A DNA stretch of 64,000 bases, taken from Alkaliflexus imshenetskii DSM 15055. GTDB lineage: Bacteria; Bacteroidota; Bacteroidia; Bacteroidales; Marinilabiliaceae. Made by a program: the position numbers and the translations under genes. The stretch spans positions 3,065,684 through 3,129,683 of the forward strand of contig NZ_KI912105.1 of assembly GCF_000517065.1 (NCBI RefSeq), read 5' to 3'. Positions 1 through 64,000 of this stretch are shown piece after piece. Below the pieces are notes generated by a model that ran no database searches, was not told the origin of the DNA, and worked only from the letters and a program-made list of their open reading frames with translations. Numbering within the stretch: position 1 is the stretch's first letter; each line of letters opens with the position of its first letter.

Positions 1-247
1 ATAGAACCTCCCTTGTATAGAACAACACCACTATTGATTGATGCGGAATTGCCAAAATTTGATTGCCAACCGGCAATGGTGTTATCAGTTTCAAATTTCT
101 TCTCATTTTGTATTGAGCTGGATATTGAGCCTGATAGGTTTGGTAAACGACTGCCTTTGGCTTGTACTAAATCGGCTTCGGCAGATTGAACCTGTAGTTT
201 TGATTGATTTACTTGAATGTTATTATCAATAGCGTAGTTGATACAAT
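1..247 (-). pseudogene. TolC-family outer membrane efflux protein, body separated from its 5' end by IS66 (continues off left edge)
   Basis: Reading the minus strand from 247 down to 1 gives an open frame whose translation contains CINYAIDNNIQVNQSKLQVQ followed by SAEADLVQAKGSRLPNLSGS. This is the usual N-terminal helix of TolC-type efflux proteins (a Cys-x-x-Tyr-Ala start, then 'A..L.QAKG..LPNL'). The protein would form the outer-membrane channel of a tripartite exporter. The frame is joined to the start codon and signal peptide at 2907-3026 once the IS66 element and one target copy are removed in thought. The gene is therefore interrupted after 40 codons. TolC genes in this phylum usually lead an operon with an adaptor (HlyD-like) and an RND or ABC pump; those would lie beyond the left edge and cannot be seen. 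Confidence 0.82.
240..247. repeat. Left 8-bp target-site duplication of IS66
   Basis: GATACAAT here is identical to the 8 bases at 2907-2914, directly outside the two ends of the IS66 element. Eight bases is the known duplication length for the IS66 family. Confidence 0.93.
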
Positions 248-274
248 GTAAGCATTCGGCCTAGTACATATTGT
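248..274 (+). repeat. IS66 left terminal inverted repeat
   Basis: Starts GTAAGCATTCGG and ends ATATTGT. Its complement is found at 2880-2906 with 6 mismatches in 27 positions. Confidence 0.9.
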
Positions 275-311
275 CATCAAAGCTAAGCAGTCGTTTCTTT
301 GAAGGCAAAAA

Positions 312-671
312 ATGAGGATGACACATACGACCTTCAAGCAACTCTATCAAGAGTATCAGGAATCCAGTTTAAGCGTACGAGACTTCTGCTCCAATCAGGC
401 TTTATCCCCTTCTACTTTTTATTACTGGAGAAAGCAGTTGGGGAATACAGCGCAAGAAGCACCTGAGCGCTTTGTTCCACTGGTAATCGACTCGGCACCG
501 ACGCAAAAAACAAAACACAACAAGCACGTTGCGATAGCCACGAACAAAACCGATGGTTTAAGCATTTCACAGGCACCTGTTGAACTTGTCTTTCCCAACG
601 GAACAAAGATGGTAATCCGCGAAAACATCGACCTGCGATTATTAAAAGCAATTGTTCACCTCTTTGATTAA
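312..671 (+). CDS. tnpA: IS66 family accessory protein TnpA (orf1)
   Basis: A 119-residue protein with a helix-turn-helix start: 'FKQLYQEYQESSLSVRDFC' then 'SPSTFYYWRKQLG', the standard IS66 orf1 pattern in which a short DNA-binding head is followed by a variable linker and the C-terminal motif 'VELVFPNGTKMVIRENIDLRLLKAIV'. IS66 elements need this protein together with TnpB and TnpC for transposition; its exact biochemical role is not established. The gene is first in the element and is followed after 6 bases by tnpB. The start is the ATG at 312; a second ATG two codons on is also possible. Confidence 0.9.
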   Translation: MRMTHTTFKQLYQEYQESSLSVRDFCSNQALSPSTFYYWRKQLGNTAQEAPERFVPLVIDSAPTQKTKHNKHVAIATNKTDGLSISQAPVELVFPNGTKMVIRENIDLRLLKAIVHLFD

Positions 672-677
672 TGGCCG

Positions 678-1043
678 ATGTTTCATTTGCATGGAAAACT
701 CAAATACTTTCTATATCCTGCAGCCGTTGATATGCGCAAGAGTTTTTACACCCTCAGCGGTATCGTCACCTCATTAATGAAGCGTGAGGTACAAAGTGGC
801 GAGGTCTTTATTTTCGTCAACAAGCGACTTACCACTATGAAGATACTGCACCTGGAGCATGGCGGTTTAGTAATCTATCACAAGAAGCTCGACAGTGGCG
901 TTTTTAAGTTGCCCACCTTTGATGACAGCTTGCCTTCTGTTGCTATCGACTGGCAGGATTTAATGATGATAGTGAAAAATGTTACCCCCAGAAAACGACG
1001 TTTGAAACCGCGACAAAAAGAAGCACTTTTTCAGGATTATTAG
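678..1043 (+). CDS. tnpB: IS66 family accessory protein TnpB (orf2)
   Basis: A 121-residue protein matching the IS66 orf2 family: 'YFLYPAAVDMRKSFYTLSGIV' near residues 11-31, 'GEVFIFVNKRLTTMKILHLEHGG' in the middle and a basic end 'PRKRRLKPRQKEALF'. The family is short, found only with IS66-type transposases, and required for transposition in tested elements, but its biochemical role is unknown. It begins 6 bases after the tnpA stop, so the two are probably translated from one message. Length is normal for the family. Confidence 0.92.
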   Translation: MFHLHGKLKYFLYPAAVDMRKSFYTLSGIVTSLMKREVQSGEVFIFVNKRLTTMKILHLEHGGLVIYHKKLDSGVFKLPTFDDSLPSVAIDWQDLMMIVKNVTPRKRRLKPRQKEALFQDY

Positions 1044-1106
1044 CTTGTTAAAATTGGCTGCAAGCCTTGGTTTTACTACCTTTAAGCTCGTAATCAAACA
1101 GGGATA

Positions 1107-2780
1107 ATGAGCGATTTATCAAGCGACAACGACAAGTTGGTTCAGGCGCTTCTTCAGGAAAGAGACGAACTCTTCCAGGAGCTTTCCCGGCTGCGAAAAA
1201 TCGACAATGGTACCCTGGACACCCTCGAAGCCCAGAACCAAAAACTGAGCTCTGAAGTCGTTCAAAAGGATCAGGAAATTAAGAAGCTCACCGATCAACT
1301 GGCCTGGTTTCGCCACAAGTTTTTTAGCAAGTCCTCAGAGAAGTTCATAAAAGAAGACCCCAACCAAAGAAAGCTTGACTTTGATGGGATTGATGCTCTG
1401 CCCCAAGAGAAGATCGCTATTGAAAAAGCTGAAATGGAGTTGATCGAGTACGAGCGTCGTAAAGTTGTTCGGGAAAAGAAGAGCGCCGTTCGTCTTCCTT
1501 TGCCAGAGCATCTCAGACGCGAGATCGAAGTCATAGAGCCCGAAGACCTGCGAGCCAACTGGGTTCGTATTGGCATAGAAGCAACTGAAATCCTCGAGTT
1601 TAAGCCCGGAGAGCTGTATGTGCGTCGCATAGAGCGTCCCAAATACGCCGTTAAACCCATAGCCGCCCGGGCACAAGACCAATCCGAACAAGAAGAAGCA
1701 CCTGCCGTACGTATCGCACCTATGCCTTTGCTGCCGTTGCCCCGCAGCAATGCCGGTGCTTCTTTGTTGGCAGAACTGTTGATGAACAAATATTTTTATC
1801 ATTTGCCATTTCATCGGCAGATTGCTATGCTCAAAATGGTCGATGTTAAGCTGCCTGCATCAACGGTTAATGGTTGGTTCCAAGGAGGGAGTGATTTACT
1901 TCGTGCCCTTTATCTTCGTTTAAAGGATCTTGTTTTAGAATCGGACTACATTCAGGTAGATGAGAGCACCATACCGGTGGTAGACAATGAAAAACACAAA
2001 GCCACTAAAGCCTATCTATGGATGGTTCGTTCCGTTATGAACAACCTTGTATTCTTTCACTACGACAAAGGCTCCCGGGCCCAAAAGGTAGTCGTGGATC
2101 TCTTAAAGCATTTTCAGGGAGCCGTTCAAACTGACGGGTACCAGGCATACTCCATCTACGAGCAAAAGAAAGGTGTTTTGCTGCTTGGGTGCTGGGCACA
2201 CGCACGCCGTAAATTCACCGAAAGCTTCCTGGAAGACAAAAACGGAGCAGAGTATGCTTTGGCACAAATTGCCAAATTGTACCAGGTGGAGCAAATGGCC
2301 AACGATGAATCCATGACGTACGAACAACGTTCAGAGCTGCGAAAAAGGTTGGCTTACCCAATCATGCGTGGATTTGAGAAATGGATTGTGGCTTATCACC
2401 CCAAAGCCATACCCGGTGGCCGCATGAGCAAGGCCTTGAGCTATACCTACAATCTCTTTGAGCGCTTATCTCGCTATCACTTGGATGGTCGATACCTTCC
2501 AGACAACAATTTGGCCGAAAATGCCATCCGTCCTTTGGCTGTGGGTCGAAAAGGATTTCTGTTTTGCGGCAACCACGAGTCGGCCGAAAATGCGGCCATT
2601 ATGTATTCGTTGCTGGGCTGCTGCAAGGCCTGCGATGTGAACCCCAGAGAATGGTTAACGGATGTCTTTAGTAAGATTGCTTTGTACAACAACAATTATG
2701 AACTGGACTTAGCAGATCTTTTGCCACACAATTGGAAACTCTCAAACAAGTGTCAGAATTTTCCAAAGGATTCCAACTAA
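1107..2780 (+). CDS. tnpC: IS66 family DDE transposase TnpC
   Basis: A 557-residue transposase. It begins with a long coiled-coil-like leucine zipper (about residues 5-70), continues through the linker segment, and then carries the catalytic core. Candidate acidic residues are in 'YIQVDEST', 'AVQTDGYQAY' and 'NNLAENAIRPLAVGRKGFLF', the last being the IS66 signature with the catalytic Glu. A C-terminal IS66_C-like segment follows ('NAAIMYSLLGCCKACDVNP'). The Cys-rich zinc finger found in many IS66 transposases between coiled coil and core is not visible here (no CxxC pair near residues 120-190), which is also seen in some Bacteroidota members. The reading frame is intact. It is preceded by a 63-base gap after tnpB. 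Confidence 0.95.
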   Translation: MSDLSSDNDKLVQALLQERDELFQELSRLRKIDNGTLDTLEAQNQKLSSEVVQKDQEIKKLTDQLAWFRHKFFSKSSEKFIKEDPNQRKLDFDGIDALPQEKIAIEKAEMELIEYERRKVVREKKSAVRLPLPEHLRREIEVIEPEDLRANWVRIGIEATEILEFKPGELYVRRIERPKYAVKPIAARAQDQSEQEEAPAVRIAPMPLLPLPRSNAGASLLAELLMNKYFYHLPFHRQIAMLKMVDVKLPASTVNGWFQGGSDLLRALYLRLKDLVLESDYIQVDESTIPVVDNEKHKATKAYLWMVRSVMNNLVFFHYDKGSRAQKVVVDLLKHFQGAVQTDGYQAYSIYEQKKGVLLLGCWAHARRKFTESFLEDKNGAEYALAQIAKLYQVEQMANDESMTYEQRSELRKRLAYPIMRGFEKWIVAYHPKAIPGGRMSKALSYTYNLFERLSRYHLDGRYLPDNNLAENAIRPLAVGRKGFLFCGNHESAENAAIMYSLLGCCKACDVNPREWLTDVFSKIALYNNNYELDLADLLPHNWKLSNKCQNFPKDSN

Positions 2781-2838
2781 ATCCAACTTATTCCAAAAGA
2801 TTCTAATAGATTCCACTACACTTTAGAACACTTCACCA

Positions 2839-2870
2839 CCCTAGGTCGGCCTTCCGGCTTAGGGATTTTT
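2839..2870 (+). terminator. Rho-independent terminator after tnpC
   Basis: Arms 2839-2849 and 2854-2864 pair over 11 bases with two G-U wobbles, loop of 4, followed by TTTTT at 2866-2870. It lies inside the element, 59 bases after the tnpC stop. Confidence 0.7.
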
Positions 2871-2879
2871 CTTACTTTT

Positions 2880-2906
2880 ACAATACGTGGCAGACCGAAT
2901 GCATAC
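2880..2906 (-). repeat. IS66 right terminal inverted repeat
   Basis: Complement of this segment reads GTATGCATTCGG...GTATTGT and matches the left end at 248-274. The outer end abuts the second GATACAAT copy. Confidence 0.9.
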
Positions 2907-2914
2907 GATACAAT
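2907..2914. repeat. Right 8-bp target-site duplication of IS66
   Basis: GATACAAT, identical to 240-247. On the minus strand these bases belong to the codons for Asp-Cys-Ile of the TolC-family gene. Confidence 0.93.
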
Positions 2915-3026
2915 CGTTTAGACTCCAGGAGTCGATCATGTTTTTCTGCCCATATGTGTTTGCGATGCTTATTGTTAATGCCAGAAGGGATAAATGCCAT
3001 TTGATGGTTCTAATTGTCAGTATCAT
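2907..3026 (-). pseudogene. 5' end of the IS66-interrupted TolC-family gene (start codon and signal peptide)
   Basis: From the ATG at 3026 the minus strand encodes 40 residues: a short basic head (MILTIRTIKW), a hydrophobic core (HLSLLALTISIANTYGQ) that looks like a Sec signal peptide ending near Tyr-Gly-Gln, and then the mature start 'IDSWSLNDCI'. The last residues continue exactly in frame with 'NYAIDNN' on the other side of IS66. 'WSL.DCI.YA..NN' is the classic start of TolC-family proteins. The interruption leaves only the export signal on this side, so no functional channel is expected unless the element is precisely lost. Confidence 0.8.
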
Positions 3027-3491
3027 ATTATGTGATTTTATGCGTCAAAGTTCATTATTGATTCTCTGGTACTGAAATATAATCGATAGGATAGAGGAAA
3101 TTACCGACAGATTAAGTAGAATCAAGGATGTTTGTATTGGTTATGTGTGTAAATGAGAGGGTTTTAAGGTGTGTTATGTCTTAGTTCTGAAGTTGTAATA
3201 AAGTGTTAGTAACAAAGTGGTAGTTCACACTATTTTATCGAGTATTCAACTTACTTAATTGGCAAAGTAATTCCGGATGTTTGTTTTCTGAATCGAAGAA
3301 TCAAAAAACAATATGTGGAGGAGTGTGCAAGTTTATATTGGCTCCAATGTTAGATTTGTTTATGCAATAAGATTTGCTTTTTTAAACTAATTCTATAATT
3401 TGTGTGGATTTTTGGAGCTTAATCTTGGCGTATTGGAATCTTGAAGTTAATCGTTCTGGTTGATTGCAATCCCTAATAATTATGTGTCAAA
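3027..3491. other. 465-base AT-rich intergenic region
   Basis: Lies between the start of the interrupted TolC gene and the end of the DUF4907 gene, both on the minus strand. It should hold the TolC promoter. I see no open frame with protein-like composition, no tRNA and no strong repeat. A sequence resembling the phylum -7 element (GAACTTTG on the minus strand, one mismatch to TAnnTTTG) lies about 30 bases before the TolC start, without a clear -33 partner. Confidence 0.5.
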
Positions 3492-3818
3492 TCAAAATTT
3501 AACTCCAAGTTGGACTAAGTCATCTAAATTGATGGTCGGCGTTTCTCCTTTTCTTATTCTGTTTTTTACTTGCTTAGCAATTCGGTGAGCATCCGTTTCG
3601 CTTGCAAATGGGCGATTCCCTTCAATAGCTGGAATAAATGGTTGGTTTATAAAGGTCTCTTTATCGCATAGGATTTTATAACCAAACCCATCATTAACGG
3701 CATAAGTTTCGATGGTAAGGCAGTCCGTTTTAGGAACTGCCTTACCATACAATAACCAAAGAAAGAAAAAAGCTAACAAGAATGTTAGAATATAAATACC
3801 TGCACTAGTCCTTTTCAT
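3492..3818 (-). CDS. DUF4907 family membrane-anchored/secreted protein
   Basis: A 108-residue protein starting at the ATG at 3818. It has one N-terminal hydrophobic segment (about residues 8-25, YILTFLLAFFFLWLLYG) and a short soluble part with the pattern of DUF4907: 'GFGYKILCDKETFINQPFIP', 'AIEGNRPFASETDAHRIAKQV', 'KGETPTINLDDLVQLGVKF'. Function unknown; the family is known mainly from Bacteroidota, often beside kelch-repeat proteins. The start overlaps the end of the upstream kelch gene by 14 bases, so the two are translationally linked. A longer frame up to 3944 exists, but its extra residues run through the kelch gene and lack family similarity, so I reject that start. Confidence 0.78.
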   Translation of the reverse strand: MKRTSAGIYILTFLLAFFFLWLLYGKAVPKTDCLTIETYAVNDGFGYKILCDKETFINQPFIPAIEGNRPFASETDAHRIAKQVKNRIRKGETPTINLDDLVQLGVKF

Positions 3819-4809
3819 TATACTCGTCATATGGAAGAAACTCATACATGTCATCAAATCTGTAACTGCTGCTTCGTCCTGTAGCAACAAACGCCCTGTT
3901 GTCGAATGAAAATGCAACAGCACCACTTCTGGCAGCACCTTCAAAGGAGGTCTTTTTCTCCCATAAGTCAGTTAGGGTGTTGTATTCCCATGTATTGGTA
4001 TTTAACGATCCTCGTTCCCCGGTAGTAACATATCCAAGTGTATTGATGTTAAATGCTACACCATAAGAACGGGTTATGGTATAATCATCATCATAACTTT
4101 CGTCACTGGTATTGGTGATGTCTCTTTTCTGAGTCCAGGTAAAATCATCTCCATTAAGCATCCAAAAATCATATACCAATTGTTCATTGTTAACTCCACC
4201 AACTAGGTATGCATTGTTGTTTATAACAAAGACAGATGCCCCGAGTCTTTTCATTCCTGGAAATGGAATTTGCTCCCATGTGTCTGACTCTGGATTGTAA
4301 CTATAGAAATCTTTAAGGTGATTTTTGTCGTAACCAGAGCCGACAATCCCGCGATTTGATATGGTAAACCCAACAGCTCCATACCTTGAGGACCCCGGAA
4401 AATTGCTTTTTTGACTCCATGAATTACTTTCAGGGTTGTATTCCCACAAGTCATTCAAATGGTTGTAACCATCATTTCCCGTACATATATATCCTTTTTC
4501 TCCAATAGAGAATCCAACGGCCGAATGGCGAGCTGTTGCCGGGAGACTCGCTTTTTGTACCCAATAATTCATTTTGGAGTCATACTCCCAAAGGTCTGTT
4601 AAACGGTCACGACCATCCCATCCTGTGCATAAATATCCTTTTTCGCCAATGGTAAATGCGGCGGCGTTTCCTCGGGCAGCACCGTCAAAATCAGACATGC
4701 GAACCCAGTTTCCTAATAGTTCATCATCATCGTCATCACTGCATCCGTAAGATATCAATGGAATAACAATGGTCGTCATTAATATTAATAACATCTGCTT
4801 CAATCTCAT
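3805..4809 (-). CDS. Kelch-repeat lipoprotein
   Basis: A 334-residue predicted lipoprotein. The N-terminus has a signal peptide and lipobox 'PLISYGC' followed by an acidic stretch SDDDDDE, typical of surface or periplasmic lipoproteins in this phylum. The rest is about five to six kelch-type blades, each with a double-Gly-like strand and a Tyr/Trp pair, for example 'GYLCTGWDGRDRLTDLWEY', 'GYICTGNDGYNHLNDLWEY' and 'AFVATGRSSSYRFDDMYEF'. Kelch propellers bind proteins or sugars; the ligand is unknown. I chose the ATG at 4809, immediately before the signal peptide, over a longer frame from 4836. It overlaps the DUF4907 gene and stands divergent to the DUF4270 gene. Confidence 0.85.
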   Translation of the reverse strand: MRLKQMLLILMTTIVIPLISYGCSDDDDDELLGNWVRMSDFDGAARGNAAAFTIGEKGYLCTGWDGRDRLTDLWEYDSKMNYWVQKASLPATARHSAVGFSIGEKGYICTGNDGYNHLNDLWEYNPESNSWSQKSNFPGSSRYGAVGFTISNRGIVGSGYDKNHLKDFYSYNPESDTWEQIPFPGMKRLGASVFVINNNAYLVGGVNNEQLVYDFWMLNGDDFTWTQKRDITNTSDESYDDDYTITRSYGVAFNINTLGYVTTGERGSLNTNTWEYNTLTDLWEKKTSFEGAARSGAVAFSFDNRAFVATGRSSSYRFDDMYEFLPYDEYNEKD

Positions 4810-5175
4810 AACTGTTCTAAATTTTAAATTAAACAAATCTTCTCAGCAAATCTATTCTAAACGGGCGCATATAGAAAAGAAAGTCGATAAACGGGTGATA
4901 TTAACCGATGAATATTATGAGGTAATCGCTGAGCCTTGCAAATACCGACACTTTTTTAGCGATGAATTATTCACATTCATCGGTAAAAACCTGAGAGTCG
5001 GCTATTATTTTTTTTTGAGGATGTGGATTTCAATTCTTTTGCAGTACTAAAACTCGTTACCGATTTAGTTGGTATGGGTAATCCTCTCCGGTTTCTGTTT
5101 TGTGCAATTGCATATTTTGTATTTATGGGGCTGTTTAGGATGTGAGATTTTGCATGTATAATAAAACGATTTCGT
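4810..5175. other. Divergent control region between kelch and DUF4270 genes
   Basis: 366 bases separating two divergent lipoprotein genes. On the minus strand TAGATTTG (plus 4847-4854) matches the -7 consensus TAnnTTTG about 40 bases before the kelch start; I see no convincing -33 partner. An 8-bp perfect hairpin CGATGAAT/ATTCATCG spans 4960-4982, and the same CCGATGAAT word occurs again at about 4905-4913. A plus-strand frame of 93 codons crosses the region but has no recognisable features and overlaps the kelch start, so I treat it as chance. Confidence 0.45.
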
Positions 5176-6489
5176 ATGAAACAACTTTGGACATATGTAG
5201 TTTTAATTGTGATGGTATATTCCTGTAGTAATGAGGGGATGGAAATCGGTTCAAGCATGGTTGAGAGCAGTGCACGAACTGTACTAATAGATACTTGTAC
5301 AGTAACGCTAACCACCGTGAAAATTGACTCCTTAATTACAAGTGGAAAGGGAGTTATCTATAATGGAAAAATTGATTCTGAACTTCGAGGTAAAGTAAGT
5401 TCTACATCTTTTGTATCCTTTCTAAGTCCTTCGTATACAGAGTATCGAAAAAATATGACAACGCCTCTAGTGTTTGACTCACTAGTGATGGAAATGAATT
5501 TTAATTCCAGTTTTTATGGCGACACCCTGAGCAGCCATAAATTGGATTTGCACCTCTTAAAGAAAGCATTGGAACTGCCCAGTTCCGATGCTTTTTATAA
5601 TACATCTGTCGTTTCATATCTGGAGGATGTTTACGCAAGTATAAGTTTTACCCCTCGCCCAAGTAGGGGGGATGCTTTGAGAATTAAATTGTCAAATACT
5701 TTTGGAGAGGATTTGCTTTCAAAATTGGCAAACAATCTTGACGAAATCCAAACAGATGAAAAATTTCAAAATTATTTTACAGGATTTGCCTTCGTTTCCG
5801 ATGAGAATAGTAAGGCAATTTTTGGGTATGATGTAAGCGAAAGCAGCACCATTATAAAGCTTTACTACCATTTTGTGGAGGTGGAAAAAAAGGAGTATGA
5901 AATAACTATTTCACCAAATACATCTACAAATTTCTTTTCTGTTAATCACAACCGCGAAAACTCCCCATTAGAAAATCTTCAAGATGGCTACCAGGGATTA
6001 TCTTCCTCAAAAAGTGATAATATAACCTATTTATATGGCGCTTTAGGGTACTATGCCAGAATTGAATTTCCCTATCTACGCGACTTGCTTACAATTGGTC
6101 AAGCAGGGAATATTATCTCTGCCCAAATGTATATTTATCCTATTGAAAAGAGTTTTAATCAACAACATAAATTGCCCAGCCAGTTATACTTGTATATAGC
6201 GGATGATACAAATTCAAATGTTGATGCAATTACAAATTCCTATGGAACTGAATTGCAAACAGGGAATCTGGTTGATGATGATTTGTTTTCTGGGAATACG
6301 CATTATAGTTTTTCAATCACATCATTTTTACAAGAGCAGTTGCCTGCAATCGGCTTCAACAAGAAAAAGCTACATCTCACATTGCCAGAAAGTGAAATGA
6401 ATCAATCTTTTAATAGTATGCTGTTTGGTGACAGACAACATCCAAATCAACGTATAAAAGTAAACATAATCTATAGTGTGTATGAATAG
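5176..6489 (+). CDS. DUF4270 domain lipoprotein
   Basis: A 437-residue predicted lipoprotein: signal peptide 'LWTYVVLIVMVYSC' with the lipid-modified Cys at about residue 17. The mature part matches DUF4270 in layout: an early 'DTCTVTLTTVKIDSLITS...GVIYNGKIDSELRGKVSSTSF' block, a repeated pattern of beta-rich segments, and a C-terminal 'NTHYSFSITSFLQEQL' to 'LLFGDRQHPNQRIKVNIIYS' end. The family is widespread in Bacteroidota, outer-membrane or surface located, and its function is not settled. It overlaps the next gene by 8 bases, so the pair is co-translated. Base composition is visibly AT-richer than the nif block downstream. Confidence 0.8.
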   Translation: MKQLWTYVVLIVMVYSCSNEGMEIGSSMVESSARTVLIDTCTVTLTTVKIDSLITSGKGVIYNGKIDSELRGKVSSTSFVSFLSPSYTEYRKNMTTPLVFDSLVMEMNFNSSFYGDTLSSHKLDLHLLKKALELPSSDAFYNTSVVSYLEDVYASISFTPRPSRGDALRIKLSNTFGEDLLSKLANNLDEIQTDEKFQNYFTGFAFVSDENSKAIFGYDVSESSTIIKLYYHFVEVEKKEYEITISPNTSTNFFSVNHNRENSPLENLQDGYQGLSSSKSDNITYLYGALGYYARIEFPYLRDLLTIGQAGNIISAQMYIYPIEKSFNQQHKLPSQLYLYIADDTNSNVDAITNSYGTELQTGNLVDDDLFSGNTHYSFSITSFLQEQLPAIGFNKKKLHLTLPESEMNQSFNSMLFGDRQHPNQRIKVNIIYSVYE

Positions 6490-7714
6490 TTTAATTCAAA
6501 TTTCGATAATATTATTGGTGTATGTTGTTTCTGCTAATACAGTGGCACAATCATTATCATCATCTCCTTATTCAATGTACGGAATTGGTCAATATGAGAC
6601 AGCAGGTAATGGAAAGAATGCTTCGATGGGTGAAATCGGTATTGGGATGTTCTCTGACGAACAACTTAATTTGGTAAATCCTGCTAGTTTGGCTTCTCTT
6701 AAAAAGGAAACGTTTTATTTTGATATGGGAGTAACCTTGAAAAACTCGATTTATTACTCAGGAGGAAATACCGAAAGTGTTACAGAAGGAAATTTTAACA
6801 GAATGGCTATTGGATTTAAGCCTACAAATAGATTGGGGATTTCAATTGGTTTTTTGCCTGTAACATCTATTGGGTATAAAATAAAGACCCAGCAATATAT
6901 AGAGGGAACTTCTCAAACAGAAAGCATATCTTTTAATGGTGGAGGAGGGATATCCAAATTTTTTGTTGGAGGAGGATGGCAGCTTTCGCCTGCAATTAGC
7001 TTAGGTGCTACAACTTCTCTACTGTTCGGTTCAATTAAAAATAGTGAACAACAAGCCATGATTACGGTTGCTGAATCATCTTATATGCGGGATTTCTATT
7101 TTGAAGGAGGTTTTCAGTTTAAAGAGCATTTCAATGATAATATGCCACTTACTTTTGGTTTAATATATGGTAGTGGTAAGAAATTATCAAAGGACAACGA
7201 ACTAAAAGTTTATGGGTCTGATGGAGCTACAACAATACTTGAGGAGTCGCTGCCTACATCTTATGGATATTTACCTAAATATATAGGTATTGGGGTTTAT
7301 AGTGGCTATGGTGAAAAATGGCAATTTGGTTCAGACTTTTTATTTCAGGATTGGAGTAGAAATATCAGTGGAGTATCTTCCATCTCATTTGTTGAAGTGA
7401 AAAAGCTAAATGCCGGAGTTCAATATGTCCCTAGTCCACGTAATGCTGCTAATATGTTTGAACAAATACGCTATCGAGCAGGTTTTTCAATTGAGAATTC
7501 TTATCTGAAAATCAGGGGTCAAAACCCTCTTATATATAACTTTACCGCGGGTTTTGGGGTTCCTCTTCGTGGTTCTTCTATGTTGAATTTGGCTGTAGCT
7601 TGGAAATATGATACTATGGCGAGCCGGAATAATAGTATACAAACTTCTTCTATTAACTTTACACTTGGAATATCTTTTTCTGAATCATGGTTTCTTAAGC
7701 GTCAGTTTGATTAA
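6482..7714 (+). CDS. Outer membrane beta-barrel protein (porin-like, FadL/OmpP1-like layout)
   Basis: A 410-residue protein starting at the ATG at 6482 (a GTG two codons earlier is possible). A signal peptide ends near 'SANTVAQ'. The mature part has 'SSPYSMYGIGQYETAGNGKNASMGEIGIG' and 'NLVNPASLASL', then alternating short beta strands rich in Gly, Tyr and Ser and a C-terminal aromatic strand (ESWFLKRQF). This is the pattern of large barrels related to OmpP1/FadL-type transporters or PorP/SprF-like barrels; I cannot choose between them from sequence alone. Its start overlaps the DUF4270 stop, which points to a joint role at the outer membrane. The promoter is probably shared with DUF4270. Confidence 0.7.
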   Translation: MNSLIQISIILLVYVVSANTVAQSLSSSPYSMYGIGQYETAGNGKNASMGEIGIGMFSDEQLNLVNPASLASLKKETFYFDMGVTLKNSIYYSGGNTESVTEGNFNRMAIGFKPTNRLGISIGFLPVTSIGYKIKTQQYIEGTSQTESISFNGGGGISKFFVGGGWQLSPAISLGATTSLLFGSIKNSEQQAMITVAESSYMRDFYFEGGFQFKEHFNDNMPLTFGLIYGSGKKLSKDNELKVYGSDGATTILEESLPTSYGYLPKYIGIGVYSGYGEKWQFGSDFLFQDWSRNISGVSSISFVEVKKLNAGVQYVPSPRNAANMFEQIRYRAGFSIENSYLKIRGQNPLIYNFTAGFGVPLRGSSMLNLAVAWKYDTMASRNNSIQTSSINFTLGISFSESWFLKRQFD

Positions 7715-7933
7715 AACTTCCGAATTGGTTTTGAGTTATTTTGCTTATGAGGTTGAATTTATTTTTAAGTATTATGTCTTATTCGGCTCATAATGAGATT
7801 ATTAAGCTTTTTTAAAGCTTACATTGTTTTTAACGCAGTTTTTTTTGTAAATAATAGGTTAAAAGCAATTGAGTTTTTACCTCTTACCTCTTACAGTTAA
7901 TTATCTTATTTATTGCGATAATATATAGAGCAT

Positions 7934-7980
7934 ACGCAGAGGTTGATAATTGCATTGCAATTTTAATCTCTGCGTTTTTT
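7934..7980 (+). terminator. Rho-independent terminator downstream of the barrel protein gene
   Basis: Arms ACGCAGAG (7934-7941) and CTCTGCGT (7968-7975) pair perfectly and are followed by a T run to 7980. The loop contains a second small hairpin (AATTGC/GCAATT). It lies 220 bases after the barrel gene stop. Confidence 0.65.
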
Positions 7981-8049
7981 GTGAAGTCATAGTAGATATA
8001 CCCATATTGTTTAGAACAGTAAAATGCTTAATCGTGTTACTACACACAA

Positions 8050-8077
8050 AAAAAATAAACTGTAGTGTTTATTTTTT
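8050..8077. terminator. AT-rich bidirectional terminator-like hairpin
   Basis: AAAAAATAAAC (8050-8060) pairs perfectly with GTTTATTTTTT (8067-8077) around a 6-base loop. A and T tracts on both sides would allow termination in either direction, but the stem has almost no GC, so it is weak. Confidence 0.35.
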
Positions 8078-8451
8078 AACAGGCAGTTGTTTTTATTTTG
8101 GTACGATTTCTGAGATTTTCAGCCCCCTACTTTAGTTAGCTATATGTTTTTAAAATATAGATTATGAGACTTTTATGTGTATAGACAATCTTGATTCTCA
8201 ATTTGATTTCTTCCATAACATTTCATTTTTTTTATTTAGAATGATTACAATCTTCTAATCCCTTGAAAATATTGACTCTTTTCGGGCTAAAACAACCATA
8301 TCCTACTAAAATGTAGCTCTTTTTTACCCGAGTTACCTGAATGTCATAGTTTGCTTGTTTTTATTGATTTTAAATAGCCCTAAGTGCTTTATAATAAGCA
8401 ATAATCAGGGCTTATCTAATACTCGTTTTACTGGCATGGTTTTTATCTATA

Positions 8452-8492
8452 CCATAGTGAACCTATTGTTAATCTACACCTATTCACTATGG
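8452..8492. repeat. Perfect 10-bp inverted repeat including the nifE start codon
   Basis: CCATAGTGAA at 8452-8461 and TTCACTATGG at 8483-8492 are exact complements separated by 21 bases. The right arm contains the nifE ATG (8489-8491). A direct repeat ACCTATT lies at 8461-8467 and 8478-8484. As RNA it would hold the start codon in a stem; as DNA it could be an operator. Confidence 0.7.
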
Positions 8493-9817
8493 CCAACTAC
8501 ATTCTCACCGAACGACAAAAGCAGGTTGCCCGTTCCGGTTCCGATTCCGGAAAGATGGTATGCAACAAACCCAGCGTGGCCGGGAGTGTAAGCCAGCGGG
8601 CCTGTGTGTTTTGCGGTTCAAGGGTGGTTTTATACCCCATTGCCGATGCGCTCCATATTATTCATGGACCCATTGGCTGTGCCGCCTACACATGGGACAT
8701 CCGCGGGGCCATGTCGTCGGGGCCGGAACTGCACCGCATGAGCTTTTCCACCGACCTCAGCGAAAAGGAGGTGGTGTTTGGCGGAGAGCCAAAACTTTAT
8801 CAAGGACTTACCGAACTTATTGAAAAGTACAATCCCAAGGCTGCGTTTGTTTATTCCACCTGCATTGTGGGCATCATTGGCGACGATGTGGAGAAAATTT
8901 GCAAGCAGGTTGCTCAGGAGAAAAACATACCGGTACTGCCCGTTCAGGCGCCCGGCTTTCAGGGCTCTAAGAAGGATGGTTACAAGGTGGCTTGCGAGGC
9001 GCTTTTTAACCTGGTGGGAACGCTGGATTTGCCGGTTCCCAAATACAGCATCAATATTCTTGGCGATTTTAACCTGGCCGGCGAGCTTTGGATTCTGATG
9101 GATTACTACAAACGGATGGGTGTTCACATCAATGCCACCATTACGGGCGACGGACGCGTGGATGCCATACGCAACGCGCAAAATGCTGCCCTTAACGTGG
9201 TGCAGTGTTCCGGCTCCATGGCGCATTTGGCCCGCTTGATGAAGGAGAAGTACAACGTGCCGTTTATGCACGTCTCTTATTTTGGCATTGAAGATATGTC
9301 TGATGCATTGTATGAGGTGGCCAAATTCTTTAACAGCGATGAACTGATGGCAAAGGCTCGCGACATTGTACGCGAGGAGGTTGGGCGATTGATGCCGGCT
9401 TTGCAATGGTACCGCGAGCGTTTGGAAGGCAAGCGGGCTGCGGTTTATGTGGGTGGAGCGTTTAAAGCCATTTCACTTATCAAAGCGCTTCGCCTTATTG
9501 GGGTGAAAACCGTGATTGTGGGTTCGCAAACCGGGAATGCTGATGATTATGAGGTAATTAAAAAACTGAGCGACGAGGACACCATCATTGTGGACGACTC
9601 AAACCCGGTGGAGCTCTCCAACTTTGTGAAGGAGAAGCAGGCCGATGTATTTATTGGTGGCGTGAAGGAGCGACCCATCGCCCATAAAATAGGCATTGGC
9701 TTTTGCGACCATAACCACGAGCGCAAAGAAGCACTGGCAGGCTACGAGGGCATGATGAATTTTGCCAAAGAGATTTATGCCACCACCATGAGTCCCATCT
9801 GGAAATTTACCATGTAA
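8489..9817 (+). CDS. nifE: Nitrogenase iron-molybdenum cofactor scaffold protein NifE
   Basis: A 442-residue NifE. With NifN it forms the NifEN scaffold on which the NifB-made Fe-S core is matured with molybdenum and homocitrate before transfer to NifDK. The motif 'SQRACVFCGSRVVLYPIADALHIIHGPIGCAAYTWDIRG' (residues 35-73) supplies Cys39, Cys42 and Cys64, and Cys125 is in 'STCIVGIIGDD'; these are the usual cluster ligands. It is called NifE rather than NifD because of the 'RACVFCGSRVVLYPI' signature and because it is directly followed by nifN. Length is normal. There is no clear Shine-Dalgarno sequence, and the start codon lies in an inverted repeat. nifH, nifD and nifK are not upstream, which is unusual for a nifE in this position. 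Confidence 0.94.
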   Translation: MANYILTERQKQVARSGSDSGKMVCNKPSVAGSVSQRACVFCGSRVVLYPIADALHIIHGPIGCAAYTWDIRGAMSSGPELHRMSFSTDLSEKEVVFGGEPKLYQGLTELIEKYNPKAAFVYSTCIVGIIGDDVEKICKQVAQEKNIPVLPVQAPGFQGSKKDGYKVACEALFNLVGTLDLPVPKYSINILGDFNLAGELWILMDYYKRMGVHINATITGDGRVDAIRNAQNAALNVVQCSGSMAHLARLMKEKYNVPFMHVSYFGIEDMSDALYEVAKFFNSDELMAKARDIVREEVGRLMPALQWYRERLEGKRAAVYVGGAFKAISLIKALRLIGVKTVIVGSQTGNADDYEVIKKLSDEDTIIVDDSNPVELSNFVKEKQADVFIGGVKERPIAHKIGIGFCDHNHERKEALAGYEGMMNFAKEIYATTMSPIWKFTM

Positions 9818-10006
9818 CAAACCAATAATCCTCAACATTCAACTCTAAACCTAAAACTAAACCTAAAACATAAAACCAACCCACACCCCCTAACTCCACC
9901 GGAGGCGGACACAGCCCTGACTAAAGGGGGAACCCATAACGCTCAAAACCCTCAACTCAAAACCCTCAACCCTAAATATAAAACATAAAACCTAAAATCT
10001 AAAAAA
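9818..10006 (+). repeat. G-poor spacer repeat between nifE and nifN
   Basis: Most of this stretch consists of degenerate units such as CCTAAAACTAAA, CTCAACTCAAAACC and CATAAAACCTAAAA, nearly free of G on the sense strand. In its middle lies a different palindromic piece, with CCCCCT (9886-9891) facing AGGGGG (9925-9930) around a small CTCC/GGAG stem. The repeat runs up to the nifN start codon. Confidence 0.7.
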
Positions 10007-11380
10007 ATGGCCACCATATCAAAACCAATATCATCAACTCGCAATGCCTGCAAACTTTGTGCGCCTCTTGGTGCCTCGCTGGTGTTTAAAGGGATTGAAG
10101 GATGTGTGCCGCTCATTCATGGTTCGCAGGGATGCAGCACATACATCCGCCGGTACATGATAAGCCATTACAAAGAGCCGGTGGATATTGCATCCACAAA
10201 CTTTAGCGAGGAGGCTGCGGTTTTTGGTGGCGGACAAAATTTTGTGACGGGCATCAACAACATCATCAAGCAATACAATCCTGCCGTGATAGGCGTTGCA
10301 TCAACCTGCCTGAGCGAAACCATTGGCGAAGACGTGGATGCACTGATACGTGATTATACAGGGCAGAACAAACATACGCCACTGTTTTTTAATGTCTCCA
10401 CACCCAGCTATTGTGGCACGCACATGAATGGCTTTCATCAGGCTGCCATTGCCGCTGTGGCGCGGTTCGCAAAGTCGGGCAAAACCGGTAGCCATATCAA
10501 TATTTTTCCGGGTTTTGTATCGCCGGCCGACATTCGCTATCTGAAAGAGCTCTGCATCGATTTTAAAATAACTGCAACCCTTTTTCCGGATTATTCTGAA
10601 ACGCTCGACAATGTGCACACCAGAGAGTACCAATTGGTTCCTTCGGGTGGGACAACCATTGCTGAACTCGAAAAAACTGGCTCGGCATTGGCAACCATAG
10701 AATTTGGGACTGTTTTCAATAGGGGAGTGAAAAATTCGGTTGGCAATTCCATTGCGAGTGCCGGAGAATGGTTACTCGATAAAATGTCTGTGGCAAATAA
10801 TCAGATTGGTTTTCCCATAGGCATTGATGCAAGTGATAAATTCTTTAACGTGCTGGCCGGTTTAACCCAAAGTCCGATGCCTGAGAAACACCAAAAGGAA
10901 CGTGGACGCCTGATTGATGCCTATGTGGACGCTCACAAATATGTGTTTGGCAAACGTGCCGTGATATATGGCGAAGAGGATTTTGTGATTGCGCTGGCTG
11001 CTTTTCTCCACGAGATAGGTATGAAGCCGGTTTTGGTAGCCTCGGGTGCAGCAAGCGGCGTGTTAAAAAGCGCCCTCGATGAGATTGTTGGCCCCGGCAA
11101 CGATATCTGCATTGCCGATGGTTCCGACTTTGCCACCATGCGTGAAATCATGCAGGAGCTCAAGCCGGACATCATGATTGGTAACAGCAAAGGCTACTAC
11201 ATTGCCCGGGAGATGAAAATACCTCTGGTTCGTGCTGGTTTTCCCATACACGACCGCTTTGGGGCATCGCGCATCCATCACATCGGTTACCGCGGCACCC
11301 AGGAATTGTTCGACCGCATTGTAAATGCCCTCATCGAATATAAACAGGAAAACAGCCCGGTAGGATATAAGTATATCTGA
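10007..11380 (+). CDS. nifN: Nitrogenase iron-molybdenum cofactor scaffold protein NifN
   Basis: A 457-residue NifN, partner of NifE in the cofactor scaffold. It has the NifK/NifN-type start 'RNACKLCAPLGASLVFKGIEGCVPLIHGSQGCSTYIRRY' (Cys15, Cys18, Cys33, Cys43) and 'VASTCLSETIGEDV' with Cys101. The partner role rather than NifK is inferred from its place after nifE, its length below that of NifK (which is usually above 500 residues in long forms) and the short N-terminus. The middle 'GFVSPADIRYLKELCIDF' and 'VPSGGTTIAELEKTGSALATIEFG' segments are usual for the family. An ATG preceded by an A-rich, G-poor stretch (CTAAAAAAATGG) sets the start. Confidence 0.92.
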   Translation: MATISKPISSTRNACKLCAPLGASLVFKGIEGCVPLIHGSQGCSTYIRRYMISHYKEPVDIASTNFSEEAAVFGGGQNFVTGINNIIKQYNPAVIGVASTCLSETIGEDVDALIRDYTGQNKHTPLFFNVSTPSYCGTHMNGFHQAAIAAVARFAKSGKTGSHINIFPGFVSPADIRYLKELCIDFKITATLFPDYSETLDNVHTREYQLVPSGGTTIAELEKTGSALATIEFGTVFNRGVKNSVGNSIASAGEWLLDKMSVANNQIGFPIGIDASDKFFNVLAGLTQSPMPEKHQKERGRLIDAYVDAHKYVFGKRAVIYGEEDFVIALAAFLHEIGMKPVLVASGAASGVLKSALDEIVGPGNDICIADGSDFATMREIMQELKPDIMIGNSKGYYIAREMKIPLVRAGFPIHDRFGASRIHHIGYRGTQELFDRIVNALIEYKQENSPVGYKYI

Positions 11381-11534
11381 TGAGTTAGTGAGCTAATGAA
11401 CTAATGAGTTCAATAGTTTAACAACTCAACAGCTCATCACCTCAACTACTATAAAATGTACAGCTAATGAGCTAACGAGTTCAACAGTTCATCAACTTAA
11501 CAGTTCATCAACTCATCAACTAAAAAACACCGCC
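11381..11534 (+). repeat. G-poor spacer repeat between nifN and nifB
   Basis: Built from TGAGTTAGTGAGCTAATGAA-like units and then from repeated CAACAGTTCATCAACT words; the 15-base word AACAGTTCATCAACT occurs twice here and again at the end of the nifB-fdx spacer. Short self-complementary pieces such as GAACTAATGAGTTC are present. It ends with AAAAAACACCGCC before the nifB ATG. Confidence 0.7.
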
Positions 11535-12806
11535 ATGATAAACAAACCCAACACATCCGCAGCTCATCCCTGTTTCGATGAAGAAGCCAGACATTCTCAC
11601 GCCAGGGTGCACTTACCGGTTGCTCCAAACTGCAACATACAGTGCAACTATTGCAACCGTCAGTACGATTGCGTTAATGAAAGCCGGCCGGGGGTAACCT
11701 CTACGGTGCTGAAACCTTTTCAGGCTTATGAGTATTTCAGGGCGTTGGACGATAAGCTGGACAACCTCTCGGTGGTGGGTATTGCCGGGCCGGGGGACCC
11801 GTTTGCTAACCCCGATGAAACATTGGAAACCATGCAACGCATAAAGGATAGTTACCCCGATAAGCTCTTTTGTGTCTCTACCAATGGGTTAAACCTCTAT
11901 CCGTATATCGACAGGCTGGCGAAAATTGGCGTGTCGCATGTCACCATAACCATCAATGCCATCGACCCTGCCATTACGGCAAAAGTATATAAATGGGTGC
12001 GATTCAATAAAAAGGTTTACAGAGGTGAGGAAGGCGCCAAAGTGCTGTTGCGCGAGCAGTTGCAGTGCATTCCGGCTCTAAAGGAGAGGGGCATCACGGT
12101 TAAAATTAACTCGGTGATTATGCCGGGCATCAACGACCACCACATTGCTGAGGTGGCCAGGGTTTGCGCTGCATTGGGTGCCGATGTGATTAACTGCATC
12201 CCCATGATTGCCGCCAAAGGAACCGCTTTCGAGAACATGGAGCAACCTGACTCCAAAATGGTTTTTAAAACACGCATGGAGGCATCGAAATATCTGAAGC
12301 TGATGTCGCACTGTGCCCGTTGCCGCGCCGATGCCGCCGGTTTATTGGGAAAAGATTTAAAGGATACGCATGTTATGTTGAAAGAATTTGCCAAACGAGA
12401 ACCTTTTACCGAGGAAGAGCGCCCCTATGTGGCTGTGGCCACCCGTGAAGGTTTGCTGGTGAATATGCATCTGGGCGAAACAAAAGCCTTCTACATCTTT
12501 CGCAAATCGCCCAAAGGGTTTCAGTTTGTGGAAGAGCGCGAAGCGCCTCCTGCCGGCACGGGCGATAACCGCTGGCTCGATATGGCACGAATACTTAAGG
12601 ATTGTCGTGCCCTGCTGGTGTCCGGTATAGGCGAGAACCCAAAAGCCATTATTGGCAGTTGTGGGGTGCGCATCATCGAAATGACCGGCCTCATCGACGA
12701 AGGTCTGGATGGCATTTACAACCATAAACCCATCCGAAGCATCGCCAAACAGGATGCCTTCCGTTGCGGCAGCAACTGCAAAGGAAACGCTCAGGGATGT
12801 GCCTGA
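11535..12806 (+). CDS. nifB: Nitrogenase cofactor radical SAM protein NifB with C-terminal NifX-like domain
   Basis: A 423-residue NifB. It joins Fe-S clusters and inserts the central carbide from S-adenosylmethionine, producing the core (NifB-co) passed to NifEN. The radical SAM motif is 'CNIQCNYCNRQYDC' with Cys33, Cys37 and Cys40. 'VGIAGPGDPFANP' and 'CARCRADAAGLLG' are characteristic NifB segments, the latter offering extra cluster ligands. Residues about 300-400 form a NifX/NafY-like cofactor-binding domain ('YVAVATREGLLVNMHLGET', then 'LVSGIGENPKAIIGSCGVRIIEM'), giving the two-domain form. The end 'FRCGSNCKGNAQGCA' adds three cysteines. No separate nifX is seen in the block, so this fused domain may serve that role. 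Confidence 0.95.
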   Translation: MINKPNTSAAHPCFDEEARHSHARVHLPVAPNCNIQCNYCNRQYDCVNESRPGVTSTVLKPFQAYEYFRALDDKLDNLSVVGIAGPGDPFANPDETLETMQRIKDSYPDKLFCVSTNGLNLYPYIDRLAKIGVSHVTITINAIDPAITAKVYKWVRFNKKVYRGEEGAKVLLREQLQCIPALKERGITVKINSVIMPGINDHHIAEVARVCAALGADVINCIPMIAAKGTAFENMEQPDSKMVFKTRMEASKYLKLMSHCARCRADAAGLLGKDLKDTHVMLKEFAKREPFTEEERPYVAVATREGLLVNMHLGETKAFYIFRKSPKGFQFVEEREAPPAGTGDNRWLDMARILKDCRALLVSGIGENPKAIIGSCGVRIIEMTGLIDEGLDGIYNHKPIRSIAKQDAFRCGSNCKGNAQGCA

Positions 12807-12995
12807 AAACAGATAACAGTGTTCAGTCATTAGTTGGGAAGTTTTGAGTTGATGGTTGGAAGGTAAGTAGGTTCCAAGTTCAGATGGCATAGTACTCAAA
12901 ACCCCAAACAATCAACCCCAAACAATCAACTATAAACTATAGAACAACCTCAACAACTCATCAACTCAACAGTTCATCAACTAAACTAAGCAATC
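12807..12995 (+). repeat. G-poor spacer repeat between nifB and the ferredoxin gene
   Basis: The first third is ordinary sequence; from about 12896 the spacer is made of CCCCAAACAATCAA units followed by CTCATCAACTCAACAG and the word AACAGTTCATCAACT that is shared with the nifN-nifB spacer. It ends directly before the ferredoxin ATG. Confidence 0.65.
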
Positions 12996-13304
12996 ATGAA
13001 AAAACCAACCTATCACATTCTAGTATGCAACTCATTTCGCGTTGCCGGCGATGCCCAGGGAGCATGTAATAAAAAAGGAGCTACCGGATTGATACAATAT
13101 ATTACCGAAGAAGCTACCGACCGAGGTCTCGATGTGGCCGTGTCATCCACCGGATGCCTTAATGTTTGCTCCGAAGGGCCTGTCATCGTTATCCATCCTA
13201 ACAATCTATGGTACGGAAAAGTGGAAAACGAAGCAGCCATCGACGAAATACTGGATGCCCTGGAAGATGGGGAAGCCTGTGAAAAGTATTTGATATCCAA
13301 CTAA
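12996..13304 (+). CDS. Thioredoxin-like [2Fe-2S] ferredoxin of nif clusters
   Basis: A 102-residue small ferredoxin of the thioredoxin-like type. The cluster ligands expected for this family are visible: Cys11 (HILVCNS), Cys24 (QGACNKKG) and Cys54/Cys58 (STGCLNVCSEGP). Relatives include the clostridial two-iron ferredoxin and the FeSII (Shethna) protein, which protects nitrogenase from oxygen in Azotobacter, and members are common in nif operons of anaerobes. Here it lies between nifB and nifV, so an electron-transfer role for cofactor synthesis or nitrogenase itself is the simplest inference. Length is normal and the ATG follows a G-poor leader. Confidence 0.88.
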   Translation: MKKPTYHILVCNSFRVAGDAQGACNKKGATGLIQYITEEATDRGLDVAVSSTGCLNVCSEGPVIVIHPNNLWYGKVENEAAIDEILDALEDGEACEKYLISN

Positions 13305-13438
13305 CCCAAATGTCCTTTGCATGTTGTGGTGCCGACTCTAATTTCATGGTAGGGGGTAGTCGTGTTGCATTAAGCGCTATGTGCCTGCAACATGCAGCGG
13401 CCCACAACTGCAAAGGATTTATACAAAATCTGTTCGTT

Positions 13439-14650
13439 ATGAAATTGCATCCTCCACCCGTTTTGATTGATACCACATTGCGCGATGGTGAACAGGCGCC
13501 AGGTGTGGTGTTTTCGCTGGCTGATAAAATGACCATCTGTGGCATGTTGGACGAAGCCGGGATTCAGGAAGTTGAGCTGGGTACGCCTGCTATGGGAGCC
13601 CGTGAAGTGAATGATTTAAATGCGCTCAACCGGGCCGGATTTGGTTTCATTACCACTGCCTGGTGCCGTGCGCTTCCGGCAGATATCATTGCAGCGTCAA
13701 AAACCGGATGCCATGGCGTGCATTTTTCGTTTCCGGTTTCTGATATTTTACTTGAATCTATTGGTAAGCATCGTGATTGGATTGTGGAGCAGCTTGAAAC
13801 ATTGGTTGAACTTGCATCTGACTTATTCCCATTTTTTACCGTTGGGGCTCAGGATGCCTCTCGTGCCAACCCCGATTTTCTTCGGGCCTTTACCCAGTAT
13901 GCCGCCCTCTGTGGCGCATCACGTGTGCGAATTGCCGATACGGTCGGGCTTTTAACCCCAAACACAACTGCCCGATTGTTTCGCAACTTAATGCAGGTGG
14001 ATTATACCATTCCCTTGGAATTTCATGCCCATAACGATTTGGGTGTGGCTGCCGGTAATGTGCTGGCTGCCGCAAATACAGGAGTCAACTGCTTTAGTGT
14101 GACTGTTAACGGACTGGGAGAGCGCGCCGGTAATGCTGCACTGGAAGAGGTGGTGATGGCTTTTGAATATGGTGAGAAAATCAACACCGGCATCAGTACC
14201 AAAGTGTTTTCAAAATTATCCCGTTTTGTGGCAGAAGCCTCCAACAGACCATTGCATGCGGCCAAACCGATTACCGGGGAAATGGCCTTGGCTCACGAAA
14301 GCGGGATGCACACCAACAGCATCATTAAAAACCGGAGTACTTATCAATTGCTTAACGCTGCCGATATTGGCCGCAACGACATGCCATTTGTCTTTGGGAA
14401 GCACAGCGGCAGGGAAAGCATCAGACACTTTTTTAATAGCATAAATACAGAGATTTCTGAAATGGATTGCAGCATATTGCTGGACCAGATTAAATGGCAA
14501 TCAGAAAACCTAAAACGGGCAATTTCAGAATCCGAGATATTGGAGTTGTATAACCAAATGCAAAGTGAAAAAGATTTGCTTCAGTCAAATACAGCTCTGG
14601 TAATGCAGACATCTCTTTCAAAAATTGAGAATGAATGGTTGGGGCATTGA
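13439..14650 (+). CDS. nifV: Homocitrate synthase NifV
   Basis: A 403-residue homocitrate synthase. It condenses acetyl-CoA and 2-oxoglutarate to (R)-homocitrate, the organic ligand of the iron-molybdenum cofactor. Signatures are 'LIDTTLRDGEQAPGVVF' (residues 9-25), the metal-binding 'EFHAHNDLGVAAGNVLAAA' and 'VNGLGERAGNAALEEVV', all typical of the isopropylmalate/homocitrate synthase family; the gene neighbourhood decides for NifV over LeuA. A longer frame opens at 13310, but its first 43 residues are not family-like, so I chose the ATG at 13439, which starts two residues into the normal N-terminus. About 135 bases separate it from the ferredoxin gene; I see no repeat there. Confidence 0.92.
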   Translation: MKLHPPPVLIDTTLRDGEQAPGVVFSLADKMTICGMLDEAGIQEVELGTPAMGAREVNDLNALNRAGFGFITTAWCRALPADIIAASKTGCHGVHFSFPVSDILLESIGKHRDWIVEQLETLVELASDLFPFFTVGAQDASRANPDFLRAFTQYAALCGASRVRIADTVGLLTPNTTARLFRNLMQVDYTIPLEFHAHNDLGVAAGNVLAAANTGVNCFSVTVNGLGERAGNAALEEVVMAFEYGEKINTGISTKVFSKLSRFVAEASNRPLHAAKPITGEMALAHESGMHTNSIIKNRSTYQLLNAADIGRNDMPFVFGKHSGRESIRHFFNSINTEISEMDCSILLDQIKWQSENLKRAISESEILELYNQMQSEKDLLQSNTALVMQTSLSKIENEWLGH

Positions 14651-14725
14651 ATGTGACCTAATATAAGAGAACGGCCTTGTCCCTAACTCCTTTATCAATA
14701 CCAATAATTCTAAAACGTATTAAAA

Positions 14726-14986
14726 ATGAAACTAAGCGCCAGAAATCAACTCAAAGGAAAGGTTGTAAAAGTGGAAGAGGGTTTAATCAACTCAAAAGTG
14801 GTCCTTGATTTAGGAAGCGGCAATGTAATATCGGCCATCATTTCTAAAGATGCCATTGCCGACCTCGAACTAGAGGTAGGTAAAACTGCCATTGCAGTCA
14901 TTAAATCCACAGAAGTTATTATAGGTACACCGTGTGAATGTAAAAAGGAAGAACCCGGTGAGAAGTGTGGTTGCGGTTGCAAATAA
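14726..14986 (+). CDS. Single Mop-domain (molbindin) protein with Cys-rich tail
   Basis: An 86-residue protein. Residues 1-67 are one Mop/TOBE domain ('MKLSARNQLKGKVVKVEEGL', 'VVLDLGSGNVISAIISKDAIADL', 'VGKTAIAVIKSTEVIIG'), the oxyanion fold that binds molybdate or tungstate as oligomers. The last 19 residues add five cysteines in a CEC...CGCGC layout (Cys70, 72, 81, 83, 85), which I have not seen as a standard part of molbindins. The tail could bind a metal or cluster, or act as a thiol-based sensor; this is inference. The stop is 2 bases before the ModE-domain gene, so the two are co-translated and may together replace a full-length ModE. Confidence 0.85.
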   Translation: MKLSARNQLKGKVVKVEEGLINSKVVLDLGSGNVISAIISKDAIADLELEVGKTAIAVIKSTEVIIGTPCECKKEEPGEKCGCGCK

Positions 14987-14988
14987 CT

Positions 14989-15321
14989 ATGATTGAAATT
15001 ATATGTCATATCGATATTTTGAAGAATGGGACTGCCATTTTAGACGGTACAAAAACTTCTTTGCTCAAGCAAATTAACGCTCTTGGGAGTCTTAGCAGCG
15101 CAGCAAAACAACTTAAAATTTCGTACCAGCATGCCTGGAATATGGTTGATGAAATGAACCGCTTGGCTCCTCAACCATTGGTTGTTAAGCAACGAGGTGG
15201 CTCCAACGGCGGTGGAACTCAGCTTTCTGAATACGGGAAACGTGTAATAAAAGAGTATGTCTATATAGAATCGCATGTGATTTCGCTTGTGAAAAAATTA
15301 AACGTGGAAGTTTCTTTGTGA
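14989..15321 (+). CDS. ModE-type winged-helix regulator, DNA-binding domain only
   Basis: A 110-residue protein starting at the ATG at 14989. It matches the N-terminal LysR-like winged helix of ModE: 'KTSLLKQINALGSLSSAAKQLKISYQHAWNMVDEMN' (helix-turn-helix with the typical 'S...AAK.L..SY..AW' pattern) and 'QRGGSNGGGTQLSEYGKRVI'. ModE in E. coli carries two C-terminal Mop domains that sense molybdate; here they are absent, and a separate Mop protein is encoded immediately upstream. It probably controls the mod genes that follow, and perhaps the nif genes. The stop is about 100 bases from modA. Confidence 0.88.
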   Translation: MIEIICHIDILKNGTAILDGTKTSLLKQINALGSLSSAAKQLKISYQHAWNMVDEMNRLAPQPLVVKQRGGSNGGGTQLSEYGKRVIKEYVYIESHVISLVKKLNVEVSL

Positions 15322-15423
15322 TTTTTTTTGCCTTGCGTTATCTGGTTCGGTTTATAACGAGTTTGGTGTAAACATAGAATTAGCTTGGTTGTAGAAATTG
15401 TTGTAATCTGAAACTGATTGTTT

Positions 15424-16164
15424 ATGAGGATATTGTTGATATTGTTGTTGTTGGCAGGAAGTTTTTTTTCTTACGCTCAAAAAGTAAGAATTGCTGCTGC
15501 TGCCGATTTGCGCTATGCCATGGACGAAGTCGTTGCGGCATACAAAACCGGAAATCCGCAAGCCATTCTGGAAGTCATCTACGGCTCATCAGGAAATGCA
15601 TTTACTCAAATATCAAATGGAGCGCCTTATGATTTGTTCTTCTCGGCAGATGTTATTTATCCGCAAAAACTGCATGAGGCAGGATTCACCATTCACGAGC
15701 CGGTGCTGTACGCCATTGGCCGAATCGTTTTGTGGAGCGCTTCTGTTGATGTTAGCAAAGGTATTTCCGTGTTGTCAGAATATCCCAAAGCCAGAATTGC
15801 CATTGCCAATCCCTCTCATGCACCTTATGGCTTAAGAGCTGAGGAAACCCTTCGCCATTATGGTGTTTTTGATGGCGTGAAACCTCGGTTAATATATGGC
15901 GAGAACATCTCTCAGGCGGCGCAGTTCTGCCTTACCGGTAATGCACAATTTGGAATAATTGCACTTTCTCTGGCACTCTCGCCAAACATGCAGTCAAAAG
16001 GCAGCTACTTTTTAATTGATGATGTCACTCACAAACCGCTTCAACAGAGTTTTGTGATTCTGAACCGAGCCAAAGATAATTCTCTTGCCCTGACTTTTGC
16101 AGAGTTTGTCTCCTCACCCCAAGCCATCAAAATTTTTAAAAAATACGGATTCGTTTGTAACTAG
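15424..16164 (+). CDS. modA: Molybdate ABC transporter substrate-binding protein ModA
   Basis: A 246-residue periplasmic binding protein. A signal peptide (ILLILLLLAGSFFSYAQ) is followed by 'VRIAAAADLRYAMDEVVAAY', 'YGSSGNAFTQISNGAPYDLFFSAD' and 'QAAQFCLTGNAQFGIIALSLAL', the standard ModA motifs; the Ser residues in 'AAADL' and 'GSSGN' regions are where molybdate is bound in homologues. It delivers molybdate to ModBC. The ATG at 15424 is preferred to an upstream TTG two codons earlier. The stop codon overlaps the first of three palindromes (16163-16177). It lacks a lipobox, so it is soluble or anchored by other means. Confidence 0.93.
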   Translation: MRILLILLLLAGSFFSYAQKVRIAAAADLRYAMDEVVAAYKTGNPQAILEVIYGSSGNAFTQISNGAPYDLFFSADVIYPQKLHEAGFTIHEPVLYAIGRIVLWSASVDVSKGISVLSEYPKARIAIANPSHAPYGLRAEETLRHYGVFDGVKPRLIYGENISQAAQFCLTGNAQFGIIALSLALSPNMQSKGSYFLIDDVTHKPLQQSFVILNRAKDNSLALTFAEFVSSPQAIKIFKKYGFVCN

Positions 16165-16229
16165 TCATCCGATGACTAATGCAAAAATATCCATAAGTCA
16201 TCGGATGACTTAAAACTCATTGGATGACC
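16163..16229. repeat. Three short palindromes between modA and the two-Mop-domain gene
   Basis: AGTCATCCGATGACT (16163-16177) and AGTCATCGGATGACT (16196-16210) are each near-palindromes and are exact reverse complements of each other over 15 bases; a third, weaker copy ACTCATTGGATGACC lies at 16215-16229. As RNA, copies one and two can form a 15-bp hairpin with an 18-base loop. As DNA they look like three operator half-site pairs. The first overlaps the modA stop. Confidence 0.8.
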
Positions 16230-16245
16230 TAAAAACGACTAAATC

Positions 16246-16737
16246 ATGAATATAATCCCGGCTATAATCCAAACCATCACCACCTCGGGTGGCGTTGTTC
16301 TGGTCGATTTGCACAGTGGCGACTGTCCATTGTCGGCTCTTCTTGTCGATGCCGATAAATTGCCCGCATGGCTCACGACTGGCCAGCAAGTGTTAGCCGT
16401 TTTTAAAGAGTCTGAACTCTCAATTGCGGTTGACCTATCTGGAAAAATAAGTCTTCGCAACCGTTTCCCATGCATTGTTAGGTCTATTAACCGTGGCGAA
16501 TTACTTAGTTTGGTCGAACTTTCATTTGGTGAGCATATTATACATTCTGCCATCACAACCCGCTCAGTAAATGCACTCGAACTAACAACCGGAACACAAG
16601 TCCTGGCTCTTATCAAAGCCAACGAAATATCCCTAATACAACTATCAACCCAAAACTATCAACCCAAAACTATCAACAATAAACTATCAACTATCAACTC
16701 TCAACTTCAAACTATAAACCCTCAACTCAAAACTTAA
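16246..16737 (+). CDS. Two-Mop-domain molybdate-binding protein with repeat-derived C-terminal tail
   Basis: A 163-residue protein with two Mop/TOBE domains in tandem (about residues 1-65 and 70-130: 'IIQTITTSGGVVLVDLHSG...LSALLVDADKLPAWLTTGQQVLAVFKESELSIA', then 'SIVRSINRGELLSLVELSFG...ALELTTGTQVLALIKANEISLIQ'). Such di-Mop proteins store or buffer molybdate. The second domain appears complete at about residue 131, yet the frame runs on for about 30 more residues, 'LSTQNYQPKTINNKLSTINS' and onward, encoded entirely by an ACTATCAACCCAAA-type repeat, before stopping two bases ahead of modB. It lies between modA and modB in the same operon. Confidence 0.82.
   Translation: MNIIPAIIQTITTSGGVVLVDLHSGDCPLSALLVDADKLPAWLTTGQQVLAVFKESELSIAVDLSGKISLRNRFPCIVRSINRGELLSLVELSFGEHIIHSAITTRSVNALELTTGTQVLALIKANEISLIQLSTQNYQPKTINNKLSTINSQLQTINPQLKT
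16635..16737 (+). repeat. G-poor repeat translated as the tail of the two-Mop protein
   Basis: About 100 bases of degenerate tandem units (ACTATCAACCCAAA, AACAATAAACTATC, CAACTCTCAACTTC), almost without G on the sense strand. It is of the same kind as the spacers between nifE, nifN, nifB and the ferredoxin gene, but here it lies inside a coding frame and contributes its last codons and stop. Confidence 0.75.
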
Positions 16738-16739
16738 AC

Positions 16740-17420
16740 ATGCCAAGCCCATTCATCCAAACCCTCATCCTCACCGGAAAGCTGGCAATTTACACCACCT
16801 CAATTTTGCTTGTAATCGGATTGCCGCTCAGTTATTTCATGGCCTACGCCCGGTTTCGGTTCAAACCTGTGCTCGAAGCTTTGGTGAGTATGCCGCTCGT
16901 TTTGCCGCCTTCGGTAATTGGGTACTACATTTTGGTAGCATACAGTCCCAATTTTTGGTTCGGAAAACTTTTAAGTGAATGGTTCGATGTGCAACTGGCT
17001 TTTACGTTTGAGGGAATTCTTTTGGCTTCAGTGGTGTTTAGCATCCCTTTTATGGTGCAGCCGCTCACGAATGGGTTAAGGGCTGTTCCGGTTAATCTGC
17101 GCGAAGCTTCCTACACCTTGGGGAAATCAAAAACTACTACTTTTTTCCGGGTGTTAATTCCAAATATAAAGCCATCATTAATCACAGCCATAGCGCTCAC
17201 TTTTGCCCATTGTATTGGCGAGTTTGGAATCATTCTCATGGTGGGGGGCAACATGCCGGGCGAAACCCGTGTGGCTTCAATTGCTATTTACGATGAGGTT
17301 CAGGCGCTTAATTTCGATGCTGCCAACCAGTATGCACTCACGTTGTTTCTTACTTCGTTTGTCATACTTACCCTAATTTATACTGTCAACAGAAAAAGCG
17401 ATGCATGGAAAATGATATAA
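16740..17420 (+). CDS. modB: Molybdate ABC transporter permease ModB
   Basis: A 226-residue inner-membrane permease with five or six hydrophobic segments. 'PLVLPPSVIGYYIL' and the EAA loop 'NLREASYTLGKSKTTTFFRVLIPNIKPSLITAI', followed by 'AHCIGEFGIILMVGGNMPGET', are diagnostic for the ModB/CysT group, the last phrase being the ModB hallmark. It starts 2 bases after the two-Mop gene and its last 16 bases overlap modC, so expression is tightly coupled. Length is typical. Confidence 0.95.
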   Translation: MPSPFIQTLILTGKLAIYTTSILLVIGLPLSYFMAYARFRFKPVLEALVSMPLVLPPSVIGYYILVAYSPNFWFGKLLSEWFDVQLAFTFEGILLASVVFSIPFMVQPLTNGLRAVPVNLREASYTLGKSKTTTFFRVLIPNIKPSLITAIALTFAHCIGEFGIILMVGGNMPGETRVASIAIYDEVQALNFDAANQYALTLFLTSFVILTLIYTVNRKSDAWKMI

Positions 17421-18289
17421 TCGAATTAGATGTGCAAAAAGAACTTGTTTCTGCTTATGGCAGGATGGTGTTGTCTATACAGATTTCCATCTCCGCCGGC
17501 GAACTGGTGGTGTTGTTTGGCGAGTCGGGTGCCGGCAAAACTACCTTGCTCAGGATGATTGCCGGGCTTACCACTCCCGATAATGGAACTATTAAGGTGG
17601 GCGATGAGGTCTGGTTTAGTTCGGCCCGTGGAATAAACATGCCGCCACAGAAGCGAAACATTGGCTTCGTTTTTCAGGATTATGCACTTTTCCCGAATAT
17701 GAGTGTTTACAACAATGTGGCTTATGGTCAAAAAGATAGGGATAAGATATTTATTGATGAGTTGCTGCAAAACTTTGGGTTAACAGAGTTTGCCAACCGT
17801 AAACCTGAAAAACTCTCGGGCGGACAAAAACAACGCGTGGCATTGGCCCGTGCGCTGGCTCGCAAACCTAAATTCATGTTGCTCGATGAGCCTTTGTCGG
17901 CACTCGATGCGGGCATTAGAACATCCTTGCAAAACGAAATACTGAAGGCTCACTCAATTAGTAATACCACAACGTTGTTGGTGAGCCACGACCTGGCCGA
18001 GGTGTTTCGCCTGGCGCAAAAGGTCATGCTTATCCAGGATGGGAAAATTAAGGGGTTTGGACGTCCCGATGACATCTTCATCAACAATCAAATTAGCGGC
18101 AAAGTACAAATCACGGGCACCATCGTGAAGATAGAGACACAAGACACTTTTTATTTACTTACGGTGGTTACCGGAATGAATCAAATCATCAAAGTAACCG
18201 CTTTCGAAAGCGACATTGCTGAACTCACCGAAGGCGACCGTGTGATGGTCTTTTCAAAGGCGTTTAACCCGCTTGTTATGAAGCTTTAG
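17405..18289 (+). CDS. modC: Molybdate ABC transporter ATP-binding protein ModC
   Basis: A 294-residue ATPase. Walker A 'GESGAGKTT' is at residues 39-47, Q-loop in 'FVFQDYALFPNMSVYNNV', signature 'LSGGQKQR' at 137-144, Walker B 'LLDEP' at 159-163, and the switch His in 'LLVSHDLAEVF'. The C-terminal 60 residues carry a short Mop/TOBE-like domain ('SGKVQITGTIVKIETQDTFYL'), which in ModC proteins allows inhibition by bound molybdate. It overlaps modB by 16 bases. It is the last gene of the nif-mod block; no strong terminator follows in the next 50 bases. Confidence 0.94.
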   Translation: MENDIIELDVQKELVSAYGRMVLSIQISISAGELVVLFGESGAGKTTLLRMIAGLTTPDNGTIKVGDEVWFSSARGINMPPQKRNIGFVFQDYALFPNMSVYNNVAYGQKDRDKIFIDELLQNFGLTEFANRKPEKLSGGQKQRVALARALARKPKFMLLDEPLSALDAGIRTSLQNEILKAHSISNTTTLLVSHDLAEVFRLAQKVMLIQDGKIKGFGRPDDIFINNQISGKVQITGTIVKIETQDTFYLLTVVTGMNQIIKVTAFESDIAELTEGDRVMVFSKAFNPLVMKL

Positions 18290-18292
18290 ATG

Positions 18293-18550
18293 TTAGTCGC
18301 TTTGAATCTCTCGCTGGTCAATAATCTTTTTGCACTTATTTATCTTTTCAATATCTTTACACATCTGAACATCAATCCTGACTTTTAAGTAGGGTTTTTC
18401 AAGGATGCATTTGGTACTGGCTCGTTTATTTCTGTTTATTAAATTAGATGTTAATAAGTTAGATGATTGTAGTGATTTACAAGTTTGGATGAAGGGCAAA
18501 GCATCTTCAAAGATTAACTTTACAATTCCATCAGACTTAAATCTAACCAT
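18293..18550 (-). CDS. Hypothetical 85-residue protein (doubtful)
   Basis: An open frame on the minus strand ending 4 bases from the modC stop. The product is basic and moderately hydrophobic ('DGIVKLIFEDALPFIQTCKS') and I recognise no family. It fills a 340-base gap between modC and dapA that otherwise holds only the dapA promoter. It may be a small real gene or a chance frame in AT-rich DNA; I lean slightly to chance. Confidence 0.25.
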   Translation of the reverse strand: MVRFKSDGIVKLIFEDALPFIQTCKSLQSSNLLTSNLINRNKRASTKCILEKPYLKVRIDVQMCKDIEKINKCKKIIDQREIQSD

Positions 18551-18570
18551 CTCAATTTAGTAGTAACCGG

Positions 18571-18602
18571 TTGTGTGAATGCATTTTCAGCCGTTATGTT
18601 TG
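18571..18602 (+). promoter_or_regulatory. Likely dapA promoter (Bacteroidota type)
   Basis: TATGTTTG (18595-18602) matches the -7 consensus TAnnTTTG; TTG at 18571-18573 is 21 bases upstream, close to the usual 19. Transcription would begin near 18609, 20 bases before the dapA ATG. Confidence 0.55.
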
Positions 18603-18629
18603 ATAAAGTTCATCTTAGAATAGAATTAT

Positions 18630-19523
18630 ATGTCTAAAATTCAGAACCTGCGTGGCTCAATCGTTGCCATAGTTACCCCTTTTAAAGAGAGTGGAGAAAT
18701 TGATTTTGATGCTTTTGATGCACTTATTGAGTGGCACATAGCCAAAGGAACCGACGGCCTGGTGGTATGTGGCACAACCGGCGAAACACCCACCCTCTCC
18801 GAAGAAGAAGATGCGATGATGATGGAACGTGCCGTAAAGACTATCAATGGCCGCATTCCGGTTATCGCAGGCACCGGCAGCAATTCAACTCAGGATTGTA
18901 TCAAGTACTCCAAAAAAGCCGAAAGCATTGGGGTTGATGCCCTTTTGGTGGTGGCGCCATATTATAATAAACCTACCCGTAAAGGGCTTCACCAGCACTT
19001 TTCCAGTGTGGCTCAAGCTGTGAATATTCCCATTGTACTTTATAATGTGCCAGGCCGTACGGGCAGTTGCATCGCTTGGGATTTGGCCATCCAGTTGGCT
19101 AAAGAGCATAAAAACATTGTGGCCATTAAAGAGGCTGGAGGCAGCATGGAGGTGTTTGCCAACCTGCTCGCTCACCGTCCCCAAGGTTTTAACGTATATA
19201 GTGGAGACGATTTTCTGGCTTCCTCGGCCAACTTGCTGGGCGCCGATGGTTGTATCTCGGTAATTGCCAACGTTATACCGGCTGAATTTCATCAATTAAT
19301 GAAGTTTTCGCTCGATGGAGATGTGGTTTCAACACGCAAACTGTTTTATAAATACAAGAGAATCATGGATTTGATGTTTGTTGAGTCAAACCCGATTCCG
19401 GTGAAAACTGCGCTTGCATTAATGGGTAAAGTAAATGAAGTTTTCCGCTCTCCCCTTTGCACCATGGAGGATGCCACCAGAAAATCACTCGAAAATGAGC
19501 TGAAGAAGCTGGGGTTAGTATAA
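18630..19523 (+). CDS. dapA: 4-Hydroxy-tetrahydrodipicolinate synthase DapA
   Basis: A 297-residue class I aldolase of lysine and diaminopimelate synthesis, condensing pyruvate with aspartate semialdehyde. The Schiff-base lysine is Lys167 in 'AIKEAGGS', the catalytic Tyr138 is in 'LYNVPGRTG', and 'GTTGETPTLSEEE' is the usual substrate loop. Length fits the family. It has its own promoter and a strong terminator, so it is a single-gene unit that happens to follow the mod operon. Confidence 0.96.
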   Translation: MSKIQNLRGSIVAIVTPFKESGEIDFDAFDALIEWHIAKGTDGLVVCGTTGETPTLSEEEDAMMMERAVKTINGRIPVIAGTGSNSTQDCIKYSKKAESIGVDALLVVAPYYNKPTRKGLHQHFSSVAQAVNIPIVLYNVPGRTGSCIAWDLAIQLAKEHKNIVAIKEAGGSMEVFANLLAHRPQGFNVYSGDDFLASSANLLGADGCISVIANVIPAEFHQLMKFSLDGDVVSTRKLFYKYKRIMDLMFVESNPIPVKTALALMGKVNEVFRSPLCTMEDATRKSLENELKKLGLV

Positions 19524-19546
19524 ATTTTGTATCAAAAAAACTAATG

Positions 19547-19589
19547 GAGCAGCCATCTCAGATATTAAACTGAGGTGGCTGCTCTTTTT
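19547..19589 (+). terminator. Strong rho-independent terminator after dapA
   Basis: Arms GAGCAGCCATCTCAG (19547-19561) and CTGAGGTGGCTGCTC (19570-19584) pair over 15 bases with one wobble, followed by TTTTT. Confidence 0.93.
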
Positions 19590-19891
19590 GATATAGGTTA
19601 CAGCCACTTCTCGAATCGCCAATAAAACATCAGTATTAAACTTATGGTAAAATAAGAATAGGTTGCACAAAACGTGCGGAGCATCACATAGGAATTTTTG
19701 TTCTTTTTTCGACAGCTCTGAGTTTCCGTATCACAAAATGCAATCTGCTCAAAAACATAGACTTGATTCGCAACCCTTTCGTAAATTTAACATCATTGTT
19801 TAAATGGTATATTTCTTTCGTGTTTTTTCGGCGTTGTCTCATTGAATATCCATTTTTGCCACCGGTTTTTATCCACTTAACATCTAACACT
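19590..19891. other. About 300 bases without a convincing gene
   Basis: Between the dapA terminator and a broken lipoprotein gene. A minus-strand frame (19684-19995) and an upstream extension of the plus-strand lipoprotein frame cross it, but both have composition expected by chance. No RNA structure of note. Confidence 0.5.
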
Positions 19892-20374
19892 ATGAAAATA
19901 TTATTTTTTGAAATTGGGGTCTTTCTTATAGTCTTGCTTTTATCATTGATGGGATGTAATAATGATGAAGAAAAAATCCCTGACGGATTTATCAAAGCCT
20001 TTGTTCCAAATGATACTTTGTATAGAGCAATTTATAAAGATTGTTTTAATGAAGTCATTTGAGTACAGGTTTTGAATAATGATACTTTAGGAGTTGATAT
20101 TCCTATGCCATCTTTCTACCCGGGAGGAGAAGGAATCGCTGTAAAATATCAGAATATTGTTGAGATCCCGATTATTCAAGTTATGGAATCGGGAGCTGAC
20201 TTTCCTTTCTCACGAACTGTATATTTCCAGTATAGAGATCCACAACAATCGGAGATTGATGAGTTGAGATATTCGAACTGTGCCGAAGTATATGATTATT
20301 TTGACATCCCATTAATAATTCCCACAGAATTGATTCTGAAAACTAAGTTAAGTTTAACCCTATTAAAACAATAA
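19892..20374 (+). pseudogene. Small lipoprotein gene interrupted by an in-frame TGA
   Basis: From the ATG at 19892 the frame encodes a signal peptide with lipobox ('VLLLSLMGCNNDEEK') and continues to a TGA at 20060-20062. The same frame then stays open to 20374, and the text on either side ('YKDCFNEVI' stop 'VQVLNNDTLGVDIPMPSFY') reads as one protein of about 160 residues. I do not recognise a family. Either a nonsense mutation has inactivated the gene or this is a sequence error; only a 56-residue fragment would be made. The next two genes are also lipoprotein or secreted products, one of them broken as well. Confidence 0.65.
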
Positions 20375-20565
20375 GTTATGAAAGCTATTTAGTTCAGCTA
20401 CAAAACTTTTCCATAATGCCTCCAAAGTTTTGGAAAAGGGAAGCTAAAACACCTGTATTGCACCCTTTAAAACCCAAAGTAATGAAACCTCGACCGCCTT
20501 AAGCAATTTTCGCTTACCGGACAATCCGGAAAAATCTCAATTGTAAAATTTAAAAACATATAAAA
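20375..20565. other. Intergenic segment with two competing hairpins
   Basis: AAAACTTT and AAAGTTTT, and the overlapping pair CTTTTCC and GGAAAAG (about 20403-20440), can form alternative stems. There is no T run, so this is not an obvious terminator. GGACAATCCGG near 20520 is a further small palindrome. Confidence 0.35.
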
Positions 20566-20916
20566 ATGAAAATAACAATTTCAAAAATTAGTGTTTTCCT
20601 CCTGCTCATCAGTTTAATGGGGGCAGGGTGTGAAAAAGATGAGAAACGGGATTCCCTGTGTTTTCAAGGAGAGGTGATAAGTCTTAATCAGGGAGACGGT
20701 TGCCAGAATATTATTAAGATTACAAAAAGCACTAAAGACAGTGAGTTTGAAGTAGGCAATACAATATCATTTGACCCGGATTTATACGGGGGTACATTAA
20801 AAGTAGGTGATGTTGTATATTTTAAAATCATCCAATACGAAGATTGGGAAGGTCCTGCCACTGCATATTGTCTATGGCCAAAATTCACAGCTCGTATTGA
20901 ATTCTGTAACAATTGA
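20566..20916 (+). CDS. Small secreted lipoprotein, family unknown
   Basis: A 116-residue protein with a signal peptide and lipobox ('VFLLLISLMGAGCEKDEKRD'). The mature part has paired cysteines (Cys33, Cys47, and Cys near residues 102 and 114), 'DSLCFQGEVISLNQGDGCQNIIKI', and a beta-rich pattern. The opening resembles small Bacteroidota lipoproteins that form an OB-like barrel, but I cannot assign a family. It overlaps the start region of the following protease frame by a few bases, which suggests they were one transcription unit. The frame is intact. Confidence 0.7.
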   Translation: MKITISKISVFLLLISLMGAGCEKDEKRDSLCFQGEVISLNQGDGCQNIIKITKSTKDSEFEVGNTISFDPDLYGGTLKVGDVVYFKIIQYEDWEGPATAYCLWPKFTARIEFCNN

Positions 20917-20927
20917 AATCTCAAATT

Positions 20928-23247
20928 ATGAAAAGGTTTTTTACAACAATCGTAATCGGTTTTATCTCTACTATTTTATTTTCCCAGTCTTTTTATCGGT
21001 ATCAGGGGGAGAAGATTGATTTGAAAATAGATAGTACGGCGTTTGTTATACAGCTAAGTAACCAGTTTGTAGAGAAACAGAATAGTGTTTTTGAAGAAAA
21101 ACATAGAAAAGGTGAAATTGATTTTTTTCAAGTGATGCCCGGTAACCGCTTTTTGATAAGAGGGACCAAATTGAAAGCTGAAAATTATGATTTTTTTTCA
21201 TTTGTTTATCGGGATAATGGAAGCGGTATGGTAATTGTTTTGCCACGTATCGTGGTAATGCTCAAACCAGATGCTACATTACAGTTGATTTTGGATAAAT
21301 ATGAAGGGAAATTAGTTAAAGAGAGTGGAGGTAATCAGAGATATGTTTTAAAGTGTAATGTTGCCCAATCAGGAGAAGTGCTGAGGCTAGTCAATGATTT
21401 AGACACAAGGGATGATGTTATGTGGTGTGAGCCGGAGTTTTTATCTGATTATAGAACTAAAAATACATTCTATCCACAACAATACTATTTGAAAAATACA
21501 GGGCAAAACGGGGGTACGGCTGGAATTGATATCAATGTTGAACCTGTCTGGAATTTAACAAATGGTAACGCATGTATTACAGTTACTGTAATAGATGCCG
21601 GTGTTGACAGAAATCATGAAGATATGGGGGTTCGTGTTTTGGAAGGTTATACCATAAGGAATGTCACTGGAGTAGGAATTCCTCAAAACGCCAATAGTTT
21701 AGATCCCAAAGCACATGGCATGTGCCGGGATTGTAGCTGCTTCTAATAATACAATTGGCATCAGGGGAGTTGCCAGTAATGTAAATATTCTACCTGTAAA
21801 TATTGTCCCTGATGAAACTTTTATTGATTGGCTAGGAGGGCGGATTGAGGGGTTCGGAACTAACATTGAAATTGCCGAAGCCATCAATTGGGCATGGAGT
21901 AGGGCCGATGTGCTCAGTTGTTCCTGGGGTGGAGGAAGCCCTTCTAACGATATTACGACAGCAATAAATAATGCCAGAACACAAGGTCGTAATGGACTTG
22001 GCAGTATTGTTGTTTTCGCGTCAGGGAATTCAAACCAACAATTTAGCGGTGTTACTTTCCCGGCTAATGTAAATGGTGTAATTACTGTAGGAGCTATTAA
22101 TCGCAATGGCAATATCCATAATTACAGCAGCAGAGGACCTTAGATGAACCTTGTGGCACTTTCAGGCGGCATTCCAGGAGATATAGTTACAACAGATAGA
22201 ATGGGGGCTTTAGGATACAACAGTGGCACTGATCCAAATTACTATTTCCAGTTTAATGGCACATCAGCTGCATGTCCCCAGGTTTCCGGAGTTGCTGCTT
22301 TAATGCTGTCATTGCGACCAGATTTAACAGAAACACAGGTGCGGACTGTACTGCAAAATACAGCTCGCGATTTAGGCCCTGTAGGTTTTGATAATACTTA
22401 TGGTTACGGTCTCGTAAATGCTCATGCTGCTGTTCAAGCTATAGCTCCTTCCATCTCCGGCCCCACCACCGTCTGCTCCTCTGGTGCCACCTTTACCATC
22501 AACAACTTACCCCAATCGGTAAATTCCATTGTATGGACACATGGCACTAACCTTGCTATTACCGCAGGGCAAAACACCTCCAATTGCACTTTCTCAGCCA
22601 CCGGTACCGGTGCCAGTTGGGTAAGGGCAAGGCTGGTTGCAGATTGCGGGGAGATTACCCTGCCTGTTTTTAATACGCATGCAGGGAACCCGTTGCCAAA
22701 TGTTTCAGGCCCTCATGATGCTGCAACTCATCAGGTAATTGGACTGCCACAAACTGGTAAGGAGTATTATTTTTCAGTTTTGAATCCTCCGGCTCAAAGT
22801 AGTTACAGGTGGGAACTTACACCACAATTCCCATGCAGTGGTCGCGGTTGTACATTTTCCGGCATTGGAAATACAATATGGCTTTCGTTTGTCCATGAAG
22901 GGAATTATCAATTAACAGTAGAGCAATTATCTCCCTGTAATCAAGGTGCGGTGCGTTATGTCTCTGTTTACGCTGTTCCGGGGCATTATTATTTGTCGAT
23001 AAGCCCTAACCCTGTTTCAGGCGAAACAACTTTTAATATTATTGCTGGTTCCAATGAAAAACTATACTCTGAGATCCCTCTATGGTCATTTGAGATACAT
23101 GATCAAAGTCAACGTCTTGTCATGAGTAAAGTTAATCTTAATAGCGAGTCGCATACTATTAATACCTCTGGTTGGGAGAAGGGGATTTACATTGTTACAG
23201 CTACTTTCAAAAATGAGAAGCTTAGCCAAAAACTAGTAGTTCAGTAA
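20928..23247 (+). pseudogene. Subtilisin-like (S8) protease with type IX sorting domain, broken by a frameshift and a stop
   Basis: Three consecutive frames together encode one secreted S8 protease. The first (to 21746) has a signal peptide ('TIVIGFISTILFSQ'), a propeptide and the catalytic Asp (codon 21594-21596, 'VIDAGVD'). The catalytic His (21714-21716) is followed at once by a frame change: 'DPKAHG' continues as 'ACAGIVAAS' in the next frame, as if 5 bases had been lost from an expected His-Gly-Thr-Ala-Cys. That frame ends with TAG at 22141-22143 inside 'SSRGP.MNLVA', and resumes to 23247. It holds the catalytic Ser (22264-22266, 'FNGTSAACPQVSGVAAL') and ends with a T9SS type A sorting domain ('SISPNPVSGETTFNI' to 'KGIYIVTATFKNEKLSQKL'). 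Two lesions in one gene make a pseudogene likely. Confidence 0.85.
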
Positions 23248-23264
23248 CATTTTTTCGTATATTT

Positions 23265-23301
23265 AATTAGGGTGTTGCTCTTAGTGAAACCCTAATTTTC
23301 A
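23265..23301 (+). terminator. Terminator after the protease pseudogene
   Basis: AATTAGGGT (23265-23273) pairs perfectly with ACCCTAATT (23289-23297), followed by TTTC. Confidence 0.7.
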
Positions 23302-23368
23302 TTAAAATCATTATCTCATCTGTTCTACTGTTTGTTAATTCATTCACTCACTCATTCACACCCACTCT

Positions 23369-24127
23369 ATGGATACCCTCAACACATTAATGTCGCACCG
23401 TTCCATCCGGAAATATATGTCCAAACCGATTGGTAACGAACTGCTCAATGAAATACTGGAAGCTGGTTGCAGAGCCTCAACCACAGGCAATATGCAGGTT
23501 TATAGCATTGTTGTTACCACATCGGACCAGGGGAAGGCAGCTTTGGCTCCTGCACATTTTAACCAGCCATCTATAACCGGAGCGCCGGTGGTACTTACTT
23601 TTTGTGCCGATTTTAACCGGTTTAACAAATGGTGCCATGCCCGAAATGCCGAGCCGGGTTATGACAATTTTCTCTCTTTTTTCACAGCGGCCATCGATGC
23701 TTTGCTGGTGGCTCAAAATGTCTGCGTAGCGTCCGAAGCCAAAGGGCTGGGAATATGCTATTTTGGCACCACTACCTACAATGCGGGCAAAATTATTGAA
23801 ACGCTCAAACTGCCCAAAGGGGTCGTGCCTGTTACAACGGTTACCATCGGTTATCCCGATGAATCTCCGCCACTGACCGACCGCCTGCCGCTCAATGCCG
23901 TGGTGCATTATGAAGCGTATGAAGACTATTCCGCTGCCGACATCGACCGGATTTATCGCGAGAAAGAGTCCATGGAACTGTATCAAAGTTTTGTGAAGGA
24001 GAACAACAAGGAGACCTTAGCCCAGGTTTTTACCGATGTACGCTACAAAAAAGCTGACAATGAACATTTCTCGAAAATGCTTGTCGATGTTCTGAAGGCG
24101 CAAGGTTTTGGTTTTGGATTGGATTAA
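23369..24127 (+). CDS. NADPH-dependent nitroreductase (NfsA/FRP-like)
   Basis: A 252-residue flavoprotein of the nitroreductase superfamily. The FMN-binding start 'LMSHRSIRKYMSKPI' and 'ASTTGNMQVYSIVVTTSDQGK' are typical, with 'GLGICYFGTTTYNAGKIIETL' and 'VTTVTIGYPDESPPLTDRLPL' matching the NfsA/FRP subgroup that uses NADPH and reduces nitroaromatics, quinones or flavins. The natural substrate is unknown. The gene stands alone, and its leader (TTCATTCACTCACTCATTC) is a short G-poor repeat like those in the nif block. Confidence 0.88.
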   Translation: MDTLNTLMSHRSIRKYMSKPIGNELLNEILEAGCRASTTGNMQVYSIVVTTSDQGKAALAPAHFNQPSITGAPVVLTFCADFNRFNKWCHARNAEPGYDNFLSFFTAAIDALLVAQNVCVASEAKGLGICYFGTTTYNAGKIIETLKLPKGVVPVTTVTIGYPDESPPLTDRLPLNAVVHYEAYEDYSAADIDRIYREKESMELYQSFVKENNKETLAQVFTDVRYKKADNEHFSKMLVDVLKAQGFGFGLD

Positions 24128-24197
24128 TATCTGCCGATGCAGGCAACCTTTTCAATCTATTGCATCATAAGGGAACACAACCTAAAAATTTGAAGTT

Positions 24198-25418
24198 ATG
24201 AAGAGTTTGCTTTTTTTTGCAGGTATCATGTTCCTGATGAATGCCTGTACCGATAAAGATAAGGAGTCTGAAGTGCAATGGCCAAAAGAGGAGTTTACGC
24301 AAAAATCGCTCTCTCTGATTGAGGATGGTGATGCCTTTGGCTGGAATCTGTTCCGAACCATTAATCAGGAGGCAGATGCGGGTAGCAATGTGGTGGTTTC
24401 CCCAATAAGTGTTACGCAGGCGTTTGGAATGGCCATCAACGGTGCCTCTGGCGACAATCGTGCCGAGATGCTCTCAGTGATGGGTTTTGACAATAGTGAT
24501 GGCATGAACGAGGCATACCAGAATATTCGGGGCGCCTTGCAAACAGCCGACCCAAAAGTAAAGCTCGGCATTGCCAATTCAGCCTGGTATCATAAGGAAA
24601 TTGCTATTAAAACGCCTTTTTTCGATGCGCTCAAAACCTACTATGATGCGGAAATTGCCGCGCTTGATTTTAATAACAAGCAAGCCTCCATTAAGGCTAT
24701 CAACGACTGGGTAAATGGCAAAACCCGGGGTAAAATTCCATCAATCATCGACAATATTTCCGCGGACCATTTTCTTTTTCTGGTCAATGCAGTTTATTTC
24801 AATGGGGAGTGGGCTTCGCGTTTCGACAAAGGCAAAACCAGCGATCAGCCTTTCCGTTTGTCTGATGGTAGCGAGATTAACGTTAAGATGATGTATCAAA
24901 AGGAGAAGTTTGCCACCCTCCATGGTGATGGGTTTTCAGGCGTGAGATTGCCCTATGGCAATGATGCTTTCGCCATGAGCCTGCTTCTGCCTGATGGTGG
25001 TAAAACGGCCGATGACATAATCAACTCGCTTAACACTGAAGCCTGGAAGGCGTTGCGCAGCCAGCAGCATGCGCGTGAATTGGAGATTTATTTGCCGCGA
25101 TTTAAAACGGAGTGTGAATTTAACCTGATTCCGTCGATGAACTCTCTGGGCATGAATATGGCATTTGCTCCCGGGTCGGGGTTCAGTAACATTACCGATG
25201 GCCCCATTCACATAAGCGATGTGGTGCACAAAACATTCATCGAAGTGGATGAACGGGGTACCGAAGCGGCTGCCGTTACCAGCATCGGCTTTGAGCTAAC
25301 AAGCGTGGGTCCAACTCCGCCGGTGTTTCGGTTCGACAGACCATTTGTTTTTGTGATTTCTGAGAAAGAAAGCGGTGCGGTCTTGTTTGCCGGTAAAATT
25401 GAAAATCCTTTGAAATAG
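24198..25418 (+). CDS. Serpin-family serine protease inhibitor lipoprotein
   Basis: A 406-residue predicted lipoprotein serpin. The signal peptide ends at a lipobox 'FLMNACTDKD'. The serpin fold is clear: 'NVVVSPISVTQAFGMAINGASGDNRAEML', 'LFLVNAVYFNGEWASRFDKGKT' and the hinge 'TFIEVDERGTEAAAVTS' that leads into the reactive centre loop (roughly 'IGFELTSVGPTPPVF'), then 'FRFDRPFVFVISEKESGAVLFAGKI'. A small-residue hinge (TEAAAVTS) is the feature of inhibitory serpins, so this one is likely active as a suicide inhibitor of a serine or cysteine protease at the cell surface. Bacterial serpins are uncommon. Its neighbour is a decayed subtilisin. Confidence 0.93.
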   Translation: MKSLLFFAGIMFLMNACTDKDKESEVQWPKEEFTQKSLSLIEDGDAFGWNLFRTINQEADAGSNVVVSPISVTQAFGMAINGASGDNRAEMLSVMGFDNSDGMNEAYQNIRGALQTADPKVKLGIANSAWYHKEIAIKTPFFDALKTYYDAEIAALDFNNKQASIKAINDWVNGKTRGKIPSIIDNISADHFLFLVNAVYFNGEWASRFDKGKTSDQPFRLSDGSEINVKMMYQKEKFATLHGDGFSGVRLPYGNDAFAMSLLLPDGGKTADDIINSLNTEAWKALRSQQHARELEIYLPRFKTECEFNLIPSMNSLGMNMAFAPGSGFSNITDGPIHISDVVHKTFIEVDERGTEAAAVTSIGFELTSVGPTPPVFRFDRPFVFVISEKESGAVLFAGKIENPLK

Positions 25419-25557
25419 CGGATTCATTATATAATTACATTGGTGTCCGAAAAAAAAAATCGGAAATTATATAAAGCATTAGTTAATGAGGTCTTTAGAA
25501 GGTTTTGTTCTCTTTGGGGGCTTACTTTCCGCCTCAGAGAATTTTCGTTAAAAAAAT

Positions 25558-25629
25558 CAGATAAATTGTCGTTAAAAAATCCGAGTTGTTTAAGCGCAGC
25601 GAGTTTTCGGATTTCAGACAATTGATCTG
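25558..25629. repeat. Long imperfect hairpin element
   Basis: CAGATAAATTGTC (25558-25570) faces GACAATTGATCTG (25617-25629) with one mismatch, and inside it AATCCGA (25578-25584) faces TCGGATT (25607-25613). The apical part contains TTAAGCGCAGCGAG. It looks like a mobile palindromic unit or structured RNA rather than a terminator, as it has no T run. Confidence 0.55.
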
Positions 25630-25666
25630 GTTTTTAGAAAATTATCTGTTGCGGCGGCATTTTTTG

Positions 25667-25698
25667 CTTACTTTTTTTTGCTGAAGAAAAAAAGTAAG
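25667..25698. repeat. Perfect 12-bp hairpin CTTACTTTTTTT/AAAAAAAGTAAG
   Basis: Arms 25667-25678 and 25687-25698, loop of 8. It follows 37 bases after the long hairpin and may belong to the same unit. Confidence 0.6.
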
Positions 25699-25765
25699 AG
25701 CCCGTGCGGCTTGAGCACTTGAAAGAAGAGATATCTCTTTTGCCGGACAATAATGATATAATTAT

Positions 25766-25813
25766 AAAAGGGATGCCTTATCTGTTGGTCTTTACAGTGG
25801 CATCCCTTTTTTT
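25766..25813. terminator. Bidirectional terminator for the serpin and SDR genes
   Basis: AAAAGGGATGCC (25766-25777) pairs perfectly with GGCATCCCTTTT (25799-25810), with an A tract on the left and a T tract on the right, so it can end transcription from both sides. Confidence 0.85.
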
Positions 25814-25849
25814 ATTGCTTAGGTGCAGAAAATAATTGCTTTCTGCGCA

Positions 25850-26605
25850 TCAATCCCGATAATTGTAAACACCTGTAGCCTGGCGCGCAGGCATCAGCAG
25901 CATGTCGTTTACATTTACGTGCGCCGGTCTGGTTACCATAAACTCAATGGCATCGGCTACATCTTCGGCGTAGAGGGGCGTCAGACCTTTATACACATTG
26001 TCGGCTTTGGCTTTATCACCATGGTATCTCACAATCGAAAACTCCGTCTCCACCATTCCCGGCGATATGGTGGAAACTTTGATGTGGTGCTGCAACAAAT
26101 CAATGCGCATTCCTTTACTGATGGCTTCCACCGCATGTTTTGTAGCGCAATACACGTTGCCGTTGGCATACACATCTTTTCCGGCGATGGAACTAACGTT
26201 GATGATGTGGCCTGATTTACGCTCAATCATACCCGGTATAACCAGTTGACTCATGGCCAGCAATCCTTTGATGTTTGTATCAATCATCTGTTCCCAGTCG
26301 GCCCAGTTGCCCTGGTTAATGGGATCGGCGCCTGCGGCCAAACCGGCATTGTTAACGAGTACATCAATCACTTTTTTCTGGATCGGTAACTCTGTCCATG
26401 CCTTTATCGTGGCATCGCGGTCGCGAATGTCAAATACCAATGGGGTTACTTCAATGTCAAGGTTTATCAGCTCGTCTTTCAACCCATGCAACCGCTCACT
26501 TCGCCTACCCGTAATTATTAAATCGTATCCAAGCACAGCTAGTTTGTGGGCTGTGGCTCTCCCAATACCCGATGTGGCTCCGGTAATCAATGCACGCTTT
26601 CTCAT
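25850..26605 (-). CDS. Short-chain dehydrogenase/reductase (YdfG-like)
   Basis: A 251-residue classical SDR. NAD(P) binding is by 'ALITGATSGIGRATAHKLA' with an Arg pair in 'ITGRRSERL' that favours NADP; 'NNAG' is at about residue 80; the catalytic set is Ser in 'IINVSSIAGKDVY' and Tyr-x-x-x-Lys in 'VYCATKHAVEAI'. 'SPGMVETEFSIVRYHGD' is close to the YdfG/serine 3-dehydrogenase group that oxidises L-serine, L-allo-threonine or 3-hydroxy acids. The substrate is inferred from that likeness only. I prefer the ATG at 26605; a frame from 26644 adds 13 residues without family likeness. Confidence 0.88.
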   Translation of the reverse strand: MRKRALITGATSGIGRATAHKLAVLGYDLIITGRRSERLHGLKDELINLDIEVTPLVFDIRDRDATIKAWTELPIQKKVIDVLVNNAGLAAGADPINQGNWADWEQMIDTNIKGLLAMSQLVIPGMIERKSGHIINVSSIAGKDVYANGNVYCATKHAVEAISKGMRIDLLQHHIKVSTISPGMVETEFSIVRYHGDKAKADNVYKGLTPLYAEDVADAIEFMVTRPAHVNVNDMLLMPARQATGVYNYRD

Positions 26606-26824
26606 TGTAATATTTTTTGATGGTGTCATATTGTTAATTATCAATTCTTTGCATCTCTTTATTAAGGTTGCTTAGGCTTATGATGGTGCTTCCTATTTTG
26701 ATAAATGCGTTTGGAATCTGGTTGTTTTTTATTACTTTCAGCAATGTATTTACGGCACTATTGCGATTGGTAAAATTACGTTTTTTTTAAAGAAGTGTCG
26801 GATTGATTTTATAAACTGTGAGCT

Positions 26825-29056
26825 ATGTCCATGCAGGAAACTACCATTTATGATGCCGAAGTCTTCAATCTTACATCTGAGGAGTTCGAACAGATACAAC
26901 ATATTTTAGGGCGTAAGCCCAATCACCTGGAACTGGAAATATTCTCCATCCTTTGGTCGGAGCACGCCAGTTACAAAAACTCGCTGAAATGGCTTGAGCT
27001 GTTGCCCAAGAAGGGCGATGGGGTTGTTGTGGAGGCCGGAAAGGAGAGTGCCGGAGCCATTGATATTGGCGATGGGCAGGTATGTGTTTTTAAAGTAGAA
27101 TCACACAACCATCCTTGTGCTGTTCAACCCCGCTTGGGGGCTTCAACCGGGCTTAGAGTGGTTACCCGCGACATTTTTGCAATGGGAGCCAAGCCACTGG
27201 CTTTTCTTAATTCTCTGAGGTTTGGCAACGGCGAGCGCGACACGGCCCGTTGGTTGTTCGAGGAGGTGGTAACCGGATTGGCCGATTTTGAAAAAGGGTT
27301 TGGTGTACCGGTTGTTGGTGGTGAAACATTTTTCTGCGACGCCTTTAACTCCAGCCCAATTGTAAATAATATGGTGGTGGGTGTGGCGCCTAAGGATGAC
27401 CTGATTTCTGCCGTAGCAAAAGGTGTAGGCAACCTGATTGCCATTATTGGTGTCGAAACTGGCAATGAGGGCATCGATGGGGATGCTTTTAATTCAGATA
27501 TTATCAGCGATAATGGTACAAAAGGATTGGCGCTCGACTATCTGCGCAACGTAGATGTTGAAAAAGCCTTGTTTAAAGTGATTCAAAAGCTTATTGCGGA
27601 TAAAATGGCCGTGGGTATTCAGCCCATTGGCGCACAAGGAATTGTTGGAGCAGTTACTGAAATGGCTGCCCGCGGAAAATCGGGCGTGAAAATCTCGACC
27701 AAAGAGGTGCCATTGAGAGATGCTGCATTAAGTCCGAGAGACATTCTCGTGTCTGAAACCTGGGGTAGAATGTTGGTGTGCTTTGCGCCTGAGCATCTTA
27801 CTGAAATAAAAAAACTGGCCAAAGAAAATGATGTGCATTTTGGCCTGTTGGGAGAGGTTACTGCCGACGGCTTATTTACGCTTAATAACAACGGAGCCGT
27901 ACAAGTGTCTTTGCCAGTTGAGTATCTGGGATTGGGTGGTAAAGCTCCGGTTTACGAGCCGCTTTTTGAGCTCGATGGTGCACAGGCTGTAGATTGTGAT
28001 GTGGATACGCTTCCGGAGCCTGACCACTATCCTGCCACAGTTAAAACCATGATGAGCTCTTTAAATCTGGTGTCGAAAAAATGGTTGAGCCGTAAGTTCT
28101 CAAAATCACTGCGCGCCGAAGATTTAAGCACAAAATATCCTTCCGATGCGTCAATAATTGAGGTGGTAGAAAACGGAAAGGCTCTGGTCGCCACCATGGA
28201 TTGTAACCCCGGATACATGAATGCTGACCCTTACAAGGGGGCTCAGATTGCAGTGGCCGAGGCGGCACGTAATATCGTTTGTGCCGGTGGCAAACCATTG
28301 GCAGTATCTGATTGCCTTAATTTTGGAAGTCCAAATGACCCAAAAGCCTATGGTGCTTTTGTGGCATCGGTTAAAGGTGTTGCCGAAGCGTGCAGATTAT
28401 TCAAACTTCCCGTTATCAGTGGTAATGTGAGTTTTTACAATCAACGCTCGGTCGATGGGCAGATTATTCCGGTTACGCCGTCGCCAATTATTGGGATGGT
28501 TGGTTTGCTAAAAGATGCAAAACATCATACAACGCTGTCGTTCAGACATAAAGGAGATATGATTTTTTTGGTTGGTCGTTCACGTAACGATGTAAATGGC
28601 TCAGAGTATGTGCGTAAAGTACATCGAATCAATTCATCATTACCACCTTATTACGATGCAGCCGAAGAGCAGGAGATGCAGCAGGTTGTGTCAGGAATGA
28701 TTGACAAAGGTCTGGTACGGTCGGTTCATGATGTGTCTAATGGAGGTCTTTTCTTTTCGTTGCTCGAGTGTGCCATTCCGCTCGAATTTGGTTTTGACAT
28801 CACCACCGATGCTGAAATCCGCAAGGACGCCTTCCTGTTTGGTGAATCGCAAAGCCGCGTAATTGTGTCCGTTTCTGCCGAAAAACAGGATCTATTTGTC
28901 GACTATATGGTGGAGCAGGAGTTTCCGTTCAGTATTCTTGGTCATGTGACCAAAGGCGAACTCCGCATCGACGATGAGTCTTATGGGTTTGTGGAGGATT
29001 TAAAAAAGTCGTTTGAAAATCACCTTAAGGATTGGGTTGAAGGCAAGAAGATTTAA
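26825..29056 (+). CDS. purL: Phosphoribosylformylglycinamidine synthase, large subunit PurL
   Basis: A 743-residue PurL of the small-type (three-component) FGAM synthase, the fourth step of purine synthesis; it uses ATP and ammonia delivered by PurQ with PurS. 'WSEHASYKNSLKWLELLP' and 'FKVESHNHPCAVQPRLGASTG' (residues 43-60 and 89-109) and the later 'LAVSDCLNFGSPNDPKAYGAF' are the usual active-site and nucleotide segments of the duplicated AIRS-like halves. The length excludes the fused 1300-residue type. purQ and purS are not adjacent. The ATG at 26825 or the one two codons later could be used. Confidence 0.94.
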   Translation: MSMQETTIYDAEVFNLTSEEFEQIQHILGRKPNHLELEIFSILWSEHASYKNSLKWLELLPKKGDGVVVEAGKESAGAIDIGDGQVCVFKVESHNHPCAVQPRLGASTGLRVVTRDIFAMGAKPLAFLNSLRFGNGERDTARWLFEEVVTGLADFEKGFGVPVVGGETFFCDAFNSSPIVNNMVVGVAPKDDLISAVAKGVGNLIAIIGVETGNEGIDGDAFNSDIISDNGTKGLALDYLRNVDVEKALFKVIQKLIADKMAVGIQPIGAQGIVGAVTEMAARGKSGVKISTKEVPLRDAALSPRDILVSETWGRMLVCFAPEHLTEIKKLAKENDVHFGLLGEVTADGLFTLNNNGAVQVSLPVEYLGLGGKAPVYEPLFELDGAQAVDCDVDTLPEPDHYPATVKTMMSSLNLVSKKWLSRKFSKSLRAEDLSTKYPSDASIIEVVENGKALVATMDCNPGYMNADPYKGAQIAVAEAARNIVCAGGKPLAVSDCLNFGSPNDPKAYGAFVASVKGVAEACRLFKLPVISGNVSFYNQRSVDGQIIPVTPSPIIGMVGLLKDAKHHTTLSFRHKGDMIFLVGRSRNDVNGSEYVRKVHRINSSLPPYYDAAEEQEMQQVVSGMIDKGLVRSVHDVSNGGLFFSLLECAIPLEFGFDITTDAEIRKDAFLFGESQSRVIVSVSAEKQDLFVDYMVEQEFPFSILGHVTKGELRIDDESYGFVEDLKKSFENHLKDWVEGKKI

Positions 29057-29078
29057 TTAACGGTTTTGTACGATATTT

Positions 29079-29116
29079 AAAGGGGTGTTCATCTGTTTCG
29101 AATGCCCCTTTCTTTA
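29079..29116 (+). terminator. Terminator after purL
   Basis: AAAGGGGTGTTC (29079-29090) pairs with GAATGCCCCTTT (29100-29111) with two wobble positions, followed by CTTT. Confidence 0.75.
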
Positions 29117-29181
29117 TGTTTTTGGTTATTTTTGAGTTTTCAGAGTTACACTTCACTACAAACAACTTTTATATTGTAATT

Positions 29182-29913
29182 ATGTCAGTAACACCATATT
29201 CTGCTCAGGATGGAACCAAAAAGGATCAGGTCAAAACAATGTTTAACCGCATTGCACCCCGCTACGATTTGCTAAACCATCTCTTATCATTTGGCATCGA
29301 TCGCAAATGGCGAAAACGTGTGGTCAAAATGGTGAAAGGCATGAAAGCGCCTGTAATACTGGATGTGGCCACTGGAACTGGCGATTTGGCCATTGCACTT
29401 TCAAAATCCCATCCATCTGCTGTGTACGGCGTTGATATTTCGGTGGGCATGCTCGAAAAGGCACGGCAAAAAGTGCAGAAACTGGGATTACAGCATACCA
29501 TCATACTTAAAGAGGCTGATTCTGAAGCCTTGCCATTCGATCGTAATACGTTTGATGTGGTTACGGTAGCATTTGGCGTGCGTAATTTCGGAGACTTAAA
29601 TGCTGGTCTCACAGAGATGGGACGTGTGCTGAAACCCGGTGGGAAACTGATTGTTCTTGAGTTTTCGCGTCCCGCAAATTTCCCGATGAAGCAACTTTAT
29701 AATTTCTACTTTAAGCGGATTCTGCCGTTGTGGGGAGGGCTCATTTCCAAAGACAAAGAGGCATATACATATCTGCCCGCCTCGGTGATGGAATTCCCCG
29801 AAGGCGAGATATTTGAAACCGAGCTTGTAAATGCTGGTTTGCATCCTGAAAAATCCATCAGACAAACTTTTGGTATCGCCACAATTTACGTCGCACTTAA
29901 ACCATTGCAATAA
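29182..29913 (+). CDS. menG: Demethylmenaquinone methyltransferase MenG (UbiE)
   Basis: A 243-residue SAM-dependent methyltransferase performing the last methylation of menaquinone synthesis. 'MFNRIAPRYDLLNHLLSFGIDRKWRK' is the MenG/UbiE signature, with motif I 'ILDVATGTGDLAIAL' and 'FDVVTVAFGVRNFGDLNAGLTEMGRVLKPGGKLIVLEFSRP' nearer the C-terminus. The start is the ATG at 29182; the upstream extension to 29116 has no similarity. Its position directly before porT is common in Bacteroidota. Confidence 0.94.
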   Translation: MSVTPYSAQDGTKKDQVKTMFNRIAPRYDLLNHLLSFGIDRKWRKRVVKMVKGMKAPVILDVATGTGDLAIALSKSHPSAVYGVDISVGMLEKARQKVQKLGLQHTIILKEADSEALPFDRNTFDVVTVAFGVRNFGDLNAGLTEMGRVLKPGGKLIVLEFSRPANFPMKQLYNFYFKRILPLWGGLISKDKEAYTYLPASVMEFPEGEIFETELVNAGLHPEKSIRQTFGIATIYVALKPLQ

Positions 29914-29966
29914 AACAGCTTTTTTTTCGTTTTTGGCATATAGCCTAATCTTTAGTTTATCTCTCA

Positions 29967-30677
29967 ATGAGGCAATTGGTTTCTTTTATCGTATGCTTTT
30001 GTGTTTTGTCAACAGTGGGTTTGGCGCAGCCGCTCAAAAAGGGGGTTCCCAATCTGCCGAATTTTGATGATCGTCCTTTGCATTTTGGCTTTTATATAGG
30101 TTTTAATGCGATGGATTTTAGGGTGGTTCACAAAGAGCCGGGGCTGATTGGCGATGCCCAGGTGCGTTATGCCGACGTGGTTTCACTCAATCCGGGAATA
30201 AACATTGGAATGGTTACAAGTTTTAGACTGAACCAATATTTTAATCTGAGGGTTTTACCTGGCATCAGTTTCGGACAGCGCGATTTGTTGTTCATCAGCG
30301 AGGATGGAGAGAAGGACCGATTGCCACTCGAAGTAAAGTCCACTTTCATCGAAAGTCCGATATTGATTAAGTTCAACGGTGCACGCATGACCAATGCTAA
30401 GCCGTTTCTTATTACCGGCATCAACCCGCGTTTTGATTTGGCCAAAAGTAAGAAAGATGGGATTTTGATGCGTCCCTTTGATCTCTATTGGGAAATAGGT
30501 GGCGGTATTGATTCTTATATGAGTTATTTCCGTTTTGCTACTGAACTTAAGCTCTCCGTAGGACTTCTCAACGTACTTAATCCATCCGGAACTGGAGAGC
30601 CCGAAGATGTACTCTATACACATGTGTTGGATCGGGTAACTTCTCGTATCTTTGTGCTCACGTTTTATTTTGAATAA
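29967..30677 (+). CDS. porT: Type IX secretion system outer membrane protein PorT
   Basis: A 236-residue beta-barrel with a signal peptide ('FIVCFCVLSTVGLAQ') and the PorT pattern 'FDDRPLHFGFYIGFNAMDFRV', 'NQYFNLRVLPGISFGQRDLLF' and 'STFIESPILIKFNGARMTNAKPFLITG', ending with the aromatic strand 'RIFVLTFYFE'. PorT is needed for type IX secretion, which exports proteins bearing the C-terminal sorting domain, such as the broken protease at 20928. It follows menG by 53 bases. Barrel type and size are normal. Confidence 0.9.
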   Translation: MRQLVSFIVCFCVLSTVGLAQPLKKGVPNLPNFDDRPLHFGFYIGFNAMDFRVVHKEPGLIGDAQVRYADVVSLNPGINIGMVTSFRLNQYFNLRVLPGISFGQRDLLFISEDGEKDRLPLEVKSTFIESPILIKFNGARMTNAKPFLITGINPRFDLAKSKKDGILMRPFDLYWEIGGGIDSYMSYFRFATELKLSVGLLNVLNPSGTGEPEDVLYTHVLDRVTSRIFVLTFYFE

Positions 30678-30692
30678 TTTCCCTGTGTCAGC

Positions 30693-32264
30693 ATGAAGAA
30701 AGAGATTGCATTACGACTCACCCCGGCCGAAGCTGCCGATGAAAGCAAACTGCTTCCAATTATTGCCAAGGAGATGAAAGTGGCGCCATCTAAAGTTTCC
30801 GGTTTTCATATCCGGAGGCGCTCCATCGATGCCCGAAAAGCGCCCGTAATGGTTCAGTTGCATATCATTGCATGGGCCAATGCTCCAAAGCCAAAGGATG
30901 AGCCTGTTGCTTTTAGTTATCCCAATGTAAGTTCGGCGCCCGAAGTAATCATTGTAGGTGCTGGTCCCGGTGGGCTGTTTGCTGCATTGCGTCTCATCGA
31001 ACTGGGTTTAAAACCCATAGTGCTCGAACGAGGAAAAGCGGTAAGCGAGCGCAAGCGTGATGTGGCTCTGCTCAACCGTAACAATCCTGTTAATCCTGAG
31101 TCTAACTATGCCTTCGGCGAAGGCGGCGCAGGCACTTTTTCAGATGGCAAATTATATACACGAAGCATAAAGAGGGGCGATTTCAGACGTTTCCTGGAAG
31201 TGCTGCATTTCCATGGTGCTTCAGAAGATGTGTTGATTGATGCGCACCCACATGTTGGCACCGATCGTTTGCCGGGAATCATCAAAAACATCCGTGAATC
31301 GATTATTGCATCGGGTGGTGAGGTGAGATTCAATACCCGTGTGGATGATTTAATTATTGATGGCGACACCATAACCGGTGTTGTAACGCATCTGGGTGAT
31401 AAAGTTTACGCAAAGGCTGTAATACTTGCTACGGGGCATTCGGCACGCGACATTTACGAGTTGCTTCATCATCGGGCCATTCTGCTCGAAGCCAAAACCT
31501 GGGCTATGGGCGTTAGGGTTGAACACCCGCAAACGTTAATCGATCAGATTCAGTACCATTCACCCGATGGTCGAGGTGAGCATCTTCCGGCGGCATCATA
31601 TAACTTTTCCTGTCAGGTCGAAAATCGGGGCGTCTATTCCTTTTGCATGTGTCCGGGCGGCTTTATTGTACCTGCAATGACTGGCGACAATGAGATGGTG
31701 GTCAATGGCATGTCTGCCTCCGGCCGAAATTCGCCCTTTGCAAACAGCGGTATGGTGGTTGAAATTCACCCCGATGATCTTACTGGTTTCAAAAAGTATG
31801 GCCCGCTTGCCGGGCTAATGTTTCAGCGCGAAGTGGAGAACTTTTGTTTTGTGAATGGTGGCAAAAATGTAATTGCTCCGGCACAGCGGTTAACCGATTT
31901 TGTGAATGGCCGTTTATCTTTCGATTTGCCAGAAACATCTTATGTGCCTGGCACAATTGCAGCACCTTTACATTTTATTCTGCCCGATATTATTTCAGGA
32001 AGATTGCGTGAGGGCTTTCGTCATTTTGGCAAATGGGCACGAGGGTTTTTAACCGATGATGCTGTGGTTCTGGGAACTGAGTCGCGCACATCATCGCCGG
32101 TTCGGATTCCTCGAGACCCGGCAACATTGCAACATGTGCAGATACGCCATCTTTTCCCTTGCGGTGAGGGAGCTGGTTATGCCGGTGGTATAGCCTCTTC
32201 GGCTCTCGATGGCGAAAGGTGTGCCGTTATGGTGGCACACGCACTGGGCATAAAGGTTGATTAA
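30693..32264 (+). CDS. FAD-dependent dehydrogenase, COG2509 family
   Basis: A 523-residue flavoprotein. After a 90-residue N-terminal domain ('ALRLTPAEAADESKLLPIIA' and 'SGFHIRRRSIDARK') comes the Rossmann motif 'VIIVGAGPGGLFAALRLIELG' and 'VLERGKAVSERKRDVALLNR', then 'GEGGAGTFSDGKLYTR', all typical of the large uncharacterised COG2509 family, which is kept widely in bacteria. The reaction is not known. The stop overlaps the convergent SpoU gene by 4 bases. It starts 15 bases after porT and probably shares its transcript. Confidence 0.87.
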   Translation: MKKEIALRLTPAEAADESKLLPIIAKEMKVAPSKVSGFHIRRRSIDARKAPVMVQLHIIAWANAPKPKDEPVAFSYPNVSSAPEVIIVGAGPGGLFAALRLIELGLKPIVLERGKAVSERKRDVALLNRNNPVNPESNYAFGEGGAGTFSDGKLYTRSIKRGDFRRFLEVLHFHGASEDVLIDAHPHVGTDRLPGIIKNIRESIIASGGEVRFNTRVDDLIIDGDTITGVVTHLGDKVYAKAVILATGHSARDIYELLHHRAILLEAKTWAMGVRVEHPQTLIDQIQYHSPDGRGEHLPAASYNFSCQVENRGVYSFCMCPGGFIVPAMTGDNEMVVNGMSASGRNSPFANSGMVVEIHPDDLTGFKKYGPLAGLMFQREVENFCFVNGGKNVIAPAQRLTDFVNGRLSFDLPETSYVPGTIAAPLHFILPDIISGRLREGFRHFGKWARGFLTDDAVVLGTESRTSSPVRIPRDPATLQHVQIRHLFPCGEGAGYAGGIASSALDGERCAVMVAHALGIKVD

Positions 32265-33031
32265 AGGGATGCCTGTCGCCTGAATTCTGAACATAAAATG
32301 GCCGTGGCCACACCCACATTCAACGATTCTGAGGTGGGTTCATTGGCCGGATAACTCGGGATGGTTATGCGGTTGGTCACCATCGAACCTATTTCATCCC
32401 GTATACCTTGACCCTCGTTTCCCATTATCAGCAACCCCTGATTTAACAGTTTTGCCTGGTATACATTGTCGCCCTTTAAGAAAGTGCCGTAAACCGGATT
32501 TCCGGTTTCCTTCTTATAGATTTCAATAAAACCGGAAAGATTGGTATAATGTACCCTCACACGGGCAATTGCCCCCATGCTGGATTGAATAACTTTTGGG
32601 TTATACAAATCTGCGGTGTCGGTGCTGCAAACAATATCACCAATACCAAACCAGTCGGCCAGCCTGATTATGGTTCCCAAGTTTCCGGGATCCTGAACAC
32701 CGTCGAGCAGCAGGGTCAGATTATTCTTAATGGCACTATTCTTGAGATGATGTTTGTGTTGAGGAAAGAGACCCAAAACATTTTGTGGTGTTTTTTGCAG
32801 TGATACTTTCTCCAGTTCATCGCGACTCGTGATTACCATCGGGAAATGTTCGGCTACCAGATTTGCAGGTAGCAACCAGGTGTCTGTAGCAACCAGCAAC
32901 TGAGGTGTCATACCTGCTGCCAGCAGGTCTCTGACAATTTTATCGCCTTCGGCCAAAAACAGTCCGTGCACGTCACGTTGTTTTTTTTGTGCCATGGCAG
33001 CAATCAGTTTTTTCTGATTCTTACTTAACAT
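32261..33031 (-). CDS. SpoU/TrmH-type RNA 2'-O-methyltransferase
   Basis: A 256-residue SPOUT methyltransferase. The N-terminal substrate-binding part ('RDVHGLFLAEGDKIVRDLL') is followed by the knotted catalytic domain: 'LLLDGVQDPGNLGTIIRLADWFG', 'IMGNEGQGIRDEI' and 'PTSESLNVGVATAILCSEFRRQ', the three SpoU motifs with the conserved Asn, Glu and Ser/Asn. The target is probably an rRNA 2'-O-ribose, as in RlmB or TrmH relatives; which site cannot be told. It stands divergent to tamL, a pairing often seen in this phylum. Confidence 0.9.
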   Translation of the reverse strand: MLSKNQKKLIAAMAQKKQRDVHGLFLAEGDKIVRDLLAAGMTPQLLVATDTWLLPANLVAEHFPMVITSRDELEKVSLQKTPQNVLGLFPQHKHHLKNSAIKNNLTLLLDGVQDPGNLGTIIRLADWFGIGDIVCSTDTADLYNPKVIQSSMGAIARVRVHYTNLSGFIEIYKKETGNPVYGTFLKGDNVYQAKLLNQGLLIMGNEGQGIRDEIGSMVTNRITIPSYPANEPTSESLNVGVATAILCSEFRRQASL

Positions 33032-33043
33032 GATCTAATTTTT

Positions 33044-33051
33044 TACCTTTG
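33044..33051 (+). promoter_or_regulatory. -7 element for tamL
   Basis: TACCTTTG matches TAnnTTTG, 30 bases before the tamL ATG. No good -33 box is seen at the usual spacing, so the assignment is moderate. Confidence 0.45.
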
Positions 33052-33081
33052 TCTGCAAAAGTAGCAATATTAAGAAGATAA

Positions 33082-35403
33082 ATGATACGTAAAATAGCCG
33101 TAGTTTTCTTGCTTTTTTTATCTATATTCCTGTCTCAACTGGGTTTGCAGGGGTGTAGTTCAACCAAGTATGTTCCCGAGGGGGAACGGCTATTGTCCCG
33201 TGTCCGTATTAATCACGATGCCCGTGACATGTCGCGCGAAGACCTCAAGTTGTATTTGCGCCAACAGGAAAACCTTAGGATTTTGGGCGTTTGGCGATTG
33301 CACCTTGGATTATATAACCTCTCTGGTCGTGACGATTCAAAGGGCTTTAACCGATGGTTACGACGAATAGGTGAAGCTCCCGTTATTTATGACTCCTCAC
33401 TGGTGGATCGCTCCGTTGAACAAATGGGGCTTTATATGCGCAACCGAGGCTATTACCTTGCGCAGGTTAAGGATACTGTTACATTCCCTTCCGACAAAAA
33501 AGCGCGTGTTACCTATAATATCACAGCGGGGCCACGATACAGATTGAATGATCTGTTTTACCGTATCGAAGACTCCACTCTTACCAATCTGGTTCTTAAG
33601 GACACCATAAATACTGCCATGCGCAAGGGCAGGGGATTTACCACAGAAATGCACAACCGCGAACGTGAGCGTATTACTCAAAATTTACGAAATCATGGTT
33701 ATTATAACTTCTCCCGGGAGTACATCTATTTTTTAGCCGATAGTTCTCTTGGAAATTACCGCGTTAATGATACCCTCGTGATTATGAGGCCTCCATTGAA
33801 TGCCACCGGACGCAATCCAGATGGGAACCATGCCAGATACGCCATCCGAAGTGTAGTTTTTCAGGTGGGAGGCGATTCTCAGGAGCTGGCGCGTGAGGAA
33901 GCAACTCTGGGCATTGTTATGGATACCATCTGGCATCAGGGGTATAGAATTGTTTTTGAGGACGAGTTGGATTTTAAACCCGATGTATTGGTAAACAGCA
34001 ATTACATCGTACCCGGAGACATATATCAGGCTGCATTGGTCGAACGAACTCAAATGCTACTGAGCGGATTGAGGATATTTAAATATATCAACATCCGTTT
34101 TCGCGAAGTAGAACATGAAACGGATGAAAATGGAAATAAGATCCTCGACTGTGTGGTTCATGTTGTGCCGGGAAAATTCCAGTCTTATGCGCTTGAAATA
34201 GAGGGCACAAACTCATCCGGGAACCTTGGGGCTGCCGGAAACATCAAGTATCAGCATAAAAACATCTTTAAAGGTGCTGAATTGTTTACCCTGAGCACCC
34301 GTCTGGCTCGTCAGAATCAGTTTGTTGTGCGCAGTGGTACGCGGGAACAGTTTAACACAGCTGAGTATGGAGGAGAAACATCTGTTGTTTTTCCCAAGTT
34401 TATTCTTCCTGCGCGAATCGAGAAGTTTCGGCAGAGATATAATCCAAAAACAACCATCGCCCTGGCATATAATTATCAACGAAGACCCGATTATACCCGA
34501 ACCATCGCCAATGCCCGGATGGGTTACACCTGGCGTGCATCAAGATATAGCAACCATACATTTTTCCCGCTTGATTTTAATCTGGTGAATATTCCCAATG
34601 TAGATCCACGTTTCTGGGATGTTATCAGCAATACATTCCTTCGGTATACTTATGAGGATCACCTTATTGCCAGTTCAAATTACAGCTATCTATACAATCA
34701 GCAGGAACTGGGAACCCGCAATCGGGAATTTTGGTATTTTCGTTACAACGTGGAGTCAGCAGGAAATATTCTGCAACTGTTTTCGCCCTTAACAGAAAAA
34801 AGAGAAGCATACAATACATTCCTTGGTATCCGTTATGCACAATACGTAAAGAGCGATGTGGACTTAAGGTTTCATGATCCAATTGATAGGTTTACCTCAA
34901 TGACCTATCGCTTTTTTGCCGGAGTGGGTGTTCCTTACGGCAATCTGAATGTACTCCCTTTTGAAAAACGTTACTATTCCGGTGGAGCAAATAGCATAAG
35001 GGCCTGGCCGGTGCGCGCACTTGGACCTGGCTCCTACAAGCAGGAGGAGCTTACTTTTTATAACCAGACTGCCGATATTAAGCTCGAACTTAATGTGGAG
35101 TATCGTTTTCCGCTGTTTTGGCTCCTCGAAGGCGCCCTCTTTCTGGATGCCGGAAATATATGGGATTTAAGACGCGGAGTAAGTAGCGAGGGACTCTTCA
35201 AATTTGATGAGTTCTATAAGCAGTTAGCTCTGGGTACAGGGTTTGGAACACGCTTCGATTTTAAATATTTCATCTTCCGTATCGATACCGGGCTTAAGCT
35301 CCATGATCCGGCGGCGCCTTCTGGTGAGAGGTGGATTCCATTTGCGCGTCCATATATATGGAACGATGTAGGTTTTAATTTTGCCATTGGTTATCCGTTC
35401 TGA
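33082..35403 (+). CDS. tamL: TamA-like lipidated outer membrane assembly protein TamL
   Basis: A 773-residue Omp85-superfamily protein. The N-terminus is a lipoprotein signal ('FLSQLGLQGCSSTKYVPEGE'), which sets TamL apart from BamA. Two to three POTRA-like modules follow ('YVPEGERLLSRVRINHDAR', 'VTYNITAGPRYRLNDLFYRI' and 'KILDCVVHVVPGKFQSYALEIEG'), then a C-terminal barrel with 'LPFEKRYYSGGANSIRAWPVRALGPG', the conserved (V/I)RGF-like lid turn, and the end 'GFNFAIGYPF' with terminal Phe. It would insert or move outer-membrane components. TamB is not next to it. It is separated from the fba gene by a bidirectional terminator. Confidence 0.92.
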   Translation: MIRKIAVVFLLFLSIFLSQLGLQGCSSTKYVPEGERLLSRVRINHDARDMSREDLKLYLRQQENLRILGVWRLHLGLYNLSGRDDSKGFNRWLRRIGEAPVIYDSSLVDRSVEQMGLYMRNRGYYLAQVKDTVTFPSDKKARVTYNITAGPRYRLNDLFYRIEDSTLTNLVLKDTINTAMRKGRGFTTEMHNRERERITQNLRNHGYYNFSREYIYFLADSSLGNYRVNDTLVIMRPPLNATGRNPDGNHARYAIRSVVFQVGGDSQELAREEATLGIVMDTIWHQGYRIVFEDELDFKPDVLVNSNYIVPGDIYQAALVERTQMLLSGLRIFKYINIRFREVEHETDENGNKILDCVVHVVPGKFQSYALEIEGTNSSGNLGAAGNIKYQHKNIFKGAELFTLSTRLARQNQFVVRSGTREQFNTAEYGGETSVVFPKFILPARIEKFRQRYNPKTTIALAYNYQRRPDYTRTIANARMGYTWRASRYSNHTFFPLDFNLVNIPNVDPRFWDVISNTFLRYTYEDHLIASSNYSYLYNQQELGTRNREFWYFRYNVESAGNILQLFSPLTEKREAYNTFLGIRYAQYVKSDVDLRFHDPIDRFTSMTYRFFAGVGVPYGNLNVLPFEKRYYSGGANSIRAWPVRALGPGSYKQEELTFYNQTADIKLELNVEYRFPLFWLLEGALFLDAGNIWDLRRGVSSEGLFKFDEFYKQLALGTGFGTRFDFKYFIFRIDTGLKLHDPAAPSGERWIPFARPYIWNDVGFNFAIGYPF

Positions 35404-35415
35404 TACCACACAAAA

Positions 35416-35447
35416 AAAACCGCCTTCAAAATATTGAAGGCGGTTTT
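35416..35447. terminator. Bidirectional terminator between tamL and fba
   Basis: AAAACCGCCTTCAA (35416-35429) and TTGAAGGCGGTTTT (35434-35447) pair perfectly around a 4-base loop, with A and T tracts on either side. Confidence 0.93.
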
Positions 35448-35466
35448 GTATATGTAAGCTATTTTA

Positions 35467-36462
35467 TTAAGCTTTACCTGCAGAACCAAGCACGTTGATG
35501 TTTTTGTGCTTGTAAAGTTCTTTCAGAACATCGCGGGCAGGACCTAAATATTTACGTGGGTCAAATTCTCCCGGATTTTCAGCCATTACTTTGCGGATGG
35601 CAGCAGTCATTGCCAGGCGACCATCAGAGTCGATATTGATTTTACATACTGCTGATTTAGCAGCTTTGCGCAACCACTCTTCTGGAATACCAACGGCACT
35701 TTTTACTGAACCGCCATATTTGTTGATGGTATCAACATGCTCCTGAGGTACCGACGATGCGCCGTGAAGCACAATGGGGAAACCAGGAATACGTTTCTCA
35801 ATCTCTTCCAAAATGTCGAAACGAAGCATTGGGGGAACAAGTTTTCCATCAGCATCAACAGTACACTGAGCTGGTGTGAATTTGTGTGCACCGTGCGAAG
35901 TACCAATTGAAATTGCCAATGAGTCAACGCCAGTACGTTTTACAAAATCTTCAACCTCTTCAGGACGGGTATATGTAGAGTGCTCAGCAACCACATCGTC
36001 TTCCACTCCGGCAAGCACTCCCAATTCGCCTTCAACAGATACGCCATGTGCGTGTGCGTACTCAACTACTTTTTTAGTTAGGGCAACGTTCTCTTCGTAT
36101 GAGTGGTGTGAACCATCAATCATTACTGATGAAAATCCGGCATCAATACACTCTTTGCATAGTTCGAATGAATCACCATGGTCAAGGTGAAGCACGATGG
36201 GTATTTCGCAACCCAATTCTTTCACAAATTCAACAGCTCCTTTGGCCATATTACGCAATAGAGTAGCGTTGGCATATTTACGGGCACCTGATGATACCTG
36301 AAGAATCACCGGAGATTTGGTCTCCACGCAAGCCATAAGGATTGACTGGAGTTGCTCCAGGTTGTTGAAGTTGTAGGCCGGGATGGCATAACCGCCGGCT
36401 ACGGCTTTAGCAAACAGTTCTTTGCTGTTAGCCAGGCCTAACTCTTTGTAATTAATTGCCAT
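35467..36462 (-). CDS. fba: Class II fructose-1,6-bisphosphate aldolase
   Basis: A 331-residue zinc aldolase of glycolysis and gluconeogenesis, cleaving fructose 1,6-bisphosphate to the two triose phosphates. Zinc-binding and catalytic segments are 'VLHLDHGDSFELCKECIDAG' (catalytic Asp, first His), 'GELGVLAGVEDD', 'ISIGTSHGAHKF' and 'VLHGASSVPQEHVDTINKYGG'. Length and layout match the type B class II enzymes usual in Bacteroidota. It stands divergent to the NSS symporter gene and has its own promoter (36527-36557). Confidence 0.95.
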   Translation of the reverse strand: MAINYKELGLANSKELFAKAVAGGYAIPAYNFNNLEQLQSILMACVETKSPVILQVSSGARKYANATLLRNMAKGAVEFVKELGCEIPIVLHLDHGDSFELCKECIDAGFSSVMIDGSHHSYEENVALTKKVVEYAHAHGVSVEGELGVLAGVEDDVVAEHSTYTRPEEVEDFVKRTGVDSLAISIGTSHGAHKFTPAQCTVDADGKLVPPMLRFDILEEIEKRIPGFPIVLHGASSVPQEHVDTINKYGGSVKSAVGIPEEWLRKAAKSAVCKINIDSDGRLAMTAAIRKVMAENPGEFDPRKYLGPARDVLKELYKHKNINVLGSAGKA

Positions 36463-36526
36463 TTTTTTTATTGTTTAATTGTTGGTTTTAAAGAATCCTG
36501 AATCTTACTTGTCGTAAAATCAGATA

Positions 36527-36557
36527 CAAAAATAGTCATTGATATGAACTTTTACAA
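36527..36557 (-). promoter_or_regulatory. fba promoter
   Basis: On the minus strand TTG (36555-36557) is followed after 20 bases by TATTTTTG (36527-36534), a match to TAnnTTTG. Transcription would begin near 36520 and give a leader of about 58 bases. Confidence 0.65.
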
Positions 36558-36582
36558 TTTTTGCTCACCAGGAGTGGCGGAG

Positions 36583-36612
36583 TTGTGATTCTATAAGTAA
36601 AATTTAACTTTG
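36583..36612 (+). promoter_or_regulatory. Plus-strand promoter upstream of the NSS symporter
   Basis: TTG (36583-36585), 19 bases, TAACTTTG (36605-36612), the exact phylum spacing and consensus. It is 165 bases before the symporter ATG, so the transcript has a long leader. A second -7-like TATTTTTG at 36652-36659 lies nearer the gene, with a 16-base gap to TTTG. Confidence 0.55.
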
Positions 36613-36777
36613 TATGTGAATTTTTCTCATTTTTGCCGTAAAAATTAACATTATTTTTGCAGTCTGTCAGAGAGTTGAAAAATCCGGCTTTGGATTTCAT
36701 GCCGGTTATATTTTTTTAGATGTTTATTCATGGTGTTTGTCTCTTCGAAAACACGAAAGTTAATTCATAAATAGCGC

Positions 36778-38109
36778 ATGGCTGATAACAATCAATTAAA
36801 TAGCAGAGATAGTTTTTCAAGTAAGTTTGGCGTAATTGCTGCCGCGGCAGGTTCAGCAGTGGGTCTGGGCAATATCTGGCGGTTTCCGTATGTGGCAGGC
36901 GAAAATGGGGGAGGTGCATTCCTTCTGCTTAATCTGGCCTTTATTCTCGCTATAGGTGTGCCGGTAATGCTTTCCGAATTGCTCATCGGACGAAAAGCAC
37001 AACTAAATATTTTTGGTGCATTTCGAAAACTTGCTCCCGGTAAACCATGGTATTTGGTTGGCCTGATGGGGGTTGGTGCAGCATTTATGATTCTTTCATT
37101 CTATGCGGTAGTTGCTGGGTGGACGCTCGAATATTCATTCTATGCTCTTCGCAATGAGTTTGCAGGGAAATCGGCCGAGGAACTTTCGTTAATTTTCGAC
37201 AAGCTTACAGGGGCAACCTGGCGCCCGGTTGTATTTATGCTCATTTTCATGGCAATTTCTGCGCTGATTGTACGCTCCGGTGTGAAGAAAGGCATTGAGC
37301 GATATACAAAAATATTAATGCCGCTTTTACTGGTTATCATAATTGGTCTGGCCATCCGTTCGCTTACCCTCGAAGGTGCCTATGCAGGCCTTGAATTTCT
37401 CTTTCGGCCTGATTTTTCTGCCATTGATGCCAATACTGTTCTTGAGGCGCTGGGTCAGGCTTTCTTTTCGCTTAGCTTAGGAATGGGGGTTATGGCTACT
37501 TATGGTTCATATATCAAAAAGTCTGAATCACTGGGGCAGACGGCCATTTCTGTCTCGTTGACAGATACCTTTATCGCGGTGTTGGCGGGTGTGGCAATTT
37601 TTCCAGCAGTTTTTGCATTTGGAATAGAACCCGGCGCTGGTCCCGGGCTGGTATTTGTTACACTTCCAGGCATTTTCAATCAGATGGTGGGAGGTTATTT
37701 CTTTGCTGTCTTCTTTTTTGTCTTACTCGTTATTGCAGCCCTCACCTCCTCAATCTCGCTGCTTGAGGTTGTTGTTGCCTATTTTGTTGAAGAGCTTAAG
37801 ATGAAAAGGCCTGTTGCAACATGGGTGGCTGCAGGTATCATGTCGCTGCTTGGGGTGTTGTGCGCATTAAATGGTGCAATTTTCAATCTTTTTGATAAAA
37901 CGTCATCAAACATTCTTTTGCCATTAGGCGGTCTGTTTATTGTCATTTTTGTTGGATGGTTTCTCGGAAAACGCGTCGTTAAAGCGGAACTTGAAGCCGA
38001 TGGTCGTGTCGCCTTTTACTTCAAGATGTTTGTACCTGTAATCAGGTTCCTTGCACCCATCGCTATAGCATTGGTTTTTCTGAATGGTATAGGATTGTTA
38101 AAGTTTTAG
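36778..38109 (+). CDS. Sodium-dependent symporter of the NSS (SNF) family
   Basis: A 443-residue inner-membrane transporter with eleven to twelve hydrophobic segments. The sodium and substrate motif 'AAAGSAVGLGNIWRFPYVAGENGGGAFLLL' (residues 21-50) is the NSS family signature, and 'GQAFFSLSLGMGVMATYGSYI' is TM6 region. The family imports amino acids (LeuT, TnaT, MhsT) with sodium; the substrate here cannot be told. The first TM segment after the cytosolic head is intact, and the length is normal for bacterial members. It is next to a promoter directed away from fba. Confidence 0.92.
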   Translation: MADNNQLNSRDSFSSKFGVIAAAAGSAVGLGNIWRFPYVAGENGGGAFLLLNLAFILAIGVPVMLSELLIGRKAQLNIFGAFRKLAPGKPWYLVGLMGVGAAFMILSFYAVVAGWTLEYSFYALRNEFAGKSAEELSLIFDKLTGATWRPVVFMLIFMAISALIVRSGVKKGIERYTKILMPLLLVIIIGLAIRSLTLEGAYAGLEFLFRPDFSAIDANTVLEALGQAFFSLSLGMGVMATYGSYIKKSESLGQTAISVSLTDTFIAVLAGVAIFPAVFAFGIEPGAGPGLVFVTLPGIFNQMVGGYFFAVFFFVLLVIAALTSSISLLEVVVAYFVEELKMKRPVATWVAAGIMSLLGVLCALNGAIFNLFDKTSSNILLPLGGLFIVIFVGWFLGKRVVKAELEADGRVAFYFKMFVPVIRFLAPIAIALVFLNGIGLLKF

Positions 38110-38157
38110 GTGCTTGACATTCTAATGCTTAGTGCATAATATTGTGCTAAAAAATGC

Positions 38158-39228
38158 ATGTGGAAAGATTACTTTTCGTTCACAGCTAAAGAGCAACGCG
38201 GTATATTGATTCTTTGTACTTTGATATTGTTACTTACCGGCACCCGCTTTATGTTACCGGTGGTAATGAGTAGCAATCACCACCTTGCCATCACAAGGGA
38301 TTCATTACCGGCTTTCCAACCCATATCGATGGTTGTGGAATCAATCGGCATGTCCGATGTGCTTGAGACCCGGCTTTATATGTTTAACCCCAACGAGGTG
38401 AGTTATAGGGAGCTTATCGGTTTTGGTGTGCCCGCATCAGCTGCCGGAAATTGGGTTCGGTATCTCGAAAGAGGTGGTCGTTTTCGCTCAAAATCCGACA
38501 TCGGGAGAGTCTATGGTATGGATTATGCGGTGCTTGAGCGCATTTCCCCATTTATGGCTTTTGAGATTGATAATGAGGTTTCAATGAGCGCACACACCAA
38601 TAGAGTGGCTGATTTTCATCTTGATCTCAACCGTGCCGACTCTCTAACGGTTGATGGATTGGCCTGGAGTAAACCCATGCGCGATACCTTAATGGTATGG
38701 CAAAAAACACACTGGTTTCCGCAGCGATACGCTTCAGTACGTTTAAAAGCCTGGACGTTGGATTCGTTAATTGCGGTTAAACCCACTTTACAAATACGCA
38801 ATGCTTACAGGGCATCAAATACTTTTACAATTGGAATTAATACAGCAGACACTGCCGATTGGGCCAGTTTGCGAGGTATAGGGCCGGTATTGAGCCGTCG
38901 TATTGTGGCTTACCGAAAGGCGCTGGGTGGTTTTGTTTCTATTGAGCAGATTGGCGAAGTGGAGGGCATCTCACCTGTGCTTTTGAATGATTTGAAGGCC
39001 AGATTGACACTGGATACATTACCAGTTACCACCATTAATATTAATACCGCTTCAGTAAGAAGGCTGCGTGATCATCCATACCTGGATTTTTATCAGGCAA
39101 AGGCCATTGTCGATTTCAGAAATGAGAATGGTAAGTTAAAAAGTACTGAACAGATCATGAGAATAAAGTCGCTCGAAAGTGCTGACTGGGACAGGTTATT
39201 ACCATATTTAAGTGTTGCAGAAGATTGA
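38158..39228 (+). CDS. Membrane-anchored helix-hairpin-helix (ComEA-like) protein
   Basis: A 356-residue protein with one N-terminal membrane segment (residues about 14-34, 'GILILCTLILLLTGTRFML') and three helix-hairpin-helix segments: 'FNPNEVSYRELIGFGVPASA', 'INTADTADWASLRGIGPVLSRRIVAYR' and 'NINTASVRRLRDHPYLDFYQAKAIVDFR'. Such proteins bind DNA without sequence preference and resemble ComEA, which draws DNA through the envelope during natural transformation. The likely location is the periplasmic face. It follows the symporter by 48 bases. Function is inferred from the domain only. Confidence 0.82.
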   Translation: MWKDYFSFTAKEQRGILILCTLILLLTGTRFMLPVVMSSNHHLAITRDSLPAFQPISMVVESIGMSDVLETRLYMFNPNEVSYRELIGFGVPASAAGNWVRYLERGGRFRSKSDIGRVYGMDYAVLERISPFMAFEIDNEVSMSAHTNRVADFHLDLNRADSLTVDGLAWSKPMRDTLMVWQKTHWFPQRYASVRLKAWTLDSLIAVKPTLQIRNAYRASNTFTIGINTADTADWASLRGIGPVLSRRIVAYRKALGGFVSIEQIGEVEGISPVLLNDLKARLTLDTLPVTTININTASVRRLRDHPYLDFYQAKAIVDFRNENGKLKSTEQIMRIKSLESADWDRLLPYLSVAED

Positions 39229-39339
39229 ATGTTATCCGATTTAAAAAAAAGATGATGCAAAATTTGCCATAATCCCGAAACTTCATTTTCTTTGCAACCT
39301 GAAAAAAAGAAGTGAATGGCTTTTTTTGATTTTCTGTTA

Positions 39340-39368
39340 TTGGAATCATTTTTAAAGTTGTACATTTG
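39340..39368 (+). promoter_or_regulatory. rpsU promoter
   Basis: TTG at 39340-39342, then 18 bases, then TACATTTG (39361-39368), a perfect TAnnTTTG. Transcription would start near 39375, 26 bases before rpsU. Confidence 0.7.
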
Positions 39369-39400
39369 CAAGCCCGAAAAAAATATTAAAAACAAAAGTT

Positions 39401-39592
39401 ATGATAGTTGTACCCATCAAGGAAGGCGAAAACATTGAAAGAGCTTTGAAGAAATTCAAAAGGAAGTTTGAGAAAACAGGAACAATGCGTGAATTGCGTT
39501 CACGTCAGGCTTTCACAAAGCCTTCTGTAGTTAACAGAGAGCAAAAAAAGAAAGCGATCTACATTCAGCAGCTGCAACGCGAAGAAGAATAG
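39401..39592 (+). CDS. rpsU: 30S ribosomal protein S21
   Basis: A 63-residue basic protein with the S21 pattern 'PIKEGENIERALKKFKRKFEKTGTMRELRSRQAF' and a tail 'KPSVVNREQKKKAIYIQQL'. S21 joins the small subunit late and in Bacteroidota helps hide the anti-Shine-Dalgarno end of 16S rRNA. It precedes the Xer recombinase by 90 bases. Start at the ATG 39401 follows an A-rich leader. Confidence 0.96.
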   Translation: MIVVPIKEGENIERALKKFKRKFEKTGTMRELRSRQAFTKPSVVNREQKKKAIYIQQLQREEE

Positions 39593-39684
39593 TTCGCTAC
39601 ATAATTTTTAAAAAAGTGTCTTACTTTTCTCCTTTTTTTTCTTACATTCGTAAGGAAGAGGAGACAAGTAAGACATTTTTGTAC

Positions 39685-40569
39685 ATGCATCATACAGACA
39701 CGTTTCTGCAATATCTGACATACGAAAAGCGGTGTTCGCCACATACCGTTACTGCTTATGAGGGCGATTTAAAACAGTTTTTCGACTTTTTGGGGAGCGA
39801 TGAACTCTCGCTTCTGGCATCTGTGCGCCCAAAGCAAATACGGAACTGGGTTATTGACATGAGCAATAAGGGGCTGAGCTCACGTTCCATCCATCGAAAA
39901 ATATCCTCCTTAAAAACATTTTACAAACACCTTCAGGTTCAGGAGTTGGTCGATAATAATCCGGCCACCCTTGTAACTCTTCCAAAAATACCAAAAAAAC
40001 TTCCGACCTTTGTGCAGGAGAAGGATATGGATTTTTTATTGGATCAGGTTGATTTTGGACAAGACTATGAAGGTGTACGCAACAAGTTGATTCTGGAGTT
40101 GTTTTACGGAACAGGCATGCGGTTGTCAGAGTTGGTGGGTTTACACAACCGCGATGTTGATCTTTCAGCCGGATTGGTCAAGGTGTTGGGCAAACGAAAT
40201 AAGGAACGCCTAATCCCACTCACCAACGAGGCCATCCTCATGTTTAAGCGGTACAATGTAGTGAAGCAGGCAACTTTTGGTGGCGATTCGCCTCAATGGA
40301 TATTTCTTACATCAAGCGGTAATCCTATATATCACAAATTGGTTTACCGAATCGTCAACGCCTCGCTTCATTTGGCTACTACCATGCAGAAAAAAAGTCC
40401 GCACGTGCTGCGTCATACTTTTGCAACCGTACTCCTGAATCGGGGAGCCGATATAAATGCAATTAAAGAACTGCTTGGCCATTCAAACCTGAATGCCACT
40501 CAGATATATACACACAATACTTTTAAGCAATTAAACGCTATTTATAAACAAGCTCATCCGCGAGCTTAA
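39685..40569 (+). CDS. Tyrosine recombinase of the XerC/XerD family
   Basis: A 294-residue site-specific recombinase. The N-terminal SAM-like core-binding domain ('FLQYLTYEKRCSPHTVTAYEGDLKQFFDF') precedes the catalytic domain, with catalytic Arg in 'GTGMRLSELVGL', 'HVLRHTFATVLLNRGADINAIKELLGHSNL' (His-x-x-Arg and the second His) and the nucleophile Tyr in 'ATQIYTHNTF'. Xer proteins resolve chromosome dimers at dif. The ATG at 39685 is preferred over a frame from 39616. rpsU, xer, hpf in this order is a usual Bacteroidota cluster. Confidence 0.92.
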   Translation: MHHTDTFLQYLTYEKRCSPHTVTAYEGDLKQFFDFLGSDELSLLASVRPKQIRNWVIDMSNKGLSSRSIHRKISSLKTFYKHLQVQELVDNNPATLVTLPKIPKKLPTFVQEKDMDFLLDQVDFGQDYEGVRNKLILELFYGTGMRLSELVGLHNRDVDLSAGLVKVLGKRNKERLIPLTNEAILMFKRYNVVKQATFGGDSPQWIFLTSSGNPIYHKLVYRIVNASLHLATTMQKKSPHVLRHTFATVLLNRGADINAIKELLGHSNLNATQIYTHNTFKQLNAIYKQAHPRA

Positions 40570-40587
40570 AATAAAGGAGGAGTGATT

Positions 40588-40887
40588 ATGAACATAACGA
40601 TTCAATCCGTGCACTTTGATGCTGCAGATCATCTGGAAGATTTCATCAACCAGAAAGTAGGAAAACTGGATCAGTATTTTGATGGGATTTTAGGCGCTGA
40701 AGTCATTTTGCGGCTCGACAAATCTGAAACGCTGGAGAACAAGGTGGCCGAAATCACACTTGACATTCCAGGTAACAAAGCCTTTGCTAAAAAGCAGAAT
40801 AAAACTTTTGAAGAGGCCGTAGATTTGGCTTGCGAAGCCCTGCGTAAACAACTGGTTAAACGCAAAGAAAAGATTAAAGCCAAATAA
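40588..40887 (+). CDS. Ribosome hibernation promoting factor (HPF/YfiA family)
   Basis: A 99-residue short HPF-type protein: 'MNITIQSVHFDAADHLEDFINQKVGKLDQYFDGI', 'EVILRLDKSETLENKVAEITLDIPGN', 'KTFEEAVDLACEALRKQLVKRKEKI'. It binds the ribosomal decoding site in stationary phase. AAAGGAGG ends 7 bases before the ATG at 40588, a rather clear Shine-Dalgarno sequence for this phylum, which is why I prefer it to GTG 40582. It is the last protein gene before the tRNA-tuf unit. Confidence 0.93.
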   Translation: MNITIQSVHFDAADHLEDFINQKVGKLDQYFDGILGAEVILRLDKSETLENKVAEITLDIPGNKAFAKKQNKTFEEAVDLACEALRKQLVKRKEKIKAK

Positions 40888-40907
40888 ACTAAAAAAGAAT
40901 TCAATAT

Positions 40908-40938
40908 TTTGTGTTGTTTGAAAAATATTATACATTTG
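40908..40938 (+). promoter_or_regulatory. Textbook Bacteroidota promoter TTTG-N19-TACATTTG
   Basis: TTTG at 40908-40911, exactly 19 bases, then TACATTTG at 40931-40938. No protein gene follows for over 450 bases; downstream lies a hairpin-rich segment ending in a T run, then tRNAs with their own -7 element. Confidence 0.72.
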
Positions 40939-40944
40939 CACACC

Positions 40945-41128
40945 ATTTTTAGTGTATAAGCTATAAAATGAATGCTTCAATAGGCTGGTTATCAAAGGTG
41001 ATCAGCCTATTGAAATGAAATAAAGGTTGGTTTTTAATTGGCCTGATTCGCTTTAAGTGTTTGTAAATAAGCGAAATCAGGGTTTGGTCAAAATTTGGAT
41101 TGCACAATGCCGCAGGAGGCGTTTTTTT
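40945..41128 (+). ncRNA. Candidate structured small RNA of about 180 nt
   Basis: Starting about 7 bases after a near-perfect promoter, the segment contains: a hairpin with perfect 12-bp arms TTCAATAGGCTG (40976-40987) and CAGCCTATTGAA (41003-41014) plus an inner ATCA/TGAT; a second hairpin CCTGATTCGCTT (41042-41053) with AAGCGAAATCAGG (41069-41081, one bulge); and a small stem at about 41106-41123 followed by seven T (41122-41128). No open frame of note. A separate -7 box serves the tRNAs after it. It could also be only a structured 5' leader of the tRNA-tuf transcript. I do not recognise 6S, tmRNA, RNase P or SRP RNA in it. Confidence 0.4.
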
Positions 41129-41165
41129 AAACAGTTGTTTTTGAGTTTTTTTGCATTAAATTCAT

Positions 41166-41173
41166 TAACTTTG
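41166..41173 (+). promoter_or_regulatory. -7 element for the tRNA-Gly/tRNA-Thr/tuf transcript
   Basis: TAACTTTG matches TAnnTTTG, 17 bases before tRNA-Gly. The nearest TTTG (41140-41143) is 22 bases upstream. Confidence 0.5.
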
Positions 41174-41190
41174 TAGGCTTTAAAAATAAT

Positions 41191-41263
41191 GCGGGAGTAG
41201 CTCAGTTGATAGAGCATTAGCCTTCCAAGCTAAGGGTCGCGGGTTTGAGTCCCGTCTCCCGCT
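41191..41263 (+). tRNA. tRNA-Gly (anticodon TCC)
   Basis: Full cloverleaf of 73 bases: acceptor GCGGGAG/CTCCCGC, D arm with AGCTCAGTTGATAGAGCA, anticodon loop CTTCCAA, T arm GCGGGTTTGAGTCCCGT. CCA is not encoded. It is the first of two tRNAs immediately before tuf. Confidence 0.96.
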
Positions 41264-41272
41264 CATTTAAAA

Positions 41273-41344
<72 letters not shown>

Positions 41345-41405
41345 CAAAACTAAAGAATGTTTTCGGTTTCAATATTGTTCTAATTGTCTTAAATAATTTC
41401 GTACT

Positions 41406-42593
41406 ATGGCTAAAGAAACATTTCAAAGGACGAAGCCTCACGTTAATATCGGTACCATCGGTCACGTTGACCATGGTAAAACCACTTTGACTGCTGCTAT
41501 TACTGCAGTTTTGGCAAAAAAAGGTTTGTCCGAAGTTAAGAGTTTCGATTCTATTGACAACGCTCCCGAGGAAAAAGAGCGTGGTATTACCATCAATACC
41601 GCTCACGTAGAGTACCAAACAGAGAACCGTCACTACGCTCACGTTGACTGTCCAGGTCACGCCGACTACGTGAAAAACATGGTTACCGGTGCTGCCCAGA
41701 TGGACGGTGCTATTCTTGTTTGTGCTGCTACTGACGGTCCTATGCCTCAGACCCGCGAGCACATTCTTCTGGCCCGTCAGGTAAACGTTCCTAAAATCGT
41801 AGTGTTCCTTAACAAAGTGGACATGGTTGACGATGCCGAGCTACTTGAGCTTGTGGAAATGGAACTTCGTGACCTGTTGAACTTCTATCAGTTCGATGGT
41901 GACAATACCCCTGTAATTCTTGGTTCTGCTCTTGGTGCTCTTAACGGAGAAGCTGAGTGGGAAGAAAAAGTTATGGAGCTGATGAATGCAGTGGATACTT
42001 GGATTCCACTTCCTCCACGTGATATCGACAAGCCTTTCCTAATGCCTGTTGAAGATGTATTCTCTATTACTGGTCGTGGTACTGTGGCTACTGGCCGTAT
42101 CGAAACCGGTATCATCAAAACTGGTGAAGAGATGCAGATTATCGGTCTGGGCGCAGAAGGTAAGAAAACCGTATGTACCGGTGTTGAGATGTTCCGTAAA
42201 ATTCTTGACGAAGGTCAGGCTGGTGACAACGTAGGTCTTTTGATGCGTGGTGTTGACAAAAATGAAATTAAGCGTGGTATGGTATTGGCTAAGCCAGGTA
42301 CCATCAAGCCTCACACCAAAATTAAAGCTGAGATTTACGTGTTGAAGAAAGAAGAAGGTGGTCGTCACACGCCTTTCCACAACAAGTACCGTCCTCAGTT
42401 CTATATCCGTACCCTCGATATCACCGGTGAAATTACCCTTCCTGAAGGAACAGAAATGGTAATGCCTGGTGACAACGTAACCATCACTGTAGATCTTATC
42501 TATCCTGTAGCTGTAAACGTAGGTCTTCGTTTCGCTATTCGTGAAGGTGGTCGTACCGTTGGTGCTGGTCAGATTACTGAAATTCTTGAATAG
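41406..42593 (+). CDS. tuf: Elongation factor Tu
   Basis: A 395-residue EF-Tu that carries aminoacyl-tRNA to the ribosome as a GTP complex. '[15 protein letters not shown]' (P-loop, residues 19-33), '[13 protein letters not shown]', 'FLNKVDMVD' and the tRNA-binding domains 2 and 3 are all present. The codon choice is strongly biased, as expected for a highly expressed gene. It is the usual Bacteroidota order with tRNAs upstream and tRNA-Trp, secE and nusG downstream; a terminator at 42614-42648 partly separates them. Confidence 0.98.
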
Positions 42594-42613
42594 TAATTCG
42601 AGAGAAATATCTA

Positions 42614-42648
42614 AGGTTGGGAATGGGTTAAACCATTCTCAACTTTTT
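42614..42648 (+). terminator. Terminator after tuf
   Basis: AGGTTGGGAATGG (42614-42626) pairs with CCATTCTCAACTT (42633-42645), 13 bp with two wobbles, ending in TTTTT. tRNA-Trp starts 3 bases later. Confidence 0.75.
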
Positions 42649-42650
42649 AC

Positions 42651-42723
42651 ACGGGTGTAGCTCAGTTGGTAGAGCACTGGTCTCCAAAACCAGGTGTCGG
42701 GAGTTCGAGTCTCTCCTCCCGTG
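42651..42723 (+). tRNA. tRNA-Trp (anticodon CCA)
   Basis: 73-base cloverleaf: acceptor ACGGGTG/CTCCCGT with a U-U mismatch at pair 6-67, D arm AGCTCAGTTGGTAGAGCA, anticodon loop CTCCAAA, T arm with GAGTTCGAGTCTC. The mismatch is unusual but the rest is normal. It sits between tuf and secE, as in many Bacteroidota. Confidence 0.94.
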
Positions 42724-42760
42724 CAAAATCATAAATAATCCGGTTTAACCGAATTTTAGC

Positions 42761-42955
42761 ATGAAAAAAATTAAAGCATACTTTCAGGAAGTTCATAACG
42801 AGTTGGTTAATAAAACTTCTTGGCCTACATGGGCTGAACTTCAAAATAGTGCGATTGTTGTAATGGTGGCTTCGCTCATCATTGCCGGCATTGTTTACGT
42901 TATGGATTTTTCTTTTGATACTTTACTGGAGTGGTTCTACAAAAAATTGTACTAA
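42761..42955 (+). CDS. secE: Preprotein translocase subunit SecE
   Basis: A 64-residue one-TM SecE: 'YFQEVHNELVNKTSWPTWAELQNSAIVVMVASLIIAGIVYVMDFSFDTLLEWF'. The 'EV..E..K.SWPT..EL' amphipathic helix is the family signature. It clamps SecY in the translocon. It lies 21 bases before nusG, the standard pairing. Confidence 0.95.
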   Translation: MKKIKAYFQEVHNELVNKTSWPTWAELQNSAIVVMVASLIIAGIVYVMDFSFDTLLEWFYKKLY

Positions 42956-42976
42956 TCCCCGGAGAACAATAACAGA

Positions 42977-43522
42977 ATGAGTGAACTTGAAAGAAAATGG
43001 TATGTGCTCCGGGCCATCGGTGGAAAAGAAAAGAAGGTTAAGGAGTACATAGAAAGCGAAATCGTCAGCATGAAAATGCAGGACTATGTGACGCAGGTGT
43101 TGATTCCCACGGAAAAGGTATACCAGATTCGTAACGGGAAGAAAATCAGCAAAGAGCGCACATATTATCCTGGTTATGTGTTGGTAGAGGCCGCTTTGGT
43201 TGGTGAGGTTCCTCACGTTCTTAAGAATATCCCCAATGTTATTGGTTTTTTGAGCGACCGCAACGATATACCTACACCACTGAGAGTATCAGAAGTGAAC
43301 CGGATATTAGGTAAAGTAGATGAACTCTCTGAAACAGCTGAAGAGATCAACATACCATTCTTTGTTGGCGAAACCGTTAAGGTGAGCGATGGCCCCTTTA
43401 ATGGATTCTCAGGCATCATTGAAGAAGTGAATGAAGAGAAACGCAAGCTTAAAGTAATGGTAAAGATTTTTGGGCGTAAAACACCTCTTGAACTAAGTTT
43501 TTTACAGGTAGAGAAGGAGTAA
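42977..43522 (+). CDS. nusG: Transcription termination/antitermination factor NusG
   Basis: A 181-residue NusG. The NGN domain '[19 protein letters not shown]' to '[29 protein letters not shown]' is followed by a KOW domain '[40 protein letters not shown]'. It links RNA polymerase with the ribosome or Rho. Spacing of 113 bases to rplK. Confidence 0.96.
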
Positions 43523-43635
43523 CGAATCATTTAGTAGCGGGGCTTCCAGGATATTTCCCTTAGGGGTATATCTCTACAAATGAAATACGAATCCCAATCT
43601 ATTGTGAATTTTAATAACCAACATGAATTGCTACA

Positions 43636-44079
43636 ATGGCTAAGGAAGTAGAAAATTTTATTAAGCTTCAGATTAAAGGCGGTGCAGCAAATCCATCACC
43701 TCCGGTAGGACCTGCTTTAGGTTCTAAAGGGGTGAACATTATGGAATTTTGTAAGCAATTCAATGCCAGGACGCAGGAAAAAGCCGGTAAGGTTTTACCT
43801 GTGGTGATTACGGTGTACAAAGACAAATCGTTTGATTTTGTTGTAAAAACACCTCCTGCTGCAGTACAGCTAATGGATATGTCTAAGGTAAAAGGTGGTT
43901 CAGCTGAACCAAACCGTAAAAAAGTGGGTTCAGTAACCTGGGATCAGGTTAAGACCATAGCCGAAGATAAAATAGCTGACATGAATTGCTTTACGTTGGA
44001 TTCTGCAATGAGGATGATTGCCGGTACTGCCAGAAGTATGGGAATTACCGTGGAAGGTGAATTTCCTGGTAACAATTAA
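43636..44079 (+). CDS. rplK: 50S ribosomal protein L11
   Basis: A 147-residue L11 of the GTPase-associated centre: '[40 protein letters not shown]' and '[27 protein letters not shown]'. Full length. rplA follows 14 bases later. Confidence 0.97.
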
Positions 44080-44093
44080 ACTTGTTTGTAAAA

Positions 44094-44789
44094 ATGACAA
44101 AACTAACAAAGAATAAGAAGTTAGCTTTAGCAAAGATCGATACCGACAAGTCTTACACCATCGAAGAGGCAGCTGGTCTTGTTAAAGACATCACCTATAC
44201 CAAATTTGATGCTTCAGTGGACATCGACATCCGTTTGGGTGTTGACCCTCGTAAAGCGAATCAAATGGTGCGCGGTGTTGTTACACTTCCAAACGGAACA
44301 GGTAAAGATACCAGAGTATTGGTATTGTGTACCCCCGATAAGGAAGAAGAGGCAAAAAGCGCTGGAGCCGATTTTGTAGGTCTTGACGATTACATCGAGA
44401 AGATCAAAGAAGGTTGGACTGATGTAGACGTTATTATTACCATGCCCAGTGTAATGGGTAAGGTGGGTGCATTGGGTCGGGTATTAGGTCCTCGCGGATT
44501 GATGCCAAACCCCAAAAGCGGAACTGTAACCATGGAAATTGGTAAGGCCGTTAAAGAAGTGAAAGCCGGTAAGATCGACTTTAAAGTTGACCGTTACGGT
44601 ATCGTGCATTCTACCGTAGGTAAGGTATCTTTCAGTCCTGATAAACTTGTGGAAAACGTTCGCGAATTCGTTAGCGTAATTCAAAAGTTAAAACCATCAT
44701 CTGCTAAGGGTACTTATGTGAAGAGCATTTATCTGTCGAGCACCATGAGTCCGGGAATTCGAATTGAACCCAAATCTCTTGAGGTTTAA
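44094..44789 (+). CDS. rplA: 50S ribosomal protein L1
   Basis: A 231-residue L1, binder of 23S rRNA and, in many bacteria, repressor of its own operon: '[31 protein letters not shown]', '[19 protein letters not shown]', '[17 protein letters not shown]'. The ATG at 44094 fits the family start; a frame from 44082 adds only four residues. Confidence 0.97.
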
Positions 44790-44817
44790 TGTTTAATTTA
44801 ATGAGAAATTTGGAATC

Positions 44818-45336
44818 ATGAAAAAGACAGAAAAAGCTGCTATAATAAACGACCTGACTTCAAAAATTGGTGAATACAGCCACTTTTATGTGACTGACAC
44901 TACAGGATTGAATGCAGGTGCTACTAGTGAACTGCGTCGTCTTTGCTTCAAAAAAGATGTGAAACTGATGGTTGTTAAAAACACCCTGTTTCAAAAAGCT
45001 ATTGAAGCAAGTGAGAAGAATATTGAAGGTCTGGATGTGGCCCTTAAAGGTACCTCAGCTATCATGTTCTGCAATACAGGAAATCTACCTGCCAAACTGA
45101 TTAAGGAATTCCGCAAAAAAGGAACCATTCCTGCACTTAAAGGTGCATTTGTGGAAGAGTCGGTTTATATTGGAGACAATCAGCTTGAAGCGCTTACCAA
45201 CATCAAATCCAAAGAGGAACTGCTTGGAGACGTTATCGGATTGCTTCAATCGCCGATCAAAAACGTGGTATCGGCCCTTCAATCTGGTGGCTCAACAATC
45301 CATGGCCTCCTGAAAACTTTGGAAGAAAGAAACTAA
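44818..45336 (+). CDS. rplJ: 50S ribosomal protein L10
   Basis: A 172-residue L10, base of the L7/L12 stalk: 'KAAIINDLTSKIGEYSHFYVTDTTGLNAGATSELRR' and 'GDVIGLLQSPIKNVVSALQSGGSTIHGLLKTL', whose C-terminal helix holds L12 dimers. The 28-base gap before it is too short for the classic L10-leader structure of E. coli type. Confidence 0.96.
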   Translation: MKKTEKAAIINDLTSKIGEYSHFYVTDTTGLNAGATSELRRLCFKKDVKLMVVKNTLFQKAIEASEKNIEGLDVALKGTSAIMFCNTGNLPAKLIKEFRKKGTIPALKGAFVEESVYIGDNQLEALTNIKSKEELLGDVIGLLQSPIKNVVSALQSGGSTIHGLLKTLEERN

Positions 45337-45372
45337 CACATTACTAACAGAAATTTATTAACACTTACAAAA

Positions 45373-45750
45373 ATGGCAGATATTAAAAAGCTTGCAGAAG
45401 AATTGGTGAATTTAACTGTAAAAGAAGTTACTGAACTTGCTAACGTTTTGAAAGACGAATATGGTATTGAGCCAGCTGCTGCAGCTGTTGCTGTTGCTGC
45501 TCCTGCTGCCGCTGGTGCTGGCGAAGAGGCTGTTGCTCAAACTGAGTTTGATGTAATTCTTAAGTCTGCAGGTGGCTCCAAATTGGCCATCGTGAAACTG
45601 GTTAAAGAAATGACTGGTGTAGGTCTTAAAGAAGCCAAAGAATTGGTTGACAAAGCACCCGCTCCAATCAAAGAAAAAGTTTCTAAAGAAGAAGCCGAAG
45701 CACTTAAATCTCAATTAGAAGAAGCTGGAGCAGAAGTTGAACTTAAGTAA
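45373..45750 (+). CDS. rplL: 50S ribosomal protein L7/L12
   Basis: A 125-residue L12: N-terminal dimer helices ('[23 protein letters not shown]'), a flexible hinge of Ala and Val ('[16 protein letters not shown]') and the globular domain '[28 protein letters not shown]' that binds translation factors. It is followed by a hairpin that may lower rpoB expression. Confidence 0.97.
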
Positions 45751-45774
45751 TCTCATACCCTTCTAGGAGGGAAC

Positions 45775-45811
45775 GGTTTAGGAATCCGCCTTGCGGAATC
45801 CTAAACCTTTT
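45775..45811 (+). terminator. Attenuating hairpin between rplL and rpoB
   Basis: GGTTTAGGAATCCGC (45775-45789) faces GCGGAATCCTAAACC (45793-45807) with one mismatch, followed by TTTT. In other bacteria a partial terminator here makes ribosomal proteins in excess over polymerase; the same is inferred. Confidence 0.75.
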
Positions 45812-45851
45812 CATGCTTATATCTTTTTAAGTTCAATAAATAAGTTGATAG

Positions 45852-48800
45852 ATGACTCCAAATACTGCCGAAAGAATTAGCTTTGCTACCATCAAGAATC
45901 AGCTTCCATATCCTGATTTTCTTGAGGTTCAATTGAAGTCTTTCCGTGAATTCTTTCAGTTGGGCTCCACACCTGAAGAGCGGAAAAAGGAAGGGTTGAA
46001 CCAGGTTTTCCTGGAGAATTTTCCCATTACCGATACCAGAAATAATTTCGTACTCGAGTTTATCGATTACAATATTGATCCGCCACGATACTCCATTCAA
46101 GAGTGCATCGAGCGTGGTCTCTCATACAGCGTACCTTTAAAGGCCAAACTAAAACTCTTTTGTACTGACCCTGAACATGAGGATTTTGATACCGTTGTTC
46201 AGGATGTATATTTGGGTACTGTTCCATATATGACCGATAAGGGAAGCTTTATCATCAATGGTGCCGAAAGGGTTGTTGTATCACAATTGCACCGTTCACC
46301 GGGTGTATTTTTCGGACAGAGTGTTCATGCCAACGGAACCAAGCTTTATTCGGCACGTATCATACCGTTAAAAGGTTCATGGATTGAATTTGCTACCGAT
46401 ATCAACAATGTGATGTATGCCTACATCGACCGGAAAAAGAAACTACCGGTTACGACATTGTTACGTGCCATTGGATTCGAAGCTGACAAGGATATTCTTG
46501 AAATATTCAATCTGGCCGATGAAATAAAAGTATCAAAAGCTACACTTAAAAAGGTTGTTGGTCGTAAGCTGGCAGCGCGTGTGCTTAAATCATGGATCGA
46601 AGATTTCGTTGACGAAGATACTGGTGAAGTAGTATCTATTGAGCGTAACGAAGTTATTATCGATCGTGAAACCGTTCTTGAAAATGAACACATTGATGAA
46701 ATTGTTGACTCTGGTGCTAAAACCATTCTTCTGCATAAGGAGATTTCTAATGTCAGCGATTATGCCATCATTTATAATACTCTTCAAAAAGACCCGTGTA
46801 ACTCGGAGAAAGAAGCTGTTGTTCATATCTACAGGCAGTTGCGTAACGCAGAGCCGCCAGATGAGGCCACAGCCCGCGATGTAATCGACAAGTTGTTCTT
46901 CTCCGATAAAAGATATGACTTGGGTGACGTAGGCCGATACCGTATTAACAGAAAGTTAGGACTGAATACGGACTATGAAACTAAAGTTCTTACCAGGGAT
47001 GATATGATCGCCATTATTCAGTATTTGATTCAGTTAGTGAACTCAAAAACGGATGTGGATGATATTGACCACTTAAGTAACCGTAGGGTGCGTACTGTGG
47101 GCGAACAGCTTGCCAATCAGTTTGGAGTCGGGTTGGCACGTATGGCTCGTACCATTCGTGAACGTATGAACGTGCGCGACAATGAGGTATTTACCCCTAT
47201 CGATTTGATAAACAGTAAGACATTGTCATCTGTTATCAATAGTTTCTTCGGAACCAATGCGTTGTCACAGTTTATGGATCAAACAAACCCATTGGCTGAG
47301 ATTACGCATAAGCGACGTATGTCTGCTCTCGGGCCCGGAGGTCTCTCACGTGAACGTGCCGGATTTGAGGTACGTGACGTGCATTATACGCATTATGGGC
47401 GTTTGTGTCCTATCGAAACACCTGAAGGACCTAACATTGGTTTGATATCCTCCCTATGTGTATTTGCAAAAATTAATGAACTAGGGTTTATTGAAACTCC
47501 GTACCGTCAGGTTACAGCCAAAAAGGTTGACTTGACCAACGAAGGAGTTGTTTACCTGAGTGCCGAGGAAGAAGAGGCTAAGACAATTGCACAGGCAAAC
47601 GCCCCACTCAATGAGGATGGGTACTTTGTTAATCCGCGTGTTAAAGCCCGTTTGGAAGGTGACTTCCCAGTGGTTGAACCAGAAGAGGTTATCCTGATGG
47701 ACGTAGCTCCTAATCAGATTGCTTCTGTGGCAGCTTCTCTTATTCCGTTCCTTGAGCATGATGATGCAAACCGTGCGTTGATGGGCTCGAACATGATGCG
47801 TCAGGCAGTGCCGCTGTTGCGTTCTGAGTCTCCCGTAGTTGGTACCGGTTTGGAGTCCGTACTAACCCGTGACTCAAGAACTCAGGTTGTTGCTGAAGGC
47901 GACGGCGTAGTGGAGTACGTTGATGCCGATGAAATTGTTATTCGTTATGACCTTACCGAGGAAGAGCGTTTCGTAAGCTTTGACCCGGAGACAAAAAGAT
48001 ATAGACTTACAAAATTTCTCAAGACAAACCAGAATACCAGTATCAACCTTAAACCCATGGTTAACAAGGGTGACAGGGTAACTACCGGTCAAATTCTGAC
48101 CGAAGGGTATGCTACCGAGAAGGGTGAGCTGGCACTGGGTCGGAACCTGAAAGTGGCGTTTATGCCATGGAAAGGTTACAACTTTGAGGATGCAATCGTG
48201 CTAAATGAACGATTGGTTCGTGAGGATGTATTCACTTCTGTGCATATTGATGAGTACTCACTCGAAGTAAGGGATACAAAACGAGGCTTGGAAGAGCTAA
48301 CCGCTGATATCCCGAACGTAAGTGAGGATGCCACCAAAGATCTGGATGAAAATGGACTCATCCGCATCGGTGCCCACGTTAAACCTGGTGATATTCTTAT
48401 TGGTAAAATCACTCCAAAAGGTGAGAGCGACCCAACGCCTGAAGAGAAACTGCTTAGAGCCATATTTGGGGAGAAAGCCGGTGATGTGAAGGATGCTTCG
48501 CTAAAAGCTACGCCATCACTTTCGGGAGTTGTTATTGACAAGAAACTGTTTTCCAGGGTAATCAAGGATCGCAAGGCGCGTTCATCAGAGAAACCGGTCA
48601 TCGCTAAAATTGATGAGGAGTTTAACAGATCTGTGGCCGATTTGACGAACCGTTTGGTAGACAAGTTATTTGCGCTGATTAATGGTAAAACCAGTCAGGG
48701 TGTAAAAGATTATATGGGTGTTGATGTTATATCCAAAGGCACAAAATTTACACAAAAAGTGCTTCAGGATGTGGACTATCTTAATGTGAACCCAAATAAA

Positions 48801-49661
48801 TGGACCACTGACAAAGATAAGAACGATCTGATCTCCGCTGTGATTCATAATTACAGATTGAGATACAAAGAGTTGGAGGCGAAAGAGAAACGCCAAAAGT
48901 ACAATGTGACCATTGGCGATGAGTTGCCAGCCGGAATTGTACAATTGGCAAAAGTTTACATCGCCAAAAAACGTAAGATTACTGTTGGTGACAAGATGGC
49001 AGGACGCCACGGAAACAAAGGTATTGTTTCACGTATCGTGCGTGCCGAAGATATGCCTTTCCTTGCCGACGGAACACCTGTTGATATTGTTCTTAACCCG
49101 CTGGGCGTACCCTCGCGTATGAACCTGGGGCAGATTTATGAAACTGTTCTTGGATGGGCAGGACAGGTGTTAGGTGTGAAGTTTGCTACGCCAATTTTTG
49201 ATGGTGCTTCGGAAGAGGATCTGGAGCATTACACGAGTAAGGCAGGTGTTCCCAAATTTGGTAAGAGCTACCTGTTTGACGGCGGCAGCGGTGAGCGTTT
49301 CCACCAGCCAGCAACGGTAGGTGTTATCTACATGCTGAAACTTGGTCACATGATTGAAGACAAGATGCATGCCCGTTCCATTGGCCCGTACTCACTTATT
49401 ACCCAGCAACCGTTGGGTGGTAAAGCGCAGTTTGGTGGTCAGCGTTTTGGAGAGATGGAGGTTTGGGCTCTTGAGGCTTTTGGTGCTGCCAACATCCTGC
49501 AGGAGATCCTTACTGTGAAGTCAGATGACGTGATGGGCCGTGCAAAAGCCTATGAAGCCATTGTGAAGGGAGATCCGCTGCCATTGCCCGGTATACCGGA
49601 ATCGCTGAACGTGTTGTTGCACGAGATGCGTGGCCTTGGTTTGAGCGTAAACCTTGAATAG
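45852..49661 (+). CDS. rpoB: RNA polymerase beta subunit
   Basis: A 1269-residue beta subunit. '[20 protein letters not shown]' and the rifampicin region '[74 protein letters not shown]' are intact (Asp at the DQTNPLAE site), as is the C-terminal '[20 protein letters not shown]'. No break. The gap to rpoC is 73 bases with a hairpin. Confidence 0.98.
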
Positions 49662-49670
49662 TTTAGACCG

Positions 49671-49710
49671 GGTAAATTCCCAGGAGTGGGAGTTTACCAG
49701 GCCTCTTTTT
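49671..49710 (+). terminator. Hairpin between rpoB and rpoC
   Basis: GGTAAATTCCCA (49671-49682) pairs with TGGGAGTTTACC (49687-49698) with one wobble, and a T run begins near 49705. Weak terminator or processing site. Confidence 0.6.
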
Positions 49711-49734
49711 TAATTATCTAATACTCTACTATAT

Positions 49735-52700
49735 ATGGCATTCAGGAGAGAACAGAAAGTCAAGAGTAATTTTACCCAAATCTCTATTGGTTTGGCATCT
49801 CCCGAAGAGATACTGGAACGTTCCAGTGGTGAGGTTCTCAAACCGGAGACTATCAATTATCGAACTTATAAACCTGAGCGTGACGGATTGTTCTGCGAAA
49901 GAATTTTCGGTCCTGTTAAGGATTATGAGTGTCATTGCGGTAAATACAAACGTATCCGTTATCGGGGTATTGTGTGTGACCGATGTGGTGTGGAAGTGAC
50001 CGAGAAAAAGGTCAGACGCGAGCGTATGGGGCACATTTCACTGGTTGTGCCTGTGGCACATATCTGGTATTTCCGCTCTTTACCAAATAAAATTGGCTAC
50101 TTGCTTGGGTTACCAACCAAAAAGCTTGATGCTATCATCTATTATGAGCGTTATGTTGTTGTTAATCCTGGTGTAAAGGCTGAGGATGGCATTAAAACAA
50201 TGGATTTCCTGACTGAGGAAGAGTATCTTGATATTCTTGATGCGCTGCCCAAAGGCAATCAGATGCTTGATGATGAGGATCCAAATAAATTCATCGCTAA
50301 GATGGGTGCTGAAGCATTACACATGCTGCTTTCCCGTCTTGATCTGGATGATTTGTCCTATGATTTAAGACATAAGGCAAATACAGAGACATCACAGCAA
50401 CGTAAAAACGAAGCGTTGAAGCGTCTTCAGGTAGTTGAGTCATTCCGTGAGTCTAAAGGAGTGAATCGTCCCGAGTGGATGGTTGTTAAAGTTGTTCCGG
50501 TGACCCCACCCGAACTGCGTCCTTTGGTGCCATTGGATGGTGGCCGATTTGCAACATCTGACCTTAATGATTTATATCGCAGGGTTATTATTCGTAACAA
50601 CCGTTTGAAGCGATTGATTGAAATTAAGGCACCAGAGGTGATTTTGCGTAACGAGAAAAGGATGCTTCAGGAGTCTGTAGACTCGTTGTTCGACAACTCT
50701 CGTAAATCCAATGCAGTTAAAACCGACGCCAACCGTCCGTTGAAATCGCTTTCTGATTCATTGAAAGGTAAACAGGGACGTTTTCGTCAGAACCTGCTTG
50801 GTAAGCGTGTTGACTATTCAGCCCGTTCGGTTATTGTTATTGGACCTGAATTAAAAATGCACGAATGCGGTCTTCCAAAAGATATGGCCGCTGAATTATA
50901 CAAACCTTTCATCATCCGTAAGCTCATTGAGCGCGGTATTGTGAAAACCGTTAAGTCGGCCAAGAAGATTGTAGACCGCAAAGATCCTGTGGTTTGGGAT
51001 ATTCTTGAGAATGTATTGAAGGGACACCCGGTGCTGTTAAACCGTGCTCCAACACTTCACCGTTTGGGTATTCAGGCGTTTCAGCCAAAGTTGATTGAGG
51101 GAAAAGCTATTCAGTTACACCCACTTTCATGTGCTGCGTTTAACGCCGACTTTGATGGTGACCAGATGGCGGTACACTTGCCATTGGGCAATGCTGCCAT
51201 TCTTGAAGCACAAATGTTGATGCTTGGTTCTCAGAATATTTTGAACCCTGCAAACGGAGCGCCTATTACTGTTCCATCACAGGACATGGTACTTGGGTTA
51301 TATTATATGACCAAGATGCGTCCAGGTGCTAAAGGTGAAGGATTGGTGTTCTATTCTCCCGAGGAGGCTAAAATCGCCTACAATGAGAAGAAGGTAGAAC
51401 TTCACGCAAAGGTTAAGGTTAAAACCTATGATATCAATTCAAAAGGTGAAAGAGAACTTACCTTTATTGAGACAACCGTAGGGCGAATCCTTTTCAACGA
51501 AGTTGTTCCTCACGATGCAGGTTACGTAAATGAACTTCTTACTAAGAAGGCTCTGCGTGACATCATTGGTGATGTACATAAAAAATGTGGAACACCACAA
51601 ACCGCAGACTTTCTTGATAATATCAAGAACCTTGGATACCAAATGGCTTTTGAGGGAGGATTGTCATTCAACCTGGAAGACGTGATTATTCCGGCGGAGA
51701 AGGATGAACTTGTAAAGGCCGGATATGATGAAGTTGAAGAGGTATTGAATAACTATAATATGGGTTTCATCACCAATAATGAGCGCTACAATGCCATTAT
51801 TGATATTTGGACGCACGTTAACGCCCGATTGACTCATATTTTGATGGATCAGTTGAGTTCTGACCAACAAGGTTTCAACTCAGTTTATATGATGCTTGAC
51901 TCCGGTGCCCGGGGTTCTAAAGAGCAGATTCGTCAGTTGTCAGGTATGAGGGGTTTGATGGCGAAACCACAGAAGTCTGGTGCTGAAGGCGGACAGATTA
52001 TTGAGAACCCGATTTTATCAAACTTTAAAGAAGGACTGTCGGTACTTGAGTACTTTATCTCAACGCACGGTGCCCGTAAAGGTCTTGCGGATACGGCTCT
52101 TAAAACAGCAGATGCCGGGTATCTTACCCGTCGTTTGGTGGATGTGTCACAGGATGTGATTATCACTGAGGAAGATTGTGGTACTTTACGTGGACTTACA
52201 GCTACTGCCCTGAAAAACAATGAAGAGGTTGTTGCCTCTCTCTATGAACGTATTCTGGGACGTGTATCAGTACATGATGTGTACAATCCAACAACCGGAG
52301 ATATTATTATTAAATCGGGTTCTGAGATTACTGAGGAGTCTGCCCGAATTATTGATAAATCGCCCATTGAGAGAGTGGAAATTCGTTCAGTGCTCACCTG
52401 TGAATCAAAAAAAGGTGTATGTTCAAAATGTTATGGACGTAACCTTGCCAACGGCCGTTTGGTGCACAATGGTGAGGCTGTAGGGGTAATTGCTGCGCAG
52501 TCTATTGGTGAGCCTGGTACTCAGTTAACGCTTCGTACGTTCCACGTTGGGGGTACTGCGTCAAACATCACATCTGAAAGCAGCATGCTTGCGCGCTACG
52601 ATGGTATTGTTGAGATTGATGAATTACGTACTGTTCCTCATACAACCGACGATGGTCAGGATGTGGATGTGGTTATTGGCCGATTGGCTGAGATGCGTAT

Positions 52701-54012
52701 TGTTGATAAGAATACAGGTATTTCACTCACTACACAACCAATTCCTTATGGTGCCAAGCTGTTTATCAAAAACGGTGCAGAAGTAGCCAAAGGAGACCTT
52801 GTATGTGAATGGGATCCATGGAACGCATTGATTATATCTGAAAAGACAGGTAAAATTGCTTTTGAAAACCTTATTGAAGGTGTTACTTACAAAGAGGAGT
52901 CGGATGAACAAACCGGTTTCCGTGAAAAAGTAATCATCGAAACCAGAGATAAGACTAAGAACCCAGGCGTACAGATTCTGTCTGAGGATGGTGAAGTACT
53001 TAGGGTTTATAACTTACCTGTGGGTGCCCACGTTTCAGTTGACGAAGGTGACAAGGTAAGACAAGGTCAGATACTTGTGAAACTTCCACGTGCGATGGGT
53101 CGTGCAGGTGACATCACCGGAGGTCTGCCACGTATTACCGAGTTGTTCGAAGCTCGTAATCCATCTAACCCGGCTGTGGTTTCGGAGATTGATGGTGAGG
53201 TTGCATTTGGTAAGATTAAGCGTGGTAACCGCGAAGTTGTTGTGACTTCGAAAAATGGTGAAGTTAAAAAGTATCTTGTGCCGCTTTCAAAGCAGATTCT
53301 TGTTCAGGAGAACGACTATGTGCGTGCTGGTATACCATTGTCCGACGGCGCTACAACACCTGCTGATATTCTTGCTATCAAAGGGCCTACAGCTGTTCAG
53401 GAATACATTGTGAACGAGGTACAGGATGTGTATCGTTTGCAAGGTGTGAAAATCAATGACAAGCACTTTGAAATCATTGTGAGACAGATGATGCGGAAAG
53501 TTGAAATAGACGATCCAGGTGATACAAGATTCCTTGAAAGACAAGTGGTTGATAAAATTGAGTTCATGGAAGAGAACGATGAGATTTGGGGTAAAATGGT
53601 GGTCGAAGATTCTGGTGACTCACAGTCATTGCGTCCCGGCCAGATTATCACAGCCCGTCGTTTGCGCGATGAAAATTCTCAGCTGAAGCGTCGTGACCTT
53701 AAATTGGTAAAAGCCAGAGAAGCCGTGCCAGCAACATCGAGTCAGGTGCTACAGGGTATTACCCGTGCAGCTCTTCAGACTAAGAGTTTCATGTCGGCTG
53801 CATCGTTCCAGGAAACAACCAAAGTGCTTAACGAAGCTGCTATCCAGGGCAAAGTTGACCGCTTGGAAGGTCTTAAGGAGAATGTTATTTGCGGACACCT
53901 TATTCCTGCCGGTACCGGTTTACGTGAGTATGATAAACTGGTGGTTGGTTCTCGTGAAGAGTACGACAAGTTGGTTGGTAATAAAAAAGAGAGCGAACGG
54001 GTTTACGAATAG
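49735..54012 (+). CDS. rpoC: RNA polymerase beta' subunit
   Basis: A 1425-residue beta' subunit. The N-terminal zinc site is '[20 protein letters not shown]', the catalytic magnesium loop is '[12 protein letters not shown]', and the second zinc site is '[19 protein letters not shown]'. The trigger-loop region near '[26 protein letters not shown]' is intact. Full length, no sign of insertion. It ends with a terminator. Confidence 0.98.
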
Positions 54013-54036
54013 TAAATATCGACTCAAAATAGAAGA

Positions 54037-54066
54037 AAATAGGGGAGCTTGTGCTTCCCTATTTTT
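54037..54066 (+). terminator. Rho-independent terminator after rpoC
   Basis: AATAGGGGAGC (54038-54048) and GCTTCCCTATT (54053-54063) pair with one wobble and are followed by TTTT, 25 bases after the rpoC stop. Confidence 0.88.
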
Positions 54067-54161
54067 GTTTCTATTAAACGAGTGCAAAAACCGGCTTTGA
54101 ATTCTGTTGCTTTCCTGTCAAAAAGAATATCTTTAACCGAAAATTGAATAATTCATATATC

Positions 54162-54482
54162 ATGGAAGATACTAAGAACAAACAGCAATTAACGATTGAA
54201 ATTAACGAGGAAATAGGACAAGGTATCTATTCCAATCTGGCCATCATCAGCCATTCGCCTTCTGAATTTGTGCTCGATTTTGTGCGCATCATGCCCGGAG
54301 TACCAAAAGCTCAGGTAAAATCGCGCGTGATATTAACACCTGAACATGCCAAGCGTTTGCTTAATGCATTAAAAGATAATATTGTACGGTATGAGCAGCA
54401 GTTTGGTCCCATAAAACACATCGAGGACGGACAGGGTGGTTTCAATCCGATGGCATTTGGTGGACCTGCAGGTCAGGCATAA
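54162..54482 (+). CDS. DUF3467 family protein
   Basis: A 106-residue protein: 'QLTIEINEEIGQGIYSNLAIISHSPSEFVLDFVRIMPGVPKAQVKSRVILTPEHAKRLLNALKDNI', the DUF3467 pattern. The family is common in Bacteroidota and other phyla, often just after rpoC, as here. Function is unknown. The ATG at 54162 is preferred to a start six codons earlier. The C-terminal tail 'GGFNPMAFGGPAGQA' is disordered. Confidence 0.85.
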   Translation: MEDTKNKQQLTIEINEEIGQGIYSNLAIISHSPSEFVLDFVRIMPGVPKAQVKSRVILTPEHAKRLLNALKDNIVRYEQQFGPIKHIEDGQGGFNPMAFGGPAGQA

Positions 54483-54537
54483 TGCGTTGATGTATATTGT
54501 TTAAGCCGCTTCGTGTATAATTAGATATTTCTGGATT

Positions 54538-56277
54538 ATGGTTTCTTTGCTTTTTGGACGCTTATTGCCTCTTATCTTTCTTATGCTGCTTGGATGCAGT
54601 CAGATAACTGCTCCTGCTCAGGAGGAGGCTTCCAGGATTATTTTTCCTGACATGATTTATGACGAAAGTCGGGCATGGGTCGATTCGGTGTATGAATCAT
54701 TATCTGAAAGGCAAAAAATTGCGCAACTGTTTTGGCTCGCCGTGGAGAATGTTGACAATCAGGTAGCTTACGGCCGGTTGAAATCTCTTGTGAAAGAGCA
54801 TCAGCCGGGTGGTATCTTACTTTTTCGCATGCGTCCCGAAAGAGCCCAACAGGTGATTACCGATTTGCAGTCTGAATCCGAATTGCGTCTGCTGGTTTCG
54901 ATTGATGGAGAGTGGGGATTGGCCATGCGTTTTGCAGATGTAACACCATTCCCTTATGCCATGACACTTGGTGCCATTCAGGATGACAGCCTGATATTCC
55001 GTATGGGTCTGGAAATGGCTCGTCAGTTCCGGCTGATGGGCATACATGTGAATATGGCGCCTGTGGCTGATGTGAATAGCAACCCCAATAATCCTGTAAT
55101 TGGTCATCGCTCATTTGGAGAGATTCCCGATAACGTTTCGCGAAAGGCGGTGGCATATATGCAAGGATTGCAGGAAGGCGGCGTGATGGCTGTAGGCAAG
55201 CATTTTCCCGGTCATGGTGATACCGACACCGATTCACATAAAACGCTGCCCATCGTAAACCATACTCTCGATCGACTTAATGAGATGGATTTACCGCCAT
55301 TCAGAGCACTGACCGATGCCGGCATTTGGGCGGTTATGACTGCACACATTGAAGTACCGGCACTGGAGGCAACAAAAGGTGTTCCAAGCAGTTTTTCAAA
55401 GGGTGTGATAGAGGATCTTTTACGTAAGCAAATGGGCTTTAATGGTTTGGTAATTACTGATGCTGTGAACATGCAAGGAGCGAAAGTAATGGGTCGTCCG
55501 GGAGTGGTTGATGCACTTGCTCTTGCAGCTGGCAACGACATAGTGGAGTTTACCGAGAACTTGCCTGCCGCCATCGAAGAGGTTTTGAAGTTTATTGAAT
55601 CAGGACAGTTATCCTGGGCACAAATTGAGGATAAATGCCGGCGGTCACTGGCTTTTAAGTATTGGCTGACTGAACGGTTGCCATCTGGCGAACACTGCAC
55701 GGAGGATATCGTTAAATGCCTGAATAGTGTCGAAACTTACGAATTAAACCAGAAGTTACACAATGCAGCACTCACCGTATTAAGAAATGAAAACGAAGCA
55801 CTTCCTTTGTCTGGGGGCTTTTCAGGTAATTATGCCTGTGTGGTTTTGGGGAGTGCACCTTCCTTATCGGCCGATATCAGGATTCAATTTAAGCTGCCGG
55901 TGTATGAACTCTCAACTTCTGATGGTGCTGCTTTTGACCGTGTTATTTCTTCGCTCGACCGCTATGATGGATTTGTGATTGTTGTGGCCGATACCCGATG
56001 GGGACGACTTGCGGCTAATCAGGCACGTAAAATGCGATTGATGCGGTTGGCTGAAAAGGGGCGGTCTGTTTCTGTGTTCATGGGCAATGCTTACCATCTC
56101 GCCAGCTGGAGCGGTTTAACCAAGTCAACCGCCTTAATCGTTTCCTATCAAAACAATGTGTTTGCCGAACGTGCGGTTATGCAGTTGCTGCAAGGTAAAA
56201 TAACCGCCAATGGTCAGTTGCCGGTTTCTGTGGGTGAGCTGTTTAATGCAGGTGATGGTATTAATATTCCTAAATAG
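54538..56277 (+). CDS. Glycoside hydrolase family 3 lipoprotein (NagZ-like beta-N-acetylhexosaminidase)
   Basis: A 579-residue predicted lipoprotein ('LLPLIFLMLLGCSQ'). The GH3 domain carries 'QEGGVMAVGKHFPGHGDTDTDSHKTLPIV' with the Lys-His pair and Asp-His dyad typical of NagZ, and the nucleophile Asp in 'GLVITDAVNMQG'. NagZ-type enzymes remove N-acetylglucosamine from peptidoglycan fragments. A second, less conserved C-terminal domain (from about residue 370) follows; I see no fused beta-lactamase domain, which many Bacteroidota relatives have. It is preceded by 55 bases after DUF3467. Envelope location is inferred from the lipobox. Confidence 0.9.
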   Translation: MVSLLFGRLLPLIFLMLLGCSQITAPAQEEASRIIFPDMIYDESRAWVDSVYESLSERQKIAQLFWLAVENVDNQVAYGRLKSLVKEHQPGGILLFRMRPERAQQVITDLQSESELRLLVSIDGEWGLAMRFADVTPFPYAMTLGAIQDDSLIFRMGLEMARQFRLMGIHVNMAPVADVNSNPNNPVIGHRSFGEIPDNVSRKAVAYMQGLQEGGVMAVGKHFPGHGDTDTDSHKTLPIVNHTLDRLNEMDLPPFRALTDAGIWAVMTAHIEVPALEATKGVPSSFSKGVIEDLLRKQMGFNGLVITDAVNMQGAKVMGRPGVVDALALAAGNDIVEFTENLPAAIEEVLKFIESGQLSWAQIEDKCRRSLAFKYWLTERLPSGEHCTEDIVKCLNSVETYELNQKLHNAALTVLRNENEALPLSGGFSGNYACVVLGSAPSLSADIRIQFKLPVYELSTSDGAAFDRVISSLDRYDGFVIVVADTRWGRLAANQARKMRLMRLAEKGRSVSVFMGNAYHLASWSGLTKSTALIVSYQNNVFAERAVMQLLQGKITANGQLPVSVGELFNAGDGINIPK

Positions 56278-56378
56278 GATTGCTATAGCGCTTGTTTTTT
56301 TATGATGCTTGTTTTTATCAATCATCAAATCAAGGGTCTTTACTGGATGTAACTCATTCATCACTTAAATAATTCCTT

Positions 56379-57104
56379 ATGATTCCGATGCGACAAATGC
56401 CAAAACTCGGTATCCTTTCTTCAGCATTGATATTTACATGTGCTGCCATTCTCTTGTATCTCTCTTCTCACTATTTAATCCCTTTTTTGGCGAGTGTGAC
56501 TGGTCAGGAGATGATTTTATTTTGGTTCATTGTGGCTGGGCTAATCGTTTTTACGCCACTAATTCTATTGGCTTTTGTAATGCTCCGAAATGAAGGTCGT
56601 CAAATTACCGACATTGATACTTGGCGTGTACGGATGCGATTCAGGAAGCTAACGCGCCGTGATTTAATTTGGAGTTTTTCAGGCCTTGTGATTGTTGGAT
56701 TATTTAGCGCACTAATTCTTGAAGGTATTACCCTTATCTGGGGCGAATTTGACCATAGTCCGGTTTTTATGTCGTTTGAACCTTTAACAACAGGCCGGTA
56801 TTGGTTATTGCTTGTTTGGCTGCCTTATTGGGTACTAAACATTATGGGAGAGGAGATAATTTGGCGTGGGGTGATTTTGCCGCGTCAGGAATTGTCATTT
56901 GGCAGATATGCCTGGTTGATTCATGGATTGGGATGGAGTATCTTTCATTTTGCGTTTGGATGGCAGCTCATGCTATCTCTGCTTCCGCTCATGTTTTTGC
57001 AATCCTATATTGTTCAAAAAACAGGAAACTCATGGGTTGGCGTGCTTATGCACGGAGGGTTAAATGGCCCTGCGTTTATTGCCATTGCTTTGGGGTTGAT
57101 ATAA
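56379..57104 (+). CDS. CPBP-family intramembrane glutamic endopeptidase
   Basis: A 241-residue membrane protein with about seven hydrophobic segments. The Abi/CPBP motifs are visible: 'MGEEIIWRGVILPRQE' (Glu-Glu-x-x-x-Arg, residues about 157-172), 'LGWSIFHFAFGWQ' and a third motif with His near 'GVLMHGGLNG'. The family includes CAAX prenyl proteases and bacteriocin self-immunity proteins; a particular substrate cannot be named. It is convergent with the HrpB gene, stops 10 bases apart. Confidence 0.82.
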   Translation: MIPMRQMPKLGILSSALIFTCAAILLYLSSHYLIPFLASVTGQEMILFWFIVAGLIVFTPLILLAFVMLRNEGRQITDIDTWRVRMRFRKLTRRDLIWSFSGLVIVGLFSALILEGITLIWGEFDHSPVFMSFEPLTTGRYWLLLVWLPYWVLNIMGEEIIWRGVILPRQELSFGRYAWLIHGLGWSIFHFAFGWQLMLSLLPLMFLQSYIVQKTGNSWVGVLMHGGLNGPAFIAIALGLI

Positions 57105-57114
57105 TCAGAAAAAC

Positions 57115-59598
57115 TCACTGTTTTCGTTTTACGCCTCTAATGGCTTTTTCCGTCCAGGGATCATCGGGCCAAACATGTTTAGGGTATCTGTTTTTGAGCT
57201 CTTTGCGCACTTCAAAATAGGTGTTGTTCCAGAAGCTGCGTAGGTCAGCCGTTACTTGAACGGGTTTAAAGCCCGGTGAAAGCAGATGGAGCAAAACCGG
57301 CGTGGTGCCATTGTTTACGGTGGGTGTATCGGCCAGACCAAACATCTCTTGAAGCCTCACCGCAAGTATCGGAGCTGATGCGTTGGGCTGGTATTGAATC
57401 TTTATGGATGAGCCACTTGGAACCGTTATTTTTTGCGGTGTCAGCCTGTCGAGCGCAAGTTGCTTATCGGTTGGCAAACTGTATTGTAACACGTCCAGCA
57501 GGTTTATCTTCTTCAAATCATCGTTTCTTTTTACCTGTGTGAGATAAGGTGCAAGCCAGATGTGGCAATTTTTCAGCAATGTGGCTGTGCTTACATCGGG
57601 CCATTCATCGTTGGGGTACCATTGTCGAAGGCTTAAAACGCGGTTTTGCCATTGCGCTATCTCATCGTTAAAATTTAAGAGATTCATACCTTCTTTCTCA
57701 ATCACTGCGCACAGTGCTTCGATGATTTTATCCTGATTGGGAGATTCTATCGGTTTGGATTGCAAAACAATGGTGCCTATTCTTAAGTCCTTGGTAGCCA
57801 CTACGCCGCCTTTTCGGGTGTCCCAAGTGACATTCTCCCGCTCTTCAACCATCGGCAGGAGGTCTTTGGGGTTAAGCGGTGCTGCCAGAAATATTTTGCC
57901 ATCGCCACCCCGGGCATCCATGTGTGCCACCGCCAGCCAGGGTTCATGTGCCAGGTCATCGGTATGTGAAGCCATCACATAACTGCCGTTTGCCATCTGG
58001 AACCGTGCATTGGTGCCGGGTCGTGCTCCGGCTATGCGTTCAGGATAGGCATAAACCAGAAGTAGGCCGCTTTCAAAGGCATCAAAGGTTTCATTGTTGG
58101 CCTGAATGTTGAAAATTCTTCGGTACGATGCAGCCGACCGCTCAATTTTGCTCCATAGTCTGCTCTCCCTGTCGTTGCGTCTGCTTCGGCGCAAAGCTTC
58201 AATTCTGATGTTTATGTCTATACCGGTTTCTTTGGGCATTGGGTCTCTCTCCTCCAGAATGGCCGCTATGTCGGTTGCAAGTGCAAGTTGGTTTGATTCA
58301 CGCGCCTTAATAAGCATGTGCGCCAGCCGGGGGTGGCAGGGGAGGTCGGCCATTTGTCGTCCATGTGGGGTTATTTTGCCGTTGTCGAGAGCTTTCAGTT
58401 GTTGCAGGAGTTCAGTAGCCTGGCTTATGTGCGATTGCGGTGGTGGAGTTACCCATGTAAGTTCATAAATATTTTCCACGCCCCATCTGGCCATTTCAAG
58501 CATCAATGCGGAAAGGTCGGCATCGCTGATTTCTGGGGTGCGGTGACTGGCCAGTCTGTGGTGGTCGGCCAGACTCCAAAGCCGGTAACATTTTCCCGGC
58601 CCGAGGCGCCCGGCTCTTCCTGCGCGCTGGTCGGCCGAATCTTTTGAGATCAGAGCTGTTTCCAGTCTGGAGAGGCCGGTTCCGGGGTCGAACCGCTGAT
58701 TGCGACCAAAACCGCAGTCTATAACTATTGAAACCCCTTCGATGGTGAGGCTGGTTTCGGCGATGGAAGTTGCCAGCACAATTTTTCTTTTGCCATCGCG
58801 GCGCGGCATGATGGCAGCCATTTGTTGCGACGGTGTAAGTCTGCCATAAAGTGGGTGAATGGAGATGCCATCAGTATTTTTTCTTAGTATCTCTTCGCAT
58901 TGATGAATCTCCCCCTCTCCGGGGAGAAAAACCAGAATGTCACCCGCGTCGTTTTTTAGTGCATCCAACGCAGCGCGGGCTGCCGATTCGGGAAGGATGG
59001 ATACATCCGAAGGGCCTTTGTATGTTATTTCTACCGGATATTGTTTCCCGTGGCTTTCGATAAGCGGAGCTTTTAACAGAGTGGCTATTTTCTCGGTGTC
59101 GAGGGTGGCGGACATGATGACGATGCGCAAGTCCGGACGCAAAACTTTTTGAGTATCGCGGCACAGTGCCAATGCCACATCGGCAAACAGACTACGCTCA
59201 TGAAACTCGTCAAAAATTACCATGCCAACATCTTCGAGGGCGTTGTCGCTTTGTATCATGCGGGTTAGAATACCCTCGGTTACCACCTCGAGTTGGGTGC
59301 TTTTTGATATTTTGTTGTCGAATCGGATGCGATAACCAACTGTTTGCCCAACTTCCTCCCCTATAAGCGAAGCCATGCGCGTGGCAATGGTGCGTGCCGC
59401 CAGTCGACGAGGTTCCAGCATAATGACTTTTTTGCGTGCAAGCCAGGGTTCGTTTAGCAGTGCCAGTGGCAGCAGTGTACTTTTTCCGGCACCGGGTGGG
59501 GCAGCCACAACCAGAGTGTTTTCTGATGTGAGTGTACGCTGTATATCGGGTATAATCTCTGATATGGGAAGTACGTTTCCGGATGAATGAAAAAGCAT
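57115..59598 (-). CDS. hrpB: ATP-dependent helicase HrpB
   Basis: An 827-residue DEAH-family RNA helicase. Motif I 'VVAAPPGAGKSTLLP', motif II 'VIFDEFHERS', motif III 'IMSATLD' and motif VI 'DSADQRAGRAGRLGPGKCYRLW' are complete, and the long HrpB-specific C-terminal part includes 'RNDRESRLWSKIERSAASYRRIF' and 'EVRKELKNRYPKHVWPDDPW'. The exact RNA target is unknown in most bacteria. A start at 59622 adds eight residues; I prefer 59598. The gene is not part of an obvious operon. Confidence 0.94.
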   Translation of the reverse strand: MLFHSSGNVLPISEIIPDIQRTLTSENTLVVAAPPGAGKSTLLPLALLNEPWLARKKVIMLEPRRLAARTIATRMASLIGEEVGQTVGYRIRFDNKISKSTQLEVVTEGILTRMIQSDNALEDVGMVIFDEFHERSLFADVALALCRDTQKVLRPDLRIVIMSATLDTEKIATLLKAPLIESHGKQYPVEITYKGPSDVSILPESAARAALDALKNDAGDILVFLPGEGEIHQCEEILRKNTDGISIHPLYGRLTPSQQMAAIMPRRDGKRKIVLATSIAETSLTIEGVSIVIDCGFGRNQRFDPGTGLSRLETALISKDSADQRAGRAGRLGPGKCYRLWSLADHHRLASHRTPEISDADLSALMLEMARWGVENIYELTWVTPPPQSHISQATELLQQLKALDNGKITPHGRQMADLPCHPRLAHMLIKARESNQLALATDIAAILEERDPMPKETGIDINIRIEALRRSRRNDRESRLWSKIERSAASYRRIFNIQANNETFDAFESGLLLVYAYPERIAGARPGTNARFQMANGSYVMASHTDDLAHEPWLAVAHMDARGGDGKIFLAAPLNPKDLLPMVEERENVTWDTRKGGVVATKDLRIGTIVLQSKPIESPNQDKIIEALCAVIEKEGMNLLNFNDEIAQWQNRVLSLRQWYPNDEWPDVSTATLLKNCHIWLAPYLTQVKRNDDLKKINLLDVLQYSLPTDKQLALDRLTPQKITVPSGSSIKIQYQPNASAPILAVRLQEMFGLADTPTVNNGTTPVLLHLLSPGFKPVQVTADLRSFWNNTYFEVRKELKNRYPKHVWPDDPWTEKAIRGVKRKQ

Positions 59599-59672
59599 GC
59601 TGGCGTAAATTATTTTGGGCAAATATACATAATAGATGAGTTTCTATCCTGAGCGTTTGCAAAGTGAAATCG

Positions 59673-60314
59673 CTATTTTTTGGGCTGTTTCTTCAATCTG
59701 TAAACACAGTGCTTTTCCGAAAGCTCCATTTCCAATACCTGAATTACCATCAGGTTAATGATGATGCGTTCGGCAGTCCAACGCCTGATGCCTGCCAATT
59801 TCTGAAAGGCTGATAATGTGATGGAAGAGTTTTCGTTTAAATAGGCGAGAAGAAGGTTTTCTGCCTGGGAGAGTTTGAGCAGGGTGCCTTCCTTTCTTTT
59901 TTGTTGGGTCCATACTCTTATAAGAATCGAATTCGCCAGAATATTCTGGTCGTTTACACGCACATAAACCTTATAGTCTCCTTCTTTGGTGGGCGCTTTA
60001 TGTGGTTTGTCCTGACTCTTGGGTATGAGTACTTCAAGAACCGTTTTTCCTTCATAATCGATTATGTTTGTTTCAAATTTAACGGGAGGACGGCAGTACA
60101 TGTTGGCAGCAGCCTCTACCATATAATATTCTTCATCGGAAGCAACGCCGGCTACTCTGCCGTTGTCCTTCACACCAACCAACAGGCGTCCACCGTCCGT
60201 ATTGGCAAAAGCGGCCAGTGTGCGGGCTATTTTTCGGGAGTCGTTGATGGCATATTTAAAGTCCTGCTTTTGGTGTTCACCTTCGGCAATTAACTCTTTA
60301 AGATATCGGCTCAC
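59673..60314 (-). CDS. AlbA_2 (Schlafen-type) domain protein with winged-helix tail
   Basis: A 213-residue protein. Residues about 8-110 match the AlbA_2 domain: 'EGEHQKQDFKYAINDSRKIARTLAAFANTDGGRLLVGVKDNGRVAGV', and the rest ends with a helical segment ('SAFQKLAGIRRWTAERIIINLMVIQVLEMEL') resembling a winged-helix. Such proteins are nucleic-acid binding and are placed among ATP-binding or regulator families; no specific function can be given. It sits 51 bases downstream of... the hrpB start on the same strand is 75 bases further on, so both may share transcription. Length is usual for the short class. Confidence 0.8.
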   Translation of the reverse strand: MSRYLKELIAEGEHQKQDFKYAINDSRKIARTLAAFANTDGGRLLVGVKDNGRVAGVASDEEYYMVEAAANMYCRPPVKFETNIIDYEGKTVLEVLIPKSQDKPHKAPTKEGDYKVYVRVNDQNILANSILIRVWTQQKRKEGTLLKLSQAENLLLAYLNENSSITLSAFQKLAGIRRWTAERIIINLMVIQVLEMELSEKHCVYRLKKQPKK

Positions 60315-60603
60315 TGTATTGCGTTTATTAATAGTTCAAATTTCGCAAAAAAAATGAAAAAATCTTCGTAGTGGTCGTGGTCATTGAATAAGTTGATGTT
60401 ATCAGTTGGTTTTTTGAGGAGTTATTTGCACAGAAGGGGCAGTGTTGTCATTTTGTCTGACTAAATGCGGCAAATAGTCTCTATGGTTTTAAACTGCGCA
60501 ATTAACACTTATCTTTTGATTTTAATAAATTTAAACACTGGTTGAGTGGTGAGATTTTTCAAACGATAAAACAGATTTTTTGAACTCATAAAAGCATATA
60601 AAA
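60315..60603. other. 289-base intergenic region
   Basis: Divergent gap between the AlbA_2 gene and the Gfo/Idh gene. It should contain both promoters. I see a TATCTTTTG sequence near 60510 that misses the -7 consensus by one inserted base, and nothing else of note. Confidence 0.4.
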
Positions 60604-61950
60604 ATGGACAGAAGAAAATTTATTGCTAGTACCGGCGCTGCGGCGGGAGCACTTCTCGTAAATCCGACAACTTCAGTGGCCACAAACAGGAAGTCGGGCA
60701 CCCGCAAAAGGCGATTTGCCCTGGTTGGTACTGGCATTAGGGGGGTGAATATGTTTGGTAAGGATTTGATGAAGGATTATGGCCAGTATATCGATATGGT
60801 TGGTTTGTGCGATACCAATCCGGGGCGTTTAAAGTTTGCCGATGGCTACATTGGTGCCGGCTGCCCTACATTTACCAATCTGGAGGAGTTAATTAAAAAG
60901 CAGAAGCCTGATGTGTTGATTGTTACTACGGAGGACTCTTCGCACCACGAAGTGATAATAAAAGGGATGGAGATGGGGTGCGACATCATCACAGAGAAAC
61001 CACTAACCATTGATGAGGTAAAAGCACAGGCTATTCTTGATGCACAAGAGCGTACCGGTCGCAATATCATTGTAACCTTTAACTACAGATATCCGCCCTA
61101 CCGTGCCAAAATGAAAGAGTTGATAATGTCAGGTCTGGTGGGTGACATCAATACAGTTGATTTTCATTGGAACATTCACCACAGCCACCTGATGTATTAC
61201 ATGCAGCGCTGGCATGGCGAGAGTGACAGAGGAGGCTCCTTATGGGTTCATAAATCCACACACCATTTTGACATGATAAACTGGTTCCTCGATTCAGAGC
61301 CGCAACAAGTTTTTGCGTATGCGTCATTGGATCGGTTTGGCAAAAAAGGACCCTTCCGTGGTAAGAATTGTCGCAGTTGTGCGCACACTGCAAAGTGTCC
61401 TTACTATTGGGATATCAATAAAAACCAAATCCTGAAATCTTTATATGCCGACAATGAACAGCACGACGGCTATATACGTGACAACTGCGTGTTTCGCGAG
61501 AATATCGACATTTACGAGAAGCATTCTGCCGTAGTCAAATATATGAATGGCGCTGTGTTAAACTACTCACTTACGGGAGATACAGATTATGACGGGTATT
61601 GGATTGCTTTCAACGGCACCAAAGGTCGGCTGGAGGCGCGTATCGAAGGGTATCCGGGCAAGAGTTTTGCGGAGTTAATTTTTACTCCCATCGATCGTTA
61701 CACCGATGAGAAGCCGAAAATTTTCCGAATTGATTTTGCTCGCGGCGGCCATTGGGGCGGAGATCCACTCATGATGGACAAGCTGTTTAAAGATCCTTCA
61801 ATGTCTGATCCGTTAAGGCAACAGGCAACGTTGCGTGATGGTGTTATGTCTATTTTATGTGGTATTGCTGCACGGCAGAGTGTGGCCAAAGGCGTTCCGG
61901 TTAACATCAAGGGGCTTACATCACTTGAGCCCAAAACTAAAATCTCATAG
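60604..61950 (+). CDS. Gfo/Idh/MocA-family oxidoreductase with Tat-like signal
   Basis: A 448-residue NAD(P)-dependent enzyme. The N-terminus 'MDRRKFIASTGAAAGALLV' resembles a twin-arginine signal, so export is likely. The Rossmann part follows: 'RFALVGTGIRGVNMFGKDLM' and 'DVLIVTTEDSSHHEVIIKGMEMGCDIITEKPLTI' with the 'EKP' motif. Unusual is a Cys cluster 'NCRSCAHTAKCPYYWDINKNQ' near residues 258-278, which might bind a metal. The C-terminal 'RGGHWGGDPLMMDKLFKDP' is typical of sugar-acting members of this family in Bacteroidota. The substrate, probably a sugar derivative, is unknown. Confidence 0.86.
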   Translation: MDRRKFIASTGAAAGALLVNPTTSVATNRKSGTRKRRFALVGTGIRGVNMFGKDLMKDYGQYIDMVGLCDTNPGRLKFADGYIGAGCPTFTNLEELIKKQKPDVLIVTTEDSSHHEVIIKGMEMGCDIITEKPLTIDEVKAQAILDAQERTGRNIIVTFNYRYPPYRAKMKELIMSGLVGDINTVDFHWNIHHSHLMYYMQRWHGESDRGGSLWVHKSTHHFDMINWFLDSEPQQVFAYASLDRFGKKGPFRGKNCRSCAHTAKCPYYWDINKNQILKSLYADNEQHDGYIRDNCVFRENIDIYEKHSAVVKYMNGAVLNYSLTGDTDYDGYWIAFNGTKGRLEARIEGYPGKSFAELIFTPIDRYTDEKPKIFRIDFARGGHWGGDPLMMDKLFKDPSMSDPLRQQATLRDGVMSILCGIAARQSVAKGVPVNIKGLTSLEPKTKIS

Positions 61951-62000
61951 GCGATTACGCAATCATTTGTTTTTTCATAGTAATTAAGTTGTTTGTTAAG

Positions 62001-62034
62001 GAGGCTACCTGCTTTTGTTGGTGGCCTCTTTTGT
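62001..62034 (+). terminator. Terminator after the Gfo/Idh gene
   Basis: GAGGCTACC (62001-62009) pairs with GGTGGCCTC (62020-62028) with one wobble, followed by TTTTG. Confidence 0.72.
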
Positions 62035-62149
62035 TGTTTTTATGAGCTGGTATTCAGGGTTGAATAACGCGATTGTGATTGTTTTGACTAAAATGCGTGT
62101 TCGAACACATTTTTTCTTTTGAAAATTTTTTAAAGAAGATTACAATGTT

Positions 62150-62157
62150 TATGTTTG
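62150..62157 (+). promoter_or_regulatory. -7 element for the NagB/PIG-L gene
   Basis: TATGTTTG matches TAnnTTTG; the nearest TTTG (62118-62121) is 28 bases upstream, too far for a standard pair. Start of transcription would be near 62163, giving a 70-base leader. Confidence 0.4.
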
Positions 62158-62233
62158 TATAGTAATTTCATATCCGGCATTTATAAACACACAAAAATGA
62201 AGCCCGTTCACGGGTATCATAAAACAAAATTTT

Positions 62234-64000
62234 ATGGGTAATAGTATGAATAACAAACAGATTGAGAGAGTTCCGGTTAGGGTATTCAAATCGAGAGAGG
62301 AGGGCTCAAAATATGTTGCCCGCGAAATAGCATCGCTCATCCGAAGCAGAAATGCCAGCAATAAAAAGACTGTTTTAGGTCTTGCCACAGGTTCTTCACC
62401 TTTGGAAGTTTACAGGGAGCTTATCCGTTTTCATAAAGAAGATGGCCTCTCTTTTAAGGATGTAATTACCTTTAATTTAGATGAATACTATCCAATGAAG
62501 CCAGATAGTGACCAAAGCTATCGTCGCTTCATGTACGAACACTTATTTAATCACATCGACATCGCACGTGAAAATGTGAATATTCCCGATGGAACTCTGG
62601 CGCCTGATGATATTGACAGTTTCTGCGCCGATTACGACTCTGCCATTGAAGCGTTGGGTGGCATTGATATACAGATACTAGGCATTGGCCGTTCCGGACA
62701 TATAGGTTTTAACGAGCCTGGTTCAACCATTGCCACAGAAACCCGCCTCGTGAACCTCGACGAGGTGACCATTGAGGATGCGGCTAAAGATTTTGGCCAT
62801 AAGGACAATGTGCCCTTCAGAGCCATCACCATGGGTGTTAAATCTATCATCAAGTCAAAAAAAGTGTTTTTGATGGCATGGGGCGAACCAAAAGCAGATG
62901 TTATCCGCAAGGCAGTGGAGGAAGGGGTGACCGATGAGTTGCCTGCATCATACCTTCAGCATCATGAGGATGTGTTGTTTCTTTTGGATAAAGGTTCTGC
63001 CTCAAAGTTGAGCCGGTTTGAATATCCATGGCTCACGGGCATTTGTGATTGGAACCCATATATGCAAAAGAAAGCCGTGATTTGGCTGGCTCGCAAAACC
63101 AAAAAGCCTGTTTTGAAACTCACCGAGGAGGACTACAAGGCAGGAGGACTTACTTCTCTGGTTAGGCTTTATGGCTCTGCATACGACTTAAATCTCAGTA
63201 TTTACAACCAATTGCAGCGTACCATCACCGGATGGCCCGGCGGTAAACCCGGCGCTGATGATAAAACTCGTCCGGAACGGTCCAATCCGTTTCCCAAGCG
63301 TTCTATTGTTTTTAGTCCACACCCCGATGACGATGTAATCTCAATGGGTGGTACATTTCTCAGGTTGGTAGAGCAGGGTCATGAGGTGCATGTGGCGTAT
63401 CAAACTTCAGGTAATATTGCAGTTTTTGATGACGATGCACACCGTTTCAGCGATTTTATGTTGGGCTTTTCCAAAAAGTTTGGTGTGGCCGAGAAGGAGA
63501 TTGAAGGTTTGTATCATCAAGTAACTGGTTTACTTAAAGATACCCGCCGCAAAGGTGGAGAACATGAAATGGTGTTGGGTATTAAAGGGCTTATTCGTCA
63601 GGGCGAAGCCATTTCGGCTTGTCGTTTCTGCGGGGTGGAAGAGTCAAACATCCACTTCCTGAACCTGCCTTTTTATGAAACTGGTAGCGTAAAGAAGAGT
63701 CCCGTATCACAGGCCGACATTGATATCATTAAGCAGTTGCTTCAGGAGGTGCGTCCACATCAGATTTATGCCGCCGGCGATTTGCACGACCCACACGGTA
63801 CGCATGCGGTTTGCCTAAATGCCATTTTTGAAGCCATTGAGCAACTAAAAGGTGAATCATGGATAAACGATTGTTATGTGTGGCTTTATCGTGGTGCATG
63901 GCATGAGTGGGACATAGAGGACATTGAGATGGCTGTGCCATTAAGCCCTGAGGAGCTGATGAAGAAGCGCAAAGCCATATTTAAACACCAATCGCAAAAA
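62234..64000 (+). CDS. nagB: Fusion of a NagB-like glucosamine-6-phosphate deaminase and a PIG-L deacetylase (runs off right edge)
   Basis: 589 codons are visible and the frame is still open at 64000; the family is about 640-670 residues. Residues about 1-290 are NagB-like: 'VLGLATGSSPLEVYRELI', 'TFNLDEYYPMKP' with Asp83, and 'GIGRSGHIGFNEPGS' with His156 and Glu161. Where E. coli NagB has Asn-Asp-Gly-His (Asp141, part of the ring-opening set), this protein has Arg153-Ser154-Gly-His. Residues about 355 onward are a PIG-L (LmbE) domain with 'FSPHPDDDVISMGG' (His363, Asp365, Asp366), a zinc-dependent N-acetyl-sugar deacetylase fold. This fusion is common in Bacteroidota. Start ATG at 62234; an internal ATG four codons later is also possible. 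Confidence 0.9.
   Translation, partial: MGNSMNNKQIERVPVRVFKSREEGSKYVAREIASLIRSRNASNKKTVLGLATGSSPLEVYRELIRFHKEDGLSFKDVITFNLDEYYPMKPDSDQSYRRFMYEHLFNHIDIARENVNIPDGTLAPDDIDSFCADYDSAIEALGGIDIQILGIGRSGHIGFNEPGSTIATETRLVNLDEVTIEDAAKDFGHKDNVPFRAITMGVKSIIKSKKVFLMAWGEPKADVIRKAVEEGVTDELPASYLQHHEDVLFLLDKGSASKLSRFEYPWLTGICDWNPYMQKKAVIWLARKTKKPVLKLTEEDYKAGGLTSLVRLYGSAYDLNLSIYNQLQRTITGWPGGKPGADDKTRPERSNPFPKRSIVFSPHPDDDVISMGGTFLRLVEQGHEVHVAYQTSGNIAVFDDDAHRFSDFMLGFSKKFGVAEKEIEGLYHQVTGLLKDTRRKGGEHEMVLGIKGLIRQGEAISACRFCGVEESNIHFLNLPFYETGSVKKSPVSQADIDIIKQLLQEVRPHQIYAAGDLHDPHGTHAVCLNAIFEAIEQLKGESWINDCYVWLYRGAWHEWDIEDIEMAVPLSPEELMKKRKAIFKHQSQK

Follow-up and report, generated by a model that had tools for sequence, protein, structure and literature searches.

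Tandem heptanucleotide arrays, their placement beside genes and their overlap with stop codons are already known in bacteria (PMC4679880; PMC4692102). TAACTGA heptamers occur in Beggiatoaceae, Cyanobacteria and some Bacteroidetes, where most sets stand immediately ahead of a start codon; the stop codon of an upstream gene is overlapped by 13 of them, and some repeats fall within ORFs or near C-termini (MacGregor, 2015; PMC4679880). In its forward orientation this unit carries stops in all frames, and the overlap with coding ends is at most 18 nt (PMC4679880). GGGNATC heptamers of Xanthomonas and Nostoc present their G-rich strand past stop codons and their C-rich strand before start codons; some form inverted pairs, some overlap stops, and G-quadruplexes are formed in vitro (Rehm, 2015; PMC4692102). 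The parts of these two papers available to us give no established mechanism for the origin of bacterial heptamer arrays. The STRR heptanucleotide repeats of filamentous cyanobacteria have 7-bp units and form hairpins between cistrons, e.g., hupS-hupL, with a suggested role in transcript stability or translation coupling (PMC2670836).

The array considered here lies between a two-Mop gene and modB in a 64,000-nucleotide stretch of the genome of Alkaliflexus imshenetskii DSM 15055 (hereafter the window; its coordinates are used throughout, and all its features are on the forward strand). Consistent with Bacteroidota, 24 SusC-type hits exceed the cut-off, which one of 14 control genomes also passes. 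As with TAACTGA, tandem heptamers stand directly upstream of a start codon, point towards it and run over an upstream stop. However, the unit is of ACTATCA type and not TAACTGA, it is free of stops, the whole array is read, and the units change between species at this one site, features that set it apart from what is set out in the available parts of PMC4679880. Arrays of TCAGTTA/TAACTGA are also found in the related genome G024. GGGNATC differs again: a quadruplex in that system takes four tracts of at least three G on one strand, whereas CCC occurs as a tract just three times in the window array (16641-16738), and the arrays found here draw on several unrelated units. STRR repeats belong to another phylum and have other units, and protein tails are not reported from them in the accessible part of the paper on hupS-hupL. 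Vioque (1997), cited in PMC2858038, is reportedly a reference on STRR repeats. Rickettsia palindromic elements, of about 100-150 bp, are repeats read in frame as protein segments; they are likewise read as protein but, unlike the tandem heptamers of the window, are palindromic.

The two-Mop gene and its tail

The gene (16246-16737) encodes a protein of 163 residues of molybdate-binding type, identified from its ORF, its domain matches and a comparison of its halves. These are homologous repeats (19/59 identical residues, E 2e-8 in one comparison), as in ModG-type di-Mop proteins, although the first half matches neither PF03459 nor TIGR00638. Di-Mop proteins of the 1h9j type go by the name ModG. 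The neighboring genes are modE-like, modA-like, modB and modC-like, and molybdate binding is predicted from this context alone. In the spacer between the modA-like and two-Mop genes (16165-16245) a palindromic motif resembling TCATCGGATGA occurs three times (TRF period 19) and may be an operator.

The initial annotation judged the second Mop domain complete near residue 131, and the profile limits and solved structures bear this out. The domain (residues 68-131; 16447-16638) is bounded at residues 67-132 by TIGR00638 and 69-129 by PF03459, and in Mop proteins of known structure the chain ends with the domain, the match running to residue 140 of 145 for the second domain of 1h9j and to 66 of 67 for 1fr3. 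The ModG-type 1h9j protein resembles that of the window in having two Mop domains in tandem, but its chain stops five residues past the second-domain match without a repeat tail, whereas the window protein is predicted to carry one.

Most of residues 132-163, together with the leader of modB, is made up of 14 contiguous heptamers (16641-16738) found by TRF and a lag-7 test: five of ACTATCA, two of ACCCAAA and one each of ACAATAA, ACTCTCA, ACTTCAA, ACTATAA, ACCCTCA, ACTCAAA and ACTTAAA. All 14 units start with AC and there is no indel; besides the five ACTATCA units, two more are one base away from it, and the ACTATCAACCCAAA quoted in the initial annotation is the first two units. TRF returned periods of 7, 14 and 28. 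As in STRR and other long simple sequence repeats, the 7-bp tandem units exceed chance: lag-7 identity is 0.64, compared with a mean of 0.36 over 5000 dinucleotide shuffles, none of which was as high; these shuffles are the test relied on for this array. A backward-read pattern control fell short of the pattern by no great margin in this genome (32 vs. 18, and 4 vs. 2); it is not a clean control because AACTATC reversed gives one of its own rotations.

Beyond the domain the frame runs on for 32 codons. It closes at a TAA (16735-16737) supplied by the last variant unit, ACTTAAA, two bases before the ATG of modB, the molybdate ABC transporter permease gene (16740-17420; TIGR02141); one base separates the array from this ATG. 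The earlier description of a run of about 30 residues through a G-poor repeat, rich in Thr, Asn, Gln, Ser and Leu and stopping two bases ahead of modB, holds, the array being read in frame as [S/K/Q]-T-I-N-x-Q-L-like heptads.

Why is such a frame open? Since 7 and 3 have no common factor, a uniform heptamer array encodes one repeating heptapeptide in all three frames, and ACTATCA carries no stop. In 428 windows of 90 nt drawn from ten C-rich arrays of at least 90 nt, outside the listed coding cases, 185 were open on the C-rich strand vs. 4 on the other. The window array itself remained open in 1030/5000 dinucleotide shuffles and 1800/5000 shuffles of unit order, and in comparable cases openness as such has an expected frequency of 21-43%. 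The open frame was considered as a sign of selection and, given these shuffles, rejected: the C-rich strand of such arrays is poor in stops, so openness is no argument for selection.

Gene ends and junction arrays in relatives

A profile of the domain was run against 393 genomes from the order and 71 from the family, with any match in 39 and 11, respectively. Partial and ModC-type matches were left aside and 20 full-length genes used, one (G327) from column 6, with relatives compared at one genome per species. Tails, counted past the match end at column 130 (“NEISL”; column 129 in G397), comprise 33 residues in the present genome (G000), 31 in G014, 50 in G024, 8 in G006, 2 in G008 and 17 in G072, and 4, 6, 11, 4, 4, 2, 2, 5, 3, 2, 5, 4, 7, and 3 in the other fourteen genes. 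The alignment proposed in the initial annotation for locating the usual gene end places the stop 2-11 residues past the second Mop domain in 16 of the 20. The three longest tails (31, 33, and 50 residues) are all encoded by heptamer arrays, one of them with another unit, and in G006, one of the 16 short-tailed genes, the stop lies within a heptamer array. A conserved, non-repeat tail, named at the outset as the contrary outcome, was not found among the 20 relatives. Two-Mop proteins do not generally carry a tail, and where a long one occurs it is encoded by an array.

Periodicity was also scored in the 110 bases past the domain. Period 7 was reached by none of 500 shuffles in G000, G014, G024, G006 and G397. 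Period 8 was found in G106 (0/500) and G133 (3/500), and weakly in G446 (12/500). Periodicity was doubtful in G072 (18/500) and G192 (25/500), and in the other ten relatives at least 39 of 500 shuffles matched the period score. The 17-residue tail of G072 has a weak period (18/500 over lags 5-12, 3/500 at lag 7 alone). G397, G106, G133 and G446, which belong to other families, have junction arrays yet tails of just 4-11 residues; an array at the junction need not make the protein longer. Inverted octamer arrays are seen past the two-Mop stop in other families at loci L123 and L124 (AGTAGATG.../CTACTCGT...; ACGCTAAG.../CTTTGCGT...).

In G008, which has no array, the stop overlaps the modB start by four bases (offset -4); by reading of the sequence G413 has the same overlap, if modB begins at MIDWQPL. 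Junction units are ACTATCA in G000 and G014, GGAAAGC in G024 and GGTGAAC in G006, where they carry the stop. G000 and G014 share ACTATCA/ACCCTCA units and similar array ends before modB, and their arrays are probably, from the sequences, one ancestral array. The G024 array is read as KQTESGKRKAENGKRK..., an unrelated Lys/Arg tail, and is followed by an ACCATCA-type array before modB. The border is thus a recurrent site in the family for arrays whose unit differs between species.

Short repeats are prone to assembly errors, and on that general ground the array could be an artefact of assembly or sequencing. This is extremely unlikely: separate genomes have arrays with different units at the same junction, the window array is imperfect, and its flanks align with those of relatives.

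Tail, leader and a probable covered stop

The two-Mop tail is very likely the product of a heptamer tandem array, the leader array of modB, that occupies the two-Mop-modB junction and covers an old stop. The original suggestion that a spacer repeat lies over the stop codon is largely supported in that the three long tails are all arrays, with the direction of change taken from the relatives. An older stop, near modB or overlapping it, would have been overrun by the array, an order of events read from the same comparison, and the ribosome would then read [S/K/Q]-T-I-N-x-Q-L-like heptads until a variant unit puts TAA in frame. Growth, shrinkage and replacement of units would alter both length and sequence of the tail between species, the array probably changing by slippage or by recombination or exchange between arrays. 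The tail itself is probably flexible and tolerated, appended to a domain that is already complete.

Could the tail instead be functional, its Thr/Asn/Gln/Leu heptads having acquired a role in binding, in oligomer contacts or in regulating molybdate storage, and being maintained by selection? The same kind of heptads persists in two genera (33 and 31 residues), and the tails have a lower density of TAA (2 in 96 nt and 1 in 90 nt, 3 in 186 nt together) than 46 non-coding C-rich arrays (5.1 per 100 nt), a deficit that involves small numbers, is partly a product of the open frame itself and is drawn from arrays that vary in composition. The G024 tail, however, is wholly different and basic, that of G006 is 8 residues long, and in 16 of 20 genes the tail is 2-11 residues long, which makes a selected function quite improbable. 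The tails of G000 and G014 are alike since their arrays are alike, and the tail may be weakly conserved in that pair.

With the tail as a tolerated extension, the same RNA would serve modB as an unstructured, G-free leader. The leader has an MFE of 0 kcal/mol and no G in the 50 bases before the start. A further reading takes selection to act solely on this RNA, with Bacteroidota ribosomes starting modB without a Shine-Dalgarno (SD) sequence and the tail a pure by-product. C-rich arrays also precede starts at other borders, and SD pairing is described as rarely used by Bacteroidia in the available parts of PMC8710568 and PMC9976891. Ribosomes of Flavobacterium johnsoniae depend little on such pairing (PMC8710568), so a G-free leader need be no handicap. 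Against this, at most one G is present in just 6/228 sampled leaders, a sample that includes the window and five stretches picked for arrays, so such leaders are not generally needed; the G-rich arms found past stops are also left unexplained. Selection on the RNA alone is possible, though we lean against it, and it is compatible with, and not exclusive of, an array over the stop. The window tail array is a C-rich arm alone, and its stop, two bases from the modB start, suggests that translation of the two genes is coupled.

A Mop-protein tail formed by a heptamer array is not described among the matches listed in a partial literature search. As far as the literature was searched, the features that appear new are a unit without stops, so that the whole array is predicted to be translated into a tail; the exchange of one unit, and with it the tail, for another from species to species at orthologous positions; and the in-frame heptad loops of Wzy_C paralogues (see below). 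The natural series of no tail, short tail and two kinds of long tail offers a picture of the way in which non-coding tandem repeats may turn into protein. It is also a warning that gene ends beside such arrays may vary without functional meaning.

Arrays at nif borders and inside Wzy_C genes

The initial annotation considered the repeat to be of the same kind as those of the nif spacers. This is correct in general but not in detail, period 7 holding for the nifE-nifN spacer (9818-10006; TRF, lag scan), whose arrays are C-rich before the nifN start. The nifN-nifB spacer (11381-11534) has period-8 arrays in two inverted arms, with an RNA fold z of -4.26 (11381-11530 folded). The spacer between nifB and a ferredoxin-like gene (12807-12995) has a G-rich arm past the stop and a C-rich arm before the start (z -2.72, 12837-12986 folded) and is weakly periodic, lag 8 scoring slightly above lag 7. 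Five borders (two-Mop-modB, nifE-nifN, nifN-nifB, nifB-fdx and nifI1-nifI2) were compared at lags 5-10, without shuffles, over the mod-nif region of four genomes. Of the 20 border-by-genome slots 16 were located, with a best lag of 7 in 14 and 8 in 2, one of these two being the weakly periodic nifB-fdx border of G000; at the four nif borders the units mostly differ from species to species. In the G014 nifN-nifB spacer (L118:9054-9092) there are four TTTAGGG units, CCCTAAA on the coding strand. TTTAGGG is identical to the plant-type telomere repeat.

Fold z values for seven spacer pieces are -4.26, -2.72, -2.32, -0.02, -1.48, -2.96, and -2.10, some of the pieces being part of a spacer (the nifI1-nifI2 piece, z -0.02, is 138 of 226 nt). 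The evidence for inverted arms as strong hairpins is mixed, two-armed spacers folding better than shuffles in most, not all, pieces. The nifI1-nifI2 spacer (L054:11524-11740 and the matching L118) has a core, GGATGCAGT.ATTGGCTTTTACCGA, conserved between G000 and G014, with flanking heptamer arms that differ.

Of 50 scored arrays, 43 follow one rule, read on a single strand: G-rich if at the left edge of the spacer and C-rich if at the right, whatever the gene direction, the layout also reported for GGGNATC in the available part of PMC4692102. The sample was 61 arrays from four genomes, most loci picked by array pattern and the arrays clustered and not independent; scoring passed over 6 arrays in ORFs, 4 ambiguous ones and 1 remote from any gene, and the crude longest-ORF method used to call genes produced some false antisense genes (L111, probably L054). 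Among the seven misfits, four are C-rich and resemble the window array in running over the gene before them and stopping 1-32 bases short of the next start. The arrays are dispersed and mostly intergenic, 6/61 lying in ORFs, two of these in a spurious antisense call. In sequence not picked for them they are rare: 300 kb of G000 yielded one and 400 kb of G024 five, and a looser threshold gave two for 300 kb of G000 vs. one for a single shuffle, so the claim of a wider system rests mostly on pattern-chosen loci. The pattern AACYMTC x3 is found in 10 of 71 family genomes and a GGAAAGC-type pattern in 1 of 71. In G024, nifE likewise enters an array for a few residues (KFTKLKTT*; L204).

A second case lies inside genes. 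G024 has four paralogues of a Wzy_C (O-antigen-ligase-like) membrane protein with loops of 103, 114, 117, and 185 residues, measured between and including the anchors FNEPLKLW and SYPFDISSF and filled with LSTINPQ-like heptads. Loops of similar flavor occur in two G006 paralogues (136 and 161) and one G004 protein (137), and eight sequences (G072, G014, four of G036, G000 and G008) have 66-82 residues, giving a range of 66-185 over the 15 aligned sequences. This alignment left out G019 (L188) and G001 (L189), both lost at the ORF filter, and L191-L195. Lag-7 DNA segments were detected in three G024 loops; the remaining one and the G004 loop fell below threshold and, like those of G006, were called by peptide likeness. 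Because the conserved C-terminal part continues in frame, the G024 arrays are very probably translated, and translation in the middle of a gene is hard to avoid.

Stop-free heptamer arrays might then be, within the family, a reusable supply of new coding sequence, repeatedly written at the same borders with changing units, oriented inwards from the spacer edges (G-rich first, C-rich last, in any gene direction) and read as heptad peptides at gene ends and in a membrane-protein loop. This broader proposal is speculative and on balance unlikely. If true, a fixed position with a changing unit would point to active writing of arrays, e.g., by repeat addition at break ends before joining, and not to slippage of a single ancestral array. 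Borders that are orthologous but differ in unit would open the origin of heptamer arrays to testing.

Two of the G024 Wzy_C paralogues end in TCAGTTA-encoded tails of unlike length, ...SVINEQ and ...SVINEQLSVISEQ, and one G024 copy (C55:130425-132563) has a single TGA inside the match. Among the Wzy_C/TPR paralogues on contig C55 (L107:3957-4129, L108:4166-4203 and L196), one copy carries a 114-bp duplication of the array.
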